Shown: piece by piece, positions 1 to 64,000 of the stretch
Position numbering within the stretch: position 1 is the stretch's first letter
How the letters are laid out: the number at the start of each line of letters is the position of its first letter
DNA from: a virus
Reading direction: 5' to 3' (one strand)
Length of the DNA: 64,000 bases
IMG/VR virus record: IMGVR_UViG_3300029922_000007
Location: 102,170 to 166,169 of that record
Notes under the pieces: model-generated
Told to the model about the DNA's origin: nothing
The model's database searches: none
Seen by the model: only the letters and a program-made list of their open reading frames with translations
Made by a program: the position numbers and the translations under genes

Positions 1-467
1 GCTAAAGCGCCGGTGGAAGTAGTGCCCCCAATAATAACTTGGTTAACGGTAAACGAAGTATCGCCAGTACCGCCGTTTGCAACAGGAATTGGGCCTAACA
101 TTGATAGTACTTGTGCTACAGTCAAATCTAAAGGAGCACCAGAAGCGCCTATATTGTTGCCCTTAATGGTATTTGCAGGCATTACGGCCAATTGAGTATT
201 AGTGATTGAGTGAGGAAGAACGTACAGCTTATTGGCACTGACTCCAATAGTAGAGTTATCTACCTGGACATCTAAGCCGGATGCGTTTACGATAAGAGCG
301 CTAGCTACGGGGATAAGAATCCCAACAGTAGTTCCGCTGCCGCCAGTGATACCTCCGCTAGAGTTGAACGTGGTTGAAACGATCTTATTCTGGTCTACAG
401 AATTAGATGCCATCTTAGCTAAGGTAATTGCACTATTCAAAATAAACTTTGTAGAAATTTGGCTCAT
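1..467 (-). CDS. Tail fibre protein, N-terminal part (cut by window edge)
   Basis: Reading leftward from an ATG at 467, the frame stays open to base 1, so the C-terminal part is outside the window. The N-terminus (MSQISTKFI) almost repeats that of the neighbouring fibre gene (MSQIVTKFI). Close to the edge it has the PVANGGTGDTSF and GGTTSTG motifs that recur in the two fibres upstream. I infer a third paralogous fibre in tandem, with a role in host binding at the tail tip. A weak AGGA lies about 12 bases before the ATG. The exact length and receptor-binding end cannot be seen. Confidence 0.8.
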   Translation of the reverse strand, partial: MSQISTKFILNSAITLAKMASNSVDQNKIVSTTFNSSGGITGGSGTTVGILIPVASALIVNASGLDVQVDNSTIGVSANKLYVLPHSITNTQLAVMPANTIKGNNIGASGAPLDLTVAQVLSMLGPIPVANGGTGDTSFTVNQVIIGGTTSTGAL

Positions 468-532
468 ACGTTTTTGAAGTTCCTAACTTCGGAGGTATCC
501 ACCCCCAGCTTCGATATTTCAATCGGTAATTA

Positions 533-554
533 GGGGCAGACTTTCATCTGCCCC
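533..554. terminator. Hairpin between two fibre genes
   Basis: GGGGCAGA (533-540) and TCTGCCCC (547-554) form a perfect 8-bp stem with a 6-base loop. It sits between the stop of the 576-residue fibre gene and the start of the next one. In the leftward direction it is followed only by TAATTA, so termination would be partial at best. It could instead trim or protect mRNA. Confidence 0.4.
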
Positions 555-565
555 ACTATTTTAAA

Positions 566-2296
566 TTAATACGCGTATTTGATCATGAGAATGTCGCCCG
601 AGACCAAGGCAGCATTGCCGCCAGTAGCTAGATCCCCAGCAAATGTAATTCTAGTAACCCCACCAGCACCACCGGTCAAGGAAACGGTATAGTCCACTCC
701 CTTGAGTTGTTCTGGTCCACCAACAACATTAAGAGAAATGCTGTTTACGGTAGCGCTAGAACCTTGAGCTGGGTGAAGAAGATCTACGAACTGATTAGTT
801 ATATCTCCAGACACCAGAGTCTTGATGTCTTCGGTAACGGTCAGAGCGCTAGCAGTTGCTTGCCACGTTGGAGCAGCAGTGGCTCCATTGGAGGTCAACA
901 CGAATCCGGACGATGCGCCAGCAACTTGAGCCAGTGGTCCCGTTGAGGTAGTCCCACCAATAACGACTTGGTTGGCCGTGAAAGAAGAATCTCCAGTGCC
1001 ACCGTTAGCTACTGGAAGGACTCCGGTAACGCCGCTAGTCAGTGGCAGGCCGGTAGCGTTCGTAAGAACCGCAGCGCTAGGAGTTCCCAATGCTGGGGTT
1101 ACGAGCGTTGGGCTCGTGGCCAAAACCACATTCCCAGAGCCGGTAGTTGAAGCCGCACTGATTGCAGTTCCATTGCCTTGCAGAATACCGGTAATAGTCG
1201 TAGAAACTGTTAGTGCTGTACCGCTGTAGGTTCCAGCGAATCCATTGGCAGAAGCCATCGACATGACTACGGAACCTTGAGCCCCATTAACGAAGCTAAC
1301 ACCGGCAGCAGGAGTCGTTAATACCCATTTAGTCCCATTGTAGATTACCAGATCGCCAATTTGGAAGTTGACCATCGAGGGATCTGTCAACCCAGCAACC
1401 GTTCCAGTATCGGCAGCACTTACCCAATAAGTAAAACCGGTAGTTCCTGTACCATCAACCAAGGTAGGGGTATTGGTATTTGGATTCCAATTACCTTGGA
1501 ATTCCATGAGGGTAGATGGAAGCTGCGAAAGAGGGACTTTTCCGCCGCCATCCAAAGTGGCTACTCCACCCGCTGAACCTGCAAATGATAAATCTCCTAC
1601 GACAATAGCACGAGGGGTCATTGCCCCAGCGGAACCATTTGGAGAAGCCAAGAATAAATTTGCTGCTTCAGAAGTACCGGTAATGGCCAGAGTTCCAGAA
1701 GTGGTAATTGGGGAGCCGGTAACCGTCAACCAAGAAGGGGTCGTCAAGGCAACAGAGGTTACCGTTCCAGTAGAAGCAGTTTGCCAAGTAGGGGCTGCGG
1801 TCGTTCCGTTAGAGGTCAGAACGGTACCGGTAGCTCCTCCTGCAACAGCAGTGAATGGATTGGTAGAAGTCGTACCAGCGATAATAACCTGGTTAGCGCT
1901 GAAAGAACCAGAGCCGGTTCCACCATTGGCAACAGGGAGAATACCTGCTACTTGGGTCGTTAAACTAACAGTACCCGTCAGTTGGGACGTAGCAATCGAG
2001 AGCCCTGAACCGCCAGTAACGCCTACTGGAAGAACTCCGCTAAGGTTAGCCGCTGCCAAATTGGTTAAAGCCGATCCATTGACCGCTCCGAATGTACCTC
2101 CCGATACTTGTGAGCCAGAAATGGAAATACCCGAAACATCTCCAGAAGCAATCGCCCTAAAAGTTGTACCGCCAGATCCATCAGAAAAAAGAGCCGTGGT
2201 AGCCGCAGCCGCTCCAGAACCGATTTTACCGTGGGCTGCAGATGATCCTGAAGTTACCGCTAAGTCTTTGATAAATTTTGTTACGATTTGGCTCAT
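566..2296 (-). CDS. Tail fibre protein with repeated GGTG modules
   Basis: This 576-residue protein is rich in Gly, Ser, Thr and Ala and built of repeats. The unit runs from LPVANGGTG through ANQVxIxGTTST to VLTSNGxTAAPTWQ. It is clear twice, near residues 120-180 and again in the last third. Such repeats are typical of trimeric phage fibres and shafts. The start MSQIVTKFIKDLAV matches the next gene downstream, so the two are paralogues. It follows the 340-residue fibre by 9 bases in the same leftward tail operon. The C-terminus (ITFAGDLATGG, GDILMIKYAY) resembles the end of the 340-residue protein (GDMLVVQYN), suggesting a common tip domain. Receptor specificity cannot be inferred. Confidence 0.85.
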   Translation of the reverse strand: MSQIVTKFIKDLAVTSGSSAAHGKIGSGAAAATTALFSDGSGGTTFRAIASGDVSGISISGSQVSGGTFGAVNGSALTNLAAANLSGVLPVGVTGGSGLSIATSQLTGTVSLTTQVAGILPVANGGTGSGSFSANQVIIAGTTSTNPFTAVAGGATGTVLTSNGTTAAPTWQTASTGTVTSVALTTPSWLTVTGSPITTSGTLAITGTSEAANLFLASPNGSAGAMTPRAIVVGDLSFAGSAGGVATLDGGGKVPLSQLPSTLMEFQGNWNPNTNTPTLVDGTGTTGFTYWVSAADTGTVAGLTDPSMVNFQIGDLVIYNGTKWVLTTPAAGVSFVNGAQGSVVMSMASANGFAGTYSGTALTVSTTITGILQGNGTAISAASTTGSGNVVLATSPTLVTPALGTPSAAVLTNATGLPLTSGVTGVLPVANGGTGDSSFTANQVVIGGTTSTGPLAQVAGASSGFVLTSNGATAAPTWQATASALTVTEDIKTLVSGDITNQFVDLLHPAQGSSATVNSISLNVVGGPEQLKGVDYTVSLTGGAGGVTRITFAGDLATGGNAALVSGDILMIKYAY

Positions 2297-2305
2297 AAAA
2301 ATTCC

Positions 2306-3328
2306 TTAATTGTATTGAACTACGAGCATATCGCCCGAAACTAAAACCCCATCTAAGAATAATCCACTCCAACTAAGCTGAGAGCCGGAAACTGTGTAAT
2401 CTGCCCCATACGATTGCATAGGGCCGCCAATAACTGTAAGAATGGTATCGGCGGCTGTATCTGGAGCGGAACTAAGTGTTACAAATTTATTGGTAATGTC
2501 TGTACCAGACAAAGTAAATAAATTAACATTATAAGAAGATGCCAACATCGAATTAGTGATAGCGCCATTTGCGATACTTGTAGCATTACCAACACTTGTA
2601 ACTACACCAGTAAGATTAGCGTTTGTGGTGACGGTCCCGGCATTACCGGTAATACTCCCAGTAGGAATAACGTAATCTGTTCCAGCGGTGGCTGCTGAAA
2701 CGGCTGTACCGTTACCTTTAAGGAGCCCAGAGATAGTAGTCGAGATTGTGATAGCAGGGGTAGTAGTAGCTGTAGCTACGGTCCCCGCAAAACCGTTTGC
2801 AGAAACAACTGAGACAGAAGATACCGTACCTGATCCAGCTGCAGGAGTCATCCATGCGGGTAGACCAGAAACAACAGTTAGGACTTGTCCTGCAGACCCA
2901 ATCGGCAATCTAGCCGCTGCTGGAGTCGCATTTTCAAAAAGTATATCTCCAGCGGTAGTTAAAGGAGATAGAGCATTAAAAGAAGAAGACGTAGAAGTTT
3001 GGCCCGTTCCACCATTAGCTACTGGAAGAGCAGTTCCAGAAAGGGTTACTGCTAGGGTACCAGTGCTGGTGATGGGAGATCCTGAAACACTCAAGAAAGA
3101 TGGTACAGTTAATGCAACAGATGTGACTGTTCCAGAACCACTACCAGGACTCCAACTCAGATTCCCAGCTCCATCGTTGGTCAGAACGTAACCGGAAGAG
3201 GCGGCTTGGGCTGGAGGCCAGAAAATAGAATACGTTGTAGTTACTGCGGAAGCAAATTGAGTTATAGAGCCAGAAGTGGCTCCGCTTAGTTGAGATTTAG
3301 CGCTAGTAGAAGATGGATTGTATGACAT
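2306..3328 (-). CDS. Tail fibre protein, shorter paralogue
   Basis: This 340-residue protein has the same low-complexity Gly/Ser/Thr composition as its neighbours. It shares LPVANGGTGQTST, TSVALTVPSFLSVSGSP and a C-terminal segment with GPMQSYGADYTVSG that corresponds to GPEQLKGVDYTVSL in the 576-residue fibre. The N-terminus (MSYNPSSTSAKSQLSG) is different, so it may attach elsewhere on the baseplate or on the first fibre. It begins one base after the stop of the 982-residue gene, implying translational coupling. A structural fibre role is well supported; its place in the virion is not. Confidence 0.82.
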   Translation of the reverse strand: MSYNPSSTSAKSQLSGATSGSITQFASAVTTTYSIFWPPAQAASSGYVLTNDGAGNLSWSPGSGSGTVTSVALTVPSFLSVSGSPITSTGTLAVTLSGTALPVANGGTGQTSTSSSFNALSPLTTAGDILFENATPAAARLPIGSAGQVLTVVSGLPAWMTPAAGSGTVSSVSVVSANGFAGTVATATTTPAITISTTISGLLKGNGTAVSAATAGTDYVIPTGSITGNAGTVTTNANLTGVVTSVGNATSIANGAITNSMLASSYNVNLFTLSGTDITNKFVTLSSAPDTAADTILTVIGGPMQSYGADYTVSGSQLSWSGLFLDGVLVSGDMLVVQYN

Positions 3329-3329
3329 A

Positions 3330-6278
3330 TTACAGAATATCCCATCCTGAGCCGTTGGAAGCTAAAGTAAACGATTCGTACTGAACATTTTCATATTGGG
3401 CGCTGAATCCATCGATTAAATCCGATCCAAACGCGTTGATGTTTAGGTAATTTGACGTACTGTCAACCTTTTTTAGGTAGAAAATTCTTCCAGTTACGGT
3501 AGAAGCGGCTGGTAAATCAAAGTTAACTACTCCAGCAGTGCAATCCGCGCGTAAAATACAGTCGCCTGTAAGAACAGCGTAGGTAGTTGGACCGAACTTA
3601 GTGGAAACAGAAACGGGAGTCATGCTTCCGTTCAGTCCTGGAGCGCCAGGAGCACCAGCCGGACCAGCAGGACCGACAGCGTTAGCTCCATTGCCTCCTC
3701 CGCCACCAAGCCTAATTTCAACTTCGTCCCCAATAACTAAGCCGCCGCCAGGAAGAGTAAGAATCTGAATTTGATTAGAAGGAGTTCCAGGTGCGCCAAC
3801 TTCAGCGTAAGCTCCGGACTCCAAATCCATGAACTGACCGTTCAAGAATAAGAGGAGCGACCCTGCTCCAACAGTATACTGTTGTGGGATATTTCCTTCT
3901 CTGCTATTGTTAGGAAGAGTAAGGAAACTTCCATTAGCAACGGGACCATTCAAACTGGTCGGTGGGGTTGCGCCTGATGCGACTATCTCGATAACTTCAT
4001 CGTACGAAGGAGAATCCAAGAGGGCTTGGATATTCCCAATAGCTTTATCTAGCTCTTTGATAGCTAAGGTCAAACTATCGGAGTCATGTATAACGTAGTT
4101 ACCAGTGCCAGTCCCGGATTGAGAAGTAGTGATCGCAAATGGAGCGCCAACGTTTACATTGCTAGCACCATTCGAAGTTCCTGCAGATGTATTGGTTACT
4201 ACAAGTGTGCCAACCCCAGAAGTAGCTGAAAAGTCTCCAAATGGAGCTGAATTCAGAGCAAGAGCCAACTTTGTTGCAACTTGAGTGGCTGTATCTCCAG
4301 TTAAGATGTCCACTTCAATAATAGCATTCGTATTTGGAGCTACAGGAGCACTACCTACACCGCTAACTTTGAACCAAACAGCGTATTCGCGAGCGTCTGC
4401 AGAAGAGCTAATGAGGAAATACTGACCGCCAGTAATAGTTGATCCACCACCAGTGGTAAAATCGGAGATCTGAACGGTAGATCCTGGATTCATAGCCGCT
4501 ACATATTGTGGCTTAGAAGATGACGCCGATGGAGAACCGATATATTGCAGAAGCTCAAGAGAGGTAGTTCCGGAAACAGATACACTCTCGCCATTATCAA
4601 GTTCTTGTGATAGGAAGCGAATGTAAACTTTAGGATTTCCCCCATTGTCTTCTCGCAGGAACAGCCAGAAAACATCGGCCCCTACTGGAACAGAGGCGCG
4701 GGACGAAATTTGAATAGCGCGGGTATCGCCAACTGGAGATGGCGAAGCATGATAAGAGCCAAACGCATACTGGGCTTGAGATCCGCCAGCACCAGAATTG
4801 TCCCCAGCCGAAACATTGCTCGTAAGGGTAACTTGAGATCCAGAATTGACTGTCAAGATCTGGTAATAACCGGAAGAAGTATTTGAAGCGACCTTAATAA
4901 AGTCACCGGGAAGTAGTCCAGAAGTCCAGGTTACAGCGCCAACAGAATTGACAGTTGGGGAACCTGAAACAAAAATCAGGTTTGGAGCGATAGGGACTTC
5001 TCTATTAAGGAGAATATAGGCTACTTCATCATCCGTAAGTGTTATATCGGTAGAAGAAGGATTAGCAGCAATAGTATAGGTGAGGGAAGATCCGATGACA
5101 CGAATTTCAATCGGTTGATCCCAATTGATCTGCCCTGGAGAAGTGATAGCGCTCGGACTATAGAAACTTACGCCAATTCCAGTACCGTTTAGGGTAGCTG
5201 GTTGGGACATGGTAATCGTAGACCCAGCGATAGAAAGTATGGTAGCCCCTTGAGGAATACCAGTACCGAAGATGAAGTCCCCATTAACTAATCCAGCAGT
5301 AGAAGCTAGAGAGGTTAACTGATTGCTAGTGACAGCTATATTTCCGGTGGTAACTAGGATAGGATCAGAATTAGGTAGAATCCCGTTAGAAATTTCACCA
5401 CTGCCGGTAATAACAGTATTCCCGAGATCCTGGAAAAGACTTTGCAGGGAGGGAATTGGACCACCTCCACCGCCGCCTGCTCCTGAGAACCAATAGGGCG
5501 TGCCCTTGATTCCAAGAAGTTCGGACATGATGGCGTTCATCCAAGATTTCAGGCTGTCTAGTTGTTTATCGCCGCCTATAAAGGGGTTAGCGGAGCTATT
5601 AGTAGCACTGATGGTTACTGGAGACTGGGTTTGCCCTTGGCTCCAAGGATAGGTGAAGTTAGGGTTAGGGCTAATTCCACCAGTTTCGAGGGAATAGAGC
5701 ATCCAGCGGGGATCGGTGATAGTTAGGACGTTTCCGTTAGAATCTGTGGTTACGATAGCTGCTGGGAGGACGTTTTGAGCCCAAGGAGAGGTCGTGATGA
5801 TGATTTTGTAGGTGAGGGTTTGGGCTTCAGGTGCTATCTCAGTTATTTCGTCGTTGGCGGTTGCGTTCCAGATGTACTTGGTTACGTCTGTGCTAGGATC
5901 AGCGAATCGATTGTAATCAATACCCACATAGTTCGTGCTGGAAGCTGTGAAGGATCCGGAAACATTAGGATTTGTGGCTGCATTTAGGACCTGGTTAGCG
6001 GTCCCAAGTGGTACCTGGAAAACGGTGCCGCTGGCCGACGCATCAATATTTAAAATAGAGCCTGGGTCTACGATCATCTGTAGGCCGTTTGCGGCGGAGC
6101 CAATAGCTCCGGACGTAACCAGTGAGAACCCGCGAATGATGTAACCCTGCGAAGTTCCAGTAATAATGGCGGTTACTGCAGCATCCCAATCAGAACGGGA
6201 AGCGCTTTCGATGCGCCTAAGGCTGCTCACATCCAGGCGTTGCTCGCTCAAAATGTTAAGAGTGCTTAATACTGCCAT
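3330..6278 (-). CDS. Large baseplate/fibre-attachment structural protein with a collagen-like segment
   Basis: This 982-residue protein starts MAVLSTLNILSEQRLD and is followed at once by the fibre genes, so it probably joins baseplate and fibres. The visible features are beta-rich low-complexity sequence, a glycine run near residue 270 (GAGGGGGG) and a short collagen-like stretch (GPAGPAGAPGAPG) near residue 880. Around residues 630-690 it has a divergent copy of a module (YAVWFKVSG, then TATQVATKLALAL) that also occurs in three other tail proteins of this window. An AGGA lies 12 bases before the ATG. The first 23 bases overlap the end of a GIY-YIG endonuclease gene inserted upstream. I do not recognise a named family for the whole protein. 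Confidence 0.75.
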   Translation of the reverse strand: MAVLSTLNILSEQRLDVSSLRRIESASRSDWDAAVTAIITGTSQGYIIRGFSLVTSGAIGSAANGLQMIVDPGSILNIDASASGTVFQVPLGTANQVLNAATNPNVSGSFTASSTNYVGIDYNRFADPSTDVTKYIWNATANDEITEIAPEAQTLTYKIIITTSPWAQNVLPAAIVTTDSNGNVLTITDPRWMLYSLETGGISPNPNFTYPWSQGQTQSPVTISATNSSANPFIGGDKQLDSLKSWMNAIMSELLGIKGTPYWFSGAGGGGGGPIPSLQSLFQDLGNTVITGSGEISNGILPNSDPILVTTGNIAVTSNQLTSLASTAGLVNGDFIFGTGIPQGATILSIAGSTITMSQPATLNGTGIGVSFYSPSAITSPGQINWDQPIEIRVIGSSLTYTIAANPSSTDITLTDDEVAYILLNREVPIAPNLIFVSGSPTVNSVGAVTWTSGLLPGDFIKVASNTSSGYYQILTVNSGSQVTLTSNVSAGDNSGAGGSQAQYAFGSYHASPSPVGDTRAIQISSRASVPVGADVFWLFLREDNGGNPKVYIRFLSQELDNGESVSVSGTTSLELLQYIGSPSASSSKPQYVAAMNPGSTVQISDFTTGGGSTITGGQYFLISSSADAREYAVWFKVSGVGSAPVAPNTNAIIEVDILTGDTATQVATKLALALNSAPFGDFSATSGVGTLVVTNTSAGTSNGASNVNVGAPFAITTSQSGTGTGNYVIHDSDSLTLAIKELDKAIGNIQALLDSPSYDEVIEIVASGATPPTSLNGPVANGSFLTLPNNSREGNIPQQYTVGAGSLLLFLNGQFMDLESGAYAEVGAPGTPSNQIQILTLPGGGLVIGDEVEIRLGGGGGNGANAVGPAGPAGAPGAPGLNGSMTPVSVSTKFGPTTYAVLTGDCILRADCTAGVVNFDLPAASTVTGRIFYLKKVDSTSNYLNINAFGSDLIDGFSAQYENVQYESFTLASNGSGWDIL

Positions 6279-7158
6279 AAATATTTGATTTCCTAGGCCT
6301 TTTCTTCAATTTATTGGATCTACGGCCTATAACCTTAGTACCATTAAAGGTGGCGATAGCGTATAGGTATCGCTCTTCTAATAAGATTGTGGGTTGGTCC
6401 TCATCTGCAAAAACCCAAACATGCTGTCCAGCGGACTTACTCTCCTTGAATAGGCAAGCCCCTCTTATTGCTGTAGAATGAGCGTCGATAGTTTTTTGGG
6501 CTACGAAACAGGACGGAAATTCTATAATTGAGCCATCGACTAAAGACTTACCTATAATAGCCCTGGATTGGTCATTGTTTCCGCGTTTTTTGGCCATTAA
6601 TCTTCTTCGTTCCATCTCCTCCACATTAAATTCGGATTTATGCATCCAAACCCAGCCACCGCAAGAAATTGCCTGCTGAGTTCTCTTCCCACAAATAGAA
6701 ACCGATAGTAGACAACATTTTCCGATATTTTTATAGTTAAACCCATCTAGGGCCGTATCTTTCCCACACGAGTATTCTTTAATCTCACCAGTCTCTATAG
6801 ACATTCCTATAATTGGTTTCTTAGAGGATTCTCCTATTTTTCTTTTTGCCTCTTCCGTATGCTTTACTGGGGGAGCGTCATAGCCGCCCTTTTTAAGGTT
6901 ATATAGGCGATGTTTTTCGTTTTCTAAGGTAAATATTTCTGCGGCTTCCATCTCCGCAATAGTTGAGAATTTCTGCCTTATGTGATACTTAAAAGCGCCT
7001 ACTCCGAATTCGTTGTATGCTTCTTGCAACTTATAGTTGTAGTGTTCATTTCTTTCCAATGATTTTCTGTGGGCAGACCAACGTCGTTCGATCCTACCCT
7101 TGGTAATTCCGGCGTAGCCCATTCCGTTAACAGTATTCGTAATCTCGTATAGAAACAT
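6256..7158 (-). CDS. GIY-YIG homing endonuclease
   Basis: This 300-residue protein has an N-terminal GIY-YIG nuclease domain: YEI at residues 4-6, YAG at 15-17, then Arg, Trp and His (RRWSAHR) as expected for the family's active site, and a Glu further on. Two C-terminal repeats (near 115-180 and 200-255; IIGMSIETGEIKEY and IIGKSLVDGSIIEF) have the IENR1/NUMOD pattern of DNA-binding modules in intron-encoded nucleases. A basic tail (KLKKRPRK) follows. It is free-standing and overlaps the start of the downstream fibre gene by 23 bases, as expected for a gene that inserted between tail genes. It probably cuts a related phage genome lacking the insertion. Confidence 0.88.
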   Translation of the reverse strand: MFLYEITNTVNGMGYAGITKGRIERRWSAHRKSLERNEHYNYKLQEAYNEFGVGAFKYHIRQKFSTIAEMEAAEIFTLENEKHRLYNLKKGGYDAPPVKHTEEAKRKIGESSKKPIIGMSIETGEIKEYSCGKDTALDGFNYKNIGKCCLLSVSICGKRTQQAISCGGWVWMHKSEFNVEEMERRRLMAKKRGNNDQSRAIIGKSLVDGSIIEFPSCFVAQKTIDAHSTAIRGACLFKESKSAGQHVWVFADEDQPTILLEERYLYAIATFNGTKVIGRRSNKLKKRPRKSNIYGSIKHS

Positions 7159-7194
7159 ACCCTTACTATATCATATCTCTCCTTGATTTCACTA

Positions 7195-7205
7195 CAATCT
7201 TGTAG
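7195..7205 (+). promoter_or_regulatory. CAATCTTGTAG element, rightward copy
   Basis: CAATCTTGTAG lies about 12 bases before the zinc-ribbon gene at 7218. It resembles the CAATCTT elements found before several leftward tail genes. It is also nearly palindromic (CTACAA/TTGTAG), so its direction is less certain than for the others. Confidence 0.3.
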
Positions 7206-7217
7206 TAGAGTACGAAT

Positions 7218-7610
7218 ATGAGGTGCGATTTGGGTAAAATCCGTCGTGGGTCAAAAGAATATTCTAAAGAACAGAGATTGATCAGAGAAAACAAACAGTT
7301 GAAGAAAGAGCTGGGTCACCTACGCAAGCAAATTGCTAGAATCGACCTCGACCGATACGAAACTGTTACGCAAATGTGCGCGGACTATCAAGAATCTGAG
7401 AGATTTCAGGAAAATATGGCTGATACCACTTCAAATGTGGACGATTTGAAGAAGGAATGGGCCTGTAATTCCTGTAGTTCCGGATACTTAGAGATTTTCT
7501 TGTACTCCAAGATGGGCGAAACGCACTACTATAGACGGTGCAACGGCTGTCAACATAGGACCCACGGAAAAAGATATTCGGCACAAGTCAAAGGAATTTT
7601 ACATCAATGA
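7218..7610 (+). CDS. Coiled-coil zinc-ribbon protein, possible transcription factor
   Basis: This 130-residue protein has a basic start, then a heptad-like helix (residues 18-45, ENKQLKKELGHLRKQ), and a C-terminal ribbon with two Cys pairs: CNSC near residue 83 and CNGC near 109, about 22 residues apart. This spacing is like TFIIS-type or RNA-polymerase zinc ribbons. The ending RRCNGCQHRT fits that group. I infer a nucleic-acid or polymerase-binding role, perhaps in late transcription, but have no family match. It begins a short rightward pair whose second gene overlaps it by ATGA. Confidence 0.65.
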   Translation: MRCDLGKIRRGSKEYSKEQRLIRENKQLKKELGHLRKQIARIDLDRYETVTQMCADYQESERFQENMADTTSNVDDLKKEWACNSCSSGYLEIFLYSKMGETHYYRRCNGCQHRTHGKRYSAQVKGILHQ

Positions 7611-7831
7611 GTGATTATTTTAAAGAAGGCTCTGTGGTAATTGTAGATACCGGCCAATCGGGTTGTCTTACCCATCTGGACGGTAACGAAGCTTCTGTTC
7701 TACTTCTAAACCTAGAAATGTGGCACGGAATGACCAATAGGCTTAGACTGCCTCAGAACCAGGAAGATTTAAGCGCGTGCCCTCTTAATGTTGAAAAAGA
7801 GATCCCTCTTAAGCGTATTTCTAGGGATTAG
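7607..7831 (+). CDS. Small hypothetical protein
   Basis: This 74-residue acidic protein is coupled to the zinc-ribbon gene by a 4-base ATGA overlap. The N-terminal half (EGSVVIVDTGQSGCLTHLDG) looks like a small beta barrel such as an SH3/KOW-type fold, but this is only an impression. Its TAG overlaps the stop of the convergent gene by three bases. No function recognised. Confidence 0.6.
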   Translation: MSDYFKEGSVVIVDTGQSGCLTHLDGNEASVLLLNLEMWHGMTNRLRLPQNQEDLSACPLNVEKEIPLKRISRD

Positions 7832-8568
7832 CTTACCCAGTACTTAATGAATGGATGTCCGGACTGGTAATAAGCTTGAGCAACCCCATTCATTTCGGCA
7901 TCCCCATAGTCTTTTTTTAAACGCCAATACCAAATAAAAGAAGCTACGTAGCACATGAAGGATGTTTGGTAAGTATTCTGCATAAGATGCCAACTTAAGC
8001 GTCTTGGGTCTGCCTGATTGATGGGCGTATTCGTGCAGCTAATCGCTATGGATGCTGCTGCTATAAAAAATAAGGGCATCGCCATAACCCTAACCAAAAG
8101 ATGAAGTGGGTTCCAGAAAGACGGGAACGCAGCTGAAACCATAGCTGCTAATAGTTGAGGCTGTCTGACCAAAAAACTTTGAGTGGTCCACTGACCTGGG
8201 CTAACATTGTTCAACGCTCCGAGATATCGAAAAACAGCCCAAAGAAATTTTCTGGGTATTTTAGTGTTTCCTAAGTATGAGCAAGCATTTAGGACGGCAT
8301 AGTAGTCGTCCGGACCTTCTTGACCATCTGATTGACTAGTTGGAACCCTATTGAGCATACCCTGTGAGTTTATGCAGTTTTGTATCGTTTTATCGAAAGT
8401 TACACAATCATCTTGCGTTAATTGATTAGATTTTGCTAAGATAGTGTAATATTCGGACGTAAACATTGGGCCGTTGTCACTAGCAGAAAGCGTTCCGGGT
8501 GTAACTAGATTTGGTGAAATCAATCCGTTACCATCTATATAAGGCTTAATGTCGTCTCTAATACTCAT
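7828..8568 (-). CDS. Hypothetical late protein with hydrophobic core helices
   Basis: I do not recognise this 246-residue protein. Hydrophobic stretches occur near residues 145-180 (PLHLLVRVMAMPLFFIAAASIAI) and 200-220 (TSFMCYVASFIWYW); they could be membrane segments or helices of an alpha-helical barrel. The C-terminus is QSGHPFIKYWVS. It has no Shine-Dalgarno; instead the CAATCTTA element seen before tail genes ends within a few bases of the ATG. That placement suggests it is expressed late with the tail genes. Its position next to the lysis gene, with opposite direction, would allow a role at the cell envelope, but nothing proves it. Confidence 0.7.
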   Translation of the reverse strand: MSIRDDIKPYIDGNGLISPNLVTPGTLSASDNGPMFTSEYYTILAKSNQLTQDDCVTFDKTIQNCINSQGMLNRVPTSQSDGQEGPDDYYAVLNACSYLGNTKIPRKFLWAVFRYLGALNNVSPGQWTTQSFLVRQPQLLAAMVSAAFPSFWNPLHLLVRVMAMPLFFIAAASIAISCTNTPINQADPRRLSWHLMQNTYQTSFMCYVASFIWYWRLKKDYGDAEMNGVAQAYYQSGHPFIKYWVS

Positions 8569-8584
8569 ACTAGTAAGATTGACA
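8569..8584 (-). promoter_or_regulatory. Putative late promoter element (CAATCTTA)
   Basis: On the minus strand TGTCAATCTTACTAGT runs directly into the ATG of the 246-residue gene, leaving no room for a ribosome-binding site. The core GTCAATCTTA is shared with the sites before the wedge and tape-measure genes. Confidence 0.4.
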
Positions 8585-8613
8585 TTAGAATTTTGGCATG
8601 GTAGAGTCTAGAA

Positions 8614-9060
8614 ATGGAAGTAATGACCCTTATTATGTCTGCGGCTAAGGCGGTTGGAGTATCTGGAACCCTGTTGCTTGCTATTTGCAACCATGAATCT
8701 GGGGGGTTTAGGCAAAATTATGCCCCTTTTGATAAGGGCACACCAAGTTATGGTTCTTGCCAGCTAAAGGAAGATACGGCCTTAATGTTTAACTTTCAGG
8801 GTCTCCCCTTTGAACTTAACGATCCCAAAGAAAATGCCAAATATTCCGCCTTATATCTGAAATATCAGCAGGATAGATACGGTGAAGACTGGGTTAAGAT
8901 GACAGCGGCCTATAATAGTGGCACGTTTTTTGAAAGTAAGAGGGTTCCTGGCTGTCCGCGCAACCTCCGATACGTCAATCTGGTAAAGGCCAAGCTGCCC
9001 TTGGATTTGCAAGGAAGGCTGAATTGTGGCTTTTCTAGCAATTTTGCGGAGGCAGAATGA
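8614..9060 (+). CDS. Lytic transglycosylase (SLT-type endolysin or tail lysozyme)
   Basis: This 148-residue single-domain enzyme cleaves peptidoglycan. The lysozyme-like superfamily signature is complete: catalytic Glu in NHESGG (Glu28), the YGSCQLK segment near residues 49-55 (family YGxxQ), and AAYNSG near 107-112. There is no signal peptide, although residues 4-25 are moderately hydrophobic. The size fits a soluble endolysin; the alternative is a virion enzyme for local wall digestion. It is followed by a small Cys-rich gene with a 4-base overlap. No holin is evident beside it. Confidence 0.85.
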   Translation: MEVMTLIMSAAKAVGVSGTLLLAICNHESGGFRQNYAPFDKGTPSYGSCQLKEDTALMFNFQGLPFELNDPKENAKYSALYLKYQQDRYGEDWVKMTAAYNSGTFFESKRVPGCPRNLRYVNLVKAKLPLDLQGRLNCGFSSNFAEAE

Positions 9061-9251
9061 TTAAGTTTTGTTGGCTGTGCAGCAAGAAACTCTGGGGTCG
9101 TCACAAAGAAGTCTTGATAATTGATTACTATCCTAGGACCCTCCACAAGTCTTGTGCTAAGGACATTAAGCGAGAATCTGACTACCAGAAGGACAGAGAT
9201 GGAAGCTATCACTCCATGCATTGGGAGCCTATGGGCGCTTTTACGGATTAG
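9057..9251 (+). CDS. Small Cys/His protein, probable zinc binder
   Basis: This 64-residue protein is coupled by ATGA to the transglycosylase gene. CWLC (residues 5-8) followed by HKSC near residues 30-33 could form one zinc site. The rest is charged. Such treble-clef-like mini-proteins are frequent in large phages; no specific role can be given. Confidence 0.6.
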   Translation: MIKFCWLCSKKLWGRHKEVLIIDYYPRTLHKSCAKDIKRESDYQKDRDGSYHSMHWEPMGAFTD

Positions 9252-9253
9252 GA

Positions 9254-9282
9254 TTGACTCTTTAAGGTAGGTGTGATACTGT
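9254..9282 (+). promoter_or_regulatory. Sigma70-like promoter before endonuclease-like gene
   Basis: TTGACT (9254-9259), a 17-base spacer and TACTGT (9277-9282) form a good sigma70-type promoter. It leaves a leader of about 28 bases before the GTG at 9317. Confidence 0.55.
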
Positions 9283-9316
9283 CTTTTTAGGTAGAAAGCC
9301 TAGAAAGAGTTGATCC

Positions 9317-10567
9317 GTGGGAGTAAGTAGGATATCTGATAAACAACATTACGAAAACTTAAAAGATTGTGTTGAAAAACGCGGTGGTAAGCTAGTATCT
9401 GAAAAATACTTAGGATCTAGAATAAAGCTAACCATAGACTGCGGTAAGGGGCACGAATGGGACTCTATACCCCGAAATATAATCGTTCTGAAGTCTTGGT
9501 GTCCGTTTTGCGCTAAAACCAGAACTCCTGGGATTGAAGGTATGCAGGAATTGGCTCAAGGTCAGAATCTTGTGTGCTTAAATAAATTTAAAAAGGGGGA
9601 AGAAAACACTTTTCAGTGGAAATGTTTGTTGTGTGGCGACACCTTCATAAGAAGGTTGAGCCATATTAGAAGCAGACCCGGTTGTTCCAATTGTAAGGCT
9701 AGAAATTTAGGCGAAAGGGTTTGTAGGCTATCTTTTGAGGCAATCTTTGAATCGAAATTCCCCAATACACACATGTCATGGCTTATAAACAATAACGGAA
9801 ATACGCTAACCCTAGATGGGGTTAATACCGATCTTAAGATAGCATTTGAGCATCAAGGAGAACAGCATTTTAAATTTAAAAAACACTTTCATAGAAAGGA
9901 AGGCGCTCTAGAAGATATTATACGGAGGGATAATTTGAAGATTAAGCTTTGTGAGGAAAATGGATATAAATTAGCAATAGTGCCAGACCTAATCTGTGTA
10001 GGAAAAATATTTTCCTCTATAGAGTCAGGACAATCCCTTATCCCCATTCCCGAACCGATTTTATTGGCCTGTAAGAACGCTGGAATAATACTACCAGACA
10101 GCGTAAGATCGATACTGTTGGACTTAAAGAAAATTACCGGAAAAGAAAGCGATCAAATACTGGAATCTCTCAAAATTCATGCAAAAAATGGTGGGTTTAG
10201 TATACCTGACTGTCTTATTTATAGCATGCACGATACTCCAATAAAAGCTATTTGCTATAAGTGTGAGTACGAGTGGAACACAACACCTACAAGAATAAAA
10301 GTGGGAAAGGCGTGTCCTAGATGTGCTGGGACGTTAAGGCTAGAAATAGGTTGGTTCAAACAAGAAGCGGAAAGGCGCGGCGATGTCCTTTTATCTACTC
10401 AGTACAACGGCCTATCGAGCTTTATCGAAGTAAAATGCGGCAAATGTAGCCATATTAGGAAAGTGCTAGCGCAAAGCTTTAGAAAGGGGCATGGTTGCAA
10501 AAAGTGTTCAGATAAAGAAGGCGCCAAGAAAAGATTAGCAAATCAGCTCAGGTCAAGAGGCCAATAA
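9317..10567 (+). CDS. Putative Vsr/EDxHD-type homing endonuclease with zinc ribbons
   Basis: This 416-residue protein starts with GTG. It contains at least four zinc-ribbon-like Cys pairs: CPFC (62-65) and CLLC (103-106) in the N-terminal half, CYKC with CPRC, and CGKC with CKKC in the C-terminal half. Between them lies a nuclease-like core: TLDGVNTDLKIAFEHQGEQHF (about 165-185), an His-rich stretch, RRDNLKIKLCEENGY and an IVPDL strand. The Asp, Glu-His-Gln, Glu-His and RDxxK pattern resembles Vsr-fold EDxHD homing nucleases, which is my best assignment. It sits opposite to the tail genes, has its own promoter and overlaps the convergent tube-like gene by 25 bases, as a mobile gene would. Confidence 0.65.
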   Translation: MGVSRISDKQHYENLKDCVEKRGGKLVSEKYLGSRIKLTIDCGKGHEWDSIPRNIIVLKSWCPFCAKTRTPGIEGMQELAQGQNLVCLNKFKKGEENTFQWKCLLCGDTFIRRLSHIRSRPGCSNCKARNLGERVCRLSFEAIFESKFPNTHMSWLINNNGNTLTLDGVNTDLKIAFEHQGEQHFKFKKHFHRKEGALEDIIRRDNLKIKLCEENGYKLAIVPDLICVGKIFSSIESGQSLIPIPEPILLACKNAGIILPDSVRSILLDLKKITGKESDQILESLKIHAKNGGFSIPDCLIYSMHDTPIKAICYKCEYEWNTTPTRIKVGKACPRCAGTLRLEIGWFKQEAERRGDVLLSTQYNGLSSFIEVKCGKCSHIRKVLAQSFRKGHGCKKCSDKEGAKKRLANQLRSRGQ

Positions 10568-10974
10568 AGTACTTGGCCGATAAAAGAAAAGCTTACAGAG
10601 TAAACCCCCTTAGTCTGAACCGACTCAGAAATATTCGATACTTGTGCCTTAGGAATTGACCAGATTGTCTCGCCGCTTTGGCGATCTTCGAGTCTAAGGC
10701 TGCAGTAATTTGTTGCGGCCAAATTCGAAAATAAAGAGATCAAATTAGATCCCTGAAGTCCTCCGCTGTTGGTTATCCGCACTCCTTTACAGTTCCCCTT
10801 AACTACATTTTGTCCGCCAGTAGCTATTTCTTGCGGATAGGGAGAGTTGATCCCATAGATACTATAAGCGCCTTGATCCAACTCTATGGATACACTCTGA
10901 GTTATTGAAAAAATTTTATTGTTAACGTAGAGTCTACATCTAGCCCCAGTTATTACGAGCGATTGTTGCGCCAT
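10543..10974 (-). CDS. Tail-tube-like structural protein
   Basis: This 143-residue protein has a good Shine-Dalgarno (AAGGAG) 6 bases before its ATG. Its beta-rich sequence (ITGARCRLYVNNKIF, then ISESVQTKGVYSVSFSFIGQ near the end) has the size and strand pattern of tail-tube or tube-initiator folds such as XkdM. It lies just downstream of the baseplate genes, so it may instead be a small baseplate component. The last 25 bases overlap the convergent endonuclease-like gene. The fold assignment is inference. Confidence 0.55.
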   Translation of the reverse strand: MAQQSLVITGARCRLYVNNKIFSITQSVSIELDQGAYSIYGINSPYPQEIATGGQNVVKGNCKGVRITNSGGLQGSNLISLFSNLAATNYCSLRLEDRQSGETIWSIPKAQVSNISESVQTKGVYSVSFSFIGQVLYWPLDLS

Positions 10975-10983
10975 ATGAACTCC

Positions 10984-12915
10984 TTATGGTCCGTAAACAT
11001 AGTCAACTTCCGAGTAAACAGTTCCATATTTACCCAATCCGATGTCGTTAGGATACAGGATCGTAAAATTTACCGTAACGCCAGCAGCCACAACCGAACC
11101 AATAATTGTTTGGCAGTAGGACCTAGCGTTCGCTGTGTCTGTGAGATATCCTTGATAGTAGGAGCCGTCGCTTGGCAAAACGATCGGCGCTTTAGAGGTA
11201 ACCAAAAGAACCGAAGTTCCAACTGGATGATCTTTTTGAATGAAATATGCTGGACTAACAAGAAGAGTCCCAGAACTTGGGGCAGCTATATAAGGAATGG
11301 GACCTTCCTGATTTTCTCCGCCATAGTCAAAAATAAAGTACCCGCTTGCGTCTGGGAATCCTACAGAAGACCCGACTGTAATGACGTGACTAGTCTCGCC
11401 GTTGACATCTTCTGTCAGGGTAGTGCTAGCGCCACCGATCGTAAAACCTTGGCTCGGATCAAAAATATAGGGTCCTAGCGTTATTGGCAAACTCGGTCCG
11501 GCATCTGCGATGGTAGTTGGATCGACCACAGTCATCGTAACGACGTTATCTACTACAGTATAGGTCAGAGTTGGAAGAACCGCACTAACAGCATCAAAAA
11601 CCTTAGCGGCGACAGTGCCTGGCAAATCCTCGCTTCCAATATTGACTTCAATCCCAGTGTATCCATTTGGAGCAGGATCCGTATTTCCACCATCGACATT
11701 AAGCCAACCATAGTACTGGAACATCGACCCTAAATCGTCTATCAAATAGTAATCTGCTATACCGGTACTAGGATAGAAACTTCCTGCTTGCAGAACTAAT
11801 TGTACCACGGGCTGTTCTGTAACCCCATGCAGGTGCATTGAACCGATCCTGCTTCTTTCGATTATCTTTGTTGTAGCGGGCAAAAATATCTGTAGGGTAT
11901 TGGCCTGAACTTGATAAACTGCAGCATAGTATTGCTTATTTAGGATAGTTTCTCTAACTGGTGTGTAGAATAAAACAGCAGTATCTGTTCCCTGCACTAC
12001 AATTCCAGTACTTCCAAGTGGACTATAGATTTGAAAATACGCAATGTCTACAGCCCCACCTTGGGATGATATAATAGGATACGATCCTTCGTTACTAGAA
12101 GAAGCGAACCCTCCACCAAAAATATTCACGTACTGCTGAGGTTCAACCACTCCAAGATTTGGGTCTGCTCCACCTGTCCAAGTAAATCTTAAATTCCCGC
12201 CTGGTTGTTGACTGATAGTCCACTGAGTTGAAAAATTGCCCCCAGCTGGGACTGTTGCACTAAATGAAAGTACGTTTTCTGCTCTACCACCTAAGACTGT
12301 AATGGAAGAAGAAGCTCCAATAGTGCTAGATACTAATTGAACATAGTTTCCATTGCCATCATTATTTACGATCGCACTACCAGAAACACCCAAACGGCTC
12401 AATCCAATAGAAATAGCGTTTGCGATTTCCTGCGCACTTGCTGCAGCGATACTAGTAAACTGACTTGCATGAAAAGTAACAGTACTGGTATTTGCGCCAT
12501 CAAAGTTAACGATTAGGGTGTCGCCGTCTTGCAAATTATAGGGCTCTAAGTTTTGAGCGTTAGAGGTGGCTTTTACGAATTCATCGCCAAACACAATGTC
12601 CAGGATGTTATTGATTAGATCTCGTACTTGCTTTCTATTTTTAACTTGAATACCCAAAGCACTGAAGATGGTATCACTAAGCCCAATAGTAGGATCTCTG
12701 GTGATCCCATAGTTGGCCAAACGAAGGTCTAGAAAGGCTCCTTGGGCAGTACCGATATAGAGAGAATCGTTAACTGCAGCGGCTGAATTCACCAAATAAG
12801 TACTGCACGAGGATGCAATAGCATTAAGAATTGCTGTAGTATTAGGCCCATTAATATATTGGCTAAGATACTGTCTTAACTTTTTATATTCTGTTGCTGT
12901 ATCAGTGACTGCCAT
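10984..12915 (-). CDS. Baseplate structural protein with J-like N-terminal segment
   Basis: This 643-residue protein lies directly downstream of the giant baseplate-J-like gene. Its early segment (GAFLDLRLANYGITRDP, near residue 60) recalls the SSLDRLGVEYGIPRL motif of that protein, so it may be a second wedge component. The rest is beta-rich. Near residues 395-460 it carries a copy of the module YYGWLNVDGGNTDPAP, TGIEVNIG also found in the J-like protein and in the 441-residue protein at 47.7 kb. It starts 9 bases after the J-like gene with AAGGGA as a ribosome-binding site. A virion role is likely; the exact wedge position is unknown. Confidence 0.7.
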   Translation of the reverse strand: MAVTDTATEYKKLRQYLSQYINGPNTTAILNAIASSCSTYLVNSAAAVNDSLYIGTAQGAFLDLRLANYGITRDPTIGLSDTIFSALGIQVKNRKQVRDLINNILDIVFGDEFVKATSNAQNLEPYNLQDGDTLIVNFDGANTSTVTFHASQFTSIAAASAQEIANAISIGLSRLGVSGSAIVNNDGNGNYVQLVSSTIGASSSITVLGGRAENVLSFSATVPAGGNFSTQWTISQQPGGNLRFTWTGGADPNLGVVEPQQYVNIFGGGFASSSNEGSYPIISSQGGAVDIAYFQIYSPLGSTGIVVQGTDTAVLFYTPVRETILNKQYYAAVYQVQANTLQIFLPATTKIIERSRIGSMHLHGVTEQPVVQLVLQAGSFYPSTGIADYYLIDDLGSMFQYYGWLNVDGGNTDPAPNGYTGIEVNIGSEDLPGTVAAKVFDAVSAVLPTLTYTVVDNVVTMTVVDPTTIADAGPSLPITLGPYIFDPSQGFTIGGASTTLTEDVNGETSHVITVGSSVGFPDASGYFIFDYGGENQEGPIPYIAAPSSGTLLVSPAYFIQKDHPVGTSVLLVTSKAPIVLPSDGSYYQGYLTDTANARSYCQTIIGSVVAAGVTVNFTILYPNDIGLGKYGTVYSEVDYVYGP

Positions 12916-12924
12916 AAATTTCCC

Positions 12925-15900
12925 TTATGTTAGTAACGATACACTTATATCACTAAGTTGAACGACGAATGCTTTTTGGCCAGTAGCTAATACAATTTCG
13001 TCATTGTTTACATTATATGCTGGACTCACCATCACAACGCTGGTCACACCAGGGATCAGCCTTACAGTTTCCACGATAGAACTCAAGTCAATACTAACTC
13101 CCAAGGGATTCGATTCAATCAAGGAGTACACTGAAGCTTGGATCTGCTGAGTAATCTGGCTGAACGAAACACCAATATTAGTTCTTATGGCCAAAGAAAC
13201 TTTAACTCTGAAATCGAGAGGTTCTCTGATAAAAATATTAGTACCAGCCGCCGAGACTCCTGGGTAGCTGATTGGATCACGTGGATCGCCATAGATTACT
13301 CGATTTGATTCACCGATCAAACCCGTATCGTAGTTATACGAATCTATTCCAAGTCTAATCGTTGTTGGAAAGTTTAATTTTCCAAGTGCAGTCATAGTAA
13401 CACCAGCGCTCAGATCGATTTTTTCATATTGGGCAGATGTATTGAAAACGATATCGTTAAAGCTGGTAGTTCCTGGCTCAGATGCAACATATGCAACCTG
13501 TTTATAGCCGGTGTACTTGATACCTTCTTGCACAGAGAGAGATGAAAAATTACCAGCAACATTCGTATCGTATTGAGTAGAAATTACACCAGATACAACG
13601 ACAGATGTTGGACTCAAAACCTGCAAGATATTATAGGTTCCAGAATTGCCTGCTCCAAGAACGGTTCCATTAACGACAAACTTATCTCCGGGAACGGCAG
13701 CTTCGTATGGATAGAATTGAATCTGAGGACGATCTACGGAGAAAGTTACAGATGAGATTCCAGACTGTACCACAGCGGAAGGATTAACGACCGTCAAGAA
13801 TGGGGTTTGTCCGGTTTGAGTTACCACAAAGCTGAATGCGGCAGGCATCGAAACATCAACAGGAACATGGGTCGCGGCTGCAACAGTAGCAGTTACAGTA
13901 ACGACATTCCCACTTACAGAATGGGTCATCAAGGCCAAAGCTGAAAGGGCAGTATTGGTCTTAGTGGCAACCGTAGCTGCCGTATCTGGAGTAACACCAC
14001 CAACGACGGTCACTTCGATACCAGTAAAACCAGCAGGAGCCGGATCAGTATTTGAGCCACCAGATACATTATACCAAACGTAGTACTTATTAGCGTTTCC
14101 ACCGTTCCAAATTTCGAAGTAGTCTCCAGGACCAGTCGATGGGAAGGTTATAGCTGGGGGCATTGTAAATTGAACAATTTGTTGCTGTGAAGGTCCAGAT
14201 TGTTTTACAGTGAAGCTTCCTTGATTTGGGGTAGAGAAACCGGTTCCAAAAGTAACCACATCGCCTGGTTGGGCAACCCCTAAGAATGGAGCAGTTCCAG
14301 TTCCAGTCCAACTGAGAGTTTCGATCCCTCCAGAAACAGAAACATTAAATACAGTAGTAGCATCGTATCCAGTAGAAATAGTACCTGCAGTGCAGGTTAC
14401 TTCTTCTTCTACAGAGTTAGCATTTTCATACCAAACACTATCGTTGTTTTCACGAATGACTCGATATTCACCTTGATTGAGGGGGCTGAAGGGGGAAGCT
14501 AAAATCATCGTGTCGCCTTCAGAAACAGATGATGTAGCGGTGAAGTCTCCAGCTAGTACAATAGTCCCATTTTCAACTACTACGGATGGATTAGAAACGG
14601 TAAAGGACAATCCATCTGGAGATACTCCAGTTACAAAGAATGTCCCGTTATTGCCAGCGTTCGCCATCCTCGTAATGGTAATCAAGTCTCCAATAGAGAG
14701 ACCGGCAAAGTTGGCATTGCCAGCAGGTCCAGGAGGGGCTGACTGTGTGTTAATGGTTGCTGTATCGCTTAAGGTAACCGCTGCAGTCAAGGCGATTAGG
14801 GACCCATTTACGATGCCGCCAAGAGTGTTGATGATGCTTGCCTGAGCTACAATATTACCTTCAAAGGTTCCAGCACTTCCACTATTAATGGTAGCAGATG
14901 AACCCACAATCCAGAAGATGTCTGCTGCAGTAGCCCCACCAGTCAAAACCATAGTTGGAACCCCACCAGCTCCAGTTGTGAGGGTAGACGCCGCATAAAT
15001 GATGTATTGTCCTGCACCATTAAAAGTCAGGGTTGCAGGACCCGATGTGGCCAAGTTAAACGTCCCGCTAGATTCCTTATAATTCCCAGGAGTCAAAACT
15101 ACTCCATCGAGATCTGCAGAAATAGCAGTTCCGGCCAACCCAAGAGTTTGCATGCTAGTATATGCTGCTAGAGCATCATTTTGGGCGGTATTTGCTGCTG
15201 AGTTAGCCAAGTTAGTAGAGCCAGTAACGGTAAAAGTGCCGGTAACAGTAGATCCAGGATATTCACCCAAATTCCCATTAACTACGCTGGTTCCAACACT
15301 ATTAGTGATGGCAGAAGATGCCAAGATCCCATAGGTAGCTGCTGACGCTAAAGGGCTTGGAGGTGGGGTTGGAGTTGGAACAGAGGTGTACGTACCATCA
15401 GAAGATACGTTTACGGTCCAATTCCCAGTATCGTTAAAATTCACTGAAGAGCTAAAGTCGGGAGAAGTTCCAACCCCATTCCAGCTAAGGCAGGTCAACA
15501 ATCCTTGTTTTTCTACCCTGAAAGTATCTCCTACAACCCTAATACCGCTTCTAGGAGCGCCAAAGTAGAGTTGCGCAGTTTCTTGGTTCAGGAGTATGAT
15601 CGTAGATTGTCCATCTATCGGCGTATTTTGTAGAACGGTAACACTCGTGTTATTGCTGATCCCCGTATCTTTCGTTTGATAGTTTGCCGCTTGGAGTCTG
15701 AACCATTGATCGCTAGCTACTGCTTGACTGGCGATGCTGTTAGCGGAGATGGACATCTCATTGTTACCAAGTAGCTCCCCAGAAGTCAATACTGGAACGA
15801 CATATTCGTTACCACTTCCGCCTACGATTTGGATAGCTCCGACAGATCCCAATGTTTCCGTTGCGAGTTGGAGTTTGGTTCCACGATCGACCACTTCTAC

Positions 15901-18900
15901 AGTTCCAACGGTAGTAAACCCAGTTACAGCCAAGATAGACCAAAGCCTTTGGACTTGATCCATAGTAGTTGGAATAAGTCTGACTTCATCTCCACTTGTA
16001 AAGAAGCTATAACCTGTATCGCTAGGGTAGGTAAGTGGTTCTTTAAGGGTAAATTGTGGATTTCCAGTAACGTTGGAGCTTGCAATCCAGTTAATCCCAT
16101 CTTTTAGGAAGTAGAATGGATGTGTAAATCCGCTATCTTCGAAAGTACTCAAAGCGATAATGCCAGATCCAGTAGTTCCGCCGTCATTTACGATCGTGGA
16201 AGTAAAGTACTGTTTTAGATTTGCATTGATATAGGTATTTATTTGTGCTGCCGTAGTTGGGGTTGCAATATAAAAAGTAATCCCGTTTAGAATGGTAGTA
16301 ACTACTCCAGTTTGATTTACGGCGGTACCGGTTGGGACTTGAACACTAAAGGATGTAGAAGTTGGAGTAAATCCTACTGCAGAAGATACCTTGAATGTTC
16401 CAGTGTTTGCGATGTTAAATCCGGTCGATGACAAGATCGTAACGTACTCTCCACCAGACAAGAACAGGGCTGGGTTGCCAGGACCGGAAAGGGTAAAGGC
16501 CGAGAAAGCAATCGTAGAATCGCCAGTTCCGGAAGTCTTGGTTAAGATTCCAGACGCAAGAGGCGGCCCACCAGCGCTCATTGCCGTTATCGTCGTACCA
16601 ACAAGCGTAACCTTAGTCGCGGTGACAGTGAACGTTTGGCCATTACTCGTATAGGTCGCGCCAATAGTTGCAGCGGCTGCCGTTGGGACAGTGAAAGTAT
16701 ACACTCCGTCCCAATTATAGGTTACTTGATCTGTCCCAGCAGTAGGGGTATTAGGGGTTACCGTTACGTTCCAAAGAGTGCTTGGCGCAATAGAAGATGC
16801 AATTGGTGCTCCGGACTGTAGGCCGATCGAAACACTTACTTCATTGTTAGAAGTGACAGTAACCGTAGAATTAATGGGTTGATTGGCAGAAGTAGGGTAG
16901 ACATAGGAAACATTTACCGCTTCACCGCTTCGGCCCCAAAGGGTGGACCTGATCAAAAGCGCTGTTTGAGCATTTGATCCCTGAAGTACAAATTTTGGTT
17001 GCAATAGGACCTTGAAGTTTGAGAAATCAAAGCCAGCAAAGTTTGTGGCAAAGGAAGCAGTAGGGCCAGCATCCACATCGTATGCGTTGAAACTATAATC
17101 GTTAGCGGGCCAAGTGCTGTTAACTATGGCTCTCCTGTAAAGAGGCATAGTATAGGTTTCGCCAGCAGTATTGTTGTCTACGATGGTAACTACCGTATCG
17201 TTATATCCAAAGTCGAGTGGGTTGGCCACATAGTACCTATCAGCGATTCTAAGACGTCTAACGTTTGGATACTCTGGGAGGATGGTAATTGCGGTTCCAG
17301 AAGTTGCCCACATTTGAACATTTTCTTCAGAAGGCTGTTCGTCATCAATAAGGCCAGTTCCAGCAGTAGTAAGGGTGGTTCCAGCTATGATGGTGGTACC
17401 TACCGTGAAGAAAATTCCGTTGTTAGAATACACAGCCCCGGAAGTTGCGTTTGCAGAGGTAGTCGTAAAGACAAATTGTCCTGGAGCAGGCGATGTAAAC
17501 GCAGAGAAAGTAATCGTTGAATCTCCGGTTCCAGAAACTTTGGTAAGAACTGGGGATCCAGAAGAAGGCTGTGAGTTGACTACTGCTGCAGCGCTTAAAG
17601 TTACAGCGGCAGTCAAGGCAATTAAAGATCCGTTAACTGTTCCGCCGAGGGTATTGGTGATGGAGGCCTGCGCTATGATGTTACCTTGGAAGGTTCCAAT
17701 ATTCCCGCTATTGATGGTAGCTGAGCTGCCTACAATCCAGAAGATGTTCTTTGCTAAAGCCCCACCAGAGAGGACCATGGTTGGAACGCCACCAGCACCG
17801 GTAGTAAGGGTAGAAGCGGTGATAATGATGTACTGTCCTGCCCCATTAAATGTAAGAGTTGCAGGACCAGAGGTAGCTAAAGTCGCTGCACCGGAAGAGA
17901 AGCTATATACGCCTGGAGTCAGGGTTTGACCGTCCAAGGCGGAAGGAATGACAGTCCCTGGAGCTTCTGCTGCCATGGTAGTATAAGCGGCCAAGGCGTC
18001 GTTTTGGGCGGTATGGGCCGCGCCATTAGCTAAGTTTGTAGCTCCAGTAACCGTAAAAGAACCGGTAACGGTAGAGCCAGGATATTCACCCAAGCTGCCG
18101 TTAACAGTGCTAGTCCCGACGCTATTGGTGATAGCGGAAGCCGCCAAGATACCATAATCGGCGGCTGAAGCTAGTGGGCTCGTAGAAGGACCGCCAGTAA
18201 GAGAGGGCGAGCTACCATATGGGTTCAGGAAATTGATAATTTCATTTGGACCGAATTGACTCAAAGATCTGGTGGACGTGAAGTTGGTTAGATATGTATC
18301 GATAGGTTCAGCATAGGAATCAGCACTGATCGTAGAATGAAAGAAAAGTGGTAATTCGGCAGTAGTAGCCTGGGTTTCATAGAACGCTACAAGGGCGTCC
18401 TGACTAGAGCTATTAGCCTGAGTGGTAAATCCAAGAGCTTGTCCTTCGGCATCAGCCGTAACAATGGTAAGCTCGCCTTCAGTATTGAGGGTGTTGGTAG
18501 TAACTACGATATTCGTATTGTCGAATACAGTGAAGGTGGCTTCGTCCGTTTGAGCTTGGAGTTCAGCGGCAATAACATCCAATGTACTGGTCCCAGACGT
18601 TACTTCGAACTTCTGAGGAACGTTGTTGGTTCTAACAACTACTAAACCCTGAACATAGAGGGCGTTCGTTACTGGAGTTACCAGGGCAGCTTCAGCGGCT
18701 GTGACCTTAATAGTCAGAACGGATCCGGTTGCGGAATGAACTCTTCCTTCAAGTTGGTCAGTATCGGGAATTTCGGCAGACCAAATGATGACGTAGTCTC
18801 CGGGAAGAACATTCGAAAATGAATTAGCTCCAGAAGAAGTGTAGCTAACCAAATCTCCTGAGACAGAAACGGAAAGATTAGATCCGGATTGGATGGTTGG

Positions 18901-21165
18901 AATGATTACTTCTGGAGAATCGATTAGGATCCAAACATGGGCGTTAGAGGTGAGCGTTACTGATCCAGAAGGAATGGTGATGCCTTTAATGTTGGCTTGA
19001 GTTACGAGAGTGCCTGCGGAAAGCTTATCTCCTTTAACCAAGGGCTTGACCAACTGAATCTGAGCGGTATTTCTGTCCAAAATATAGTCTGAAGCTACCC
19101 CAGTGGAGGTGAGGTCGGTGACGCTGATCATTCCCTTAGCAATCAAAGAGCTTGGATTAGCTACGGTATTTACGACCGTAACTTGAGCGCGATTTACCGC
19201 GCCAAGATTACTGGTGAATTCGATGGTGGACCCAACAGGGGTAGCAGTAACACCGGTAAGAAGTTTATTGAAGACGTTGACCCAAGATTGAATGCTGTTT
19301 GAGGAAGAGACGGTTTGATAAGTACCTTCAGCGACAAATTCAGCATCGGTGACAGTATAGGTCGTTGGTTGGGTTCCATCTACTGAAAGACTGAGAGTTT
19401 CGCCATTAGCAATAGTAGCGGACCAAAGACTCTGTGACTCAGTAAAGATAGAAGCAGTAGATCCATCTTCAGTGAGAAGGATTCCGTTTTTGTAGAGTCT
19501 GAGAGTTTTGGCGACGTTGGACGGGAATTGGAGTGCGAGGTTTGCATCGGTTACCAGGGAAGAGCTTGGGGGTTTAACTTGGATAGTATTGATAGTTTGG
19601 GAAATAGGACGAATGACGACAAAAGTTCCGTCGCCAGAAGTAACCGCTTCATAGGCAAGTAGGGTGTCGGCATTAATGCTAGCGGTAACTTCGTAGGCCG
19701 TAGCAGATCCTGGATTCTGAAAGTCGGTGGAAGCGAAAGTGTGCTGATAAGTAACATTCCCAACGATAACTTCCAGGACTTCGCCACCAGAAAGGGCGAA
19801 TGGGGATGGAGCAACAGTTTCAAGGAGAGCCTTAGTTACTGAAGTTTGGGTTCCACCAGTTACGAGTTGAAAATATTGTTCGCCGCCAAGAGCAGAATCT
19901 ACGATGGACTCGATTCCAACACCTAACCACGTAGCTTCGTAGCCGGAGCCATCATCAACATAAACAATGGTATTGCCCGAAGAATTCAGGATATCCGTGC
20001 TAACGATGGTAGCCGAAGAATTAGGGTCTTGGACCCCGAGCAATGCGCTCTCGATTGCAGTTACGGTCCCTAAGCCAGTAGAAGAAAGTTGAAGCTTGAT
20101 TCTAATCCTGTACGCATCATCTGTCTCTGTGTCGGCCCCGGTGGTAAAAGAAACGGGGTTAGTAACTGTAGCATTTGGGAAAGGAGCGCCTGCAAATTCA
20201 TCAACGGCACCAGCAGGAGCGTTCCCTAGAGCGCCTGGAAGCATGGCCGTCACAGCCACATTAGTCACGGTCGTTTCGCCATCGAGAATGATGGCCTGCT
20301 GAGTTACTGAGAATTGAATGTCTGGAGTGGACCCAACACCTGGATCGACTACGACAGTATTGACTGGGATAGTCCTAACGCCACCTTGAGCAAGAATAAC
20401 GGATTCGTTCAGGTTGTGATACTTAGTGGTTGGGCTAACCAGGGTAATGGCCCAATAGGAGCCAACTCGAACTGGAGGGGTACTGAAGGTAAAGACGATC
20501 CCACCAGCAGTTGCGGTGGCCGGATTGCTGATTGTAATTTGGCTACTAGAATCTACTGATTGGATGATGGATCCAGCTACAATGCCGATACCTGAAATAG
20601 GGAAGCCAGCGAGTAGGCCAAGAGTCGAAGATAGGCCGGAAATGACGTTTGAGAGATTTGCAGTGCTACCAGTGGCAGAAAGGGTTCCGGTGCCATAGGT
20701 TAGAGGGCCTTCGATGTCGGAGGTGCCACGGCCAATATAGAGGCCTCCGGTGGCTGGGAAGAGGGAAGCGTCGGAAACATAGATGGTGGTAGAGCCAATG
20801 AGGGGTGGATTCAAGCCAGAATAGATCTTGGCAGAAATCTTCTGAAATGAAGTATCAATTACCGTTACAAATCCAGTAGTTACCTTGGCGGTAAGGCGTG
20901 GAATGCCGTATTCTACGCCAAGACGATCTAAACTACTGCCCGTAGCCCTATCCAGGGAGAAATCTCGGAGGATAGAGAAGATGTCCCCGCTTGACCTAGC
21001 GGCTATCAAACTGACAATTTCAAAAAATTTTACATTGGCAGCCGAAACGCTTTGATCGGAAATCCCCAACGATCCCGCATAGCTAGAGAGTGCATTGCCA
21101 AGAATCTGTTGGTAGCTCTGGGGCTGTGGGAGAGATCCATTTTGAGAAGTAGGGGTAGTGGCCAT
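12925..21165 (-). CDS. Giant baseplate J-like protein with two inserted DUF3494 domains
   Basis: This is a 2746-residue baseplate wedge protein. The first 420 residues match baseplate J-like proteins (Mu gp47, P2 gpJ): SSLDRLGVEYGIPR near residue 76, ALGNAPAG near 310 and TETDDAYRIRIK near 345. The last 130 residues return to that family (REPLDFRVKVSLAI, LIESNPLG, IVETVRLIPGV). Between them lie about 2000 residues of beta-rich modules, including two ice-binding-like DUF3494 domains (about 996-1200 and 1937-2140) and a YYVWYNVSGG module near 2355-2415. Usual family members are 300-600 residues, so this is greatly expanded, probably forming surface decorations or fibres on the baseplate. There is no clear Shine-Dalgarno; a CAATCTTA element ends at the ATG. 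Confidence 0.85.
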   Translation of the reverse strand: MATTPTSQNGSLPQPQSYQQILGNALSSYAGSLGISDQSVSAANVKFFEIVSLIAARSSGDIFSILRDFSLDRATGSSLDRLGVEYGIPRLTAKVTTGFVTVIDTSFQKISAKIYSGLNPPLIGSTTIYVSDASLFPATGGLYIGRGTSDIEGPLTYGTGTLSATGSTANLSNVISGLSSTLGLLAGFPISGIGIVAGSIIQSVDSSSQITISNPATATAGGIVFTFSTPPVRVGSYWAITLVSPTTKYHNLNESVILAQGGVRTIPVNTVVVDPGVGSTPDIQFSVTQQAIILDGETTVTNVAVTAMLPGALGNAPAGAVDEFAGAPFPNATVTNPVSFTTGADTETDDAYRIRIKLQLSSTGLGTVTAIESALLGVQDPNSSATIVSTDILNSSGNTIVYVDDGSGYEATWLGVGIESIVDSALGGEQYFQLVTGGTQTSVTKALLETVAPSPFALSGGEVLEVIVGNVTYQHTFASTDFQNPGSATAYEVTASINADTLLAYEAVTSGDGTFVVIRPISQTINTIQVKPPSSSLVTDANLALQFPSNVAKTLRLYKNGILLTEDGSTASIFTESQSLWSATIANGETLSLSVDGTQPTTYTVTDAEFVAEGTYQTVSSSNSIQSWVNVFNKLLTGVTATPVGSTIEFTSNLGAVNRAQVTVVNTVANPSSLIAKGMISVTDLTSTGVASDYILDRNTAQIQLVKPLVKGDKLSAGTLVTQANIKGITIPSGSVTLTSNAHVWILIDSPEVIIPTIQSGSNLSVSVSGDLVSYTSSGANSFSNVLPGDYVIIWSAEIPDTDQLEGRVHSATGSVLTIKVTAAEAALVTPVTNALYVQGLVVVRTNNVPQKFEVTSGTSTLDVIAAELQAQTDEATFTVFDNTNIVVTTNTLNTEGELTIVTADAEGQALGFTTQANSSSQDALVAFYETQATTAELPLFFHSTISADSYAEPIDTYLTNFTSTRSLSQFGPNEIINFLNPYGSSPSLTGGPSTSPLASAADYGILAASAITNSVGTSTVNGSLGEYPGSTVTGSFTVTGATNLANGAAHTAQNDALAAYTTMAAEAPGTVIPSALDGQTLTPGVYSFSSGAATLATSGPATLTFNGAGQYIIITASTLTTGAGGVPTMVLSGGALAKNIFWIVGSSATINSGNIGTFQGNIIAQASITNTLGGTVNGSLIALTAAVTLSAAAVVNSQPSSGSPVLTKVSGTGDSTITFSAFTSPAPGQFVFTTTSANATSGAVYSNNGIFFTVGTTIIAGTTLTTAGTGLIDDEQPSEENVQMWATSGTAITILPEYPNVRRLRIADRYYVANPLDFGYNDTVVTIVDNNTAGETYTMPLYRRAIVNSTWPANDYSFNAYDVDAGPTASFATNFAGFDFSNFKVLLQPKFVLQGSNAQTALLIRSTLWGRSGEAVNVSYVYPTSANQPINSTVTVTSNNEVSVSIGLQSGAPIASSIAPSTLWNVTVTPNTPTAGTDQVTYNWDGVYTFTVPTAAAATIGATYTSNGQTFTVTATKVTLVGTTITAMSAGGPPLASGILTKTSGTGDSTIAFSAFTLSGPGNPALFLSGGEYVTILSSTGFNIANTGTFKVSSAVGFTPTSTSFSVQVPTGTAVNQTGVVTTILNGITFYIATPTTAAQINTYINANLKQYFTSTIVNDGGTTGSGIIALSTFEDSGFTHPFYFLKDGINWIASSNVTGNPQFTLKEPLTYPSDTGYSFFTSGDEVRLIPTTMDQVQRLWSILAVTGFTTVGTVEVVDRGTKLQLATETLGSVGAIQIVGGSGNEYVVPVLTSGELLGNNEMSISANSIASQAVASDQWFRLQAANYQTKDTGISNNTSVTVLQNTPIDGQSTIILLNQETAQLYFGAPRSGIRVVGDTFRVEKQGLLTCLSWNGVGTSPDFSSSVNFNDTGNWTVNVSSDGTYTSVPTPTPPPSPLASAATYGILASSAITNSVGTSVVNGNLGEYPGSTVTGTFTVTGSTNLANSAANTAQNDALAAYTSMQTLGLAGTAISADLDGVVLTPGNYKESSGTFNLATSGPATLTFNGAGQYIIYAASTLTTGAGGVPTMVLTGGATAADIFWIVGSSATINSGSAGTFEGNIVAQASIINTLGGIVNGSLIALTAAVTLSDTATINTQSAPPGPAGNANFAGLSIGDLITITRMANAGNNGTFFVTGVSPDGLSFTVSNPSVVVENGTIVLAGDFTATSSVSEGDTMILASPFSPLNQGEYRVIRENNDSVWYENANSVEEEVTCTAGTISTGYDATTVFNVSVSGGIETLSWTGTGTAPFLGVAQPGDVVTFGTGFSTPNQGSFTVKQSGPSQQQIVQFTMPPAITFPSTGPGDYFEIWNGGNANKYYVWYNVSGGSNTDPAPAGFTGIEVTVVGGVTPDTAATVATKTNTALSALALMTHSVSGNVVTVTATVAAATHVPVDVSMPAAFSFVVTQTGQTPFLTVVNPSAVVQSGISSVTFSVDRPQIQFYPYEAAVPGDKFVVNGTVLGAGNSGTYNILQVLSPTSVVVSGVISTQYDTNVAGNFSSLSVQEGIKYTGYKQVAYVASEPGTTSFNDIVFNTSAQYEKIDLSAGVTMTALGKLNFPTTIRLGIDSYNYDTGLIGESNRVIYGDPRDPISYPGVSAAGTNIFIREPLDFRVKVSLAIRTNIGVSFSQITQQIQASVYSLIESNPLGVSIDLSSIVETVRLIPGVTSVVMVSPAYNVNNDEIVLATGQKAFVVQLSDISVSLLT
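14742..15357 (-). other. DUF3494 ice-binding-like domain, second copy in J-like protein
   Basis: Residues about 1937-2140 of the J-like protein. Signs of the family: start ASAATYGILASSAITNS, GNLGEYPGSTVTG, then the C-terminal beta-helix part with TLTFNGAGQYII, IFWIVGSSATINSG and VNGSLIALTAAVTLS. It is close to copy one and to the copy at 47.9-48.5 kb, also at DNA level. Confidence 0.8.
17565..18180 (-). other. DUF3494 ice-binding-like domain, first copy in J-like protein
   Basis: Residues about 996-1200. It begins SPLASAADYGILAASAITNS and ends VNGSLIALTAAVTLSAA. All the family landmarks are present (GSLGEYPGST, GQTLTPGVYSF, LTTGAGGVPTM, FWIVGSSATINSG). The order and length (about 205 residues) equal a complete single domain. 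Confidence 0.8.
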
Positions 21166-21180
21166 ACAGTAAGATTGGGG
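21166..21180 (-). promoter_or_regulatory. Putative late promoter element before the giant J-like gene
   Basis: On the minus strand CCCCAATCTTACTGT ends at the ATG of the 2746-residue gene. It lies between the endonuclease gene stop and the J-like start. It shares CAATCTTA with the sites at 8.6, 24.9 and 33.3 kb. Confidence 0.38.
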
Positions 21181-21181
21181 G

Positions 21182-22165
21182 TTAAAGGATCCCCATCTCC
21201 TTAAGTTTTTTCTTATCCCAAAGCTCAGAGTTTGGAAATTGGGTAAGAAACCAATCCCATTTAATTTGGGACTTCGGTCTCATATATCCCTTAATTTCTA
21301 CCCACTTATTTTCATTAATTAGAAAAAGATCTGGTAGGTAGGTGGAAGTTTTGCCGGTTATAGCTGATGCCGGTAGGGTGAAGGTTTGAGGCTGCCATAG
21401 GAAATCTATTTTCCTCTCATTCAGATAATCAACGACCTTAGGCTCGTAAGAGGCCTGACAAACAAGTTCTTCCCCTGTTTTCCAATGAAATTTTATGACG
21501 CTGTTGCTTTGTGTTCTAGCAGCTTTTAGGGAAACATCTTTATTTTGCATTGGATTGGGAAACCCGTACTTTTCCAAATTAGTTTTCATAAATTTTTGTC
21601 TAGTTCTAGCGGGATGTCCGTGTCCTTTAAAGGCGCTAGTGACTAAGCATTCGAAGGCCCCATGCTCTTTATCTATGAAAGATGCTTTGTCGTTGATTAC
21701 GGTATAGGTATCCTCTACTATAGTAATGGTGTCTCCATGAACATCCGATATTCTTTTCCTTACTTCTGTAATGGGAATTCTGTACGTAAGCGGATGATTA
21801 GTGCCGTTAACTACTACGTTTTTAACTGAAGCGTCCCATGGACCGTGAGTTTTATTTATAAACGTTGCATCACTTCTTGAATTTTTGTAGGTCTCTTCGA
21901 CTATTGTAACGTCCTCCCCATGCATTTTAAAAAGTCTACGTTTTACCTCTTCTATTTTTTGTGTTTTCTTTTCAGTGCTATCTTTGGGGTGGCCGTGACC
22001 GTCTAGGATATTCTTAACCCATGGATTCCAGGGTCCGTGTTTCTTATGTATGAAAGTTGCTTTAGCTAATATTTCCGTATAGGTGCTTTCCACTATGGAG
22101 ATTGTGTCTCCATGTGCCCTGAATATCCTATTTTTAATCTCTTCGATGGGGATCCTTTTACTCAT
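21182..22165 (-). CDS. Homing-type endonuclease: three N-terminal repeats plus PD-(D/E)XK nuclease
   Basis: This 327-residue protein has three repeats of about 55-65 residues (near 5-60, 67-125 and 128-185). Each has a helix, xxHGDxxxIVExTY, then KATFIxKxHGPW and a GHP ending; they are probably DNA-reading modules. A link (YGFPNPMQNKDVSLKA) like those in phage homing nucleases follows. The C-terminal domain has YLPDLFL and WVEIKGY, the Asp and Glu-x-Lys of the PD-(D/E)XK superfamily. It sits between the wedge gene and the J-like gene with AAGGA before its ATG. Free-standing homing endonuclease is the best reading. The three-fold repeat is unusual. Confidence 0.75.
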   Translation of the reverse strand: MSKRIPIEEIKNRIFRAHGDTISIVESTYTEILAKATFIHKKHGPWNPWVKNILDGHGHPKDSTEKKTQKIEEVKRRLFKMHGEDVTIVEETYKNSRSDATFINKTHGPWDASVKNVVVNGTNHPLTYRIPITEVRKRISDVHGDTITIVEDTYTVINDKASFIDKEHGAFECLVTSAFKGHGHPARTRQKFMKTNLEKYGFPNPMQNKDVSLKAARTQSNSVIKFHWKTGEELVCQASYEPKVVDYLNERKIDFLWQPQTFTLPASAITGKTSTYLPDLFLINENKWVEIKGYMRPKSQIKWDWFLTQFPNSELWDKKKLKEMGIL

Positions 22166-22177
22166 ACGATCCTTATA

Positions 22178-24925
22178 TCATTGATTCGCTAGCTGATTAC
22201 CTAGTTGGAATCCGATTGGAAAAACTCCGGCGACCCCCGCAATACCCACTGCAAGATTAATGCTAAGTGATGGACCTTGCTGGTTAATTTGTAGGCCCGT
22301 AATCCCACTAAATCTTGGATCAGAAGTAATAGCGTTCGTAATCGAATTATAGATATCTTGTGCTTTGAAGTCGGCGATACTGGATCCCGGCTTTACCGCA
22401 GCACCAAATGTTGGATTGGCGTAACTGGTCCCAGCAACACTGGACATGGTGGTCGTCAAAGCCTGCACGAGATTTGGGATCCCTGCTGCAAGTCTAAAAT
22501 CTCCAGTATTGGTAACGGCAAGGTCCGCACCACTTCCATTACTGTTGGGCTGTAAAAGCCAATCGACCTTCGAAAGTGCGACTAAATCCACATTTGCCAC
22601 GGAAGTTGGAATTGATATTTGGTCGTAGGCTGGAGTTTGCAAATCTGAAGGGATAAAGATCACATTCGAACTATTGACGGTGCCAGGCAGGTACGCTTTC
22701 AGGTAGGCTCCGTCCGCGATTTTATAGATTTCCAGGTTCGCATCTCCATCTAAAGTCAACAAGAAGCTCGTCTGTGAAAGCGTAACGATATCCAGGATAG
22801 TTCTAGTGGTTGGGCTCTGAACCGAAGAATTGATGGAAACTAGCTGGCCTACAACTAAATTGGTACTGTCTCCGATGACTATATTCCTACCGTCGGCGTT
22901 GGATAGCAAATTATAAACAAAGCCCGTCTGATCGATGTAGGGTTCGACTAAGTTATTTAGTGTTGCAATCTCAAGCCATCTCTGCGCATCTCCCAAATAT
23001 CTGAGAGCGATCCCTTCCATATCCAAACCAAACGGGACTGGCTGTTGAACCTTAGAATTCGGAATAGAGAATGGGATACCTGAAGCTTGAGCTAAACTCT
23101 GTACGTACTCCATGTTATTTAGGGTATCCTGACTATCCAATTGTTGGGTTGCCGTCAGAATATCGTACGATTGCAGAAGCTCATAGAAAGTTTGCAGGAT
23201 ACTATATTGGTCTAAGGTGATAACCTGATTGCTAGTGTTTGGTGTAAATGGAGTATTATAGATTTTGCTATAGTACTGGTTTCCAGCCCCGAAAGAACTC
23301 TCAAGCTGCGTGACCATTGTTAGGATCGTTCCGCGCATTGCCTTGAGTTGTGCTACAGAAAATGAGTTTACCGTATCTACTTCGTTTTCTAGAGCCGCTT
23401 GTTGCTTTGAATTGAGTTTTAGGCTATTCACTGGAACCTGGCTGAAAAGCATTGGATTTAGTTGTGGTTTAACGAAGATATTATAGGCTGGATCGACTAC
23501 GGAGGCTGGAGAGATAGGAGAAGAGGTTACCCGCATTCTACCGCCTATATGAGGTTTCACGGGACCTGGCTGAGATCCTGCGAAGTTTTGTGGTGATAGC
23601 CCTTCGTTATCTCCAACAGAGGCCTTCAGAGCTTTAATTGCCCCGAGTACCCCTCCATTAGTGGCTCCAGCGCCCGTCAGGTTATTTAGGGTAAGCGTAC
23701 TCATGAACTGAGTGATAGTGCTTGAAGCGTCGTTAATAAGCTGTGAGGGTAAGTCGGAAGCAGCAATGGCAACTCCGGCAAGATCTTTAACGAATAGTCC
23801 AGTTTGACGGATTATATTCAGGATATTGTCAACATCGGAACGAACAGAGCCAATCAGAGCGGCAGAAGCTGCAGCAGTATTTTGTGCGGCAGTAATGGTT
23901 CCTAATATTTGTTGGAGAACACCTGGAGTGATTGGAATCAAAGTGCTTGGAGTATTTGCAAAATAATTGTTTAGGTCAATTCTACGCCAAGCTTTCAGCT
24001 GGAGATTGTAATTGATCTCCATTGGCTTATTTACATTTTCGTTCCAGGTAAAGGCTACTGGCGAGACCACAAAGGATTGTTTTTGTTTAGGAATGTCAAA
24101 GACTAGCCGCCAACTTGCGTTTACCGGATTCTTTTTAGCTTCTGCATACTGTTCTAGAAATTGTTGAAGGGCTATGGCCTGATAATATCCGGTTAGTTGT
24201 AGACCGTTACCTTGATCGCCAGGATCGCCTGGACTTACCGTTTTTGGTTTATTTGCATTTCCGGTTAGAGCGCTAACCACTGATGAGAATTGGGTAGCTA
24301 CGTTTTGGGCAGCAGCGATAGTACCTCCAAAGAGCGACTGCAGCCCGCTTGTTAGGGCGCTTGCAGGACTACCGGGAGGGGTAATGATGCTGTGTCTATT
24401 AGGCCAAACACCAAAAGTCCCCTGAATAGATATATTCTTAAATCTTACTCCGGAATGCTCTTCGAGGATACCCCTCAAGGTCGCCGACGTATTAATAGCA
24501 TAATTATCGGTAATATTAAGTTGTTGTGGGGTAATTGGTAAATTAAAGATCCACTGTGAATCGTCGATTGGCGTGATTGAGAGAGTTGAAACTGATTCTC
24601 CGGGAAGGGCCGTTACTTGCACCGTAGGAGTAATTGTTCCTCCAACAACGCCCCCTTTACCCTTATTAGCTCCCGTATCCCACACTATAAGCCTATAAGG
24701 CAGTAGTTTGTTCCAAAGTGTCCCATCCGGCTTGAAAAAAGAAAAAAAGGCGCTTTGGACTAAGGTCTTCGAATTTTGCCAAGGAAAAGAGCTGCCTTTA
24801 GCGTTATGGATCTGCGCGGCACTAATGGACGCCACAGAAAGAGGATTAAGGGATTGTGGGTTTGGTAGGCGCGTTTGAATTGGCCCTGCGGTGAAGCCGA
24901 AATTACTGTCTGTGCCGATGGTCAT
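22178..24925 (-). CDS. Baseplate wedge protein: LysM-like and gp25-like regions fused
   Basis: This 915-residue protein has three parts. The first 350 residues are unrecognised and beta-rich. A LysM/gp53-like segment lies near 629-665 (LDMEGIALRYLGDAQRWLEI, then NNLVEPYID). The last 110 residues resemble gp25/GPW wedge proteins (GDFRLAAGIPNLVQAL, DPRFSGITGLQI). In T4 and related phages gp53 and gp25 are separate small proteins; here one polypeptide seems to hold both. Its place before the J-like gene agrees with the usual gp25-J order. A GAGG lies close before the ATG, and a CAATCTTATC element just upstream. The gp25 and LysM assignments are from motif appearance. Confidence 0.7.
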   Translation of the reverse strand: MTIGTDSNFGFTAGPIQTRLPNPQSLNPLSVASISAAQIHNAKGSSFPWQNSKTLVQSAFFSFFKPDGTLWNKLLPYRLIVWDTGANKGKGGVVGGTITPTVQVTALPGESVSTLSITPIDDSQWIFNLPITPQQLNITDNYAINTSATLRGILEEHSGVRFKNISIQGTFGVWPNRHSIITPPGSPASALTSGLQSLFGGTIAAAQNVATQFSSVVSALTGNANKPKTVSPGDPGDQGNGLQLTGYYQAIALQQFLEQYAEAKKNPVNASWRLVFDIPKQKQSFVVSPVAFTWNENVNKPMEINYNLQLKAWRRIDLNNYFANTPSTLIPITPGVLQQILGTITAAQNTAAASAALIGSVRSDVDNILNIIRQTGLFVKDLAGVAIAASDLPSQLINDASSTITQFMSTLTLNNLTGAGATNGGVLGAIKALKASVGDNEGLSPQNFAGSQPGPVKPHIGGRMRVTSSPISPASVVDPAYNIFVKPQLNPMLFSQVPVNSLKLNSKQQAALENEVDTVNSFSVAQLKAMRGTILTMVTQLESSFGAGNQYYSKIYNTPFTPNTSNQVITLDQYSILQTFYELLQSYDILTATQQLDSQDTLNNMEYVQSLAQASGIPFSIPNSKVQQPVPFGLDMEGIALRYLGDAQRWLEIATLNNLVEPYIDQTGFVYNLLSNADGRNIVIGDSTNLVVGQLVSINSSVQSPTTRTILDIVTLSQTSFLLTLDGDANLEIYKIADGAYLKAYLPGTVNSSNVIFIPSDLQTPAYDQISIPTSVANVDLVALSKVDWLLQPNSNGSGADLAVTNTGDFRLAAGIPNLVQALTTTMSSVAGTSYANPTFGAAVKPGSSIADFKAQDIYNSITNAITSDPRFSGITGLQINQQGPSLSINLAVGIAGVAGVFPIGFQLGNQLANQ

Positions 24926-24945
24926 ATTAATCCTCTATATCGTAT

Positions 24946-24959
24946 GATAAGATTGACGG
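24946..24959 (-). promoter_or_regulatory. Putative late promoter element before wedge gene
   Basis: On the minus strand CCGTCAATCTTATC is followed by ATACGATATAGAGG and the ATG at 24925. The same 14 bases occur at 33310-33323 before the tape measure. TATCAT directly after CAATCT could serve as a -10 box. Confidence 0.5.
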
Positions 24960-25012
24960 TACTCAAGACACGTCAAATGCTATATAAACGACTTGAGCGA
25001 AAGGAATAATAG

Positions 25013-25040
25013 TTGACTTAGCCCTATTTTTCGATATACT
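25013..25040 (+). promoter_or_regulatory. Sigma70-like promoter of the 25-27 kb rightward block
   Basis: TTGACT (25013-25018), a 16-base spacer and TATACT (25035-25040) give a near-consensus sigma70 promoter. It has a normal leader carrying AGGAG ten bases before the ATG at 25059. It faces away from the late-type element at 24946. Confidence 0.7.
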
Positions 25041-25058
25041 GACGTCAGGAGAACTGAG

Positions 25059-25331
25059 ATGGCCGAAAATACAAAGAAATTAGAGAATGAAATTAAAGAA
25101 CTAAATGGAATGTTAAAAGTGGCAGAAGATGCCCTTAATGATGTGATGAAAGCGTCCTATCTACAGTCTTTGGATAAACGCGTTGAATCATCAGAATTTT
25201 CAGTTCACGAACATTACCGAAAAATTGCCATGGATTCTTTGTACGCTATCAGTTTTAGGAAACTAGCCAATAAAGCCTTCCCGGATTGGACGGACGAGGA
25301 TGAGCATAAGTGGGATGGAGTGAAAGTGTGA
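25059..25331 (+). CDS. Small helical hypothetical protein
   Basis: This 90-residue protein opens with a charged helix (residues 5-30, KKLENEIKELNGMLK), likely a short coiled coil, followed by a mixed acidic C-terminus (PDWTDEDEHKW). It is the first gene after a strong sigma70-like promoter with a good AGGAG, so it is probably expressed early. No family recognised. Confidence 0.65.
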   Translation: MAENTKKLENEIKELNGMLKVAEDALNDVMKASYLQSLDKRVESSEFSVHEHYRKIAMDSLYAISFRKLANKAFPDWTDEDEHKWDGVKV

Positions 25332-25364
25332 AAACCGTAGAAGTGAGTGTCAGCGAGTAGAATT

Positions 25365-25925
25365 ATGCAGTTTTGCCGATACTTAGTAAACCTATCTCTT
25401 TTCGCGGTGTTGATCGCACTTTTGATCGATTGCTGTACCGTAGATGTACACTTTAGTAAGCCTGCGCCCGAATATAGCGGAGTTGACCCTAAGGTTGCCC
25501 AATATGTCAATGAATACTTGGAGTTAGCTAAAAGTAATGGAATTCGGTTTCATCATGTCGTTACCGTTGGATTTAAGAATATTCAGCAGGATTCCTCCAG
25601 CTACCGTACCATTGGATTAAGCAACTTTGGGACTTACTTTCGCGAAATTGATCTGGACAAGACTTCCTGGGATAACGCTACTGGAATGGGTAGGATGATG
25701 CTTGTATTTCACGAAAGTTCTCATAGCTACTGTAGCAGAGAGCACGACTTTGGGACAGGTAAAAAATATGAAATCGGCAAAAAAGAACCAACTTTGGAAA
25801 ACGGTTTTTACCCAGATAGGTGCCCTATATCACTCATGTATCCGGTTATCGTGGGAGACGATTGTGCGTTATCTCATTACTCCGATTATATTGTGGAGAT
25901 GTTCCAACGATGCACGCCCTATTAA
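25365..25925 (+). CDS. Membrane-anchored or exported zinc metallopeptidase-like protein
   Basis: This 186-residue protein starts with a hydrophobic segment (residues 5-22, RYLVNLSLFAVLIALLI) directly followed by DCC, which could be a signal peptide or membrane anchor. A zinc-binding HESSH (116-120) in LVFHESSHSYCSREHDF, then PISLMYP near residue 153, resembles the HELGHxxxxRxHD...SIMYP pattern of small phage and bacterial metallopeptidases. The Glu and both His are present, so it may be active, acting in the periplasm. I prefer the ATG at 25365 over an upstream GTG at 25347 because it gives a cleaner signal segment. Confidence 0.7.
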   Translation: MQFCRYLVNLSLFAVLIALLIDCCTVDVHFSKPAPEYSGVDPKVAQYVNEYLELAKSNGIRFHHVVTVGFKNIQQDSSSYRTIGLSNFGTYFREIDLDKTSWDNATGMGRMMLVFHESSHSYCSREHDFGTGKKYEIGKKEPTLENGFYPDRCPISLMYPVIVGDDCALSHYSDYIVEMFQRCTPY

Positions 25926-25929
25926 TTAT

Positions 25930-26286
25930 ATGATGAGTAAAGAAGAGAAAGACGTAGTAACGGTCGTCTATAGGCGCTTTCTAGAGAGTGAGTCCGATGA
26001 TTCCTGGACTGACCTGGACGAGAAGATTTTGATGTTAGATTGGCTTACAGATCAGCAAATGATTTCTGAAGCTACATTGAAGTACCTGAGCCATAGTAAA
26101 GAAGGGACGATATTTCGCTGCATGCAGAATCATTCGCAGGCTGACTGTTTTTCTCCTTTTATCCTACAGGCTGTGGAAAGTATTGTCTTATTGTTTTCTG
26201 ACACTAATTATTTGCATGAAAGAAATAGGTATATACTCATGTTCTATCTGGCCATGAGCGATTTGGGCTTGATATTCAGCGAATAA
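25930..26286 (+). CDS. Hypothetical acidic helical protein
   Basis: This 118-residue protein (MMSKEEKDVVTVVYRRFLES) starts 4 bases after the metallopeptidase stop. The frame is open further upstream, but that part is a shadow of the metallopeptidase gene. Predicted mainly helical, with a hydrophobic C-terminal part (RYILMFYLAMSDLGLIF). The two adjacent ATG codons at 25930 and 25933 are both possible. No family recognised. Confidence 0.6.
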   Translation: MMSKEEKDVVTVVYRRFLESESDDSWTDLDEKILMLDWLTDQQMISEATLKYLSHSKEGTIFRCMQNHSQADCFSPFILQAVESIVLLFSDTNYLHERNRYILMFYLAMSDLGLIFSE

Positions 26287-26317
26287 CATACTACTATCCT
26301 GATAGGAGAATGTGTAT

Positions 26318-27355
26318 ATGGAAAAACCCGAAATTATGGAAACTGCAGAGCAAGACTTTTTAAATACTCTAATGGATCTTATGGATCTAATTTCCGATGA
26401 GGATCGTAAAGAGTGGAATTCGTTGGATCCACGAGAACAAAGTCGGCGTTGTAAAGAAGCGGTAGCCTCTCTTATGAATGAAGCTGTTTCCTTTAATAAA
26501 TGTGAGGCAGAGAAGGTCTCGGAAGACAAAATAGTACTAAATTGGACTAAAGAAGATCACCCTACCCGAGAAAGTTTGATTCAACAGATAAAAGAGTTAG
26601 AACTGCTAACCAGTGGCAGTAACTGCGGAGGAAGTTATGAGGACTCTCCCGTATCCTTTCGTAATCTTTATGACGCTAAAGCGAAGTTAGAAATTTGGGA
26701 TGAAGCGTTTGGGTCAAAAATGGAGCATCTTACCGACTTCGATGATCCCTATACCATTAAAGCTGCCAAAGAAAAGCAGGCTCATCATGACGCAACTACG
26801 GTTCCTAGACCGAGTATTAAAGAGCAGTTGGCAACAATGAGGCCGCCTAAGGATGCTATGGGGGAGATTGTTTCGGAATACCTTTCTAGAAAAAGTAAGA
26901 CTCCTGAATTAACCGAAGGGAAACCCTATATCATTGAGAGTGCTTCCTATGTCTTCGATAGTAATCCCAAAAATAAAATTGCAATGGGACAAATGAGAAA
27001 GAAATTCTGCGAATCCAATATTATGGAGTACGAAGATCGATACCTTCCCGTTAGTTATTTCGTAATTACTTTTACCCCAGAAAAGTTTATGAAGGCGGTA
27101 GAACTAATCTCTAAAGATCTTCAGACGGTAGGAGAGTTTATTGTAGGTCATTTAAGTTTGCCGAAAGTTCTGGTCCTATCGGGAAATAAACATGCCCTCT
27201 ATGTTTGGCCTTTTATTGACTACAAGAGGCTTGCCGAAAGTGTGGGTAAGGATTTTGGGATTGATTTTGAGTACGACGATATCGAGCTTCTTAAGTTTAT
27301 TAAGGTGGATAGCGCACGAGAAGAGGGGAGCCTTGGAGATAGTGATATCTCTTAA
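26318..27355 (+). CDS. Hypothetical protein, 345 residues
   Basis: I do not recognise this protein. It is acidic and helical in the first half (MEKPEIMETAEQDFLNTLMD) and more mixed in the second, with a strand-rich stretch near 235-300 (YLPVSYFVITFTPEKFMKAV, KVLVLSGNKHALYVWPF). The ATG at 26318 follows AGGAG by 9 bases; a GTG at 26312 is only 3 bases from it and so less likely. It ends the rightward block and converges on the 85-residue gene. Confidence 0.7.
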   Translation: MEKPEIMETAEQDFLNTLMDLMDLISDEDRKEWNSLDPREQSRRCKEAVASLMNEAVSFNKCEAEKVSEDKIVLNWTKEDHPTRESLIQQIKELELLTSGSNCGGSYEDSPVSFRNLYDAKAKLEIWDEAFGSKMEHLTDFDDPYTIKAAKEKQAHHDATTVPRPSIKEQLATMRPPKDAMGEIVSEYLSRKSKTPELTEGKPYIIESASYVFDSNPKNKIAMGQMRKKFCESNIMEYEDRYLPVSYFVITFTPEKFMKAVELISKDLQTVGEFIVGHLSLPKVLVLSGNKHALYVWPFIDYKRLAESVGKDFGIDFEYDDIELLKFIKVDSAREEGSLGDSDIS

Positions 27356-27363
27356 TAGACTCC

Positions 27364-27621
27364 TCAGTGAAGCTTAAACGGTACAACCCTAAGAGACCCT
27401 ATTAGGTCTAGGGCATATTTCGCATCTTTAGGGGAGCCTTCTTGGGAAAGTTTCACTAGGTCCCTCAATATTCCGCTATAGATCTTGTTCACCTCTTTGG
27501 GGGTGAAGGTCACAAGTTCCCCATGCATTTGAAAATCTCCGCCCATCATGATGCACCAGTACTGGCCTTCCATTCTCGTAAGCTCTTTTTCTGAAAACCC
27601 TAGATATGGGAACTTGGGCAT
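27364..27621 (-). CDS. Small hypothetical protein in tail operon
   Basis: This 85-residue protein follows the 177-residue gene by 8 bases, with AGGAG 7 bases before its ATG. It may be a tail-assembly helper because of its position after spike and hub, but nothing in the sequence shows this. No family recognised. Confidence 0.6.
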   Translation of the reverse strand: MPKFPYLGFSEKELTRMEGQYWCIMMGGDFQMHGELVTFTPKEVNKIYSGILRDLVKLSQEGSPKDAKYALDLIGSLRVVPFKLH

Positions 27622-27629
27622 ACGATCTC

Positions 27630-28163
27630 CTATTGCGCTGGGGTTGGAACCGGAATTGGTGTGAAGGTTGGTGGTGCGCCAAGGCCTATGGCATTGAAAA
27701 CTAGGGCCAACGTTGCGTCTCGTATCGCTGTTGCTAATGGTAGCGGTGCATTAGAATCAGGCTTAACGTTAGCTAATTCTGCGATTAGGACTGCTTTAGC
27801 TGCCGGAAGAGTTAGAATGGTGGCCGCAGCGGATGGTAAGGTGGCCACATCGACAATGGACCCTAACCAAATTGGGTTTGTGACCGTACCACTTGCAATT
27901 ATGGATGTTAGGATACCAGCTTCCCATGAATTGCTGAACGGAATTATCCAGCTATCGTCCTTTACCGGTTGCATAGTAAGTAGGATAGCTTCCATTGCCT
28001 CATTGCCAAAAGTCAAAATACCTGGGGTGCCAAGCGGCCCACCCTGGATTTGGTTCGAAAAATCGGCTATAACTTTTACGAATGCTTTAACGCCGGAAAC
28101 CGCATCCTTTGTTGGAGCTAAATTTAGCAAGGACCGTTTAAGGTCTTCTGCTGAGGGTAGCAT
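27630..28163 (-). CDS. Hypothetical baseplate-associated protein
   Basis: This 177-residue protein starts directly after the spike stop (adjacent codons, so probably coupled). The sequence is rich in Ala, Leu and Ile with a proline-rich tail (PPTFTPIPVPTPAQ). The middle (AILLTMQPVKDDSWIIPFSNSWEAGI) appears globular. Position suggests a structural or chaperone role at the hub. Not recognised. Confidence 0.65.
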   Translation of the reverse strand: MLPSAEDLKRSLLNLAPTKDAVSGVKAFVKVIADFSNQIQGGPLGTPGILTFGNEAMEAILLTMQPVKDDSWIIPFSNSWEAGILTSIIASGTVTNPIWLGSIVDVATLPSAAATILTLPAAKAVLIAELANVKPDSNAPLPLATAIRDATLALVFNAIGLGAPPTFTPIPVPTPAQ

Positions 28164-29054
28164 TTATTCTGTCTTTACTTTGGTAGAGAGGGTGTCTGCG
28201 GGCATTTTCACTATAGAGGTTCCTGAAGGTCCTAGCGCCGTGGCGACAATAAACTGCGTATCCAAATACTTCTTAAAAGAATCTCCTTTTATAACAGCGT
28301 CCGTCGCATTTGCCCCCAGATTCACGTTTTTCCCCTCTACCGTCGTAGTGCCTTGAGCGGTTATTGTGCAATCCGTCTTGGTAGTGATAGACAGTGCCCC
28401 ACTCTTATCTGCCAAGATATCAATGGTCGAATGCATGAACTCAAAAGACCCATCTGTTTTGATCTGGAATACGGTTGGTCCCTGGCTAGAATCGATCGGC
28501 ACACCCTTACTGTCTGTGGCTCCCTTGAAGGTTAGTGTGCAGGAACCATCAGGAGAAACTTGGACGTTAACTCCGTTATATTCTCCGAAGAGTTGCGGAT
28601 CTGTAGAGGTAACATTGGTGGGTCTATCTGGATGAATTAAGTTACCAACAACGATGGCCTTCTCACCAACTCCATCCAAACAAAGAATCATGACGATAGC
28701 GCCATCCTGATCTCCAAAAGTAGGAAACCCTTTATTGGTTTGGAATGTTTTTGGTCTAAGGGTGAGTTCAAAATAATCCGCTAAGGAACCCAATCCCTGA
28801 GAAGATAAGCAGTGCCTATAAAGAATTGGAGTACTTCCCTTATTTTCAAATTGCTCCATTACTAAAACGTCATATTCCGTACAAATCTTTGTTATGTTTA
28901 ACGGATCATTGGCGGGATATGAGGTAATTACAATTCCAGCTTTAAGCGAGGTATTCCTATAGGAACGATTAAATCCAGAAATGGCTGCTTCAGGACCATT
29001 AGACCCTAAAAGGCCGGAGGGGAGCACTGTGCCGTTACCCATTATGTTGCTCAT
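28164..29054 (-). CDS. Baseplate central spike protein (gpV/gp45-like)
   Basis: This 296-residue protein has an N-terminal OB-fold-like half (residues 30-140, with GDQDGAIVMILCLDG and VVGNLIHPDRPT). A beta-helical C-terminal half follows (SITTKTDCTITAQGTTTVEG, NVNLGANATDAVIKGDSFKKYL), the typical end of phage spike proteins. It would form the trimeric membrane-piercing needle under the hub. It overlaps the hub gene by ATGA. No metal-binding His-x-His tip motif is evident, so another protein might cap it. Confidence 0.8.
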   Translation of the reverse strand: MSNIMGNGTVLPSGLLGSNGPEAAISGFNRSYRNTSLKAGIVITSYPANDPLNITKICTEYDVLVMEQFENKGSTPILYRHCLSSQGLGSLADYFELTLRPKTFQTNKGFPTFGDQDGAIVMILCLDGVGEKAIVVGNLIHPDRPTNVTSTDPQLFGEYNGVNVQVSPDGSCTLTFKGATDSKGVPIDSSQGPTVFQIKTDGSFEFMHSTIDILADKSGALSITTKTDCTITAQGTTTVEGKNVNLGANATDAVIKGDSFKKYLDTQFIVATALGPSGTSIVKMPADTLSTKVKTE

Positions 29055-30934
29055 TGTGTCCTCGTAGACTTACTTATAGATGTTTTGGTGTTTGGTTCAG
29101 TAAAGGATTCACCGTCTGATATTGGCGTATCCGGATTATTAGGGGCATGTCTATAGACCGTATCTTGACTTTCAGATACTCCTGGTAGTATTTTAGTGGT
29201 GTCGAAATCGTTTTGGCGCTTATCATCGGCTCCGCCAAAAGCCATTTCGGAGTAGATTACTTGAGAACCATTCTCAATATCCATGCCATTACTAACTAAA
29301 ATTGTCGTCCTAAATTGCTTAATGCCGTTGGGCGCAATAGAACAAGAATGCGTCATCTGCTCAATGTGGTAAACTACATTATCGAACTGGAGATTGTCTC
29401 CGACAGCGATTGGTTCCGGTATACCTACATAGTTAATAGTTCCGCTGAATTTAAGATGCCCCCCAATTAAGGCGTCTCCTACGATTCTAGCCCAACCGGG
29501 GGCGCGAAAACTCTTTCTAGCAGCGGATACCTGTTCTCCAGGTTTAATGTCTGGAAACCTATCGAATTCGGAAGTTACTACGAAGGGACGTAACCCATTA
29601 CGTTGAACATCTTCTATGTCGTAGAGATAATTATTTCTGGCTATTTCGTCCGAGATATCATAGCCCGCTGGACCGTTTACAGATCTACCAAAATATTGAA
29701 CGAAGTTCTTCCTGGCCACATCATCCCTACCTAAATCAAAGCTAAAAGCTAAAGAGGGGTTTATGTTCCATCGAGGAAGATTCATAAATCTAGTTACCTT
29801 ATTACTGCCGTCCCTAATATCAAAATTATCGGTAGTAAAGGGTATCTGCCTAAGAACTACTGTTGGCATAACATACCCATTGGGCGCTATTCTAAAGCAC
29901 GTGTACATCTCATTCAATGGGGAATTTACGAATTGATTCAGTATGGACCAAGCCTGATTCTGATTCCAGTATTCGGGTTTCGCTACTGTTATGCCCTCAA
30001 CAGAATCGGCCAAAAAAATAAAACGGTCCTCGTCATTCTGATCCGGATCTACTCCTGTGGGATTCATTCCTTGAGCTAGAGTCTGATTAGCTCCAGAAGA
30101 ATAGCTCTGAATACCAAAAAGGAAATTGTAGACATCCTTAGCTGCCACAGCAGAATCCTGGTTTAGAAGGTTTCCCACTCCTTGTGGCATATAGAAATGA
30201 GTATTTGATGTGAATAAGCCTGCTTGAGGTTTACGCCCATTGTTCGTAAAACCTACCCCTATAAAGCTTTGAATTAGGGCACGGATGACACTTTGTATAT
30301 TGACTAGGGATTTTTCTGCTTGTATGTGTGCCCAATCTATGCCTATCAAACTTGCAAAAAGAAGTAGATTGTTGTCTTCTTTAGTAACAAGATATGGATT
30401 AAAATAGATAGAGTTATTGAATTCGGTAAAAGCGAAGGCGGTAACCTTTATAGCATACGTTTTTGTTCCGGACTGTGGGTCTACCATAAGAGACTTTCTT
30501 ACACTGGCTACCTTAAAAAAGCCTTTAAATCCATCATGGACACCATTAATGGGATCCATGGCTCTAGCTTGGTTGGCGACTTTTCTAGCGTGAGATTCCC
30601 AATTTAACATATTGACGAAAACAAAATCCCCAGGAGCCACTTCGGTTTCGTAATTAACGTCGGTCATCAGGAGAGTCGCCGACATAGAAGGGGTTAGTGT
30701 AGTTTTTGAATCCGATACGGTCAACTGAATACAGTCATTCTCCACAACTAGTGGCGGGGATATAGTGGTGGAGTTTACCTTGCCGTATGGATTAGTTCTT
30801 AGAGTGTCTCTGATCTCCCAACGCAAGAATGTTAAGACCCAAGCAGGACCTGTTTGATGTACGGAAAGATGTTCGTCTGCGCTAGAAGTATTGGGGTTAA
30901 TATCCTTTACGAAAGCGGTATTATTTATTGCCAT
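29051..30934 (-). CDS. Baseplate hub protein (gp27/gpD-like)
   Basis: This 627-residue protein lies between tape measure and spike, the usual place of the hub. Near 500-560 the sequence GWARIVGDALIGGHLKFSG, then IAVGDNLQFDNVVYHIEQMTHS, resembles the domain of hub proteins that carries ligand-like beta barrels. The C-terminal 60 residues are polar and probably flexible. The start ATG shares one base with the tape-measure stop (TAATG). It would connect tube and spike. Family placement rests on context and general motif appearance. Confidence 0.75.
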   Translation of the reverse strand: MAINNTAFVKDINPNTSSADEHLSVHQTGPAWVLTFLRWEIRDTLRTNPYGKVNSTTISPPLVVENDCIQLTVSDSKTTLTPSMSATLLMTDVNYETEVAPGDFVFVNMLNWESHARKVANQARAMDPINGVHDGFKGFFKVASVRKSLMVDPQSGTKTYAIKVTAFAFTEFNNSIYFNPYLVTKEDNNLLLFASLIGIDWAHIQAEKSLVNIQSVIRALIQSFIGVGFTNNGRKPQAGLFTSNTHFYMPQGVGNLLNQDSAVAAKDVYNFLFGIQSYSSGANQTLAQGMNPTGVDPDQNDEDRFIFLADSVEGITVAKPEYWNQNQAWSILNQFVNSPLNEMYTCFRIAPNGYVMPTVVLRQIPFTTDNFDIRDGSNKVTRFMNLPRWNINPSLAFSFDLGRDDVARKNFVQYFGRSVNGPAGYDISDEIARNNYLYDIEDVQRNGLRPFVVTSEFDRFPDIKPGEQVSAARKSFRAPGWARIVGDALIGGHLKFSGTINYVGIPEPIAVGDNLQFDNVVYHIEQMTHSCSIAPNGIKQFRTTILVSNGMDIENGSQVIYSEMAFGGADDKRQNDFDTTKILPGVSESQDTVYRHAPNNPDTPISDGESFTEPNTKTSISKSTRTQ

Positions 30935-33279
30935 TATTTACCCGTCATGGAGTTGCTGCCAGAACTAGTTGAGCCTGACGACGGAACCGTTGGCGCGTCT
31001 CCAATGATGTCGTGGGCATGCGCGGCCCAATATGCGGGCTGTTGCGATGCTGGCAGGGATCTTAGGGCTGCGGTAAAAGCTTGCCATTTTTTGGTCATGT
31101 TTTCTACTTCTGTTGCAGCCGGAATTATTTGGTCCCTCATGTCTGTGAACATCTTATTGGTAATCTTAGATATTTCTGCCTGCATGGCATTTACTGTATC
31201 ACCCGGACGATCAGTACCGGCTCCTTCTAATTTCGTTCTAGTAGCTCCCTCTAATGCTTTCCTAGCGCCAGCAGTGTCACCAGTCGCCAAAGATTGGGCC
31301 ATAGCTTCTGCAGCTTTGGTATTCGTCCCAAACTCTTCGTGCTCATTTAGTTGCCATAGGGCAGCCTTCCCTAAGGCTAGTTTTCTACCCTTATCCGTTC
31401 CAACAAACTGCATTCCCTTTAATTGGTTTATAGCTGCATCTGATCCGGAATACTTATTAGCAGATGAGGCCGTATTTTTATTTGCAGCGTCTATCAATTG
31501 TTGTGACGAAACTCCAGCTTCATCGGCCAAAGCTTCTATTGTTGCGCCTCCAGGTCTTAACTGATCTACAGGAAGCCTAAATAGTGCGGCAGCAGAATTA
31601 CTCGATAACTTACTGAGAATAGGATCGGTCATCATCCCCCCAGCTCTCATCGTCCCTACTGGACCAGTTTGTGCCATGGACATTTGCCTATAAACATCAA
31701 ACGCGCTTTTCCCAGCTTCCATACCAGCAGTAGTTTTTTCTCCACCAAAAAATTTACCAAACGCGTTCATCATCTGGTCTACGTCAGCCCCAGAAGTAGC
31801 TCCAGATTGAGAAATAACATTGGCGGCCATTTCAACAAATTTTCGATTTTCTTCTACGAAGTCTGCCTGATTTACGCCTATTCTTGTTCCTTCTGATTGT
31901 ATCTTAATGAGGGCTTCTTTGCTAAGTTCGGAAGTTCCTAGAGTTCCGCTAAGTTTACCCATAACTTGCGGGGCATTCGTTAGATCAAAGGCTCTCTGAG
32001 CTTGATTTGCAGTAACTGCACCTCCTCTAGCCCCCAGAGTTGTCCCTCCAGCAGCCATAATTCCAGAAGCTGCTGCCATATTCTGCTCTTGTGTAAAACC
32101 TCCTCCAGTAAAATTAGTTCTAAACTCTTTCTCTCCTATTCCCATTTGTCTCTGGAAGTCCAAATTTCTCTGGGAATTCTTATAGAAGTCTTCAGCAGCA
32201 GCAACCCTTTCAGGTTGAGAATCTAATTGTCCTTGAAGGGATTTTTGCTGTTGTTCGGAAAGTAGATGCGCGTTTTGGGCAGAATATTCTCTCGCCCATT
32301 TAGGGTCGGCTCCTGGCATCATACTTCTAGCAAGAGGCCCAAGTCTTGGGTCGGACAGGTTGCTCATCATCCCCGCACCGGCACCACCCAAAGCGCCAAG
32401 GGCAGCCCCCCCTCCCATTCCAGCAGCCATAGTGAAAGGCGCGGCAAGACCTAGGGTCCCAGCCGTCAGATAAGCTCCTGCAGCGGTGCCGCCTACTAAT
32501 CCTGCAGTTCCGCCCGCCATACCGCCAAGAATAGGATTAGCGTAAAGATCTCGTAAGTCTTTAGATTTTTGGGCTTGAACTATTTTACTCGCCTCTTCAT
32601 ATGAAGCCTGACGCTCTGTCTTAAAAGCGGCATTGAAAGGGGTACGCCCATTATATAGAGCTGCGACGTCCTTACCCACAGTACCTTGCATCGCACTGCC
32701 AAAGGATGACTGGGCGTTTACGGTTGAGGAGGCCGACATCATAGCACTTCTGTTTGCGGTTTCGTATATCTTAGAAACCATTGCGGTGACTGTTCCGAGA
32801 ATGACTGGTAAGGCAACACCCATCATTCCTCCGCCAGCGAACCCTCCTTGGCCGGTATTAAAGGTGGTAGTTGTGCTACCCCCACCAGCAGAGCCTCCAC
32901 GCGGTTGCTGATTAGCTTTTACCTGAGCTTGTTTTTCTGCAGTTATCTTTTGCTCTATTTTAAGTATTTCGTCTCTAAAAGTCTTCTCTTTGGCCAATAT
33001 ATCTATTTTTGCTCTATTGATTGAGGCCTCTTGCATGCCCCTTTGAGTCATTTGATTTGTGGCTTGAGTGTGGGCTCTAAAAGCTTCTACTCCCGCACCT
33101 CCACCACCCGCTTTTTGAAAGGCGTCTTGTTGAGGAGTAACGATCTTACTTACGGGAACCTTCATTCCAGCAAAATCCTGCTGGATCTTCTTAACGGAAG
33201 CTGCGAACTCCTGCTCCATCTTCTTGAGAGCGGCTGCAACCTCGATAGAGAGGCCAATTGTTACTTTCTTGTCGGCCAT
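30934..33279 (-). CDS. Tape measure protein
   Basis: This 781-residue protein sets tail length and threads through the tube. Its start is a helical coiled-coil part (VAAALKKMEQEFAASVKKIQ). A hydrophobic helix near residues 150-175 follows, then a long Gly/Ala-rich region near 255-315 (GGTAGLVGGTAAGAYL and similar) typical of membrane-inserting tape-measure segments, then mostly alpha-helical sequence and a Ser/Gly tail. I choose the ATG at 33279, which has GGAGT 9 bases before it; an upstream TTG at 33306 lies within the putative promoter region. The length would correspond to a tail of about 115 nm by the usual 1.5 angstrom per residue, a rough figure. Confidence 0.85.
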   Translation of the reverse strand: MADKKVTIGLSIEVAAALKKMEQEFAASVKKIQQDFAGMKVPVSKIVTPQQDAFQKAGGGGAGVEAFRAHTQATNQMTQRGMQEASINRAKIDILAKEKTFRDEILKIEQKITAEKQAQVKANQQPRGGSAGGGSTTTTFNTGQGGFAGGGMMGVALPVILGTVTAMVSKIYETANRSAMMSASSTVNAQSSFGSAMQGTVGKDVAALYNGRTPFNAAFKTERQASYEEASKIVQAQKSKDLRDLYANPILGGMAGGTAGLVGGTAAGAYLTAGTLGLAAPFTMAAGMGGGAALGALGGAGAGMMSNLSDPRLGPLARSMMPGADPKWAREYSAQNAHLLSEQQQKSLQGQLDSQPERVAAAEDFYKNSQRNLDFQRQMGIGEKEFRTNFTGGGFTQEQNMAAASGIMAAGGTTLGARGGAVTANQAQRAFDLTNAPQVMGKLSGTLGTSELSKEALIKIQSEGTRIGVNQADFVEENRKFVEMAANVISQSGATSGADVDQMMNAFGKFFGGEKTTAGMEAGKSAFDVYRQMSMAQTGPVGTMRAGGMMTDPILSKLSSNSAAALFRLPVDQLRPGGATIEALADEAGVSSQQLIDAANKNTASSANKYSGSDAAINQLKGMQFVGTDKGRKLALGKAALWQLNEHEEFGTNTKAAEAMAQSLATGDTAGARKALEGATRTKLEGAGTDRPGDTVNAMQAEISKITNKMFTDMRDQIIPAATEVENMTKKWQAFTAALRSLPASQQPAYWAAHAHDIIGDAPTVPSSGSTSSGSNSMTGK

Positions 33280-33309
33280 TGAAATTACTCCGAATTTGGA
33301 ACCCAATAG

Positions 33310-33323
33310 GATAAGATTGACGG
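33310..33323 (-). promoter_or_regulatory. Putative late promoter element before tape measure
   Basis: Minus strand CCGTCAATCTTATC, identical in 14 bases to the site at 24946. It is followed by CTATTGGG and, 31 bases later, by the tape-measure ATG with its own GGAGT. Confidence 0.5.
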
Positions 33324-33354
33324 TTCTAAGGTCTATATATCATCGAAATAGGGC

Positions 33355-33383
33355 TTGACGTATGATAGATCATGGTTTACGAT
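33355..33383 (+). promoter_or_regulatory. Sigma70-like promoter giving a leaderless mRNA
   Basis: TTGACG (33355-33360), 17 bases, TACGAT (33378-33383), then ATCTT and ATG at 33389. Transcription starting about 7 bases after the -10 box would begin at the start codon itself. Confidence 0.6.
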
Positions 33384-33388
33384 ATCTT

Positions 33389-33586
33389 ATGGCTAAGAAG
33401 TCCAAGAAAAAAGTTGAAAAGAAAGTAGAAAATAAGGAATTCATGAGTCGAATTAGGTACTTGAATATCCTTATTGATTGTAGCATGAAGAATGTTAAGG
33501 GTGATGGTTCTAGTTTGGACGACCTATTTAAGAGACAGGCTAGTCGTTTGTTGGATCAAAGAAAGAAACTTGAGGAAGATCAATGA
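33389..33586 (+). CDS. Small basic protein
   Basis: This 65-residue protein opens with a lysine-rich stretch (MAKKSKKKVEKKVE) and continues as a helix (LDDLFKRQASRLLDQRKKLEE). An ATG at 33362 is also in frame, but lies inside the spacer of the promoter, so I start at 33389. It is coupled to the next gene by ATGA. It may bind nucleic acid through the basic end; otherwise unknown. Confidence 0.6.
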   Translation: MAKKSKKKVEKKVENKEFMSRIRYLNILIDCSMKNVKGDGSSLDDLFKRQASRLLDQRKKLEEDQ

Positions 33587-34062
33587 AATCATTAGGATTA
33601 TTCCTTTTAGTGGTTCTATTCCTTATCCCCACTTTTACTCGATCTGATGAAATGCTCTTCGATGTTGGCTTAGGGGCTCTTGATACCTCTTCTTCCATGA
33701 AGTTCTTTAGCGTCGGTATACAGGAAGATCTTTGGGGTCCGCTGAAGGAAAGGGCAAGTTGTGGTGGCTGGGTAGACTCTTCTGCAGGCGCTTCCTCTTC
33801 TGGGTTCTTTTCGGGCCAGTTAGGCTTTGAGGTCGATAGCGGTAGTTTGACTGGAGATGCGTTCTTTGGTCCAGGATCTATAACTCAGACAGATGTCCTA
33901 TTGGGCGGTTATTTTCAATTCGAGAGTAGTTTGGAACTAACCTTCCACGATATAAATAGGAACGGCATGGGAGTATTCTTTAGGCATTTTAGTTCTGCAG
34001 GATTTGAGATGCCAAACCAAGGCCGAGATGTTTTGGGATTAGAATTGATTTTTCCTTTTTAG
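33583..34062 (+). CDS. Exported outer-membrane beta-barrel-like protein (PagL-like appearance)
   Basis: This 159-residue protein has a clear signal peptide (MKSLGLFLLVVLFLIPTFTRS, cut near residue 21). The mature part has alternating polar/apolar strands ending in a terminal aromatic (LELIFPF), as in outer-membrane barrels. The segment FRHFSSAGFEMPNQGRDVLG recalls the His-x-Ser...Asn-x-Gly pattern of the lipid A deacylase PagL. If so it could alter lipopolysaccharide and block superinfection. That function is inference; the export signal and barrel look are seen. Coupled to both neighbours. Confidence 0.65.
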   Translation: MKSLGLFLLVVLFLIPTFTRSDEMLFDVGLGALDTSSSMKFFSVGIQEDLWGPLKERASCGGWVDSSAGASSSGFFSGQLGFEVDSGSLTGDAFFGPGSITQTDVLLGGYFQFESSLELTFHDINRNGMGVFFRHFSSAGFEMPNQGRDVLGLELIFPF

Positions 34063-34069
34063 GAGTTTT

Positions 34070-34291
34070 ATGACACGAGAAGACCTAGATAAGTTTCAGA
34101 AGCTGTGGATAGATATGATAACCAGCTGTAACGAATGGTGGCGAACTCCAATTATCGATAGTTATCCTGACAGCGATGCATTGGATTGTTTACGCTACAG
34201 TATTGGCTGTAACGGGTTTACTGTTGCTACTTTAAGTCCAAGTGCAAAAAATTTCCCTTTCTCAATTACCTTCAACCTATGTGGGCGTTGA
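34070..34291 (+). CDS. Small hypothetical protein, possibly first half of a frameshifted gene
   Basis: This 73-residue reading frame has a good AGGAG before its ATG. At 34246-34251 a run of six A is followed by TTTCCC. Skipping one base there would join it to the overlapping frame at 34242-34466. The first 60 residues look natural (MTREDLDKFQKLWIDMI), whereas the last 12 residues after the A run may be out-of-frame. No family recognised. Confidence 0.55.
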   Translation: MTREDLDKFQKLWIDMITSCNEWWRTPIIDSYPDSDALDCLRYSIGCNGFTVATLSPSAKNFPFSITFNLCGR

Positions 34292-34466
34292 TTGGGGCTA
34301 TCAGGATGCTGGAGTCAAACACATTGGAGATGGTATTCGATGGCATGAAGCTACTGATTCGGGCATTAAATTACATAAAATGCTAAAATGCGAATGCGGC
34401 AAAGAAAAACATGGATTTGCAAATCACAGTCACTGGTGCGATATGGCGGATAATAGCAATACATAG
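34242..34466 (+). CDS. Cys/His zinc-motif protein, probably second half of a frameshifted gene
   Basis: This frame has no ATG and no ribosome-binding site at its possible GTG starts (34242, 34281). It therefore probably continues the 34070 frame. Its C-terminus (KCECGKEKHGFANHSHWCDM) matches the C-terminus of the 148-residue protein at 45.8-46.3 kb (TCECGAHKVGSNQHSGWCQM), a compact zinc-binding tail. With the single-base shift the joined protein would be about 132 residues. Confidence 0.5.
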   Translation: MQKISLSQLPSTYVGVDWGYQDAGVKHIGDGIRWHEATDSGIKLHKMLKCECGKEKHGFANHSHWCDMADNSNT

Positions 34467-34493
34467 GCCCTAGAGTACGATAAGGAGCAATAT

Positions 34494-35120
34494 ATGGATC
34501 CTAAAGAATATGAACAGAATTGTCTTATAACTGAATCTAAAGAATTTACCCCTATTCATGATCGAATTAACGATCGAATGATTAGAATTCTCCACGCTGG
34601 CCTAGGAATGTCATCAGAACTTTCTGAGCTTACTGATGCTGCCTACTCGGCCACAAAAGAGAATGAGGTTGATTGGGTTAACGTATCGGAAGAATCGGCT
34701 GATATCTTGTGGTATTGTTCTATCGGTGTGAATTCATTAGGATTCGATCAAGATGAGATCTCGTCATTTGAAACAGACCCTCTTCCAGCTTCTTTCCGTA
34801 GTCCTGTACACGATACGACTATTTTAACTGCCGCTATCGCCGCTATCACTTGTTCTGTTGGTGAATTCAATGACCAAATTAAGAAGCACATGTTCTACGG
34901 TCGGAAACTGAATAAGGAAAAAATGAAGCAGTCTCTGCAGCAGATCTGTATGGGGATATCAGGAATTTGCATTGTATCCGGCACTACTATTTCCGATGCT
35001 CGCCAAACCAACATTAATAAGCTCAAGGCACGGTATGGGGAGAAGTTTAGTGAAGCAGCTGCCTTGAATCGTAATTTAGAAGTAGAACGTAAGATATTAG
35101 AAGATGGAGTAAAAGTATGA
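34494..35120 (+). CDS. MazG-like NTP pyrophosphohydrolase
   Basis: This 208-residue all-alpha NTP pyrophosphatase has the metal-binding motif pair: MSSELSELTDA near residue 40 (ExxE) and NVSEESADILWY near 62-75 (ExxD). The C-terminal KLKARYGEKFSEAAALNR is also typical of phage members. A central insert (about 85-120) is extra. It would hydrolyse (d)NTPs or alarmones such as ppGpp, preventing host starvation responses; which substrate is unknown. AAGGAG lies 6 bases before the ATG. It is coupled to the next gene by ATGA. Confidence 0.8.
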   Translation: MDPKEYEQNCLITESKEFTPIHDRINDRMIRILHAGLGMSSELSELTDAAYSATKENEVDWVNVSEESADILWYCSIGVNSLGFDQDEISSFETDPLPASFRSPVHDTTILTAAIAAITCSVGEFNDQIKKHMFYGRKLNKEKMKQSLQQICMGISGICIVSGTTISDARQTNINKLKARYGEKFSEAAALNRNLEVERKILEDGVKV

Positions 35121-35371
35121 GAAGCCGAGATTTTGCCTATTGGTTGCAAGGATTTTTTGAGATTGATGGCGATGAGAATCGCCCTTTGACGGCAGAACAG
35201 GTTCGAAAGATCCGCAATCATCTTGCCATGGTCTTTAAACATGAGATCGATCCTAGTTTTGGGGATAAAAAGGTACAAGAAGAGTTGCACAAGGTCCATA
35301 CTGGGATTCAAGGTGTGGGCGGAGTACAAGGCATCTCTTTCCCTATCGGCACTACGATGCTTAACTGCTAA
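35117..35371 (+). CDS. Conserved small phage protein (FAYWLQGFFE type)
   Basis: This 84-residue protein opens with MRSRDFAYWLQGFFEID, followed by LTAEQVRKIRNHLAMV. I know this pattern from small uncharacterised proteins of large phages. It follows the MazG-like gene with a 4-base overlap. The function is unknown; the strong conservation of the aromatic motif suggests a protein contact. Confidence 0.7.
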   Translation: MRSRDFAYWLQGFFEIDGDENRPLTAEQVRKIRNHLAMVFKHEIDPSFGDKKVQEELHKVHTGIQGVGGVQGISFPIGTTMLNC

Positions 35372-35486
35372 TGGGTTCGGTCCACTTTCCCATCTATATT
35401 GCCTATGAAGACTACTGCGCCATACTTTTCGTATTGGTTCAGACAGGATTGCTGCACACTATGTGCGAGATTTTTGGGATGCCTTA

Positions 35487-36146
35487 TTAGATCTCAAAAA
35501 CGATAGGTTTATTAGTCGCATTGTAGTTTTCATCGCAAATCGAAGCATTGATAAAATGGATCCCACTTTGGTGGATTTCGCCCCATCCTTCATGAATATG
35601 ACCTGCGATATGGGCACGAGGCTTAACTTCCAGCAATTTCTTCAAGAGTTGGGGACATCCGACATGTTTAACGTCCATTTCACCCTTTTTACGATTAAAC
35701 TCGGGGATGCCATCTAATAGTCCGTAACAAGGACCATGAGTAACCACAATGTCCATCCCTTCCGGAATCCTGTCCCAGTGTTTCTGGATATCATCGCCTG
35801 GGTAGCGATTATACGCCCAATTACAGAAAAAGGGCTGAATCGCTGAAAGCCAAATCCTGATACCTTCTACCTCAACCAATCCCTCTTCAATAAAGTGAAC
35901 ACGGGGGCAAGCTTCAAGGGCAATCTGCTTAGAGAACTCAAAGTTCTTCTCCACGCCTTTTTCGTGGTTACCCTGCAAAGAGATAACGTGTTTAGCCGGT
36001 TGCTTGTTGAGCCATTTATGGAAATCTTTGACTACATGAGGCTCTCCTAAGAAGCTATAGTCTCCTGCGCTGATCAATAGATCACACTCGGGAATGGTTA
36101 CCTGTTTCTGCCTACAATGTACATCTGAAATCGCACAAATTTTCAT
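35487..36146 (-). CDS. Calcineurin-like metallophosphoesterase
   Basis: This 219-residue phosphoesterase has the full set of metal ligands: ISDVH (Asp8, His10), SAGDYS, LQGNHEKG, VTHGP near residue 133 and AGHIHEG near 178. The length fits a single-domain enzyme. It may act on nucleotides or RNA ends, but the substrate cannot be read from the sequence. It is the last gene of a leftward run coupled by ATGA to the gene upstream. Confidence 0.85.
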   Translation of the reverse strand: MKICAISDVHCRQKQVTIPECDLLISAGDYSFLGEPHVVKDFHKWLNKQPAKHVISLQGNHEKGVEKNFEFSKQIALEACPRVHFIEEGLVEVEGIRIWLSAIQPFFCNWAYNRYPGDDIQKHWDRIPEGMDIVVTHGPCYGLLDGIPEFNRKKGEMDVKHVGCPQLLKKLLEVKPRAHIAGHIHEGWGEIHQSGIHFINASICDENYNATNKPIVFEI

Positions 36147-36424
36147 TTCTTTTTCTTTCTAGAGCTTTTCTTAAAAGGCTTCTCTGTTCCCTCAACAGCC
36201 ATACGAAGAAGTTGGTCATCCAGTTCTTCCAAGTGCCCAAAGTGATTTGGTGCTCCGTCAGCTGCATAGTTAATATCATGGTCTGCGGGAAAATGGCGGA
36301 GACAATGGTAGGCCTGTTCACGAACATCTTTGGGGACCCGAGGCGTCTTCTTTGGGTCAAGAAGGCTATACAGAAAATTTCGGGCGTTCTTCAACGATCT
36401 AGATCTCTCCAGGGGTACTGTCAT
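36143..36424 (-). CDS. BPSL0761-type small protein
   Basis: This 93-residue protein reads MTVPLERSRSLKNARNFLYSLL, then VPKDVREQAYHCLRHFP. It resembles the small BPSL0761 family of unknown function found in phages and proteobacteria. A basic tail (KKSSRKKKK) ends it. I choose the ATG at 36424, which has AAGGAG 8 bases before it, rather than an upstream start at 36481. Confidence 0.7.
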   Translation of the reverse strand: MTVPLERSRSLKNARNFLYSLLDPKKTPRVPKDVREQAYHCLRHFPADHDINYAADGAPNHFGHLEELDDQLLRMAVEGTEKPFKKSSRKKKK

Positions 36425-36671
36425 CTTGTTTCTCCTTATTAATAACGGTAACATAATGATAGAAGGTTTGCAATCTAACAATTTTTGATTCTAGTTCTTC
36501 AGAAAATCCAAACAATTCTCCCAAATAGTACGACACAGCTAAAATATGGCAACTGGTGGATTGTGCTATCATACTTAGGTTCATATTGAGATCAGAATCT
36601 GGATTACGTGCGATATGCAATTTTACTAGAGGTTTAATGGTCTTCCTATACCGATTCAGGTCAAGTATCAT
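36399..36671 (-). CDS. Hypothetical helical protein
   Basis: This 90-residue protein starts inside the end of the GMP-reductase-like gene (4-base overlap) and its own 3' end overlaps the next gene by 26 bases. Mostly helical with a polar tail (NKEKQDDSTPGEI). It has no recognised family. Confidence 0.6.
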   Translation of the reverse strand: MILDLNRYRKTIKPLVKLHIARNPDSDLNMNLSMIAQSTSCHILAVSYYLGELFGFSEELESKIVRLQTFYHYVTVINKEKQDDSTPGEI

Positions 36672-37807
36672 ACTTTTCTTCCAGAATTGTGGGCTCCAGC
36701 TTCGATGCTGGATGCTGGGCTAACTACTACAAACTCTGCCAATTGGTGGTACTCTTCAATATTAAAGGCTCCAACCATAGAAAGAGAGCCTCTGAGGCCT
36801 CCTTCAATGTCCTGCAATACATCTACAGCTGAGCCCTTATGAGAGACGTAGAAAGTTTCTCCTTCTACGGCTCGGTGCTTAGCTAACTTACCTTGGTCCT
36901 CATAAGATTCTTTAGACGCACTACCGCGATATTTCTTCACCTTATCTACCTTGCCGAAAAACCAATTATTGGGGCTATTCAGTGGATCATCTCCGCCTTC
37001 ATCTTCTTTTTTGTAATGATCGGAGTTTTTTCCAGTAGCGAAATAGTTCTCTCCAGGCGTTTCCTCGCATCCCGCGAACATTCCGCCTGTCATGACAAAA
37101 TGGGCTCCAGCAGCAATAGCCTTACTGACATCGCCAGCGGTTTTCATCCCGCCATCAGCAATCATGGTCAGTCCAGCTTTTGTTACCGCACCGCGACAAT
37201 CCATAAGGGCGCTAATTTGAGGAATGCCTACGCCGGTCTTCTCTCGGGTCAAACATATTGATCCTGGGCCAATTCCGACCTTAAACCCATCGACCGTTCC
37301 AGTTCCAGCATGCTCAAGAAAGACTTCAATGGAATTACCCGTAGCAAAGTTGCCAACTACAATGCCAAAATCTTTACCAAGAATCTCTCGAAGCTGTTTT
37401 GCCTGATTTACGACTGCAATATTAGCGCCATGATTCACATCGATGACAAAAGTTGTAGCACCGACATCTCTGAGAGCTTCTGCTCGTTCAAGTTCTTTCA
37501 TCCCAAGCCCAATAGAGACCATCGGAGACCTGAGGTCGAATCCTGGCAAGGTGCTATCTTCAAACATCTTTACATTTTCTTCGATGGTTAAGAACCTATG
37601 AAGAACAGCTTGTCCCCCGTAACGGATCATCGCTTTCGCCATTTCAGGTCCTGTGATTGTATCCATATTGGCGGACAGGACTGGAAGAGTTGCGTATGGG
37701 AATCCAGACCTATTGACTGTCAGATTAACTAGTTCTCTAGAGCTAACCGTAGAGAACTTTGGGATAATATTAATATCAGAAAATGTGATGAGTTGCTTCA
37801 TTGCCAT
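36668..37807 (-). CDS. guaC-like: GMP reductase / IMP dehydrogenase family enzyme
   Basis: This 379-residue TIM-barrel enzyme has the IMPDH/GMPR core: SANMDTITG near residue 43, the phosphate-binding and catalytic loop [20 protein letters not shown] (Cys present), [20 protein letters not shown], and YRGSAS before the flap. It has no CBS domains. NMDT and REKTGVG look more like GMP reductase (GMP to IMP with NADPH) than IMP dehydrogenase, so I prefer the former. Either way it would alter guanine/adenine pools during infection. The start is the ATG at 37807 with GGGAGA nearby; a longer frame begins at 37834. A 45-residue insertion of acidic/basic sequence lies near residue 255. Confidence 0.85.
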
Positions 37808-37954
37808 ACTATTCTCCCTGGTTGCAAGGTCCATTACTATACTTACATAGGTCGTTAAAATTGTCCATCTTTTTACGAACTTCTGAGATCATAAGACAAA
37901 AATATATGGCCCAAACGAGGCCCATGAACAACATTGAGCTGATTCCTACCCTCT

Positions 37955-38293
37955 TCATCGGATACTCCATTTTAAGCCGAGTTGGGCAGAGTTTGGCGTT
38001 AAGGTTGTATCTATAGAGTTAGCGATGCCAAAATTTGGCAACTTAAGGCTTAAAGTCTGAGTTTGGTAAATATGGTAAAGGTAGTAGATAGACCCAATAG
38101 TTTCTATGGTCGGCTGCCCAACGTACTTTACGGCCATATACTGGGCTCTAGACCTTCCATAGGACTCCAGCGCCCCTAAGTTCTGACTCACGCCAGTTTG
38201 CTTAAGGGTGGCCTCCATAGCCTTACTACAGGGCTGGTTGTATTGCCCTTGGATAGAGATGCAGGCATAGGTGATCATTAAAGACGTTAGCAA
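37955..38293 (-). CDS. Hypothetical protein with possible signal or membrane N-terminus
   Basis: This 112-residue protein starts with TTG at 38293 (GGAAG 7 bases before), overlapping the previous stop by 7 bases; an ATG 15 bases further in is the alternative. The N-terminus is mildly hydrophobic (MLTSLMITYACISI). No family recognised. Confidence 0.55.
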   Translation of the reverse strand: MLTSLMITYACISIQGQYNQPCSKAMEATLKQTGVSQNLGALESYGRSRAQYMAVKYVGQPTIETIGSIYYLYHIYQTQTLSLKLPNFGIANSIDTTLTPNSAQLGLKWSIR

Positions 38294-38442
38294 TTCTGTT
38301 CTTCCATTAGTTGTTCGAAGGTTTCCAGGTAGTGATCTCTTTCCTCTGGATCCTCAACGAAGTTAATAAGCTCTGAGAGATTCCTCATAGCCTCTTTAGG
38401 GGTAAGTTCACCTTTATTCCAAGATACGCAGACAAGACACAT
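38287..38442 (-). CDS. Small conserved phage protein (MCLVCVSW type)
   Basis: A 51-residue protein starting MCLVCVSWNKGELTPKEAMR with AGGAG 6 bases before its ATG. The MCLxCxxxxxGxxTxxEA pattern is one I associate with small phage proteins of unknown role; the helical C-terminus is acidic (FEQLMEEQNC). Just upstream lies an HNH endonuclease gene. Confidence 0.7.
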   Translation of the reverse strand: MCLVCVSWNKGELTPKEAMRNLSELINFVEDPEERDHYLETFEQLMEEQNC

Positions 38443-38444
38443 AG

Positions 38445-38927
38445 CTATCTCCTGAATCCTTCGAGATCTTTTTCTGTTATATAATTAACTCTAGCCACAT
38501 TAGCCTCTTCTTCTGTTGGGTAGCAGCCAATATGGACTCTGTCCTTATTCACTTTTATAGAGGCTATCCAGACTCTATTTGCCGAACTAAAATGTACTCC
38601 TACATACTTAGATGTAGATCCCCTTCTTGAACTTCTGTTTCTGTTCTGCTGAAGTCTATCAGAGGGCCTAAGATTGTCTTTTCTGTTGTCTGTTTTATTA
38701 CCATTTATGTGGTCAATTTCTTGGTCCGTTTTTAGTACTTCTCTATGCATATAAATAGTATTTCGACAACCATTATCCCTTCTTTCCTTAGCGGAAGAAG
38801 TTCTTTGGGCGTATCCGTGTCCTGGTTTCTTTTCATTGTAGTGCCATTTATATTGGGACAATCTCTCGTAGTCGTCATCGTCTACGATAGCCTCTCTTCC
38901 CTGGCTCAATTTTATGGTTTTTGACAT
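38445..38927 (-). CDS. HNH homing endonuclease with AP2 DNA-binding domain
   Basis: This 160-residue protein combines an HNH core (MHREVLKT, EIDHINGNKTDNRKDNLR) with a C-terminal AP2-like domain (SKYVGVHFSSANRVWIASIK, HIGCYPTEEEA). This is the standard layout of phage HNH-AP2 homing nucleases. It is free-standing in a run of small genes, 2 bases before the next one, so probably inserted without breaking a gene. Confidence 0.9.
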   Translation of the reverse strand: MSKTIKLSQGREAIVDDDDYERLSQYKWHYNEKKPGHGYAQRTSSAKERRDNGCRNTIYMHREVLKTDQEIDHINGNKTDNRKDNLRPSDRLQQNRNRSSRRGSTSKYVGVHFSSANRVWIASIKVNKDRVHIGCYPTEEEANVARVNYITEKDLEGFRR

Positions 38928-38930
38928 AAT

Positions 38931-39203
38931 TTAGTCGTAAGTCCTTATTAGATAAGGATAATCGTCATCGTTTTTATCGTCATCGTCGTTTGGCGGCTCT
39001 TCTAAGATGATCTCTTTGGTCTTTTCTTCGTATGGAGTAGTTCCAGCGTAGTAGTCAATGCTATTGGAGATATCCTGTACTGTCAAATGTTTTCGATCCT
39101 TACACTTAACGCAGGAAGTATACTTAGAGGGAGCGTATTCTATCTTATCTTGATGTCCGCAATAGTTACAGTTAATTAAAAAGTTTGGCACAATTGAATC
39201 CAA
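38931..39203 (-). CDS. Zinc-ribbon small protein with acidic tail
   Basis: This 90-residue protein has CNYCGH (residues 12-17) and CVKC near 31-34, a probable four-Cys zinc ribbon, then a strongly acidic C-terminal part (EEPPNDDDDKNDDD). Its first 33 bases overlap the end of the upstream gene. The acidic tail could mimic nucleic acid or bind a basic partner. No family recognised. Confidence 0.6.
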   Translation of the reverse strand: MDSIVPNFLINCNYCGHQDKIEYAPSKYTSCVKCKDRKHLTVQDISNSIDYYAGTTPYEEKTKEIILEEPPNDDDDKNDDDYPYLIRTYD

Positions 39204-39516
39204 ACTTCTTCATCAGATCCATACCGTGGGATAAGCTAAGACTCTCTACAACGCCATTAAAATCTCTATGTCTCCTGGCCTGCTCGTAGATTCTACCTTT
39301 GAAGTAATCCGGACAGATATATTCGGCCCTCCGAATGAGCCGATCGCCTTCTTCTTCCATATAGAGTCCATAGTAGTCATGGGCTAGACATGTGAATCCC
39401 TTAGCTGCATCTTCTGGATTTACAGTCTCCCTGTGATTATCGAACCACAGCTCCAGACCTTCGAGTTCCTTAATCAGAGCTTGATCCTTTTTGGGAATAT
39501 CGCCGTATGTTTTCAT
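39172..39516 (-). CDS. Hypothetical protein
   Basis: This 114-residue protein (MKTYGDIPKKDQALIKELEG) has a helical pattern with ELWFDNHRE and HDYYGLYMEEEGDRLIRRAE. The pattern recalls tetratricopeptide-like helices, but only one repeat is seen. It is linked to the upstream gene by an ATGA overlap. Function unknown. Confidence 0.65.
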   Translation of the reverse strand: MKTYGDIPKKDQALIKELEGLELWFDNHRETVNPEDAAKGFTCLAHDYYGLYMEEEGDRLIRRAEYICPDYFKGRIYEQARRHRDFNGVVESLSLSHGMDLMKKFGFNCAKLFN

Positions 39517-39776
39517 TCGACTTCGAGACCGTCCGTGAAAAAATCTACGCGACCAGACACATTGGTGACGCTGAAATCAATCCAATGTCCGGAACTGTGG
39601 CTGGCATAGTCCGGGTATTTTTTAAGAAACTTATCTATAAAAGTTCCCAAAGCTTTAGTCGTACTAAACTTTTTAATCTTTGGAGAGCTATCTTCAACAT
39701 ACATAAGGAGATGATAAGGCAAAACTTTAGGATGCTTTGTCTTAGACTTCAGTTTTTTAGGCTTATGAGTTTTCAT
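39513..39776 (-). CDS. Hypothetical basic protein
   Basis: This 87-residue protein has a lysine-rich N-terminus (MKTHKPKKLKSKTKHPK), then a short alpha/beta part (TTKALGTFIDKFLKKYPD). It overlaps the HAD phosphatase gene by 14 bases. No function recognised. Confidence 0.6.
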   Translation of the reverse strand: MKTHKPKKLKSKTKHPKVLPYHLLMYVEDSSPKIKKFSTTKALGTFIDKFLKKYPDYASHSSGHWIDFSVTNVSGRVDFFTDGLEVE

Positions 39777-40182
39777 TTTTGTCCTTTGTGATTAAACGGG
39801 CTTTGGGCATGAATTCAGAGGGTTGCAAATCGTCGTATAGCCAGACGGGCTTACTGATTACCACGTCTACGTACTGTTCTAGCTTAAGGGTTCGTACCGC
39901 TGTCTCGGCCCAGTCGTATCCACCCGAACTCCAGACCACTACGGTATGATGGCGAAGTCGATGCTTCTTAAGCTGTTCGATTTGGGGCCAATTAGGGACG
40001 AGTAGTTCGGACCATTCTCCAGCAAATCCAATTTCGCTGCCGTCTTCGGGGTCGTAAACCATTGAACCTGGGCAGGTAAATAGAACGCCGTTCTTTTCCT
40101 TATCCTCTTGGGTGGAGTCCCAGTCTAGAATAGTCGAGTCAACATCACAATATACGATACGGTTTCCTGGAATCACAATCAT
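39763..40182 (-). CDS. HAD-superfamily hydrolase
   Basis: This 139-residue HAD fold has the nucleophile motif YCDVDSTILDWD (Asp13, Asp15), motif II VVVWSSGGYDWAE near 86-98, and a C-terminal Lys (SKPVW). It is short and lacks a cap, like phage 5'-nucleotidase or PNKP-phosphatase relatives. It is first in its transcription unit: a sigma70-like promoter ends 7 bases before the ATG, so the mRNA would be almost leaderless. Substrate unknown. Confidence 0.75.
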   Translation of the reverse strand: MIVIPGNRIVYCDVDSTILDWDSTQEDKEKNGVLFTCPGSMVYDPEDGSEIGFAGEWSELLVPNWPQIEQLKKHRLRHHTVVVWSSGGYDWAETAVRTLKLEQYVDVVISKPVWLYDDLQPSEFMPKARLITKDKNENS

Positions 40183-40189
40183 AGGCTAC

Positions 40190-40218
40190 AGGATAAACTA
40201 AAATGATAGCCATGTCAA
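40190..40218 (-). promoter_or_regulatory. Sigma70-like promoter giving a near-leaderless mRNA
   Basis: Minus strand: TTGACA (40218-40213), 17 bases, TATCCT (40195-40190), then 7 bases and the ATG at 40182. It lies in the 40-base gap after the ribonucleotide reductase stop. Confidence 0.65.
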
Positions 40219-40221
40219 TAG

Positions 40222-43200
40222 CTAAATATCACAATTTCCAGAAGAACAGGCTAGAGACTTAGCTCCTTCCGTATTGTCTTCTTTTTCGTATGTACTTAAC
40301 TTAGAATAGTCCAGTTTAGGGAATGCTTTAGATAGCTTATGGAATTCTTCCTCTGTAATAGACTCATACGGGGCCTGCTCGTAAACATTGTCTTCGTGAG
40401 GCAAAAAAGATACTCCGTTGACAATATCCCAATTTTTGTAAACCCAATCCCCAACTGCAAGCCAGTCCTCGTTCTTTACATAGACCGTAATAGAGGCATT
40501 ATGTTCACACCAATTCTTTTGAACTTTCTTATAGTGTTCGAGCTGTTGGATGGCCGTAACATCTTCTACTGTGATGGCGTTTTTAGGGGCTGCAATTGGA
40601 AAGGATACTACCCAAGTGGACACCTTATCTTGAGACCATCCAGTATTGTCGAACATAGGGCAAATGGACTTTGCCTGTCTCATGGCCTCTGCTTTGCTTT
40701 CGATAGAGTCGTAGATCTTAAAGGCCTTAACGTAGTCTTGTTTGCGTTGACCATTTTCTGGGGACACGGGGCACCCTTGGTCTCTAATCATCCTAAAGAG
40801 TGGGTCGTTTGCAGAAATGCGGTACCTACGAATGTAGAATTTTGAGAAGCGAGGATGGAGCCCAGAGGCAGAGTCTACCAGTTGTGAGACCGTGTTGTGG
40901 CTTCTAACCGATCCATTGTAATACTGATGTTCTCCGCCGACTTCGATATCGAAAGTTTCTTTTTGTCCAATAGATCGAACGTTAGAAACAACTCCTGAAA
41001 CGTTTAAGGATTCCTTATTGTCTCTTTCAAAAAACCATCTACCTTCGTTAATAGTGTCAATGCTAGACATCTTATTGCTGTTCCTAATAAGGGTCTTACA
41101 AGATCCATTATCCGATATGGCCGCAATGGACATTAAGTACATTTCTTTATTTTTTTGTAAGTTTTTACCTTTATCATTTAAGGATCTTCCTAGACAAATA
41201 CCAACAGACCAAGCTACGTGCTGCAAATGCTTTGAAAAATTTTTATCTGCGGTGGTTATCATAGCTCTTTTTACTCCATCCTTATCTACTCCGGACCAAC
41301 CATCGGAGTCGATTAGGCCAGAAATAAAAGCGATTATATCATTTTTAGATGACATCCTAACGCATTTTGGGACAATATCTAACTTATCGGAAAAATATTT
41401 CCATACATCGTTTTTTATGAACCAGTGCCAAAGCATCTTGGATGAAATGTCTAAAGTAAGGGCCTTTCTATGTTCGCTAGCTTTATGAAGTTTGCTTTCT
41501 ATTCCGAATGTTTCTTTTAATACTCTCTGGGCCTTTTCAAGATTGAATACGTGTTCGTCGATAAAGCGAATCCTATACTTGATAGGACTCATGGCTCCAT
41601 CACCCCAGAGATAGCCTAGAAGCCAACAGAGATCCTCCGTCAATTCATTGGGCTGAATAATGGAGTCGTGATCTCCTCTCATTTTTAGGGCTCTAGAGTC
41701 TAATTTTAGTAATTTAGAATGTTTTTCTGAATCGTATAAGTTGGGATCAATCTGCAAAACATGGTTCTCTGAAATATGTTTGGTTTCCATCCATTCATTA
41801 ATCGGCTCGATTCCACTCCTACCTTTTCCGATTTTTTTACCCACCACGAACCATTTGTGGTTGGGTGTGCTCTGAACTGAGAGGCCATAGGACATAGTGA
41901 TTTCCACGACTTCAGAGATACCGTTATCGTAAGTTTTAGTTATCCATTGTTCTTCATCTTTACAGACAACGGCCACATTTTTGTTAAACTTAGACCACTG
42001 TTCTCCGTCGATATGGCCCTCAAACAATTCTTCTAATGTAAGGATTCCAGTGCTCGTTGTTGTTAATGCGTCCCACGGGCGACAGCCGCTGGGCTTCACG
42101 CAGGTAATAGCGGTAGGCATAGGAATACCCATCGTTTCAGAGGCCTTCTTAGCGACCTTAATAGCCTTAGACTTGTAGGCCTTGAGAGCAGCATCAGTAC
42201 ATACATCGAGATTGTCGAATTGTCCGGTGATAGAGACCCCCAAAAGACGTTCTTCATCGCAGTTTTCTTTCCAGGAACTGCTAAGATTTGGAAAATTGGT
42301 AAAACAAGATTGAAGAATGCCCATCCAAACGGCTGTTTCTACCTTTTCAAGCATGGTCTCAATGTCGTCTTCCGCGCGAGCTACTATTTCAGATAAATTG
42401 CAGAATTCTTTTGAGCGAAGTAAAATTTCTGAACACGGGTTAACTCCTTGAATTAACTCGGCTTTTCTACGTTTAGGCGCCATCTTTTTTGCTGTTTCTA
42501 GATTGCAAATACCACGTTCGCCAGATCCAGAAGCGGCTAGGGCGGTCCATTCCTTCATGAATGTGATCAAAGTTGGCTTCTTATGGTATACCGCTGAATT
42601 ATTGGACATATAGCGTCTAACGGGAAAGTTTCCACTCTTAGAGTCTCGCATAAGGACATCGTCCAAATCAGACAGGCTAATCTCTGAACTTCTGCGGACT
42701 CCACCTACCACTACGATTTGAGCGATCTCATTTAGGATATCGTGACATTCCAGAGAAGTAAGCTTACGACCTCTGGCACCGTGAAATGTGTCCCTAATGA
42801 AGGAGTGCAACTGGGCAAGAGGTGCTGGACCAGAAGAACGCCCTCCCATGGTTTTTAGGCGTGCTCCTGCAGGACGGAGTTGATTATAGTCATGGGTAAA
42901 GTCTTGACCAGCGTATAGGGAGTAGATGTGATCCCTGACCGAATTAGACCAGCCAACACGGGAGTCTTCTACGACGTGAACTTTTTCGGTAAGATGGATG
43001 TCCTTGGGCACTTCAGGTAATAGAGAGGTGTATTTATTCTCAACGGAGAATCCGTATCCAGTTCCACACATAAGGATATATAGAGCTTCATGGAAAGCGT
43101 CAATGCTATCTACAGCCGCAAAGGCACAGTTATAGATAGTGACATTATCAGCCATTGCAGGAGCACCAGCAGCCCAAAGGAACCGCATAGATGGCATAAC

Positions 43201-43389
43201 TTCAAAATTAAGGACTTTTTCTTGAATCTTTTTAAGTACTTTAGGTGGGATCTTATCTCCGAGATTAGATTTTAGAAAATCGACATATCTCTGTACGGTT
43301 TGTGGCCAAAACTCTCGGCAGCCCTGCTCTTCAAGCCAACGAGAATAAGAACGAACGTAAACAAATTCGGCAGCTGGACTACGAAACAT
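40222..43389 (-). CDS. nrdJ: Class II (B12-dependent) ribonucleotide reductase with an intein
   Basis: The 1055-residue precursor gives a reductase of about 658 residues after splicing. Class II features are: NCAF near residue 88, a finger-loop region with GVNPCSEILL near 308, KPSG followed after the intein by TVSQLVDSASGLHPR, RRYRISANDPL, and a C-terminal redox pair CSSGNC. The size and lack of an N-terminal ATP cone point to the monomeric RTPR type, which uses adenosylcobalamin to reduce ribonucleotides without oxygen or an iron subunit. The intein is described separately. I start at ATG 43389, which has AGGAG 6 bases before it; an ATG at 43404 has no ribosome-binding site. Confidence 0.9.
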   Translation of the reverse strand: MFRSPAAEFVYVRSYSRWLEEQGCREFWPQTVQRYVDFLKSNLGDKIPPKVLKKIQEKVLNFEVMPSMRFLWAAGAPAMADNVTIYNCAFAAVDSIDAFHEALYILMCGTGYGFSVENKYTSLLPEVPKDIHLTEKVHVVEDSRVGWSNSVRDHIYSLYAGQDFTHDYNQLRPAGARLKTMGGRSSGPAPLAQLHSFIRDTFHGARGRKLTSLECHDILNEIAQIVVVGGVRRSSEISLSDLDDVLMRDSKSGNFPVRRYMSNNSAVYHKKPTLITFMKEWTALAASGSGERGICNLETAKKMAPKRRKAELIQGVNPCSEILLRSKEFCNLSEIVARAEDDIETMLEKVETAVWMGILQSCFTNFPNLSSSWKENCDEERLLGVSITGQFDNLDVCTDAALKAYKSKAIKVAKKASETMGIPMPTAITCVKPSGCRPWDALTTTSTGILTLEELFEGHIDGEQWSKFNKNVAVVCKDEEQWITKTYDNGISEVVEITMSYGLSVQSTPNHKWFVVGKKIGKGRSGIEPINEWMETKHISENHVLQIDPNLYDSEKHSKLLKLDSRALKMRGDHDSIIQPNELTEDLCWLLGYLWGDGAMSPIKYRIRFIDEHVFNLEKAQRVLKETFGIESKLHKASEHRKALTLDISSKMLWHWFIKNDVWKYFSDKLDIVPKCVRMSSKNDIIAFISGLIDSDGWSGVDKDGVKRAMITTADKNFSKHLQHVAWSVGICLGRSLNDKGKNLQKNKEMYLMSIAAISDNGSCKTLIRNSNKMSSIDTINEGRWFFERDNKESLNVSGVVSNVRSIGQKETFDIEVGGEHQYYNGSVRSHNTVSQLVDSASGLHPRFSKFYIRRYRISANDPLFRMIRDQGCPVSPENGQRKQDYVKAFKIYDSIESKAEAMRQAKSICPMFDNTGWSQDKVSTWVVSFPIAAPKNAITVEDVTAIQQLEHYKKVQKNWCEHNASITVYVKNEDWLAVGDWVYKNWDIVNGVSFLPHEDNVYEQAPYESITEEEFHKLSKAFPKLDYSKLSTYEKEDNTEGAKSLACSSGNCDI
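40894..42084 (-). mobile_element. Intein with LAGLIDADG homing endonuclease
   Basis: 397 residues (436-832 of the precursor) inserted between KPSG and TVSQ at the reductase active-site loop. The first residue is Cys (CRPWDALTTT) and the end is VRSHN before Thr, as required for splicing. Block B is STPNHKW near residue 500. Two LAGLIDADG motifs are LLGYLWGDG and FISGLIDSDG, so the endonuclease is probably active. KPSG/T is a known insertion point of inteins in such reductases. Confidence 0.9.
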
Positions 43390-43418
43390 TTGTGCTCCTG
43401 GCATGGTGTGGTTACGAA

Positions 43419-43727
43419 CTACTTATTCAAAAGTTCTTTGATCTTGTTACTAACTATATCAGAGTTTTCTTTCATGGCGCGAGAAAAATATGTGCTCATG
43501 AAAATAGCATTAACCACAATGCAAACTCCTTGATATCCAACGACAATTCCTGGATCTGAGTCTACAAATAGTGCTGCACCTACCAATAGACAGACGAGAT
43601 TGGCAGCAAATAGTCCAAGTCCAGCCTTCATGGATGCCCAAAGAAGTCGATTTCTGGCTTTAGTTACGGTCTCTTGCAATTCTTTTTTCTGTTCTGGCGT
43701 GAAATTGTCAAAATTGGGATTATCCAT
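43419..43727 (-). CDS. Small membrane protein with two helices
   Basis: This 102-residue protein has a charged N-terminus, then two hydrophobic segments (near 33-53, KAGLGLFAANLVCLLVGAAL, and 62-82, IVVGYQGVCIVVNAIFM), then a charged helix. Two-helix proteins with this layout could be holins or membrane regulators, but it is far from the lysis gene. Starts one base after the upstream stop. Confidence 0.65.
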   Translation of the reverse strand: MDNPNFDNFTPEQKKELQETVTKARNRLLWASMKAGLGLFAANLVCLLVGAALFVDSDPGIVVGYQGVCIVVNAIFMSTYFSRAMKENSDIVSNKIKELLNK

Positions 43728-43728
43728 G

Positions 43729-44313
43729 TCAATCCCACCAACTTCTCAGGTGGTTCTGCAGAATGGAGTACATCCAGCGTTCCTCTCTTTTCATCCTGAT
43801 ATCTGCAAGTCGATATTGTTCTTTAGTTTCTTCCCAGCATTGAGCTTCTAATTCTGGAGTTGGAGCGCCAGCCCTACTGCTATGCATTTTGGATGTACCA
43901 TGCTCATTAGGCTCAAACCATATCTTTGATTCGCCCCACTTCTTAACTATGCGAGCGTGTCCTACTGATTCATAGTGTTCGTCTTTGAGTCTTCCTGCAA
44001 GCTTGATAGCGAGGCTAAGCGCCTTCATGTCCTTAGGTTCCTGGTAGGCGTGACCGTTCTCCAGAACTTTCTTGACCCGTTTCAGTTTAAATTCAATGAT
44101 AGCAAACAGGGAATGACCATCGAAGTCGAAATCGTACCTAAATACATTGAGATACCACTCGACCAGGCGTTTGACTTGAAAATATGGATTGCCAAAGAAT
44201 TTCCATGTAAAGTGATAATAGTGCCTAGAAAATCTGGTACCGATCCACCACAAATACAGCTTAGAGGATTCTTTTTCTTCTGGAAAATCTTTTAGTGCTT
44301 GACTTTGTAGCAT
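43729..44313 (-). CDS. Conserved phage hypothetical protein
   Basis: This 194-residue protein contains WYLNVFRYDFDFDGHSL, then FKLKRVKKVLENGHA, then MKALSLAIKLAGRLKDEHYE. I know this arrangement from uncharacterised proteins of large phages, with no known function. The C-terminus is helical and charged. It starts one base after the upstream 52-residue gene. Confidence 0.7.
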   Translation of the reverse strand: MLQSQALKDFPEEKESSKLYLWWIGTRFSRHYYHFTWKFFGNPYFQVKRLVEWYLNVFRYDFDFDGHSLFAIIEFKLKRVKKVLENGHAYQEPKDMKALSLAIKLAGRLKDEHYESVGHARIVKKWGESKIWFEPNEHGTSKMHSSRAGAPTPELEAQCWEETKEQYRLADIRMKREERWMYSILQNHLRSWWD

Positions 44314-44314
44314 T

Positions 44315-44473
44315 TTAGTCTTCTTTCAGATGGTTACGTAGAGACATCATACAAAATCTGGCAGTAGTTTCGGCCCATTCATCGTTTGCATCGGTCAAGG
44401 CCTTAATGTGAACTAGCCATTCTGCTCTGAGGGGCTCTAGACCGTGCTTTTCTACCCATTCATCCAGGGTCAT
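44315..44473 (-). CDS. Very small protein (52 residues)
   Basis: Reads MTLDEWVEKHGLEPLRAEWL and ends NHLKED. It has AAAGGA before its ATG and overlaps the upstream stop (ATGA). Helical and acidic. Its open frame and packing between two genes support it as real; no function is known. Confidence 0.65.
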   Translation of the reverse strand: MTLDEWVEKHGLEPLRAEWLVHIKALTDANDEWAETTARFCMMSLRNHLKED

Positions 44474-44652
44474 TTTCTGTCCTTTACCCGAAGCATAACC
44501 ATTTTAACGTATTCGTGCATCTTTTCCGTATTCGCTTTCTCTTCAACCAATAGCTTCGCGAACTTCTCGGCAGCTCTGGTCGGATCGTTAAGTTCAAGCC
44601 ATTCCATGAGGAAGACCTGCTCTTCTGCGGTCAAGTAAATACGGTCGTTCAT
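44470..44652 (-). CDS. Very small helical protein (60 residues)
   Basis: MNDRIYLTAEEQVFLMEWLE, then a charged helix. The ATG at 44652 overlaps the upstream stop (ATGA), so I choose it rather than the GTG 6 bases before. No function recognised. Confidence 0.65.
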   Translation of the reverse strand: MNDRIYLTAEEQVFLMEWLELNDPTRAAEKFAKLLVEEKANTEKMHEYVKMVMLRVKDRK

Positions 44653-44807
44653 TGGCACTCACTATCTTCTTCGTGCTCTTTAGCTTCTTTATCTTCAAGA
44701 TAGCACTGATAACAAGGCTTATCGCCTGCCTCACTCAAGAGATCATCACCAGGATAGGTCTGAAAAACGCGTTCGTTATTGCAAATCCAGCAAATCAAGT
44801 TGTTCAT
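44649..44807 (-). CDS. Very small zinc-binding protein (52 residues)
   Basis: MNNLICWICNNERVFQ with CWIC (6-9) and CYQC (32-35): two CxxC pairs 22 residues apart, a typical four-Cys zinc site. The C-terminus is acidic. It overlaps the next gene by ATGA and follows the previous by 3 bases. Confidence 0.7.
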   Translation of the reverse strand: MNNLICWICNNERVFQTYPGDDLLSEAGDKPCYQCYLEDKEAKEHEEDSECQ

Positions 44808-44810
44808 ATT

Positions 44811-44990
44811 TTACTTAGTGGGTACAGCCTTAAGCTCTTCAATACTCCGATTTACGGCATCTAATTCGCGTTGCAAGAACTGGCGATACTGTTCTGGGTG
44901 CTTCTGATGCTTTGAAGGCGTTGGAGACGTAAGCTTGTTCTTAACTCCGTCTTGGTACTTTGAGAGACTCTTCAGCTTTTCCTTAGACAT
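44811..44990 (-). CDS. Very small basic protein (59 residues)
   Basis: MSKEKLKSLSKYQDGVKNKL, then a Pro/His/Lys stretch and a helix (QFLQRELDAVNRSIEELKAV). AAGGA lies 6 bases before the ATG. Its start overlaps the previous stop by 8 bases. No function recognised. Confidence 0.65.
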   Translation of the reverse strand: MSKEKLKSLSKYQDGVKNKLTSPTPSKHQKHPEQYRQFLQRELDAVNRSIEELKAVPTK

Positions 44991-45099
44991 TTTTATCCTT
45001 TTTATTATAACAAGTTAGGCAATAGTAGACACTAAAAACTTCACCGTTCAAGACCATATGAGTTCCGACTTCAGACTCCTGACCGCATTGACAGTTCAT
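44983..45099 (-). CDS. Mini zinc-binding protein (38 residues)
   Basis: MNCQCGQESEVGTHMVLNGE, ending in CLTCYNKK. CxC near the start and CxxC at the end make a possible zinc knuckle. ATGA overlaps the lysine-rich gene upstream and the stop overlaps the next gene, which supports a real gene in spite of its size. Confidence 0.6.
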   Translation of the reverse strand: MNCQCGQESEVGTHMVLNGEVFSVYYCLTCYNKKDKNV

Positions 45100-45458
45100 T
45101 TTTTACTCTTTTTCTTCTTCTTCTTAGACTTTTTCTTAGATTTCTTTTTGGACTTCTTTTCCTTAATTGGAGCTTCTGCGCCAGTCTCGTCCCAATAGAA
45201 TGTTGGCATAGGATTGGACCAATTTGGTGGTCCTTCGACAGCAGCCTCGATTTTAGCGTAAAGATCTTCCTCTAATTGAGCTGCGAGTCCAAGCATTGCG
45301 GGACACTTATCGAGGGCCTGTTCGACCAGTTTTTCTAATTCTGGAACGTAGCCTTCATCCAAGACTACTTCCTGATCTTTGGACCAGAGAAAATAACTCA
45401 GCCAGGATCCAAAAACTACGAGGCAGCTCAAAAACACGATCTTCTGATGCAAGGTCAT
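45096..45458 (-). CDS. Membrane-anchored protein with lysine-rich tail
   Basis: This 120-residue protein has an N-terminal membrane segment (residues 6-25, KIVFLSCLVVFGSWLSYFLW), an acidic middle (DEGYVPELEKLVEQAL) and a highly basic end of about 22 residues, mostly Lys with Ser. The tail may bind DNA, RNA or acidic lipids. The topology is that of an inner-membrane protein with one helix. Not a recognised spanin. Confidence 0.6.
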   Translation of the reverse strand: MTLHQKIVFLSCLVVFGSWLSYFLWSKDQEVVLDEGYVPELEKLVEQALDKCPAMLGLAAQLEEDLYAKIEAAVEGPPNWSNPMPTFYWDETGAEAPIKEKKSKKKSKKKSKKKKKKSKK

Positions 45459-45462
45459 ACTT

Positions 45463-45675
45463 TTACTCCAAAATCAAGATACGAACATTACCTTCGTTAT
45501 CATTACAGGTCAAGTAGCCATTTTGGCGGGCGGTCCTAATGTACCCTTGAGTATATTCGTTATCTTGGCCACAGAGATATTCCCAAACGCCACGAAGCTG
45601 CCAATTGTATCTACGATCACGATCATAAATAAGATAGAAGGTATTGTCTTCAGGACGCCTACGAAGTGACCACAT
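45463..45675 (-). CDS. Small hypothetical protein
   Basis: This 70-residue protein (MWSLRRRPEDNTFYLIYDRD) has a mixed charged and aromatic sequence. The adjacent gene ends one base before its start. Not recognised. Confidence 0.6.
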   Translation of the reverse strand: MWSLRRRPEDNTFYLIYDRDRRYNWQLRGVWEYLCGQDNEYTQGYIRTARQNGYLTCNDNEGNVRILILE

Positions 45676-45676
45676 A

Positions 45677-45835
45677 TTACGTCTCCCTCAGAAATGCCAA
45701 GTATGGATCGTCTTGGACTGGATTGCAGTTTGGGCAAAGATTTCGATTGTGAGCCTTGGGAATAGGAACTCCGTCATTGGAATGGACTGCATTTAATTCT
45801 GGGCATTCATTTTCTTTAGATTGTTCCGTATTCAC
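45677..45835 (-). CDS. Small Cys-containing protein
   Basis: A 52-residue protein starting with GTG at 45835, which overlaps the upstream stop (GTGA) and has AAGGA before it. A longer frame begins with TTG at 45859 but lies inside the upstream gene. CPNC near residue 34 is the only motif. Confidence 0.55.
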   Translation of the reverse strand: MNTEQSKENECPELNAVHSNDGVPIPKAHNRNLCPNCNPVQDDPYLAFLRET

Positions 45836-46278
45836 GCTAGTTCCTTCATTTGGCACCAACCGGAGTGCTGGTTAGATCCTACCTTATGAGCGCCACATTC
45901 GCAAGTAGATTTGTAGGGAGTAATGTTAACGGTGATATTCGGCCAAGACGCATCTTGCTGCGTGCCGGGGAATGAGATCCTATGGTTGCCAGGTGTTGAA
46001 GAGATTTGGCCGCTTACGTTCAGGTAAACGGGAGTTGCGGGATTGGGAAGTGGAATAAAAAGTCCGGTGCAGTCCTTGATTACTTTCCCATTGTGCCAAA
46101 CATAAACGGATTTTGAGATTTTCTGTGAAAAAGAAAGAAGGGGGCCGGACAGAAAATCATTTTTGGTAGAAGCGGGGTGTCCAAATCTATATCCCGGATC
46201 TTGGGTATCGCTGCTAATGCAGTAATTAGGGTCTACGGTCCAAATCTTGGTTTGGAATTCCTGTTCGGTACAATTCAT
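45832..46278 (-). CDS. Hypothetical protein with C-terminal Cys/His zinc tail
   Basis: This 148-residue protein has a beta-rich body (VYVWHNGKVIKDCTGLFIPL, IPLPNPATPVYLNVSG). The C-terminal motif CECGAHKVGSNQHSGWC matches the C-terminus of the 34.2-34.5 kb frame. The body shows no other known family. The motif pattern CxCGxxKxGxxxHSxWC may be a small zinc module used in several phage proteins. Confidence 0.65.
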   Translation of the reverse strand: MNCTEQEFQTKIWTVDPNYCISSDTQDPGYRFGHPASTKNDFLSGPLLSFSQKISKSVYVWHNGKVIKDCTGLFIPLPNPATPVYLNVSGQISSTPGNHRISFPGTQQDASWPNITVNITPYKSTCECGAHKVGSNQHSGWCQMKELA

Positions 46279-46309
46279 GTCCTGAGATTACCAAAGGATA
46301 GGGTGAAGG

Positions 46310-46879
46310 TCAAGGGGTATTTTTCTTTCTTGGGCCGGATAAATCGCGAGACGTCTTTCGGCGGTGACAAGTCTTACATAAACAGACTACCCCTTCCAAG
46401 TTCAGTGAAAGAGGTTTATTTCCCTTATAGATGGCCTGCACATGATCGATTTCCGGTTCATGTCCTTCAGGGCTCTTTTGTTTAATTCTCTTCATTAGCC
46501 AATAGGAATAAACTACCTTAAAATCATTAGGCTTATCGTAGACTCTACCGTTAACCAAAAGCTGAAGGATGAGCGGAACGTAGTCATATTGACAATCGGA
46601 GCACTTGAAATCTTGTCTGACCAATAAATACCATAGGGAATTCTCACCTTGAGGGTAAAAATGAGCCTTTGCAGATTGAGAGCAGTCTTTCCCGCAGTAC
46701 TTTATTCCTTTAACTTTCATGGCATTACACCATGCGCACAGCCTTACGCCATCTACGATGATGGGCTGTATTAGAGTAAGGGCTACGGACCTGTTTTGGC
46801 ACGATTTAATAAGTTCGATGGCTTTAGGGTTCGTAGGAGGTTTGAGCATCAGAAGGATAATATCATGGATCGGTCTCAT
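46310..46879 (-). CDS. HNH endonuclease
   Basis: This 189-residue protein has a zinc-binding N-terminal part (CAWC near 48, CGKDC near 62) and an HNH core: CSDC near 93, EIDHVQAIYKGNKPLSL, then LCKTCHRRKTSRD. All key His and Cys are present. It is a probable free-standing homing-type nuclease. There is no good ribosome-binding site at the ATG at 46879, and an internal ATG at 46849 is possible. Confidence 0.75.
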   Translation of the reverse strand: MRPIHDIILLMLKPPTNPKAIELIKSCQNRSVALTLIQPIIVDGVRLCAWCNAMKVKGIKYCGKDCSQSAKAHFYPQGENSLWYLLVRQDFKCSDCQYDYVPLILQLLVNGRVYDKPNDFKVVYSYWLMKRIKQKSPEGHEPEIDHVQAIYKGNKPLSLNLEGVVCLCKTCHRRKTSRDLSGPRKKNTP

Positions 46880-46901
46880 GATATAGGTTATTGTAGTGAA
46901 G

Positions 46902-46967
46902 CCCTCTTTCTCTCGTACGAGACGGTTGGTTTTGCAACGAAACTAACCGGAGAGAAAGAGGGTTTTT
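46902..46967 (+). promoter_or_regulatory. Long hairpin with T-run in front of the endonuclease VII start
   Basis: CCCTCTTTCTCTC (46902-46914) pairs with GAGAGAAAGAGGG (46950-46962) over 13 bp. Inside is a second stem of 10 bp with one G-U pair, CGGTTGGTTT (46923-46932) with AAACTAACCG (46940-46949), and an 8-base bulge on the 5' side. Five T and the ATG at 46968 follow. The stem contains GAGGG, the only likely ribosome-binding site. It could terminate transcription or hide the site. T4 gene 49, the homologue, is known to have its ribosome-binding site sequestered in a hairpin in early mRNA. Confidence 0.75.
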
Positions 46968-47738
46968 ATGTCTGATATTCCTGCCGCGAATCCTACCAAG
47001 CAATGTTCCAAGTGTAAGGAAGTTAAAGAGTTGGGTGAGTTTACCAAAAGTAGGAACCGCAAAAACGGAGTGGGATCTTGTTGTAAGGATTGCAAAAATA
47101 AGCAAAATGCAGCCTGGCAATCTCTCCCTTACGATCCAATACCTGAGATTAAAATCTGCACACTTTGTCTTATCGGTAAAAACCCAAATCGGTTTAGCAA
47201 AGCTAAAAATTCTAGAGATGGTCTGTGTCCCCAATGTAAGGATTGTAATAAAATTAACGCTAATCTCTATAGAGAGCAGCCATTGGACCCTCAGGTAAGT
47301 AAGATATGTGCCTCTTGCAATACGGAGAGATCTCCGCAAGAATATAGTTTTAATAAGACAGCGAGGGATGGTCTACAATCTATCTGTAGGGACTGTGCTA
47401 GAGAAGCACGTTTTAAGAAAGATTACGGAATTTCTATTGAATACTATAATCAGATCCTAGAAGAACAGGACGGGAAATGTGCTATCTGCCACATAACGCA
47501 AAACGAGAATGTTATCAATAACAAATCTGGGGAGCCTGCGCGATTTGCGGTAGACCACTGCCATAGAACTGGGAATGTGCGAGGATTACTGTGTGATCGT
47601 TGTAATAGAGCATTAGGAGCATTGCGCGATAACCCTAAAAGTGCTGAAAATGCTGCTGCTTATTTAAGATCCGGAGGGTCCATAAAACAAAAAGGGCACC
47701 TGATTACCTCAGATGCCCTTAACAAGATGTCTACCTAG
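46968..47738 (+). CDS. Recombination endonuclease VII-like protein with zinc-finger repeats
   Basis: This 256-residue protein has an endonuclease VII (T4 gp49, HNH-fold) core in residues 150-240: CAICH near 170, AVDHCHRTGNVRGLLCDRCN with the His-His-Cys-Cys signature, and ALGALRDN. The N-terminal half has three Cys-rich repeats (CSKCKEVKELGEF; CTLCLIGKNPNRF; CASCNTERSPQEY), each ending in CCKDC, CKDC or CRDC. Such repeats are common in mobile endonucleases. It may resolve branched DNA for packaging or be a homing-type nuclease; the repeats favour the latter. It is read opposite to its neighbours and controlled by the hairpin upstream. Confidence 0.8.
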   Translation: MSDIPAANPTKQCSKCKEVKELGEFTKSRNRKNGVGSCCKDCKNKQNAAWQSLPYDPIPEIKICTLCLIGKNPNRFSKAKNSRDGLCPQCKDCNKINANLYREQPLDPQVSKICASCNTERSPQEYSFNKTARDGLQSICRDCAREARFKKDYGISIEYYNQILEEQDGKCAICHITQNENVINNKSGEPARFAVDHCHRTGNVRGLLCDRCNRALGALRDNPKSAENAAAYLRSGGSIKQKGHLITSDALNKMST

Positions 47739-47744
47739 ATGAAC

Positions 47745-49070
47745 TTAGCAGTGATAGGCGTTCTGGACAACAACCGTAACAGTTGATCCAGAAACATAAG
47801 CATTTGCGCCAGCGAGAACAGGCGCTCCTGGCCCAGTAGCTTGAGCATTGACGACAGAAGCCGCACTCAGAGTTACAGCTCCCGTAAGAGCGATGAGGCT
47901 CCCATTGACCGTTCCACCTAGGGTATCTGTGATACTGGCTTCAGCAATAATGTTACCCTGGAAAGTGCCAGCCGTACCGGAATTAATAGTAGCCGAACTA
48001 CCAACGATCCAGAAGATATTGGCTGCAGTAGCTCCACCTGTCAAGGTCATGGTTGGAACACCGCCAGCACCGGTAGTAAGGGTAGAAGCCGCATAGATAT
48101 TGTATACGCCCGCACCGTTGAAGGTCAAAGTTCCAGGACCTGAAGTTGCCAAATGGAAGGTACCACTCGACTCCTTGTAGTTACCTGGAGTCAGAGTTTG
48201 ACCGTCAAGGGTAGCTGAAATAGCGGTCCCAGCCGAGCAGAGCGTTTGCTTTGCGGTAAAAGACGCTTGAGCGTTCGTTTGTCCAGTTGCAGCCACTGAA
48301 TCAGCAATGTGCTCAGTTCCCGTATATGTACCAGGTGGGAAACCGGTGATGGACGTCCCTGGAGAAATACCCAGATCTCCGGTCAGAACGCTAGCACCGG
48401 TATTCGTCACGGCGGAAGCAGCTAGAATTGCGAATCCACCAGGAGGGGTAATGGTAGAGCTAAGGACGGCTTGCGTCTTAGAGGCGACAGTAGCAGCAGA
48501 ATCGCCAGCGCCAATCGTCACTTCAATGCCAGTAAAGCCAGCAGGAGCTGGATCAGTATTTGAACCGCCAGAGACGTTGTACCAAACGTAGTACTTGTGA
48601 GCATTAGCTGCAGTAAACAATTCCCAATACTTACCGGCACCAGTCGAAGCAAAGGCGGATCCGGCTGGGAAGGTCATAGCCTCAAATTGCTGCCGAGCAT
48701 TTCCTACATAGTTGATAGTAAAACTAAATCCGGCAGGCATGGAAACGTTAATTACTGGGCTATTAGAAAGAGGCGGCCCACTTTGATAGCCACCGGCCAA
48801 ATTGTCCATGACAGATTGAAAAGCGGAATCGGGCAATTCAAAGCCGTCACGAACGAAGGACTGGGAACGCAGAGAGAGGCATACCGAGCCCAAGATGCAA
48901 GCCTGAAGTTCCGAGGCCACAGCGGGATCCGTGAGGCAATCCGTGAGACGGATATAGTCAGCAGGCGTAAGAACGGTACTGTTCTGGATATTAGCCGCTA
49001 AACGCTGACCAGAGGCTGTGCTGGCCATGCCAGAAATCAAATAACTGAGAGACTCGGTGGATAATGCCAT
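47745..49070 (-). CDS. Tail-associated protein with DUF3494 ice-binding-like domain
   Basis: This 441-residue protein has three parts. Residues 1-120 are an unrecognised N-terminal region. Residues about 157-200 contain the module YYVWYNVSGGSNTDPAP, TGIEVTIGAG that is also in the giant J-like protein. Residues about 205-415 are a complete DUF3494 domain (ASAVTNTG, LTGDLGISPG, ITGFPPGTYTG, LTFNGAGVYNI, FWIVGSSATINSG, VNGSLIALTGAVTLS). A short tail ends in His-Cys. It stands apart from the main tail module, with a CAATCTT element and AAGGAG upstream. It is likely a virion or exported decoration protein. Ice binding is not shown. Confidence 0.8.
   Translation of the reverse strand: MALSTESLSYLISGMASTASGQRLAANIQNSTVLTPADYIRLTDCLTDPAVASELQACILGSVCLSLRSQSFVRDGFELPDSAFQSVMDNLAGGYQSGPPLSNSPVINVSMPAGFSFTINYVGNARQQFEAMTFPAGSAFASTGAGKYWELFTAANAHKYYVWYNVSGGSNTDPAPAGFTGIEVTIGAGDSAATVASKTQAVLSSTITPPGGFAILAASAVTNTGASVLTGDLGISPGTSITGFPPGTYTGTEHIADSVAATGQTNAQASFTAKQTLCSAGTAISATLDGQTLTPGNYKESSGTFHLATSGPGTLTFNGAGVYNIYAASTLTTGAGGVPTMTLTGGATAANIFWIVGSSATINSGTAGTFQGNIIAEASITDTLGGTVNGSLIALTGAVTLSAASVVNAQATGPGAPVLAGANAYVSGSTVTVVVQNAYHC
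47840..48450 (-). other. DUF3494 domain, third copy
   Basis: Residues about 207-411 of the 441-residue protein. This copy is the most canonical of the three (GDLGISPGTSITGFPPG) and includes the ADSVAATGQTNAQASF helix region. Confidence 0.8.
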
Positions 49071-49106
49071 AAAAACTCCTTAATTGTAACCCAATATAGT
49101 GGATTA

Positions 49107-49120
49107 CGTACAAGATTGGA
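49107..49120 (-). promoter_or_regulatory. Putative late promoter element (CAATCTTG variant)
   Basis: On the minus strand TCCAATCTTGTACG, about 37 bases before the ATG at 49070. It is the least conserved copy of the element. Confidence 0.3.
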
Positions 49121-49149
49121 ATAATGTTTCTTTCTGAATAGACAACTAG

Positions 49150-49344
49150 TTAATATCTTTGACTATTTCCTAAAATAAAAGGAAACCCATAGCTTTTGAA
49201 CCTGAACTTGACTTCAAACCTAAAACGGTAATAGTTTACCTCCGTTAAGCCTCCATTTTCCCATCCCCAGCCAAAACTAACCCCATATTCGGGCGGATTG
49301 TAGTTCAGTCTTTTCCAAGTAAGGGAAAACTTAGGTAGACTCAT
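49150..49344 (-). CDS. Small hypothetical beta-rich protein
   Basis: A 64-residue protein rich in aromatic residues (YGVSFGWGWENGG, FRFEVKFRFKSYGF). It overlaps the SLOG gene by ATGA. The last gene of the leftward block. No family recognised. Confidence 0.55.
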   Translation of the reverse strand: MSLPKFSLTWKRLNYNPPEYGVSFGWGWENGGLTEVNYYRFRFEVKFRFKSYGFPFILGNSQRY

Positions 49345-49691
49345 TTGTTCTTCACCAATCCAATAAATACTGGTTTCTTAGGTTTCTTCATCTCTAATAT
49401 CATTCCTTTCGTGCCTGGACTTACCCCGTCCCAAACAGCTACAAGGGCATCAGCGTATTGGGCCATTTCTCTATTCCTGCGATGGCCAGCGCTCTTTCCG
49501 AACCGAATCCAGTCAGCCGGAAACACCTTCACTGGTAATCCATTCTTTTCTGCAAAAATCTCGCCTAAACGGTCTACCCCTCTAGCCCCACCGGAAACGA
49601 CCTCGGTAATATCAAACTTGGACATCAACGAGGCATCTTCTACTAGATATAGACTCGTTACATCTCTAGAACCTGCAATGATGACTTTCAT
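49341..49691 (-). CDS. SLOG-type nucleotide-binding protein (DUF2493-like)
   Basis: A 116-residue Rossmann-like protein starting MKVIIAGSRDVTS, with VVSGGARGVDRLGE, then VFPADWIRFGKSAGHRRNREM and DALVAVWDGVSPGTKGM. These are the marks of the DUF2493/YspA branch of the SLOG superfamily. They bind nucleotide-derived ligands; in phages they may sense or remove defence signals. That role is inference. The ATG at 49691 overlaps the upstream stop, so I prefer it to a start at 49733. Confidence 0.8.
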   Translation of the reverse strand: MKVIIAGSRDVTSLYLVEDASLMSKFDITEVVSGGARGVDRLGEIFAEKNGLPVKVFPADWIRFGKSAGHRRNREMAQYADALVAVWDGVSPGTKGMILEMKKPKKPVFIGLVKNK

Positions 49692-49915
49692 CCAATAACC
49701 ACTAGTTGATTCCTGCACTTCCAAAAATCCCACAGTCTCATTCGTTTGTATTCGAAAAGAATTCCCACTGCTTGATATGGTTCCAGGAACATCCTAGTCT
49801 CATCCACAAGATCGGCATGGACTCTGATAACTACCGTATGTTTCCTATTGTTGATATGGATCCTAGCAACGGTCCTTAAGCTAAATAGGTATTCTGCTAG
49901 TTTATCGGCGCTCAT
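49688..49915 (-). CDS. Small hypothetical protein
   Basis: A 75-residue alpha/beta protein (ADKLAEYLFSLRTVARIHIN, VVIRVHADLVDETRMFLEP). Overlaps both neighbours by ATGA. Possibly a ferredoxin-like small fold; not recognised. Confidence 0.6.
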   Translation of the reverse strand: MSADKLAEYLFSLRTVARIHINNRKHTVVIRVHADLVDETRMFLEPYQAVGILFEYKRMRLWDFWKCRNQLVVIG

Positions 49916-50292
49916 GGCTTTCTTCCTGTGATCCTGAGAGGGGGTTGATTACTGGGCATACTACATTGAACCGAACCTACGGACCTATTCTCTTCGTCGA
50001 ACCAAAACCTATGCGAGATAGGCGCTACGCTGCTGTCGAATAGGCCAACTTTTACGTGGCTATATCTATTACCTGGTTGAATCGGGGCAGACCACAAGTC
50101 TAAAGGCTGAACTAAATAGTTATCGAATCCGTTAATTTCTTGAATCTTAATAATCTTGAAAGAAGCTAAGAATTGAACTTCTGATGTGTTTTCATTTAGG
50201 TTTAGGGTTGACATATAACAGCCTCCTTCCTCCAGCATTGGAGTATGAGCGCAACCAGTCAAAAAGAGTAAAAACGGAACGAGATATTTCAT
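49912..50292 (-). CDS. Lipoprotein
   Basis: A 126-residue protein with a lipoprotein signal: MKYLVPFLLFLTGCAHTP, in which LTGC is a good lipobox with Cys14. The mature part is beta-rich. It would be anchored in the envelope and may exclude other phages or act as an outer-membrane spanin. No i-spanin is seen beside it, so the former is a little more likely. Coupled by ATGA to the next gene. Confidence 0.75.
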   Translation of the reverse strand: MKYLVPFLLFLTGCAHTPMLEEGGCYMSTLNLNENTSEVQFLASFKIIKIQEINGFDNYLVQPLDLWSAPIQPGNRYSHVKVGLFDSSVAPISHRFWFDEENRSVGSVQCSMPSNQPPLRITGRKP

Positions 50293-50296
50293 AAAT

Positions 50297-50530
50297 TTAT
50301 TCCTTCAAGTGTTTCTCTCTAAAAGAGTTCAGAGACTCAATAATATTCTGTTCTAGGATATCTCGTGGGCAATCAGGATAGCCGAGATGCTCATGTTCGT
50401 AGAATTTTTCGTCGTATTCTTTAGTAAATTCGATTCTAATCATTCCGGAAAAATCAGAATGAAAACTAACAACAAAATCTTCTTGTGTGATGTCATGAAG
50501 CTGATTTACGATATGGAGTCCAATTTTCAT
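50297..50530 (-). CDS. Small hypothetical protein
   Basis: A 77-residue protein (MKIGLHIVNQLHDITQEDFV) with two strands then an acidic helix. GAGG lies 8 bases before the ATG. Downstream of a short spacer with direct repeats. Not recognised. Confidence 0.6.
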   Translation of the reverse strand: MKIGLHIVNQLHDITQEDFVVSFHSDFSGMIRIEFTKEYDEKFYEHEHLGYPDCPRDILEQNIIESLNSFREKHLKE

Positions 50531-50541
50531 TTAAGGCCTCT

Positions 50542-50618
50542 TTTATCATTCAGTTTATCATTCATTAAAAACGGTAAGTATATAAAAATAAAGGGTTTCT
50601 GATAAAATTTATCATTCA
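50542..50618. repeat. Three TTTATCATTCA direct repeats
   Basis: TTTATCATTCA at 50542-50552, 50554-50564 and 50608-50618. The last one overlaps the stop codon of the HAD gene. The repeats lie in the 85-base gap before the 77-residue gene. GATAAA/TTTATC (50601-50613) is also a small palindrome. They may bind a regulator, or reflect slippage. Confidence 0.6.
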
Positions 50619-51140
50619 TTTTAACGCTTCTTTAGATAACCCTAGCACACGCAAGGCCCAAAGCATATCACCATATTGGAAACCGTGCAATGATGAAGTC
50701 TTTACGAGTTTATCGGCTAAATGATCCATATCAGAGTCGTCATCAATAATTACAAAATCGGTAACTTCAAGATGATCATCAAGCCATCTCTGAATCTCTT
50801 GACCTCTAGATGTTCCCCAATCGAGGCGAGGGGTAACATCTATAACGGCATCTGAAACTAGTTTTGAGGGAGAAAGTATTTTCTTTAGAGATTCTACGGT
50901 TTCGCCTATACGCCAAGTACTAGAGACTACGATCTTTAAATCTGGTACTCTACGAATCAATTCTTCTACATTGGATAAAGCAATAGGGCAGAATTCCATA
51001 GCAATGTACTCTTTGAGAGTTCCTGGCCAATCACGGTACATCTCGTTTTCCCATTTACTCTGATCTCTTCGGTTATGCCAAAAAGTGGCGGACTGATGGG
51101 AATTGAGAACTCCGTCCACGTCTAAAAATATAACTTTCAT
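50616..51140 (-). CDS. HAD-superfamily phosphatase, RNA-repair-associated type
   Basis: A 174-residue HAD protein with FLDVDGVLNSH (nucleophile Asp6 and Asp8), KIVVSSTWR (motif II) near residue 70 and FVIIDDDSD (motif IV) near 135. The DVDGVLN and SSTWR patterns are those of the HAD domain found beside RNA-repair proteins. Its neighbours include RNA ligase and polynucleotide kinase, in accord with processing RNA ends. Coupled to an HNH gene by ATGA. Confidence 0.8.
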   Translation of the reverse strand: MKVIFLDVDGVLNSHQSATFWHNRRDQSKWENEMYRDWPGTLKEYIAMEFCPIALSNVEELIRRVPDLKIVVSSTWRIGETVESLKKILSPSKLVSDAVIDVTPRLDWGTSRGQEIQRWLDDHLEVTDFVIIDDDSDMDHLADKLVKTSSLHGFQYGDMLWALRVLGLSKEALK

Positions 51141-51643
51141 TTTGTTTCTCCCTGTCCTCTATAGTGTTCTCCCCTTTTTATTTTTCCTATATTTCTATCG
51201 TTGCAGTTCATCCTTTTCCCTATTTCTCTACATGTTACTCCTTCGGACAGCCATTTCTTAATCTGAATAATCTGTTCTATATTGAACATCGCTCTTTTAT
51301 TTTTTACACCTATGTCATCAGTTCCGTGTTCTTTTTTCCTGTGACAGTTTTTGCTTCTATTTTCCCAAATCAAATTTTCGGGTAAGTTATTTTTGTCGTT
51401 TCCGTCTAAATGGGATGCATCTTGATTTTCGTTAGGCTTTCCATTAAAAGTTTCGCATATAAGCCGGTGTACACTTCTAAGATAGGTTTTTCCGTCTTTT
51501 CTTAAGCCCACAAATAGATATTTACCTGTACTGTAAGTATGAGACTTTAATTTTCTAGGGTAAATATTCTTATAAGAATAAATATGCCCATCAGAACCTG
51601 CTTTGTAGCCTGGGTAGTCTTTTAGATCTTTCAGTTCTACCAT
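51137..51643 (-). CDS. HNH homing endonuclease with NUMOD4 domain
   Basis: A 168-residue protein with an N-terminal NUMOD4-like segment (LKDYPGYKAGSDGHIYSYK), an HNH core (VHRLICETFNG, ASHLDGNDKNNLPENLIW, NCHRKKEHG) and a C-terminal helix-turn-helix (GVTCREIGKRMNCNDRNIGKIKRG) like NUMOD1/IENR. The gene lies neatly between two operon genes with overlaps at both ends, so it inserted without breaking the operon. Confidence 0.9.
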   Translation of the reverse strand: MVELKDLKDYPGYKAGSDGHIYSYKNIYPRKLKSHTYSTGKYLFVGLRKDGKTYLRSVHRLICETFNGKPNENQDASHLDGNDKNNLPENLIWENRSKNCHRKKEHGTDDIGVKNKRAMFNIEQIIQIKKWLSEGVTCREIGKRMNCNDRNIGKIKRGEHYRGQGETK

Positions 51644-52074
51644 TTCAGGACCTCTTTAAAGAATTCTTCGTGTTCCTCTTCTTGGATAGCCATATCTAAG
51701 AGTAGCCCATAGGTAACTGTTTTGTCAAGGCCGTTACACTCCCTAGAAATTCGGTAGTAGGAGATTGACCCAAGTTTTTCGATCAATCCCGCGCCCCACA
51801 TAGCCACTCTATAGGACATAACTCTACAAGAAACGGAGATAGTCCTACCGATGAGCCAAAATACTCTATCTAGGAATGGACTTGGCTTAGCTTCTAACGA
51901 TTGCAGGATAGCCTCTACATACAACTTATGAGTCAGTTCTTCCAACCGGATTATCCTAAGTTCGGTCTTAATTCGACCGTGCGGCAAAGAAGCGATATGC
52001 CCAGTGTAGGCTTCCATGGCACCGACTTCCATCGCGTGGGCTTGTTGGAGCATACGAATCAATTTCTTATTCAT
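51637..52074 (-). CDS. COQ7-like di-iron ferritin-fold protein
   Basis: A 145-residue four-helix protein. Possible iron ligands are in the COQ7 order: Glu16 (HAMEVGAMEAY), Glu46 and His49 (EELTH), Glu99, Glu132 and His135 (QEEEHEEF). COQ7 hydroxylates a ubiquinone precursor in bacteria; the start AHAMEVGAMEAYTGHI resembles its HAGEVGAxxIYxGQ. A phage function could be quinone modification or some other oxidation; this is open. A hydrophobic middle (residues 68-98) could touch the membrane, as in COQ7. It overlaps the neighbours by 4-7 bases. Confidence 0.7.
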   Translation of the reverse strand: MNKKLIRMLQQAHAMEVGAMEAYTGHIASLPHGRIKTELRIIRLEELTHKLYVEAILQSLEAKPSPFLDRVFWLIGRTISVSCRVMSYRVAMWGAGLIEKLGSISYYRISRECNGLDKTVTYGLLLDMAIQEEEHEEFFKEVLKW

Positions 52075-53093
52075 TGGGTCTCCCTAACGATCTTAGAGTA
52101 CACTTCATAGACGAAATTGTCAGCCCATTCTCGATCTGGCTCATCTCGAAGGGTAGATTTTTCATGGGCAATGTATAGATCGGCCAATCCCTGTTCAATC
52201 ATTTCTGCTACCTCATCGTAGGGAAGTTGGCCGAGTTTAACCTTCAAAAGAAGGTCGCGATCGGGACGAGGAAAGGTGATATGACCCGTATTTAGCAATT
52301 CCAGAGCTTCGCCGTTAACCCTCAGGCAATGTGAGATCGCCTTCCAGTCTTTGCCGCCCGCAATATGAGCCTTTTCAGCTCTAGCTCCATAGCTATCCAG
52401 CATCTTACCTACGATATCCTTGGCATACTTTACCGTAGCATGAAAGGGGATAGAGCGACCGTTTACTTTAAGGTGAGGAGCATCCAGTTCACCTTTAGGT
52501 CCTTTAAGCATTACAATTTCAATAAGCGGAAGTTTCTCAAGAGAAATAATGTCTCTAGATTGTTCCACAAGAGTCTCAAGATATGGACGGTAATCGTTTA
52601 AAGTAGCTCTAGGTGCCGTGAAATCTTCAAGCAATGCTGCGGTGCGTTTAAGGGCATCCATACGAGAACCTTTAATCCCATATTTGGCACATTGCTGTTT
52701 TGCATACCCAACGAACGCGTTAACGTTGCGAGTTAGAAGCTTATCTTTGTTGTCTTTGATAGTTCTCCATATGGTCAATCCTGGAACTTTCCCGTCATAG
52801 GTCCTGTAATAGGATTCCTCCATTGGAGCGAAGATCATATCGAGCGCGACCGTCTGTCCTTGCATTAGAAGGTCAAGATACCGATCAAGACTAAAAACTT
52901 CAACGTCTATATCGTCCTTAGTATTACGTTCACAAGTAGCCTTTGGGCGACATGTAGCGATAGTCTTCTTATAGGTACCAAGAACGATCTCTTTGGCGGT
53001 TGGAAGATAGATACCCTTAAAGTCTAAATCAGAATTTTCCGTATTGGTACCGTACAAGTGACTTCCGAATTTAATTTCTAGAATTTTATTCAT
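52071..53093 (-). CDS. Nucleotidyltransferase-superfamily protein
   Basis: A 340-residue protein with a DNA-polymerase-beta-like transferase motif near the start: FGSHLYGTNTENSDLDFKGI, which has GS and the paired Asp of SDLD, and IDVEVFSLDRYL with the third acidic residue. This family occurs in large phages next to RNA-repair genes; its substrate (possibly tRNA or nucleotide) is not known. I start at the ATG 53093, which has GGATAA nearby and overlaps the preceding gene by 8 bases; a longer frame begins at 53135 inside that gene. Confidence 0.8.
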   Translation of the reverse strand: MNKILEIKFGSHLYGTNTENSDLDFKGIYLPTAKEIVLGTYKKTIATCRPKATCERNTKDDIDVEVFSLDRYLDLLMQGQTVALDMIFAPMEESYYRTYDGKVPGLTIWRTIKDNKDKLLTRNVNAFVGYAKQQCAKYGIKGSRMDALKRTAALLEDFTAPRATLNDYRPYLETLVEQSRDIISLEKLPLIEIVMLKGPKGELDAPHLKVNGRSIPFHATVKYAKDIVGKMLDSYGARAEKAHIAGGKDWKAISHCLRVNGEALELLNTGHITFPRPDRDLLLKVKLGQLPYDEVAEMIEQGLADLYIAHEKSTLRDEPDREWADNFVYEVYSKIVRETQ

Positions 53094-53265
53094 TCCACTT
53101 ATCCAATTCTTCGACTGTGTAGGTAAACGCGGCATTGTGAGAGACGGATATCGTTCGATAGTTGTCAGTAATCAGTATTACCGTTCCGTCTGCATAATAA
53201 GTTTCTGGATCGTCATCGTGCCAATAAGGGACTAGGGCTGCTTGACTTAAGGGGTATTTATTCAT
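53086..53265 (-). CDS. Very small acidic protein (59 residues)
   Basis: MNKYPLSQAALVPYWHDDDP, ending VEELDKWNE. It overlaps upstream and downstream genes by 4 and 8 bases in frame-compatible fashion. No family recognised; its place in the RNA-repair operon is its only clue. Confidence 0.65.
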   Translation of the reverse strand: MNKYPLSQAALVPYWHDDDPETYYADGTVILITDNYRTISVSHNAAFTYTVEELDKWNE

Positions 53266-53405
53266 GAGTAAACCTTAAAAGCGCTTTTTGGGTCCACTAC
53301 CCAAAACTTATACTGCCAAAGACACTTAACTAGAATACCAATTGGCATAAAACGTACGATCCTAACAAGCCTGCCATTGATATCGAGTACATCGTCTACT
53401 TTCAT
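53262..53405 (-). CDS. Very small basic protein (47 residues)
   Basis: MKVDDVLDINGRLVRIVRFM, then LWQYKFWVVDPKSAF. It looks like a tiny SH3-like barrel. Linked by ATGA to the RNA ligase gene and to the next gene. Function unknown. Confidence 0.65.
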   Translation of the reverse strand: MKVDDVLDINGRLVRIVRFMPIGILVKCLWQYKFWVVDPKSAFKVYS

Positions 53406-54472
53406 TGCAGCACTTTCATGCTATTGCCATCTGGCCTGATCTGTTTTAGTATGTAGCCATCGAGAGCATCGTTCTTCCCAAGAAGGAAAGGGAATATTCC
53501 TTGGCTATACTTCACATCGTTATTGGCCAAGTAAAGACCAACATTTTTACGCCAATCAGGCCCAAAATTCTTCAGATTGTGGGTAACTGTCTCAAGGGCA
53601 ATAGTAACGAGAACATTCTTATATTGCTGATCAAGTTCAGCAACGTAAGGCTCATAATCCTTACGAAGTTCTTCCGGGAGTTGCTGTAAGTATGTCTGAT
53701 CTACTTTGCCGCCCTTCATAGTTTCCCAGAGCGCGATTGGGGATAGGCTGGACATGAGTTTGGCGATTCGGAGATACTCTTTTCCTTTGATCTTAACGCG
53801 GGTTCCATTTTCAAAACGGACCACGAATCCTTCATCGTCCTTTGGTAAAGTTTCTTGGAGAGCGATCATTTCGGGGATAGTGTAGTTGTAACTCTTAGCC
53901 ATCCTCATGCCCATAGAAGCGGCCATATATTGAACGGTTTCGTGATCGTGCTCGTAACCATCGTTGCGGCGGAAGGCCCCAAGTAGAACCAACTCTTCCG
54001 TGTCTCCATAGTTAATTATGATTCGGTTCTGAGGGTAAATGATTTCAGCGAGAAGAGTCGTATTGGGCTCGATGGATGAGAGGTTGTATTTTTTGAGTAG
54101 TTCTGCTCCTTTGGCCGCTTGATCTGAATAGAAGCTACCGCGAGTAGAAACGTGCCATTCTCCCTCGTAGTGGAATATGATGCCAAGAGAGCCGTCGACC
54201 TTTTCTGAAACCGTATAGGGAAGATCTGGTAGATTTTTAAGAAATGTCTGCTCCATCTCACCCAAATTAAAAAATTTTGGTATGCATTTTCCGACAACGT
54301 CGCCAGTATCCTTATTTAAGATCAGTCCCCGAGCGATAAGTGTGTATTCGTCCCAAGCTCTTTCGAACGTACATTTATCGGTATAACCGTATAAAATCAA
54401 GGACTTATACTCACTCTTACGAAGGAATCCCAGTTCTACACGTTTTTCGAATTCTGATAGGTCGTATTTCAC
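53402..54472 (-). CDS. rnlA: RNA ligase 1 family (T4 Rnl1/RnlA-like)
   Basis: A 356-residue ATP-dependent RNA ligase. The nucleotidyl Lys is Lys91 in SEKVDGSLG (motif I), with RGLIL near 48-52, TLLAEIIYP (motif IIIa), DDEGFVVRF (motif IV) and VKIKGKEYLRIAK (motif V). It would join RNA ends, most famously tRNA cut by anticodon nucleases such as PrrC. It follows the kinase gene with a one-base overlap (stop/start), so the two are made together, as expected for repair partners. The length is close to T4 RnlA (374). Confidence 0.9.
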   Translation of the reverse strand: MKYDLSEFEKRVELGFLRKSEYKSLILYGYTDKCTFERAWDEYTLIARGLILNKDTGDVVGKCIPKFFNLGEMEQTFLKNLPDLPYTVSEKVDGSLGIIFHYEGEWHVSTRGSFYSDQAAKGAELLKKYNLSSIEPNTTLLAEIIYPQNRIIINYGDTEELVLLGAFRRNDGYEHDHETVQYMAASMGMRMAKSYNYTIPEMIALQETLPKDDEGFVVRFENGTRVKIKGKEYLRIAKLMSSLSPIALWETMKGGKVDQTYLQQLPEELRKDYEPYVAELDQQYKNVLVTIALETVTHNLKNFGPDWRKNVGLYLANNDVKYSQGIFPFLLGKNDALDGYILKQIRPDGNSMKVLQ

Positions 54473-55338
54473 TAAAAATGCCCCTTCTCTCCAGCGCAGT
54501 CCAAAACTACAATTCCGTGGGATCTGATCTGGTCGATTACTTGCTTTCGATCATCCACGCAGAAGAGTAGATTATACTTAGTTTTGATCTCAAACTCAAG
54601 CATAATCTCCTTAACGATAGAGTCCTTTCGAGAATCATTAGTCCTGCGCATAATTAGCTGGTCGTAGGGAATATCATGGTATTTTAACCACTTCTCTGTT
54701 TGCTCTCTATAGTCTTCTGGACGACCTGAACAAATGAGAATATGGCTACAATAGCTCATGCCCACAGTCATTTTTTTACACCACCCATTTACTGGGTCTT
54801 CAGACATTCCCGCAAAGAAGGCAGGCCAATTCTTTTTAGGTCCTTGAACGTAGTGCTCTCTATGGGAAGCGTCAGACAGCGTATTGTCAGCATCCACCCA
54901 AATAGCTGGCGTCTTATAGCCTTCAGGCCAGCATCTCAAAACCCTATCGGCTTCCTCATCGGTAACGCGCTCGTATTTTGTAAAAAACATGTGTAGAGCT
55001 GACTTAGCATCGGTCTCGTTTTGAATGGTAAGATGGTCTTTACGTTCCATGCAGCGCTTAAAGCACGTATCGTAGGACTCATGAAGAACGGTAATGTGGG
55101 TACTATAGCCCAAAGCCTTAGCTGGATCTAAGTACCGATTCCGTTGACCTTTGGAGAAATTAAGGCGATCTACTACAATATCCTTGCCTTCTTGAAGGGC
55201 CAAGTTGAATAGGCGGAGATGATCTTTACCTTGAAGGTCTTGATTGATATACGTGACACCGCCCTTAGAACAATAGTCCAAAGCTAAGGTGGATTTCCCA
55301 GATCCTGGAGGGCCAACAAGCAATGTGAGTCTCTTCAT
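54472..55338 (-). CDS. pseT: Polynucleotide 5'-kinase / 3'-phosphatase (T4 Pnkp/PseT-like)
   Basis: A 288-residue two-domain enzyme. The N-terminal kinase has GPPGSGKST (9-17) and a nucleic-acid-binding part with VDRLNFSKGQRNRYL. The C-terminal HAD phosphatase has WVDADNTLSD (residues Asp-x-Asp), LICSGRPEDYRE and CVDDRKQVID. It prepares RNA ends (5'-P, 3'-OH) for the ligase. The canonical DxDGT is DADNT here. I start at 55338 because the other possible ATG (55356) lies inside the promoter; the -10 box is 8 bases before 55338. Confidence 0.9.
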   Translation of the reverse strand: MKRLTLLVGPPGSGKSTLALDYCSKGGVTYINQDLQGKDHLRLFNLALQEGKDIVVDRLNFSKGQRNRYLDPAKALGYSTHITVLHESYDTCFKRCMERKDHLTIQNETDAKSALHMFFTKYERVTDEEADRVLRCWPEGYKTPAIWVDADNTLSDASHREHYVQGPKKNWPAFFAGMSEDPVNGWCKKMTVGMSYCSHILICSGRPEDYREQTEKWLKYHDIPYDQLIMRRTNDSRKDSIVKEIMLEFEIKTKYNLLFCVDDRKQVIDQIRSHGIVVLDCAGEKGHF

Positions 55339-55346
55339 ACTTTCAT

Positions 55347-55375
55347 AGTATGCCATAGGGTTAAGGGATGGTCAA
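55347..55375 (-). promoter_or_regulatory. Sigma70-like promoter of the RNA-repair operon
   Basis: Minus strand: TTGACC (55375-55370), 17-base spacer, CATACT (55352-55347), then 8 bases and the ATG at 55338. Leader would be about one base; the operon would start with an almost leaderless mRNA. Confidence 0.6.
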
Positions 55376-55444
55376 TATTTAATTTGACTTCTTTCAAGAG
55401 ATAGGTTAACGTTTTAAAAGGTCGGTAAAACAAAGGAGGTTCAA

Positions 55445-56038
55445 ATGAAAGGCTGCAGGAACTTAACGGACGAAGAGATTGTCAATGTTTACAACGAGCT
55501 AAGCACTCCAAGGGATAAGAATATGTTTCTCGTCGGCGTGCTTACAGGCCTAAGAATTAGCGAACTCTTGAGTCTAAGGGTAAAGGATGTTTACGAAAAT
55601 GGTCGAATGTCAGAATGGATCACCGTAGCTAGAAAGAATACTAAGGGAAAGATCGAATCCAAGACCTTGCCCATGGTGGATGAGGCTCGAAACTCTTTGG
55701 AGAAGTTCATAAGCTCAATGGAAAATCCTAAGCCTACAGATCCACTCTTCAAGTCAACTCAGGGGGATAAAGCTATCTCTAGGGTTATGGCCCATAAGAT
55801 TTTAAAGAAAGCGTTTACTTCCCTAAAGATGACCGGAAAGCTTAGTACTCATAGCTGTAGGAAATCATTCGCTCAGAGGATCCATAAGGAGCTTGGAAAT
55901 CGAATTGAGAGAACACAGGTAGCTCTTTGCCATAAAAGCTTGTCGAGCACGGTTAGTTATATTCAGGTTGATAGGGAAGAAGTTGAGAATGGTATTCGGA
56001 ATGTTGGTGGATTTTTGGCTGGGAAGATTGTGGGGTAA
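55445..56038 (+). CDS. Minimal tyrosine recombinase
   Basis: A 197-residue protein with the complete catalytic set of tyrosine recombinases: Arg37 (TGLRISELLSL), Lys73, His136 and Arg139 (THSCRKSFA), His163 (ALCHKSL) and Tyr172. It lacks the usual N-terminal core-binding domain, so DNA binding must be by the catalytic domain alone or with a partner. The ribosome-binding site is strong (AAAGGAGG). It stands divergent to the RNA-repair operon. A role in resolving concatemers, flipping a segment or integration is possible; no flanking att-like repeat was seen. Confidence 0.85.
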   Translation: MKGCRNLTDEEIVNVYNELSTPRDKNMFLVGVLTGLRISELLSLRVKDVYENGRMSEWITVARKNTKGKIESKTLPMVDEARNSLEKFISSMENPKPTDPLFKSTQGDKAISRVMAHKILKKAFTSLKMTGKLSTHSCRKSFAQRIHKELGNRIERTQVALCHKSLSSTVSYIQVDREEVENGIRNVGGFLAGKIVG

Positions 56039-56656
56039 TTACCGACCGTACTTGGCGATCCACGATTCGATCTCCGAAATAGAAACGGGCCTGTAATTAT
56101 TTCCGACAACTCCAACATCCCTCTGTTTCCCTAAGATCTTCTGAGACTTACCACTATTAGGGCTATGTACATGACCATGACAGTGAAACTGGCCTCGATC
56201 AGGAACAGAATAGGCATGATTTTTATGGTCGCCATGCCAACAGGCTCCAAGTTGAGCGCCCTTCATTTCAGAAGTATCCTCACGCCATACACCCATAAGA
56301 GGACAATGCGACATGGTAACTTCATGTCCGGCAATCCAAAGGGAAGCTGAGTTCAAGACTACATCGAACCCAGCTTTATACATGGCGCTAGAGCCTTTGT
56401 CGTGATTGCCCATGATTAAGACTTTGGTGCCGTGGAGTTGGTCGATAATACCTTTTAGTTTATCTCCAGTACAAAGGCCCATATCGCCTAGAAAATAGGT
56501 AATGCTATCTTCGGGAACGGTAGAATTGAAGTTATTGATGAGAACCCTATGCATGTGGTCCAAGTTATCAAATGGACGCTTATCGAATTTTAACGAATTC
56601 TCATGAAAGCAATGCCAATCCGACGTCAGAAAAACGAGTTTACGTTCATTCCCCAT
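56039..56656 (-). CDS. Calcineurin-like metallophosphoesterase
   Basis: A 205-residue phosphoesterase with TSDWHCFHEN (Asp, His), FLGDMG, IMGNHDKG, VTMSHCP near 113 and HCHGHVHS near 160. It differs from the 35.5 kb enzyme in sequence and arrangement, resembling the small phage and bacterial phosphoesterases with the WHxxHxN start. Substrate unknown. It converges on the recombinase gene with adjacent stops and overlaps the upstream gene by 11 bases. Confidence 0.85.
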   Translation of the reverse strand: MGNERKLVFLTSDWHCFHENSLKFDKRPFDNLDHMHRVLINNFNSTVPEDSITYFLGDMGLCTGDKLKGIIDQLHGTKVLIMGNHDKGSSAMYKAGFDVVLNSASLWIAGHEVTMSHCPLMGVWREDTSEMKGAQLGACWHGDHKNHAYSVPDRGQFHCHGHVHSPNSGKSQKILGKQRDVGVVGNNYRPVSISEIESWIAKYGR

Positions 56657-57131
56657 ATGGTTTACCCTGAAACAAGTACACTTCCCTCTTCACCTTCCAA
56701 ATTTGAGCCTTGTTTGGGGTATAGCAGGCAAAGAAGTATCCTTTAGGCGTAAGATGAATTTCGAAGTTCTTAGGCTCACAAGCCATCCAAAGTCTAGGCT
56801 CAAGTCGAACGAGGTGGGTTGGGCTACCCATGTTCTTAGCGCACTCTACGACGATATCGGAAACTAGTTCCAGGAGAGATTCTTTAAAGACTTCTACGGT
56901 TGGAATGTGCTGTAGGAAGTCGTAAGGAGTTAAAGGAAGCGAGTAATTTAGCAGAACAGCCGTACACCTGCGAAGAGGAGATTCGTAAAAGGATGAGCGC
57001 CCTATTCTTTTATAATATTGGAGATGGTGAGTGTCCCATTTATTTTCTCTAGTGGGAATGAGCTTTATGAATTCCTTGAGAGAAATAGGACTGACTGACC
57101 CAAAAGAAGTGTTGATGATGCTAGGGTTCAT
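56646..57131 (-). CDS. Hypothetical protein
   Basis: A 161-residue protein (MNPSIINTSFGSVSPISLKEF) with a mixed alpha/beta pattern. GAGG lies 6 bases before the ATG at 57131; a TTG at 57152 is less likely. It is the first gene downstream of the structured RNA region and could be controlled by it. No family recognised. Confidence 0.65.
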   Translation of the reverse strand: MNPSIINTSFGSVSPISLKEFIKLIPTRENKWDTHHLQYYKRIGRSSFYESPLRRCTAVLLNYSLPLTPYDFLQHIPTVEVFKESLLELVSDIVVECAKNMGSPTHLVRLEPRLWMACEPKNFEIHLTPKGYFFACYTPNKAQIWKVKREVYLFQGKPYGE

Positions 57132-57241
57132 TAATACCTCGTAACCAACCAAAATAGTTGAAGTGTTGCAAGTTTTTCTTCGAGTTCTTCGTAAGAAGGT
57201 TTCATAAGGAACATCTTAGCACCAAGGACGGACTTGTGCAA

Positions 57242-57542
57242 TATTTTTCTTGGGCGTAGCCCAAGGGGCGCAGTGCCCCTTCAAGTACGTTGCAACTGAT
57301 GCAAAATGGGCGTCGACTCTTGGTAGGTAGTTGATACTATGGGTGTTTTATGGAGTGTGGATGGGCTAGATCGCTACTTCTAGCTTTGGTGGGTATTTAT
57401 CAGATTCATTTCCCACCGCCGACGTGTCGGGCCGGTAGACTGCTCCAAGGGTAGTGCCGTTCGCGGGACACGATTCCGAGTCACACCTTTCGGTGAAGAA
57501 CCTTCTAGTTATTTATATCCCTATCTACAATCAATCTCATCC
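57242..57542 (-). ncRNA. Putative structured RNA or long 5' leader
   Basis: In this gene-free stretch the minus strand can fold into many hairpins. CACC-GAAA-GGTG lies at 57484-57495. CCG-CGAA-CGG lies at 57457-57466 with an outer GTG/CAC pair. CCGA/TCGG is at 57419-57430; GGTGGG/CCCACC at 57388-57417; GCTAGA/TCTAGC at 57365-57384; GGGGC/GCCCC at 57265-57279; CTTGGGC/GCCCAAG at 57249-57265. Two have GNRA-type tetraloops. A good promoter is just upstream. The GC content is visibly higher than in the flanking genes. I cannot assign it to a known class. Confidence 0.55.
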
Positions 57543-57548
57543 AAGGCT

Positions 57549-57576
57549 AGGATATCAAAATGGGGAAGGGTGTCAA
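57549..57576 (-). promoter_or_regulatory. Sigma70-like promoter of the structured RNA
   Basis: Minus strand: TTGACA (57576-57571), 16 bases, TATCCT (57554-57549). The start would be near 57542. A CTTGGCC-TTC-GGCCAAAG type hairpin lies between the HNH stop and this promoter. Confidence 0.65.
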
Positions 57577-57609
57577 GCTTTAGATTTCTTTGGCCGAAGG
57601 CCAAGGGGG

Positions 57610-58527
57610 TTATAGGATCCCGTTGGCGAGTTTATACGCGTCCCATTCTTCGGGCGATTTATCTCTCTTGAGAAAATTATCTTTTTGCCATAAAGGCTGG
57701 AAATTTGAGAAATGGTTCAACCTGTATAGGTCTTCCACGCTTTTAGCCTCGGCCATGGGCGTGATGTGGTCGATATTCCACTTATCTTCGCCGTAGCCGT
57801 AGTTATCCCAGGACATGCCTGGTTGCCAGAGGGACTCTAAGTGGGCCTTAAACTCTTGCGAGTTGCAACCAAGGTAAAGACTTAGCTTAGAACTTTTTAC
57901 GAAGCCATTGTACTTAGTGGCACCGCTAACAGCTCTTCTAATATTGTCGGCCAATTTAACCATAGGGTTTTCTTGGCGCTTCTTTCTTCTTTTGGCGTTT
58001 AGGGCGTCCCTATTTTCTTCGTGATACTTTCTAGTCTTAATTTTTCGTTTTTCTCTGTGTTTGTAGTGGGATGCTCTTTGCCCTTCTGCTCTTTTTTCTG
58101 GATCTTTCGCTTTATATTCTTTATTGTAATCTGAGCGACATTTTTTACAGTCCGCCGACAGTCCATGAAAACCTCCCGCACTTTTATTGAAGAATTCTTT
58201 AGTTTCTTCTTTTAATATTAAGCACTTAGAGCAGTTCTTAAACCCAGGAAGAGGAGCTTCGTGCTGAAATCTTTTAGGCCTACCTGGAGGCCTACTCGTT
58301 TGTTTTGATTGGGACTCTTCGTTCTTTCTCGGGCGACCCCGTGGTTTTCCGTTAGGAACGTACCCCTGGGAATGCCGTTGCGCTGCATACAGTTGCATGC
58401 AGTTCTTACACCAAGAGGATAGGCCGCTTTTTATTTTAACGTTGATGTTAAAATCGGCTACCGGAAGATTTTGGCTACATTTGGAACAGTTTTTATGGCC
58501 ATCGATTATAGAGAATTTGGTATTCAT
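57610..58527 (-). CDS. HNH endonuclease with Cys-pair repeats and AT-hook-like motifs
   Basis: A 305-residue protein. The N-terminal half has two Cys-rich repeats (NCSKCSQNLPVADF with CKNC; NCSKCLILKEETKEFF with CKKC) and, between them, basic RGRPRK and GRPKR, like AT-hooks. The C-terminal half is the HNH domain: YLGCNSQEFKAHLESLW, KWNIDHITPMAEAKS, HFSNFQPLWQKDNFLKRDK. It probably binds and cuts a homing site. It lies upstream of the structured RNA region; the two may move together. Confidence 0.85.
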   Translation of the reverse strand: MNTKFSIIDGHKNCSKCSQNLPVADFNINVKIKSGLSSWCKNCMQLYAAQRHSQGYVPNGKPRGRPRKNEESQSKQTSRPPGRPKRFQHEAPLPGFKNCSKCLILKEETKEFFNKSAGGFHGLSADCKKCRSDYNKEYKAKDPEKRAEGQRASHYKHREKRKIKTRKYHEENRDALNAKRRKKRQENPMVKLADNIRRAVSGATKYNGFVKSSKLSLYLGCNSQEFKAHLESLWQPGMSWDNYGYGEDKWNIDHITPMAEAKSVEDLYRLNHFSNFQPLWQKDNFLKRDKSPEEWDAYKLANGIL

Positions 58528-59084
58528 AAATGTTATATATCATAGGATTTTTTTAAAAAAATATTTTTGTACATAGGATGATAGGTAATGAAAATATTTA
58601 GAAATTTTAAAGACGTTTTCATGTCCGTATTACTCGGGTGAAGTGTGTCGTAGGTGACACAGACCCCGGTAAACGGGTATTATGTCAATCATTTCATATA
58701 CTTAAACCTGTGTCAGTCTCCTGCGACGCAGGGATGTGTCGCCTATTTTAAATGCATGGGCAATATACGTGCCGAATCAATAACCGTGCCATTGCGTCAT
58801 ATGCGCTATAGGGCGTTATAGACGACGCACTGTTACATGACGCCATTGCATAGGCCGATACGCTGAAGGAGCGCCATAGCCTTGCAATGCCTCAATAGGT
58901 CAAGTCTAATAGGATGCATTAGACGCGGTTAGATAGGCGCGGCGCAGTGCTCGCTTGAGTGTGTCATGATGGACACGGGTTGTGAGCGCTCGTTTGAGGT
59001 AGGTTTCGGCGTGGTTAACATTATCCTATATCGTATACCGTATGGATAACTAATTAGAATTTAAAGAGAATATAGAATCTCGTT
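58528..59084. other. Non-coding region with paired GTGTC-N6-GACAC sites
   Basis: No credible gene is seen in these 557 bases. It holds two identical-architecture sites, GTGTC-N6-GACAC at 58645-58660 and 58961-58976. There are repeats of GCCATTGC and its complement-like forms, many short palindromes (CCCG/CGGG, CTGCG/CGCAG), and an AT-rich palindrome (ATTTTTTTAAAAAAAT) near 58550. It separates the HNH gene from the right-hand genes. It may be a regulatory or replication region. Confidence 0.5.
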
Positions 59085-59354
59085 TTATAGCGCGGTGCCA
59101 GTCAATCGACCGTTATCATTAGACGCACGAATGCACCGCAAAACCATGGTCAAGCGATGCATAAAACGATTGATATTTTTGGCGCTCATAACGCTAGGGC
59201 CAATATATGAGATATGAGAGATATCCGGCCTAGACTTCTCCCATACCCTAACGCTAAGATTGACTGTTTTTGGCCCATATCGCATATAGCTTAGCTTAGC
59301 GTTTAAGTAATGATCAAATGTACTGACAATGATCATATTTCGCCCTAACTCCAT
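59085..59354 (-). CDS. Small hypothetical protein
   Basis: An 89-residue frame (MELGRNMIIVSTFDHYLNAK) with AGGG about 13 bases before the ATG. The arginine codons are mostly CGN, as in the genes to the right, which supports it as real. Basic; not recognised. It is the only leftward gene in this region. Confidence 0.45.
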   Translation of the reverse strand: MELGRNMIIVSTFDHYLNAKLSYMRYGPKTVNLSVRVWEKSRPDISHISYIGPSVMSAKNINRFMHRLTMVLRCIRASNDNGRLTGTAL

Positions 59355-59690
59355 TCATTTTTCCCTAATGAATGTATCTATTATCCCTTTGGCATATCGT
59401 CTGCAATAACTCATGGTGTCCAGTTTGATTTAAACCGCTAGTAACTCGACTAAGCCTAACCCGCATACCGCACCATTGTTTTACATGGGTTAGACTTCCA
59501 AGGGTTTACACGTCTAGGTATCCCTGTACCAGACTTTGACGCTAGCAGGATATCCCACAATTCTATCGGCACTGGCGCATGCGCGGTCGATACGGTCAAG
59601 GGGATTAGACGACTAAGGCTCTAAATATTGACTCAAGTATTTGACTTCATTAAATAAAACTTTCATTGCGTTTTAACTAACGCATCTAAT

Positions 59691-59708
59691 GGCATGTTGC
59701 AACATGCC
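59691..59708. promoter_or_regulatory. Perfect 18-base palindrome, possible operator
   Basis: GGCATGTTGCAACATGCC about 90 bases before the ATG of the first rightward gene. Two-fold symmetry over 18 bases is typical of a dimeric repressor site. Confidence 0.45.
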
Positions 59709-59713
59709 TAACG

Positions 59714-59747
59714 CCTCATACCGGGTTAGCAATGACTCGGTATGAGG
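59714..59747 (+). terminator. Hairpin before first rightward gene
   Basis: CCTCATACCG (59714-59723) with CGGTATGAGG (59738-59747), a 10-bp perfect stem and a 14-base loop. Followed by TCCCGCCTTTG, so it is a weak terminator or a leader structure. Confidence 0.4.
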
Positions 59748-59799
59748 TCCCGCCTTTGTCCTATTGAGTCTGATAACATGTTGAACGTATGAGGTACTT

Positions 59800-60006
59800 A
59801 TGATCAAGGTATACGCTAAGATAGGTAAACGGTATTTTGCCAGTGAATATAAAGCCGACCGTCAAGGTAATTTGCGTGAAGGTTCGGTTAAATCGTCTGA
59901 AACTAAATTAGTTGCTAGGGTTTATGACTCGGTAGACTTGGTTATCAGGGATGCTAGGCTTTTAGGTGTATCCCTGGATTGCATTGAATTCGAAAAAGCA
60001 GCATAA
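59800..60006 (+). CDS. Small hypothetical protein
   Basis: A 68-residue basic protein (MIKVYAKIGKRYFASEYKAD) with GAGGT 8 bases before the ATG. Its leader ATGAGGTACTTATG is nearly the same as before the DUF932-type gene. Not recognised; likely early. Confidence 0.6.
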   Translation: MIKVYAKIGKRYFASEYKADRQGNLREGSVKSSETKLVARVYDSVDLVIRDARLLGVSLDCIEFEKAA

Positions 60007-60033
60007 CTTTTAACAGTCTGAAAGGATATTCCA

Positions 60034-60261
60034 ATGAAACTAGGCATCTATATCGACGATAATGGTCAAGTCATTGAAATCTTTAACGATACTCCGAATA
60101 TTCGATTGGAGCAAGCCGATGGTTTCGTAGAAGTTCAAACACTGCGGAATGACGGGAATGAAACAGAAGTTACTGGCTCGTATGTGTTCTATCAATTGGT
60201 TACCGATCTTAAAATGATTAAGGCGGCTATGAAGCTAGTTCCTAAGAGGTCTAAGGCCTAA
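60034..60261 (+). CDS. Small hypothetical protein
   Basis: A 75-residue protein (MKLGIYIDDNGQVIEIFNDT) with strand-like repeats and a basic helix at the end. AAAGGA lies about 9 bases before the ATG. Not recognised. Confidence 0.6.
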   Translation: MKLGIYIDDNGQVIEIFNDTPNIRLEQADGFVEVQTLRNDGNETEVTGSYVFYQLVTDLKMIKAAMKLVPKRSKA

Positions 60262-60333
60262 CCGATGCATTCCCTTATAACCGCACGTAACTTTGAGTCT
60301 TTTTTGTCTAATAACCCTACTAATGAGGTATCT

Positions 60334-61116
60334 ATGTCTAATCAAGTTGTTAAGTTGTCCGGCTCATATGTCCAAGACCAACGTCATACCAATGTATCTA
60401 ATCGTTTCAACGTTATTCAGCCTAGCGCAGTAGGGGATGCTATGGCGCGTCATGGCTTGCAACTTGCTTCATTGTCTACCGGTAAAGCACGTCATGTTGA
60501 TAAGCTTGATTTTCAGCGTACTTTGTCTCGGTATCGTGGCGCGGAAATTATGCCGGGTATTCATATCGATATCATTCATTCCGGTTATCATATGGGGCGC
60601 GGCGTGGATTCGTTTTCGGTCGGGTTTTATCGCATTGTCTGTACTAATGGTTTGCAGACTGGTACTAGCTTTGATCGTTTTGAGGTCCGGCATTCGGGCG
60701 ATACGTTTTTGAACCTGGACAATGCAATTGCGGCATGCCTTGAATCTAAAGAACGCTTGACGGCCACAATTGAACGTATGAAGTCTACTGTCTTGACTCC
60801 GGAACAACATGTTGAATTCGGTGCGCAAGTTGCTAGACTTCTAACTCCTAGCGGTGCATTGCGGGTTAAGCATCGGCTATTGACGCCTAAACGCGATGAT
60901 GATAAGGGTTTTGGCTTGTTTGAGGTCTTGAACGTTGCTCAAGAGTCTGGAATGCAAGGCAAAAACGTTGTTTACGAATTGCCCACTGATAAGCTTGATT
61001 CTAGTGGTCAAGCTAAGGTCCGCACCATGACTGCTAGGGCGATTAAGCCTAACTCGGCGAAAGACGAGGAGTTTAATTCAGCTATTTTTGACCTTGCATT
61101 GAAATTTGCGGCATAA
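60334..61116 (+). CDS. DUF932-type protein
   Basis: A 260-residue protein. The central region GAEIMPGIHIDIIHSGYHMG, then DSFSVGFYRIVCTNGLQTG and RFEVRHSGDTFLNLD, is typical of DUF932 phage/plasmid proteins, whose role is not settled but is often linked to early, anti-defence loci. I choose the ATG at 60334, with GAGG before it and the same ATGAGGTATCTATG context as the 59800 gene, over a start at 60265. Codon usage favours CGN for Arg, unlike the left-hand genes. Confidence 0.75.
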   Translation: MSNQVVKLSGSYVQDQRHTNVSNRFNVIQPSAVGDAMARHGLQLASLSTGKARHVDKLDFQRTLSRYRGAEIMPGIHIDIIHSGYHMGRGVDSFSVGFYRIVCTNGLQTGTSFDRFEVRHSGDTFLNLDNAIAACLESKERLTATIERMKSTVLTPEQHVEFGAQVARLLTPSGALRVKHRLLTPKRDDDKGFGLFEVLNVAQESGMQGKNVVYELPTDKLDSSGQAKVRTMTARAIKPNSAKDEEFNSAIFDLALKFAA

Positions 61117-61129
61117 TCGTTTGATATCC

Positions 61130-61162
61130 GGGAGTTACGGCCTAGCGCTGTAACTCCCTTTT
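61130..61162 (+). terminator. Rho-independent terminator-like hairpin
   Basis: GGGAGTTAC (61130-61138) pairs with GTAACTCCC (61150-61158); TTTT follows. It lies 14 bases after the DUF932-type stop. The next gene's AGGAG follows immediately, so read-through must occur or the mRNA is processed here. Confidence 0.7.
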
Positions 61163-61175
61163 ATAGGAGTGTGTC

Positions 61176-61337
61176 ATGGTAGACGCAATTAAGGTTAGCA
61201 CTAGCGTTTTAGACCTAACTGGTATCGGCACTGAATACCTAGTGTCTGAAGATGGTACCGTAATTGCTAAGTTTTACAATGGTCAATTTGCGCTGGATTG
61301 TCCGCGCGGTAACTTAGACCAAACCATTGCAGCATAA
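61176..61337 (+). CDS. Very small hypothetical protein (53 residues)
   Basis: MVDAIKVSTSVLDLTGIGTE, then EDGTVIAKFYNG. AGGAG lies 7 bases before the ATG and the frame fills the gap between terminator and next gene. Not recognised. Confidence 0.6.
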   Translation: MVDAIKVSTSVLDLTGIGTEYLVSEDGTVIAKFYNGQFALDCPRGNLDQTIAA

Positions 61338-61354
61338 CAAAGGGAGATTTTAAA

Positions 61355-61825
61355 ATGTCTAATAAATACAAGCTTCTTTCTACTGATACTAAAATCAATT
61401 GGGATGGAAAAACTCTTTATAGGATTCAAGCGCTTATCAATATCGGGAGTGTTTTAGCCGGTACTTTAGGCGGATATATCGAAAAAAAATCTAACCTATC
61501 TGTATCCGGCAACGCATGGGTCTCTGGCAACGCACTGGTATCCGGCAACGCACTGGTATCCGGCAACGCACAGGTATCCGGCAACGCACTGGTATCCGGC
61601 AACGCACTGGTATCCGAGAAAAAACATTGCTATGTGTTTCATTGCGAAAGTTACTCTATGACAGTAACTCCTCAAAATATCTCAATTGGTTGCCAGTTAA
61701 AAACGCATAAAGAATGGTTGAAAGTAACTAAAAAACAAGCTATCACAATGGGATTGCAAGCTAATCTCTATGAAACCTATAAGGGACTAGCTAAAATTGG
61801 AATGAAAGCAGTTAAACTCAAGTAA
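61355..61825 (+). CDS. Hexapeptide-repeat (VSGNAx) solenoid protein
   Basis: A 156-residue protein. Its N-terminal part (DGKTLYRIQALINIGSVLAG, LGGYIEKKSNLS) is followed by six or seven copies of VSGNAx V/L (residues about 50-88), forming a short left-handed beta-helix, then a C-terminal part (HCYVFHCESYSMTVTP). This layout is found in a phage family of unknown role. The repeats are almost identical at DNA level (18-base unit), so copy number probably varies between relatives. Confidence 0.7.
   Translation: MSNKYKLLSTDTKINWDGKTLYRIQALINIGSVLAGTLGGYIEKKSNLSVSGNAWVSGNALVSGNALVSGNAQVSGNALVSGNALVSEKKHCYVFHCESYSMTVTPQNISIGCQLKTHKEWLKVTKKQAITMGLQANLYETYKGLAKIGMKAVKLK
61511..61612 (+). repeat. Tandem 18-base coding repeat
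   Basis: GGCAACGCACTGGTATCC and close variants (CACAGG, CATGGG) in five to six copies, within the VSGNA-repeat gene. The near identity suggests recent slippage or gene conversion. Confidence 0.85.
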
Positions 61826-61851
61826 TCGATAGGCTAAACAAGGGAGTTTTT

Positions 61852-62250
61852 ATGTTTAAAATCAATAGTATATCTCGTTTTAGTTCGGATACTGTCAAGG
61901 TTTCAATTGACTGCAATGCGCGTGCATGGGCGATAGCTAAAAAGACTGGCACGCTAGGCACGCTATACGGTATTGACGTATCTAATGCGGTGTATCAAAT
62001 GCATGGGGTTAAGGCTAGCAATCCGACCGTATCGGACGATAAAAGAGCTAGTATGACAGGGGTTAAGTCTATTGATCTTTATTACCGTGATTCCGAATGG
62101 TCCGCGCCTATCGATAACGTTATCCGCATGCCTAACCTTTTTGCCTCTAATGCCAGTGCTAAGGCTATTCGAGGGGATGGAGCTAGTCCTACGGATAGTG
62201 TGAATAATGTTATTGCGGTCGATTTCATTAATCGCCGCAAAATCGCTTGA
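61852..62250 (+). CDS. Hypothetical protein
   Basis: A 132-residue protein (MFKINSISRFSSDTVKVSID). Mixed beta-strand and polar sequence, with a segment IRMPNLFASNASAKAI. GGGAG lies about 5 bases before the ATG. Not recognised. Confidence 0.65.
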   Translation: MFKINSISRFSSDTVKVSIDCNARAWAIAKKTGTLGTLYGIDVSNAVYQMHGVKASNPTVSDDKRASMTGVKSIDLYYRDSEWSAPIDNVIRMPNLFASNASAKAIRGDGASPTDSVNNVIAVDFINRRKIA

Positions 62251-62261
62251 AAGGGGATAAC

Positions 62262-62627
62262 GTGTTTAAATCATATAGGGAATTTACCTTGGATAAGCCA
62301 GTTAACACTAAACGTCTAAAGGTTAGGCATATACACGATACAAAATCTAAATTAGCTTGCACAATCGTACAGTTACACAATACTGACGTGGTACATAGGG
62401 TAAACGTCAATAATGTTGTGACCTTGAATAGTGGCGGATGGAAAACACCTAGCACTAAGGTCACAATGAATACGGCTATGCGTTTAATCTATGGGTCAAT
62501 TGCGCCATGCATCTATCAAAGCAAGGGTAAATGGTACGTGGAATTTAACAATGGAGATATTGAATTGTATTTTGACGGTATGATTATCGGTGGCGGATGC
62601 GGCGCACCATTTGCCGTATTGAATTGA
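62262..62627 (+). CDS. Conserved hypothetical protein (LNSGGWKTPSTK type)
   Basis: A 121-residue protein starting with GTG at 62262, which has AAGGGG 7 bases before it; a TTG at 62247 is less likely. The core VVTLNSGGWKTPSTKVTMNTA resembles small proteins in other phages and plasmids that I know only as uncharacterised. Beta-rich end (WYVEFNNGDIELYFDGM). Confidence 0.7.
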   Translation: MFKSYREFTLDKPVNTKRLKVRHIHDTKSKLACTIVQLHNTDVVHRVNVNNVVTLNSGGWKTPSTKVTMNTAMRLIYGSIAPCIYQSKGKWYVEFNNGDIELYFDGMIIGGGCGAPFAVLN

Positions 62628-62635
62628 GGGATACT

Positions 62636-62875
62636 ATGCCAAAGTTAACAAAGGTTCAAGTCAAAGCAATGCAAGACGTATGCCACTATATCTTAGACTG
62701 TACTGATGCGGACTATGACGATTATGTACAGTATTGTGACGATTATGGTTATGATCCTGCTAAGATACGCGGCAAGGGGCAGAGTAAACACGTATACGCT
62801 AAGGCTTATCGCACTGTTAACCTTGCAACGTTGCGCCGCGTATCGCTTGACGGTACGTCATACACGGTAGTTTGA
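62636..62875 (+). CDS. Small hypothetical protein
   Basis: A 79-residue protein starting at ATG 62636 (GGGA before it); a longer frame from 62597 overlaps the previous gene. It has an acidic, tyrosine-rich middle (DADYDDYVQYCDDYGYD) and a basic end. Not recognised. Confidence 0.6.
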   Translation: MPKLTKVQVKAMQDVCHYILDCTDADYDDYVQYCDDYGYDPAKIRGKGQSKHVYAKAYRTVNLATLRRVSLDGTSYTVV

Positions 62876-63214
62876 TCTAAGCTAGTTAACTCTCAATTGA
62901 CGGTATCACTTCGACCGCTAGGTTTTGCTATAGGACACGATTAGAGGTCAATAGCGGTCGAAGTGATACCGGGTTAGGGCGATAGCCTATCGCGCTGTTT
63001 TTGACTCCCTGCTAGGCATGCGGCGCGAGTCAATACCGTGACACGGCTATTACATTATATAGCTGTTAAAATTTCAAGTATTCCCGACACATGGGTTACT
63101 ATCGCTATGCCTTGATTGACACATTGCGTTAATTTCGGCCCAGTCTTTTTGGACACACCCCCTGTGTCAAATCGGATTTTTACCCTGGATCTTTTTCCCT
63201 AATAGGAGATTTTT
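62876..63214. other. Non-coding region with a 20-bp inverted repeat
   Basis: No credible gene in these 339 bases. The main feature is the 20-bp inverted repeat at 62901-62971. It also has GACAC at 63040, 63086, 63118 and GACAC-N7-GTGTC at 63152-63168. A TTTT-rich stretch and AGGAG precede the gene at 63215. Confidence 0.6.
62901..62971. repeat. Perfect 20-bp inverted repeat
   Basis: CGGTATCACTTCGACCGCTA (62901-62920) and its exact reverse complement (62952-62971) with a 31-base spacer. No T-run follows either arm. It could be a bidirectional transcription barrier, an origin hairpin or a protein-binding pair. Confidence 0.9.
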
Positions 63215-63544
63215 ATGGACGTTCGTCGTGGTCAATGGGTTAGATTCGACTGTTTTAAGTTAGTTGAAGACGATAAAGGGAAGTATACAGGAGAATTAGC
63301 TTCAATCCATTGCTATTATCGTATTATGGGTATTTCTAAGGCTAAGGGTATGTTCACCGTAGAATATCCCGACTACGTATTTAGCCTTGATGATGGGTCG
63401 GTACTGTATGGTGACGAAAAATGTCCGCATGTTGGCTCAGTATCTCCTCTTAACATTGAAGATATGATTTGGCTTAATGAGGTATTGAATGAATCCCCTC
63501 AAGCTATTATGATTGAAGCTAGGGGAGAATACTACCGAGTATAG
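63215..63544 (+). CDS. Hypothetical protein
   Basis: A 109-residue protein (MDVRRGQWVRFDCFKLVEDD) with a beta-rich pattern that might be an SH3/KOW-like fold in the first third. AGGAG lies 7 bases before the ATG. Not recognised. Confidence 0.6.
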   Translation: MDVRRGQWVRFDCFKLVEDDKGKYTGELASIHCYYRIMGISKAKGMFTVEYPDYVFSLDDGSVLYGDEKCPHVGSVSPLNIEDMIWLNEVLNESPQAIMIEARGEYYRV

Positions 63545-63702
63545 TTTAGGGTAGGGGGTATGCAAAAATTGGCCTATCCCTTGCATCTATCCCAAAAGTG
63601 ATTTTTGGGTAGGGGTATGTTGGAATAAGGCTTGCATTATATTTTAGTTCAGTAGTGAATTTTCTCAAAAGTGAATTTTATCAAAGGAGTTAGGGTGTCT
63701 CT
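63545..63702. repeat. Short repeats before the pentapeptide gene
   Basis: GGGTAGGGGTATG-like copies at about 63559-63572 and 63607-63619, AGTGAATTTT copies near 63654 and 63670, and the hairpin CCCAAAA-gtgat-TTTTGGG at 63591-63609. This is probably the control region of the next gene. Confidence 0.5.
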
Positions 63703-64000
63703 ATGAAACTGCAAATTAAGAATCGGTTTACGGATCTTGTTATTTTTGAAGCTGATACTGCGGATATGAAAGCCTTAGTTCTATTGGCTATCGCTTCCGA
63801 TATCTCTCTGTCTGGGGCCAACCTGTCTGGGGCCAACCTGTCTGGGGCCAACCTGTCTGGGGCCAACCTGTCTGGGGCCAACCTGTCTCGGGCCAACCTG
63901 TCTCGGGCCAACCTGTCTCGGGCCAACCTGTATGGGGCCGACCTGTCTCGGGCCTACCTGTCTGGGGCCTACCTGTCTGGGGCCGACCTGTCTGGGGCCA
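63703..64000 (+). CDS. Pentapeptide-repeat protein (cut by window end)
   Basis: Starting [20 protein letters not shown], with AAGGAG about 15 bases before the ATG. From residue 37 it is a run of A(N/D/Y)LS(G/R) pentapeptides ([20 protein letters not shown] and so on), forming a right-handed beta-helix. The 15-base unit CTGTCTGGGGCCAAC is repeated with hardly any change up to the end of the window. Such proteins can mimic DNA and bind gyrase, but this one could have another role. The C-terminus is outside the window. Confidence 0.8.
63808..64000 (+). repeat. Tandem 15-base coding repeat
   Basis: CTGTCTGGGGCCAAC and variants with CGGGCC, TATGGGG and GCCTAC, at least twelve copies, going past the window end. 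It encodes the pentapeptide repeat. Confidence 0.9.

What the first reader, a model, noticed from the sequence alone, without database searches (positions are those of the whole stretch)
57242..57542. Candidate structured non-coding RNA with GNRA tetraloops
A gene-free, GC-richer stretch is preceded by a good leftward sigma70-like promoter. It can fold into at least seven local hairpins, two with GNRA-type loops (GAAA, CGAA), and lies between an HNH endonuclease gene and the next gene. It may be a stable RNA, a ribozyme, a riboswitch-type leader or an endonuclease-linked mobile RNA. I cannot match it to a known class.
Basis: partly seen in the sequence, partly recalled or inferred. Interest (0 to 1): 0.72.

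Follow-up and report, generated by a model that had tools for sequence, protein, structure and literature searches.

The report
Promoter-driven phage spacer, possible small RNA
This is a short stretch of phage DNA with no protein gene in it but with a convincing start signal for making RNA; it may make a small RNA or a long untranslated leader, yet its predicted folds are mostly no better than chance and no relative of it was found, so it is a modest lead.

Summary
The stretch is real: gene-free, G+C 49.5% (window 44.0%), between an HNH (endonuclease VII-like) gene and a leftward operon in a large phage distantly related to Myxococcus phage Mx1. The promoter is the strongest part. It is one of ten perfect copies in the genome of a motif TTGACn-N16-18(TGn)-TAnnnT, eight of them intergenic. 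Each of the other nine starts an ORF within 28 nt or a tRNA-Ser-like gene at once. Only this one leads into 328 nt without a plausible ORF.

The hairpin argument fails as stated: count and folding energy are within shuffles, and CGAA is not a GNRA loop. One part is unusual: a tandem GC-rich hairpin (57249-57281).

Rfam, 42 related phage records, annotated phages, plasmids and single-sequence covariance models gave no relative. In the one syntenic relative (G002) the slot carries another homing endonuclease and a promoter-headed tRNA-Ser-like gene, with no detectable similarity to this stretch.

Best reading: a leftward transcript with a long untranslated leader or orphan small RNA, in a turnover-prone slot beside a homing endonuclease. 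No support for a ribozyme, riboswitch, group I intron or HEARO. Covariation could not be tested.

The parts
57549..57576 (-). promoter: TTGACA, 16 nt ending TGA, TATCCT (extended -10); predicted start of transcription at 57542
   Evidence: perfect match to a motif whose perfect copies are intergenic in 8 of 10 cases
57215..57542 (-). 328-nt untranslated stretch from the predicted start to the first possible small gene: leader or small-RNA candidate
   Evidence: no SD-preceded ORF of 60 aa or more for 411 nt; other promoters of this type have leaders of 0-28 nt or head a tRNA-like gene
57505..57540 (-). 11-codon ORF starting 3 nt into the predicted transcript (MRLIVDRDINN); possible leader peptide or gene remnant
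   Evidence: read from sequence; no homology test is meaningful at this length
57484..57495 (-). CACC-GAAA-GGTG hairpin, GNRA tetraloop
   Evidence: sequence; 4-bp stem, not significant alone
57388..57417 (-). hairpin GGTGGG/CCCACC, 18-nt loop
   Evidence: pair probability 0.79
57365..57384 (-). hairpin GCTAGA/TCTAGC, 8-nt loop
   Evidence: pair probability 0.95
57249..57281 (-). tandem GC-rich hairpins AAGGGGC-ACTGC-GCCCCTT and CTTGGGC-TAC-GCCCAAG, followed by AAAAATATT
   Evidence: two of 12 hairpins of this strength counted in the 166-kb genome
57131..57214 (-). 27-aa ORF (MFLMKPSYEELEEKLATLQLFWLVTRY) whose stop overlaps the next start (TAATG)
   Evidence: weak match to phrog_32687, E = 0.026
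56646..57131 (-). 161-aa gene, no known family, Shine-Dalgarno GAGGT; first sizeable gene of the leftward operon
57610..58527 (-). free-standing HNH homing endonuclease, endonuclease VII-like
   Evidence: phrog_1035 E = 4.8e-28
57590..57604 (-). TTGGCCTTCGGCCAA hairpin just after the endonuclease stop codon; kept in part in the sister phage
   Evidence: 62-bp block 57592-57653 is 82% identical to G002 41615-41676

Best explanation
The stretch is the transcribed, untranslated start of a leftward unit. An extended -10 sigma70-type promoter (57576-57549) starts RNA at about 57542. The RNA has no plausible long reading frame for 328 nt, carries ordinary local hairpins, and reaches a rigid double hairpin (57281-57249) with an A/U-rich single strand behind it, followed by a 27-aa ORF coupled to a 161-aa gene. 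I think the most likely working form is a short-lived orphan small RNA or long 5' leader, with the double hairpin protecting a 3' end after cleavage in the A/U-rich stretch. It lies in a slot beside a homing endonuclease where small cargo genes, including promoter-headed tRNA-like genes, come and go. Shown: promoter match, absence of a sizeable ORF, double hairpin, a different content of the slot in the sister phage. Inferred: transcription, processing, any function.
For: Promoter motif perfect and enriched in intergenic DNA. Of ten perfect copies in this genome, eight start an ORF at 0-28 nt and one heads a tRNA-Ser-like gene; this one alone leads into 328 nt without a plausible ORF (some ORF assignments were made by hand from the ORF lists). 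In sister phage G002 the same slot has two perfect copies of the motif, one of them 4 nt before a tRNA-Ser-like gene. Both slots are unusually GC-rich non-coding gaps (0.47 and 0.49) and hold some of the rare strong hairpins of their genomes.
Against: Folding of the whole stretch is not better than shuffles. No homologue anywhere searched. No sequence or structure similarity to the sister phage's slot. No transcript data; no terminator found on the minus strand. An 11-codon ORF starts at +3 and could make this a leader peptide or a dead gene.
Confidence: 0.5

Rival explanations
1. Decayed spacer. Endonuclease turnover in this slot left a remnant of a lost gene (a short-leader cargo gene or a tRNA). 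The promoter survives from that gene and now only reads through to the leftward operon; the RNA sequence has no role.
For: Most promoters of this kind start a gene within 28 nt; an ORF opens at +3 but ends after 11 codons; the stretch is unalignable with the sister phage while the flank aligns; folding is near chance.
Against: The double hairpin is rare in the genome; no convincing family match in any reading frame; G+C is higher than the genome average.
Confidence: 0.33
2. Attenuator or riboswitch-type leader that controls the leftward operon, perhaps through the 11-codon leader peptide.
For: Long leader before an operon, short ORF at +3, several hairpins.
Against: No Rfam riboswitch or leader match even at relaxed thresholds; no terminator with a U tract on the minus strand; no homologues.
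Confidence: 0.08
3. An RNA on the opposite (+) strand, 57347-57535, forming a closed multi-branch fold, transcribed from a one-mismatch promoter at 57313-57340; the sister phage has a cloverleaf-like + strand fold and a perfect + strand promoter in its slot.
For: z = -2.10 for 57347-57535 +; one-mismatch promoter at G000 159482; cloverleaf-like fold L019:3488-3601 z = -2.34.
Against: Cross-searching models of the two folds gave only chance scores; a one-mismatch promoter is expected by chance in roughly a fifth of such gaps (estimated from the counts); it would run head-on into the leftward transcript.
Confidence: 0.06
4. Ribozyme, group I or II intron, HEARO/omega RNA or other endonuclease-linked mobile RNA.
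For: Neighbouring HNH gene; one GAAA tetraloop.
Against: No Rfam match at gathering or relaxed thresholds; the HNH protein has no IscB/Cas9-type family match; the endonuclease in the sister phage's slot is of another family.
Confidence: 0.03

Closest known systems
Promoter-headed phage tRNA genes (tRNA-Ser(CGA)-like genes at G000 62081-62173 and G002 41198-41291)
   Same: Same promoter motif directly before a non-coding stretch; in G002 in the syntenic slot beside a homing endonuclease
   Different: This stretch has no cloverleaf, no T-arm and no tRNA call
Intergenic free-standing homing endonuclease loci of T4-like phages (from general knowledge)
   Same: HNH gene without an intron between cargo genes; different endonuclease at the same site in a relative
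   Different: Here a long untranslated stretch follows
HEARO / IscB omega RNA
   Same: HNH nuclease gene next to a possible structured RNA of about 300 nt
   Different: No HEARO match in Rfam, protein is endonuclease VII-like, RNA lies 3' of the gene behind its own promoter
GOLLD / ROOL large phage-linked RNAs
   Same: Large non-coding RNAs found in phages
   Different: No Rfam match; no significant overall fold

Membership tests
HEARO / omega RNA with IscB-type HNH | covariance-model match to HEARO | tested here: not met
   no match
HEARO / omega RNA with IscB-type HNH | RuvC plus HNH protein of IscB type | tested here: not met
   endonuclease VII-like only, no IscB family
Group I / group II intron | catalytic core recognised by Rfam intron models | tested here: not met
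Group I / group II intron | interrupted exon on both sides | tested here: not met
   HNH ORF is free-standing; flanking ORFs are separate, with no split gene seen
tRNA / tmRNA gene | cloverleaf or tmRNA fold | tested here: not met
   relaxed ARAGORN gave only spurious calls
Structured non-coding RNA (general) | fold more stable than shuffled sequence | tested here: inconclusive
   whole stretch z about -1; 3' 150 nt z = -2.85
Structured non-coding RNA (general) | covarying base pairs in homologues | not testable with these tools
   no homologue found in any collection searched
Promoter-driven non-coding transcript | own promoter and no sizeable ORF directly downstream | tested here: met
Promoter-driven non-coding transcript | RNA detected in infected cells | not testable with these tools
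   no transcript data

The most novel reading that the evidence does not exclude
A phage-specific small RNA gene of about 300 nt with a double-hairpin 3' end, with no relative in Rfam, sitting in a homing-endonuclease slot that this phage lineage uses to exchange promoter-headed RNA genes.
Probability: 0.15. Interest if true: 0.5.

Novelty: new member of a known kind. Interest (0 to 1): 0.25.

Why it matters
If an RNA is made, it would be an orphan small RNA in a little-known group of large phages, and it would suggest that homing-endonuclease slots exchange RNA genes as well as protein genes. The genome-wide promoter motif found on the way is a useful tool for annotating these phages.

Tried and rejected
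Rfam at gathering and relaxed thresholds on the window locus and the sister locus: nothing convincing. Group I/II intron, HEARO, tRNA/tmRNA: rejected, see membership table. Hidden coding: stop-to-stop frames gave no convincing PHROG match (best E = 0.026, the 27-aa ORF). Sibling phages were found through terminase and through a tyrosine-recombinase-like neighbour; only G002 proved syntenic at this place; 42 records searched with the stretch itself gave chance hits. The remaining contig scans returned only G002. Single-sequence covariance models R1-R3 found only themselves plus chance hits. TROVE/Ro60-Y RNA idea: the TROVE protein is in Mx1 and G004 but was not found in this phage record or in G002. 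GC-skew origin idea: no clear extreme at the locus. A paper search for phage HNH-linked structured RNA gave nothing that I could apply; nothing was found on phage Mx1.

Full report
What the window is. The window is the last 64 kb of a 166,169-base virus record (G000). Its terminase is 31% identical to that of Myxococcus phage Mx1 and 77% identical to that of a 162-kb record, G002 = IMGVR_UViG_3300037231_000119. G002 is largely syntenic with the window. The finding lies between a leftward HNH endonuclease gene (57610-58527; PHROG endonuclease VII, E = 4.8e-28) and leftward small genes (27-aa ORF 57131-57214, 161-aa ORF 56646-57131, phosphoesterase 56039-56656).

The observation. The stretch has no ORF of 60 aa or more and is GC-richer than average (49.5% against 44.0%; 9% of windows of that size reach it). 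Hairpins are not more frequent than in dinucleotide shuffles (10 against 8.1, reached by 17% of shuffles) and the folding energy is not unusual (z = -0.97; z = -0.93; z = -1.39 for the longer stretch). One GNRA loop is real (GAAA, 57495-57484); CGAA is not GNRA. The exception is a pair of abutting GC-rich hairpins at 57249-57281: 12 perfect hairpins with at least 6 bp and 5 GC pairs were counted in the whole genome and two are here (expected 0.03; they abut, so they are not independent). The 150 nt around them on the minus strand have z = -2.85, although a narrower cut is not significant (z = -0.76).

The promoter. A scan for TTGACn, spacer 16-18, TGn before TAnnnT finds ten perfect copies in G000, eight of them in the 10.5% of the genome without an ORF. 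So this is very probably a real sigma70-type promoter of the phage. What follows each copy is telling (read together with the ORF lists; some assignments were made by hand because the script demanded a Shine-Dalgarno sequence). Eight start an ORF at 0-28 nt, several of them homing endonucleases. One heads a tRNA-Ser(CGA)-like gene (G000 62081-62173). The copy in the finding (57576-57549) predicts a start at 57542 and then 328 nt before the 27-aa ORF and 411 nt before an SD-preceded ORF of 60 aa or more. The only ORF near the start is an 11-codon frame at +3.

The same slot in the sister phage. A 62-bp block covering the end of the HNH gene and a hairpin after its stop is 82% identical in G002. 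There the endonuclease itself is of another family (phrog_559/phrog_9084), and the 400 nt that follow do not align convincingly with ours. That slot holds a tRNA-Ser-like sequence with a 7-bp acceptor stem, two loops of T-loop type and a long variable arm (L019:3198-3291, minus). ARAGORN with default settings does not call it. It starts 4 nt after the predicted start of a perfect copy of the promoter. A second perfect promoter points the other way. Both slots are GC-rich non-coding gaps (0.47 and 0.49). So the position appears to host changing cargo: endonucleases, and in G002 an RNA gene.

Search for relatives. Nothing was found by blastn in 50,697 phage records and 72,556 plasmids (chance hits only), in 42 records of the wider phage group, by an exact 20-mer in 84,980 prokaryote genomes, by Rfam, or by single-sequence covariance models of either strand. 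Two further contig scans aimed at neighbouring genes returned only G002.

Interpretation. The most economical reading is a leftward transcript that begins with a long untranslated stretch ending in a rigid double hairpin next to an A/U-rich strand (AAAAATATT). It could be a separate small RNA after cleavage there, or simply a leader. A decayed cargo gene that left its promoter behind explains nearly as much, and the 11-codon ORF at +3 fits that. Ribozyme, intron, HEARO and tRNA/tmRNA membership were tested and not met. A + strand RNA is weakly suggested (z = -2.10, and a one-mismatch promoter) but did not match the sister fold.

Verdict. The promoter and the missing gene are solid; the structured-RNA claim rests on one double hairpin; there is no conservation. 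Moderate-to-low interest.

Noticed in passing
window 59628-59777: Non-coding region right of the HNH gene folds far better than shuffles (z = -7.45): a 16-bp hairpin (59713-59748) and GGCATGT-TGCA-ACATGCC (59691-59708). Much stronger than the finding itself.
   Followed up: partly
window 62900-62971: 20-bp hairpin CGGTATCACTTCGACCGCTA / TAGCGGTCGAAGTGATACCG in a gene-free gap (z = -3.43).
   Followed up: no
window 58681-58704: 24-mer TATGTCAATCATTTCATATA[C/G]TTA in the non-coding region right of the HNH gene, kept with one difference at the syntenic place in G002 (42855); it could be the start of a tiny ORF (MSIISY).
   Followed up: partly
L009:2081-2173 (G000 62081-62173) and L019:3198-3291: tRNA-Ser(CGA)-like genes whose anticodon loop TTCGATT looks like a T-loop, each with its own phage promoter; otherwise dissimilar in sequence.
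   Followed up: partly
L019:3573-3600 and L019:3197-3220: In G002 the 3' end of the tRNA-like gene is complementary over about 23 bp to a stretch some 375 nt away, so the slot is flanked by an inverted repeat.
   Followed up: partly
G000 genome-wide: Promoter motif TTGACn-N16-18(TGn)-TAnnnT with leaders of 0-28 nt, some leaderless, often before homing endonuclease genes.
   Followed up: partly
window 53402-55356: T4-type RNA ligase and polynucleotide kinase genes side by side, with a second RNA ligase at L009:2196-2993 just after a tRNA-like gene; suggests tRNA repair.
   Followed up: no
window 63800-64000: 15-nt direct repeats TGTCTGGGGCCAACC, which could code for pentapeptide-type repeats, run off the window end.
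   Followed up: no
window 55445-56038: Small tyrosine-recombinase-like gene (197 aa) next to the slot, kept in G002 (59% identity) and in other phages.
   Followed up: partly
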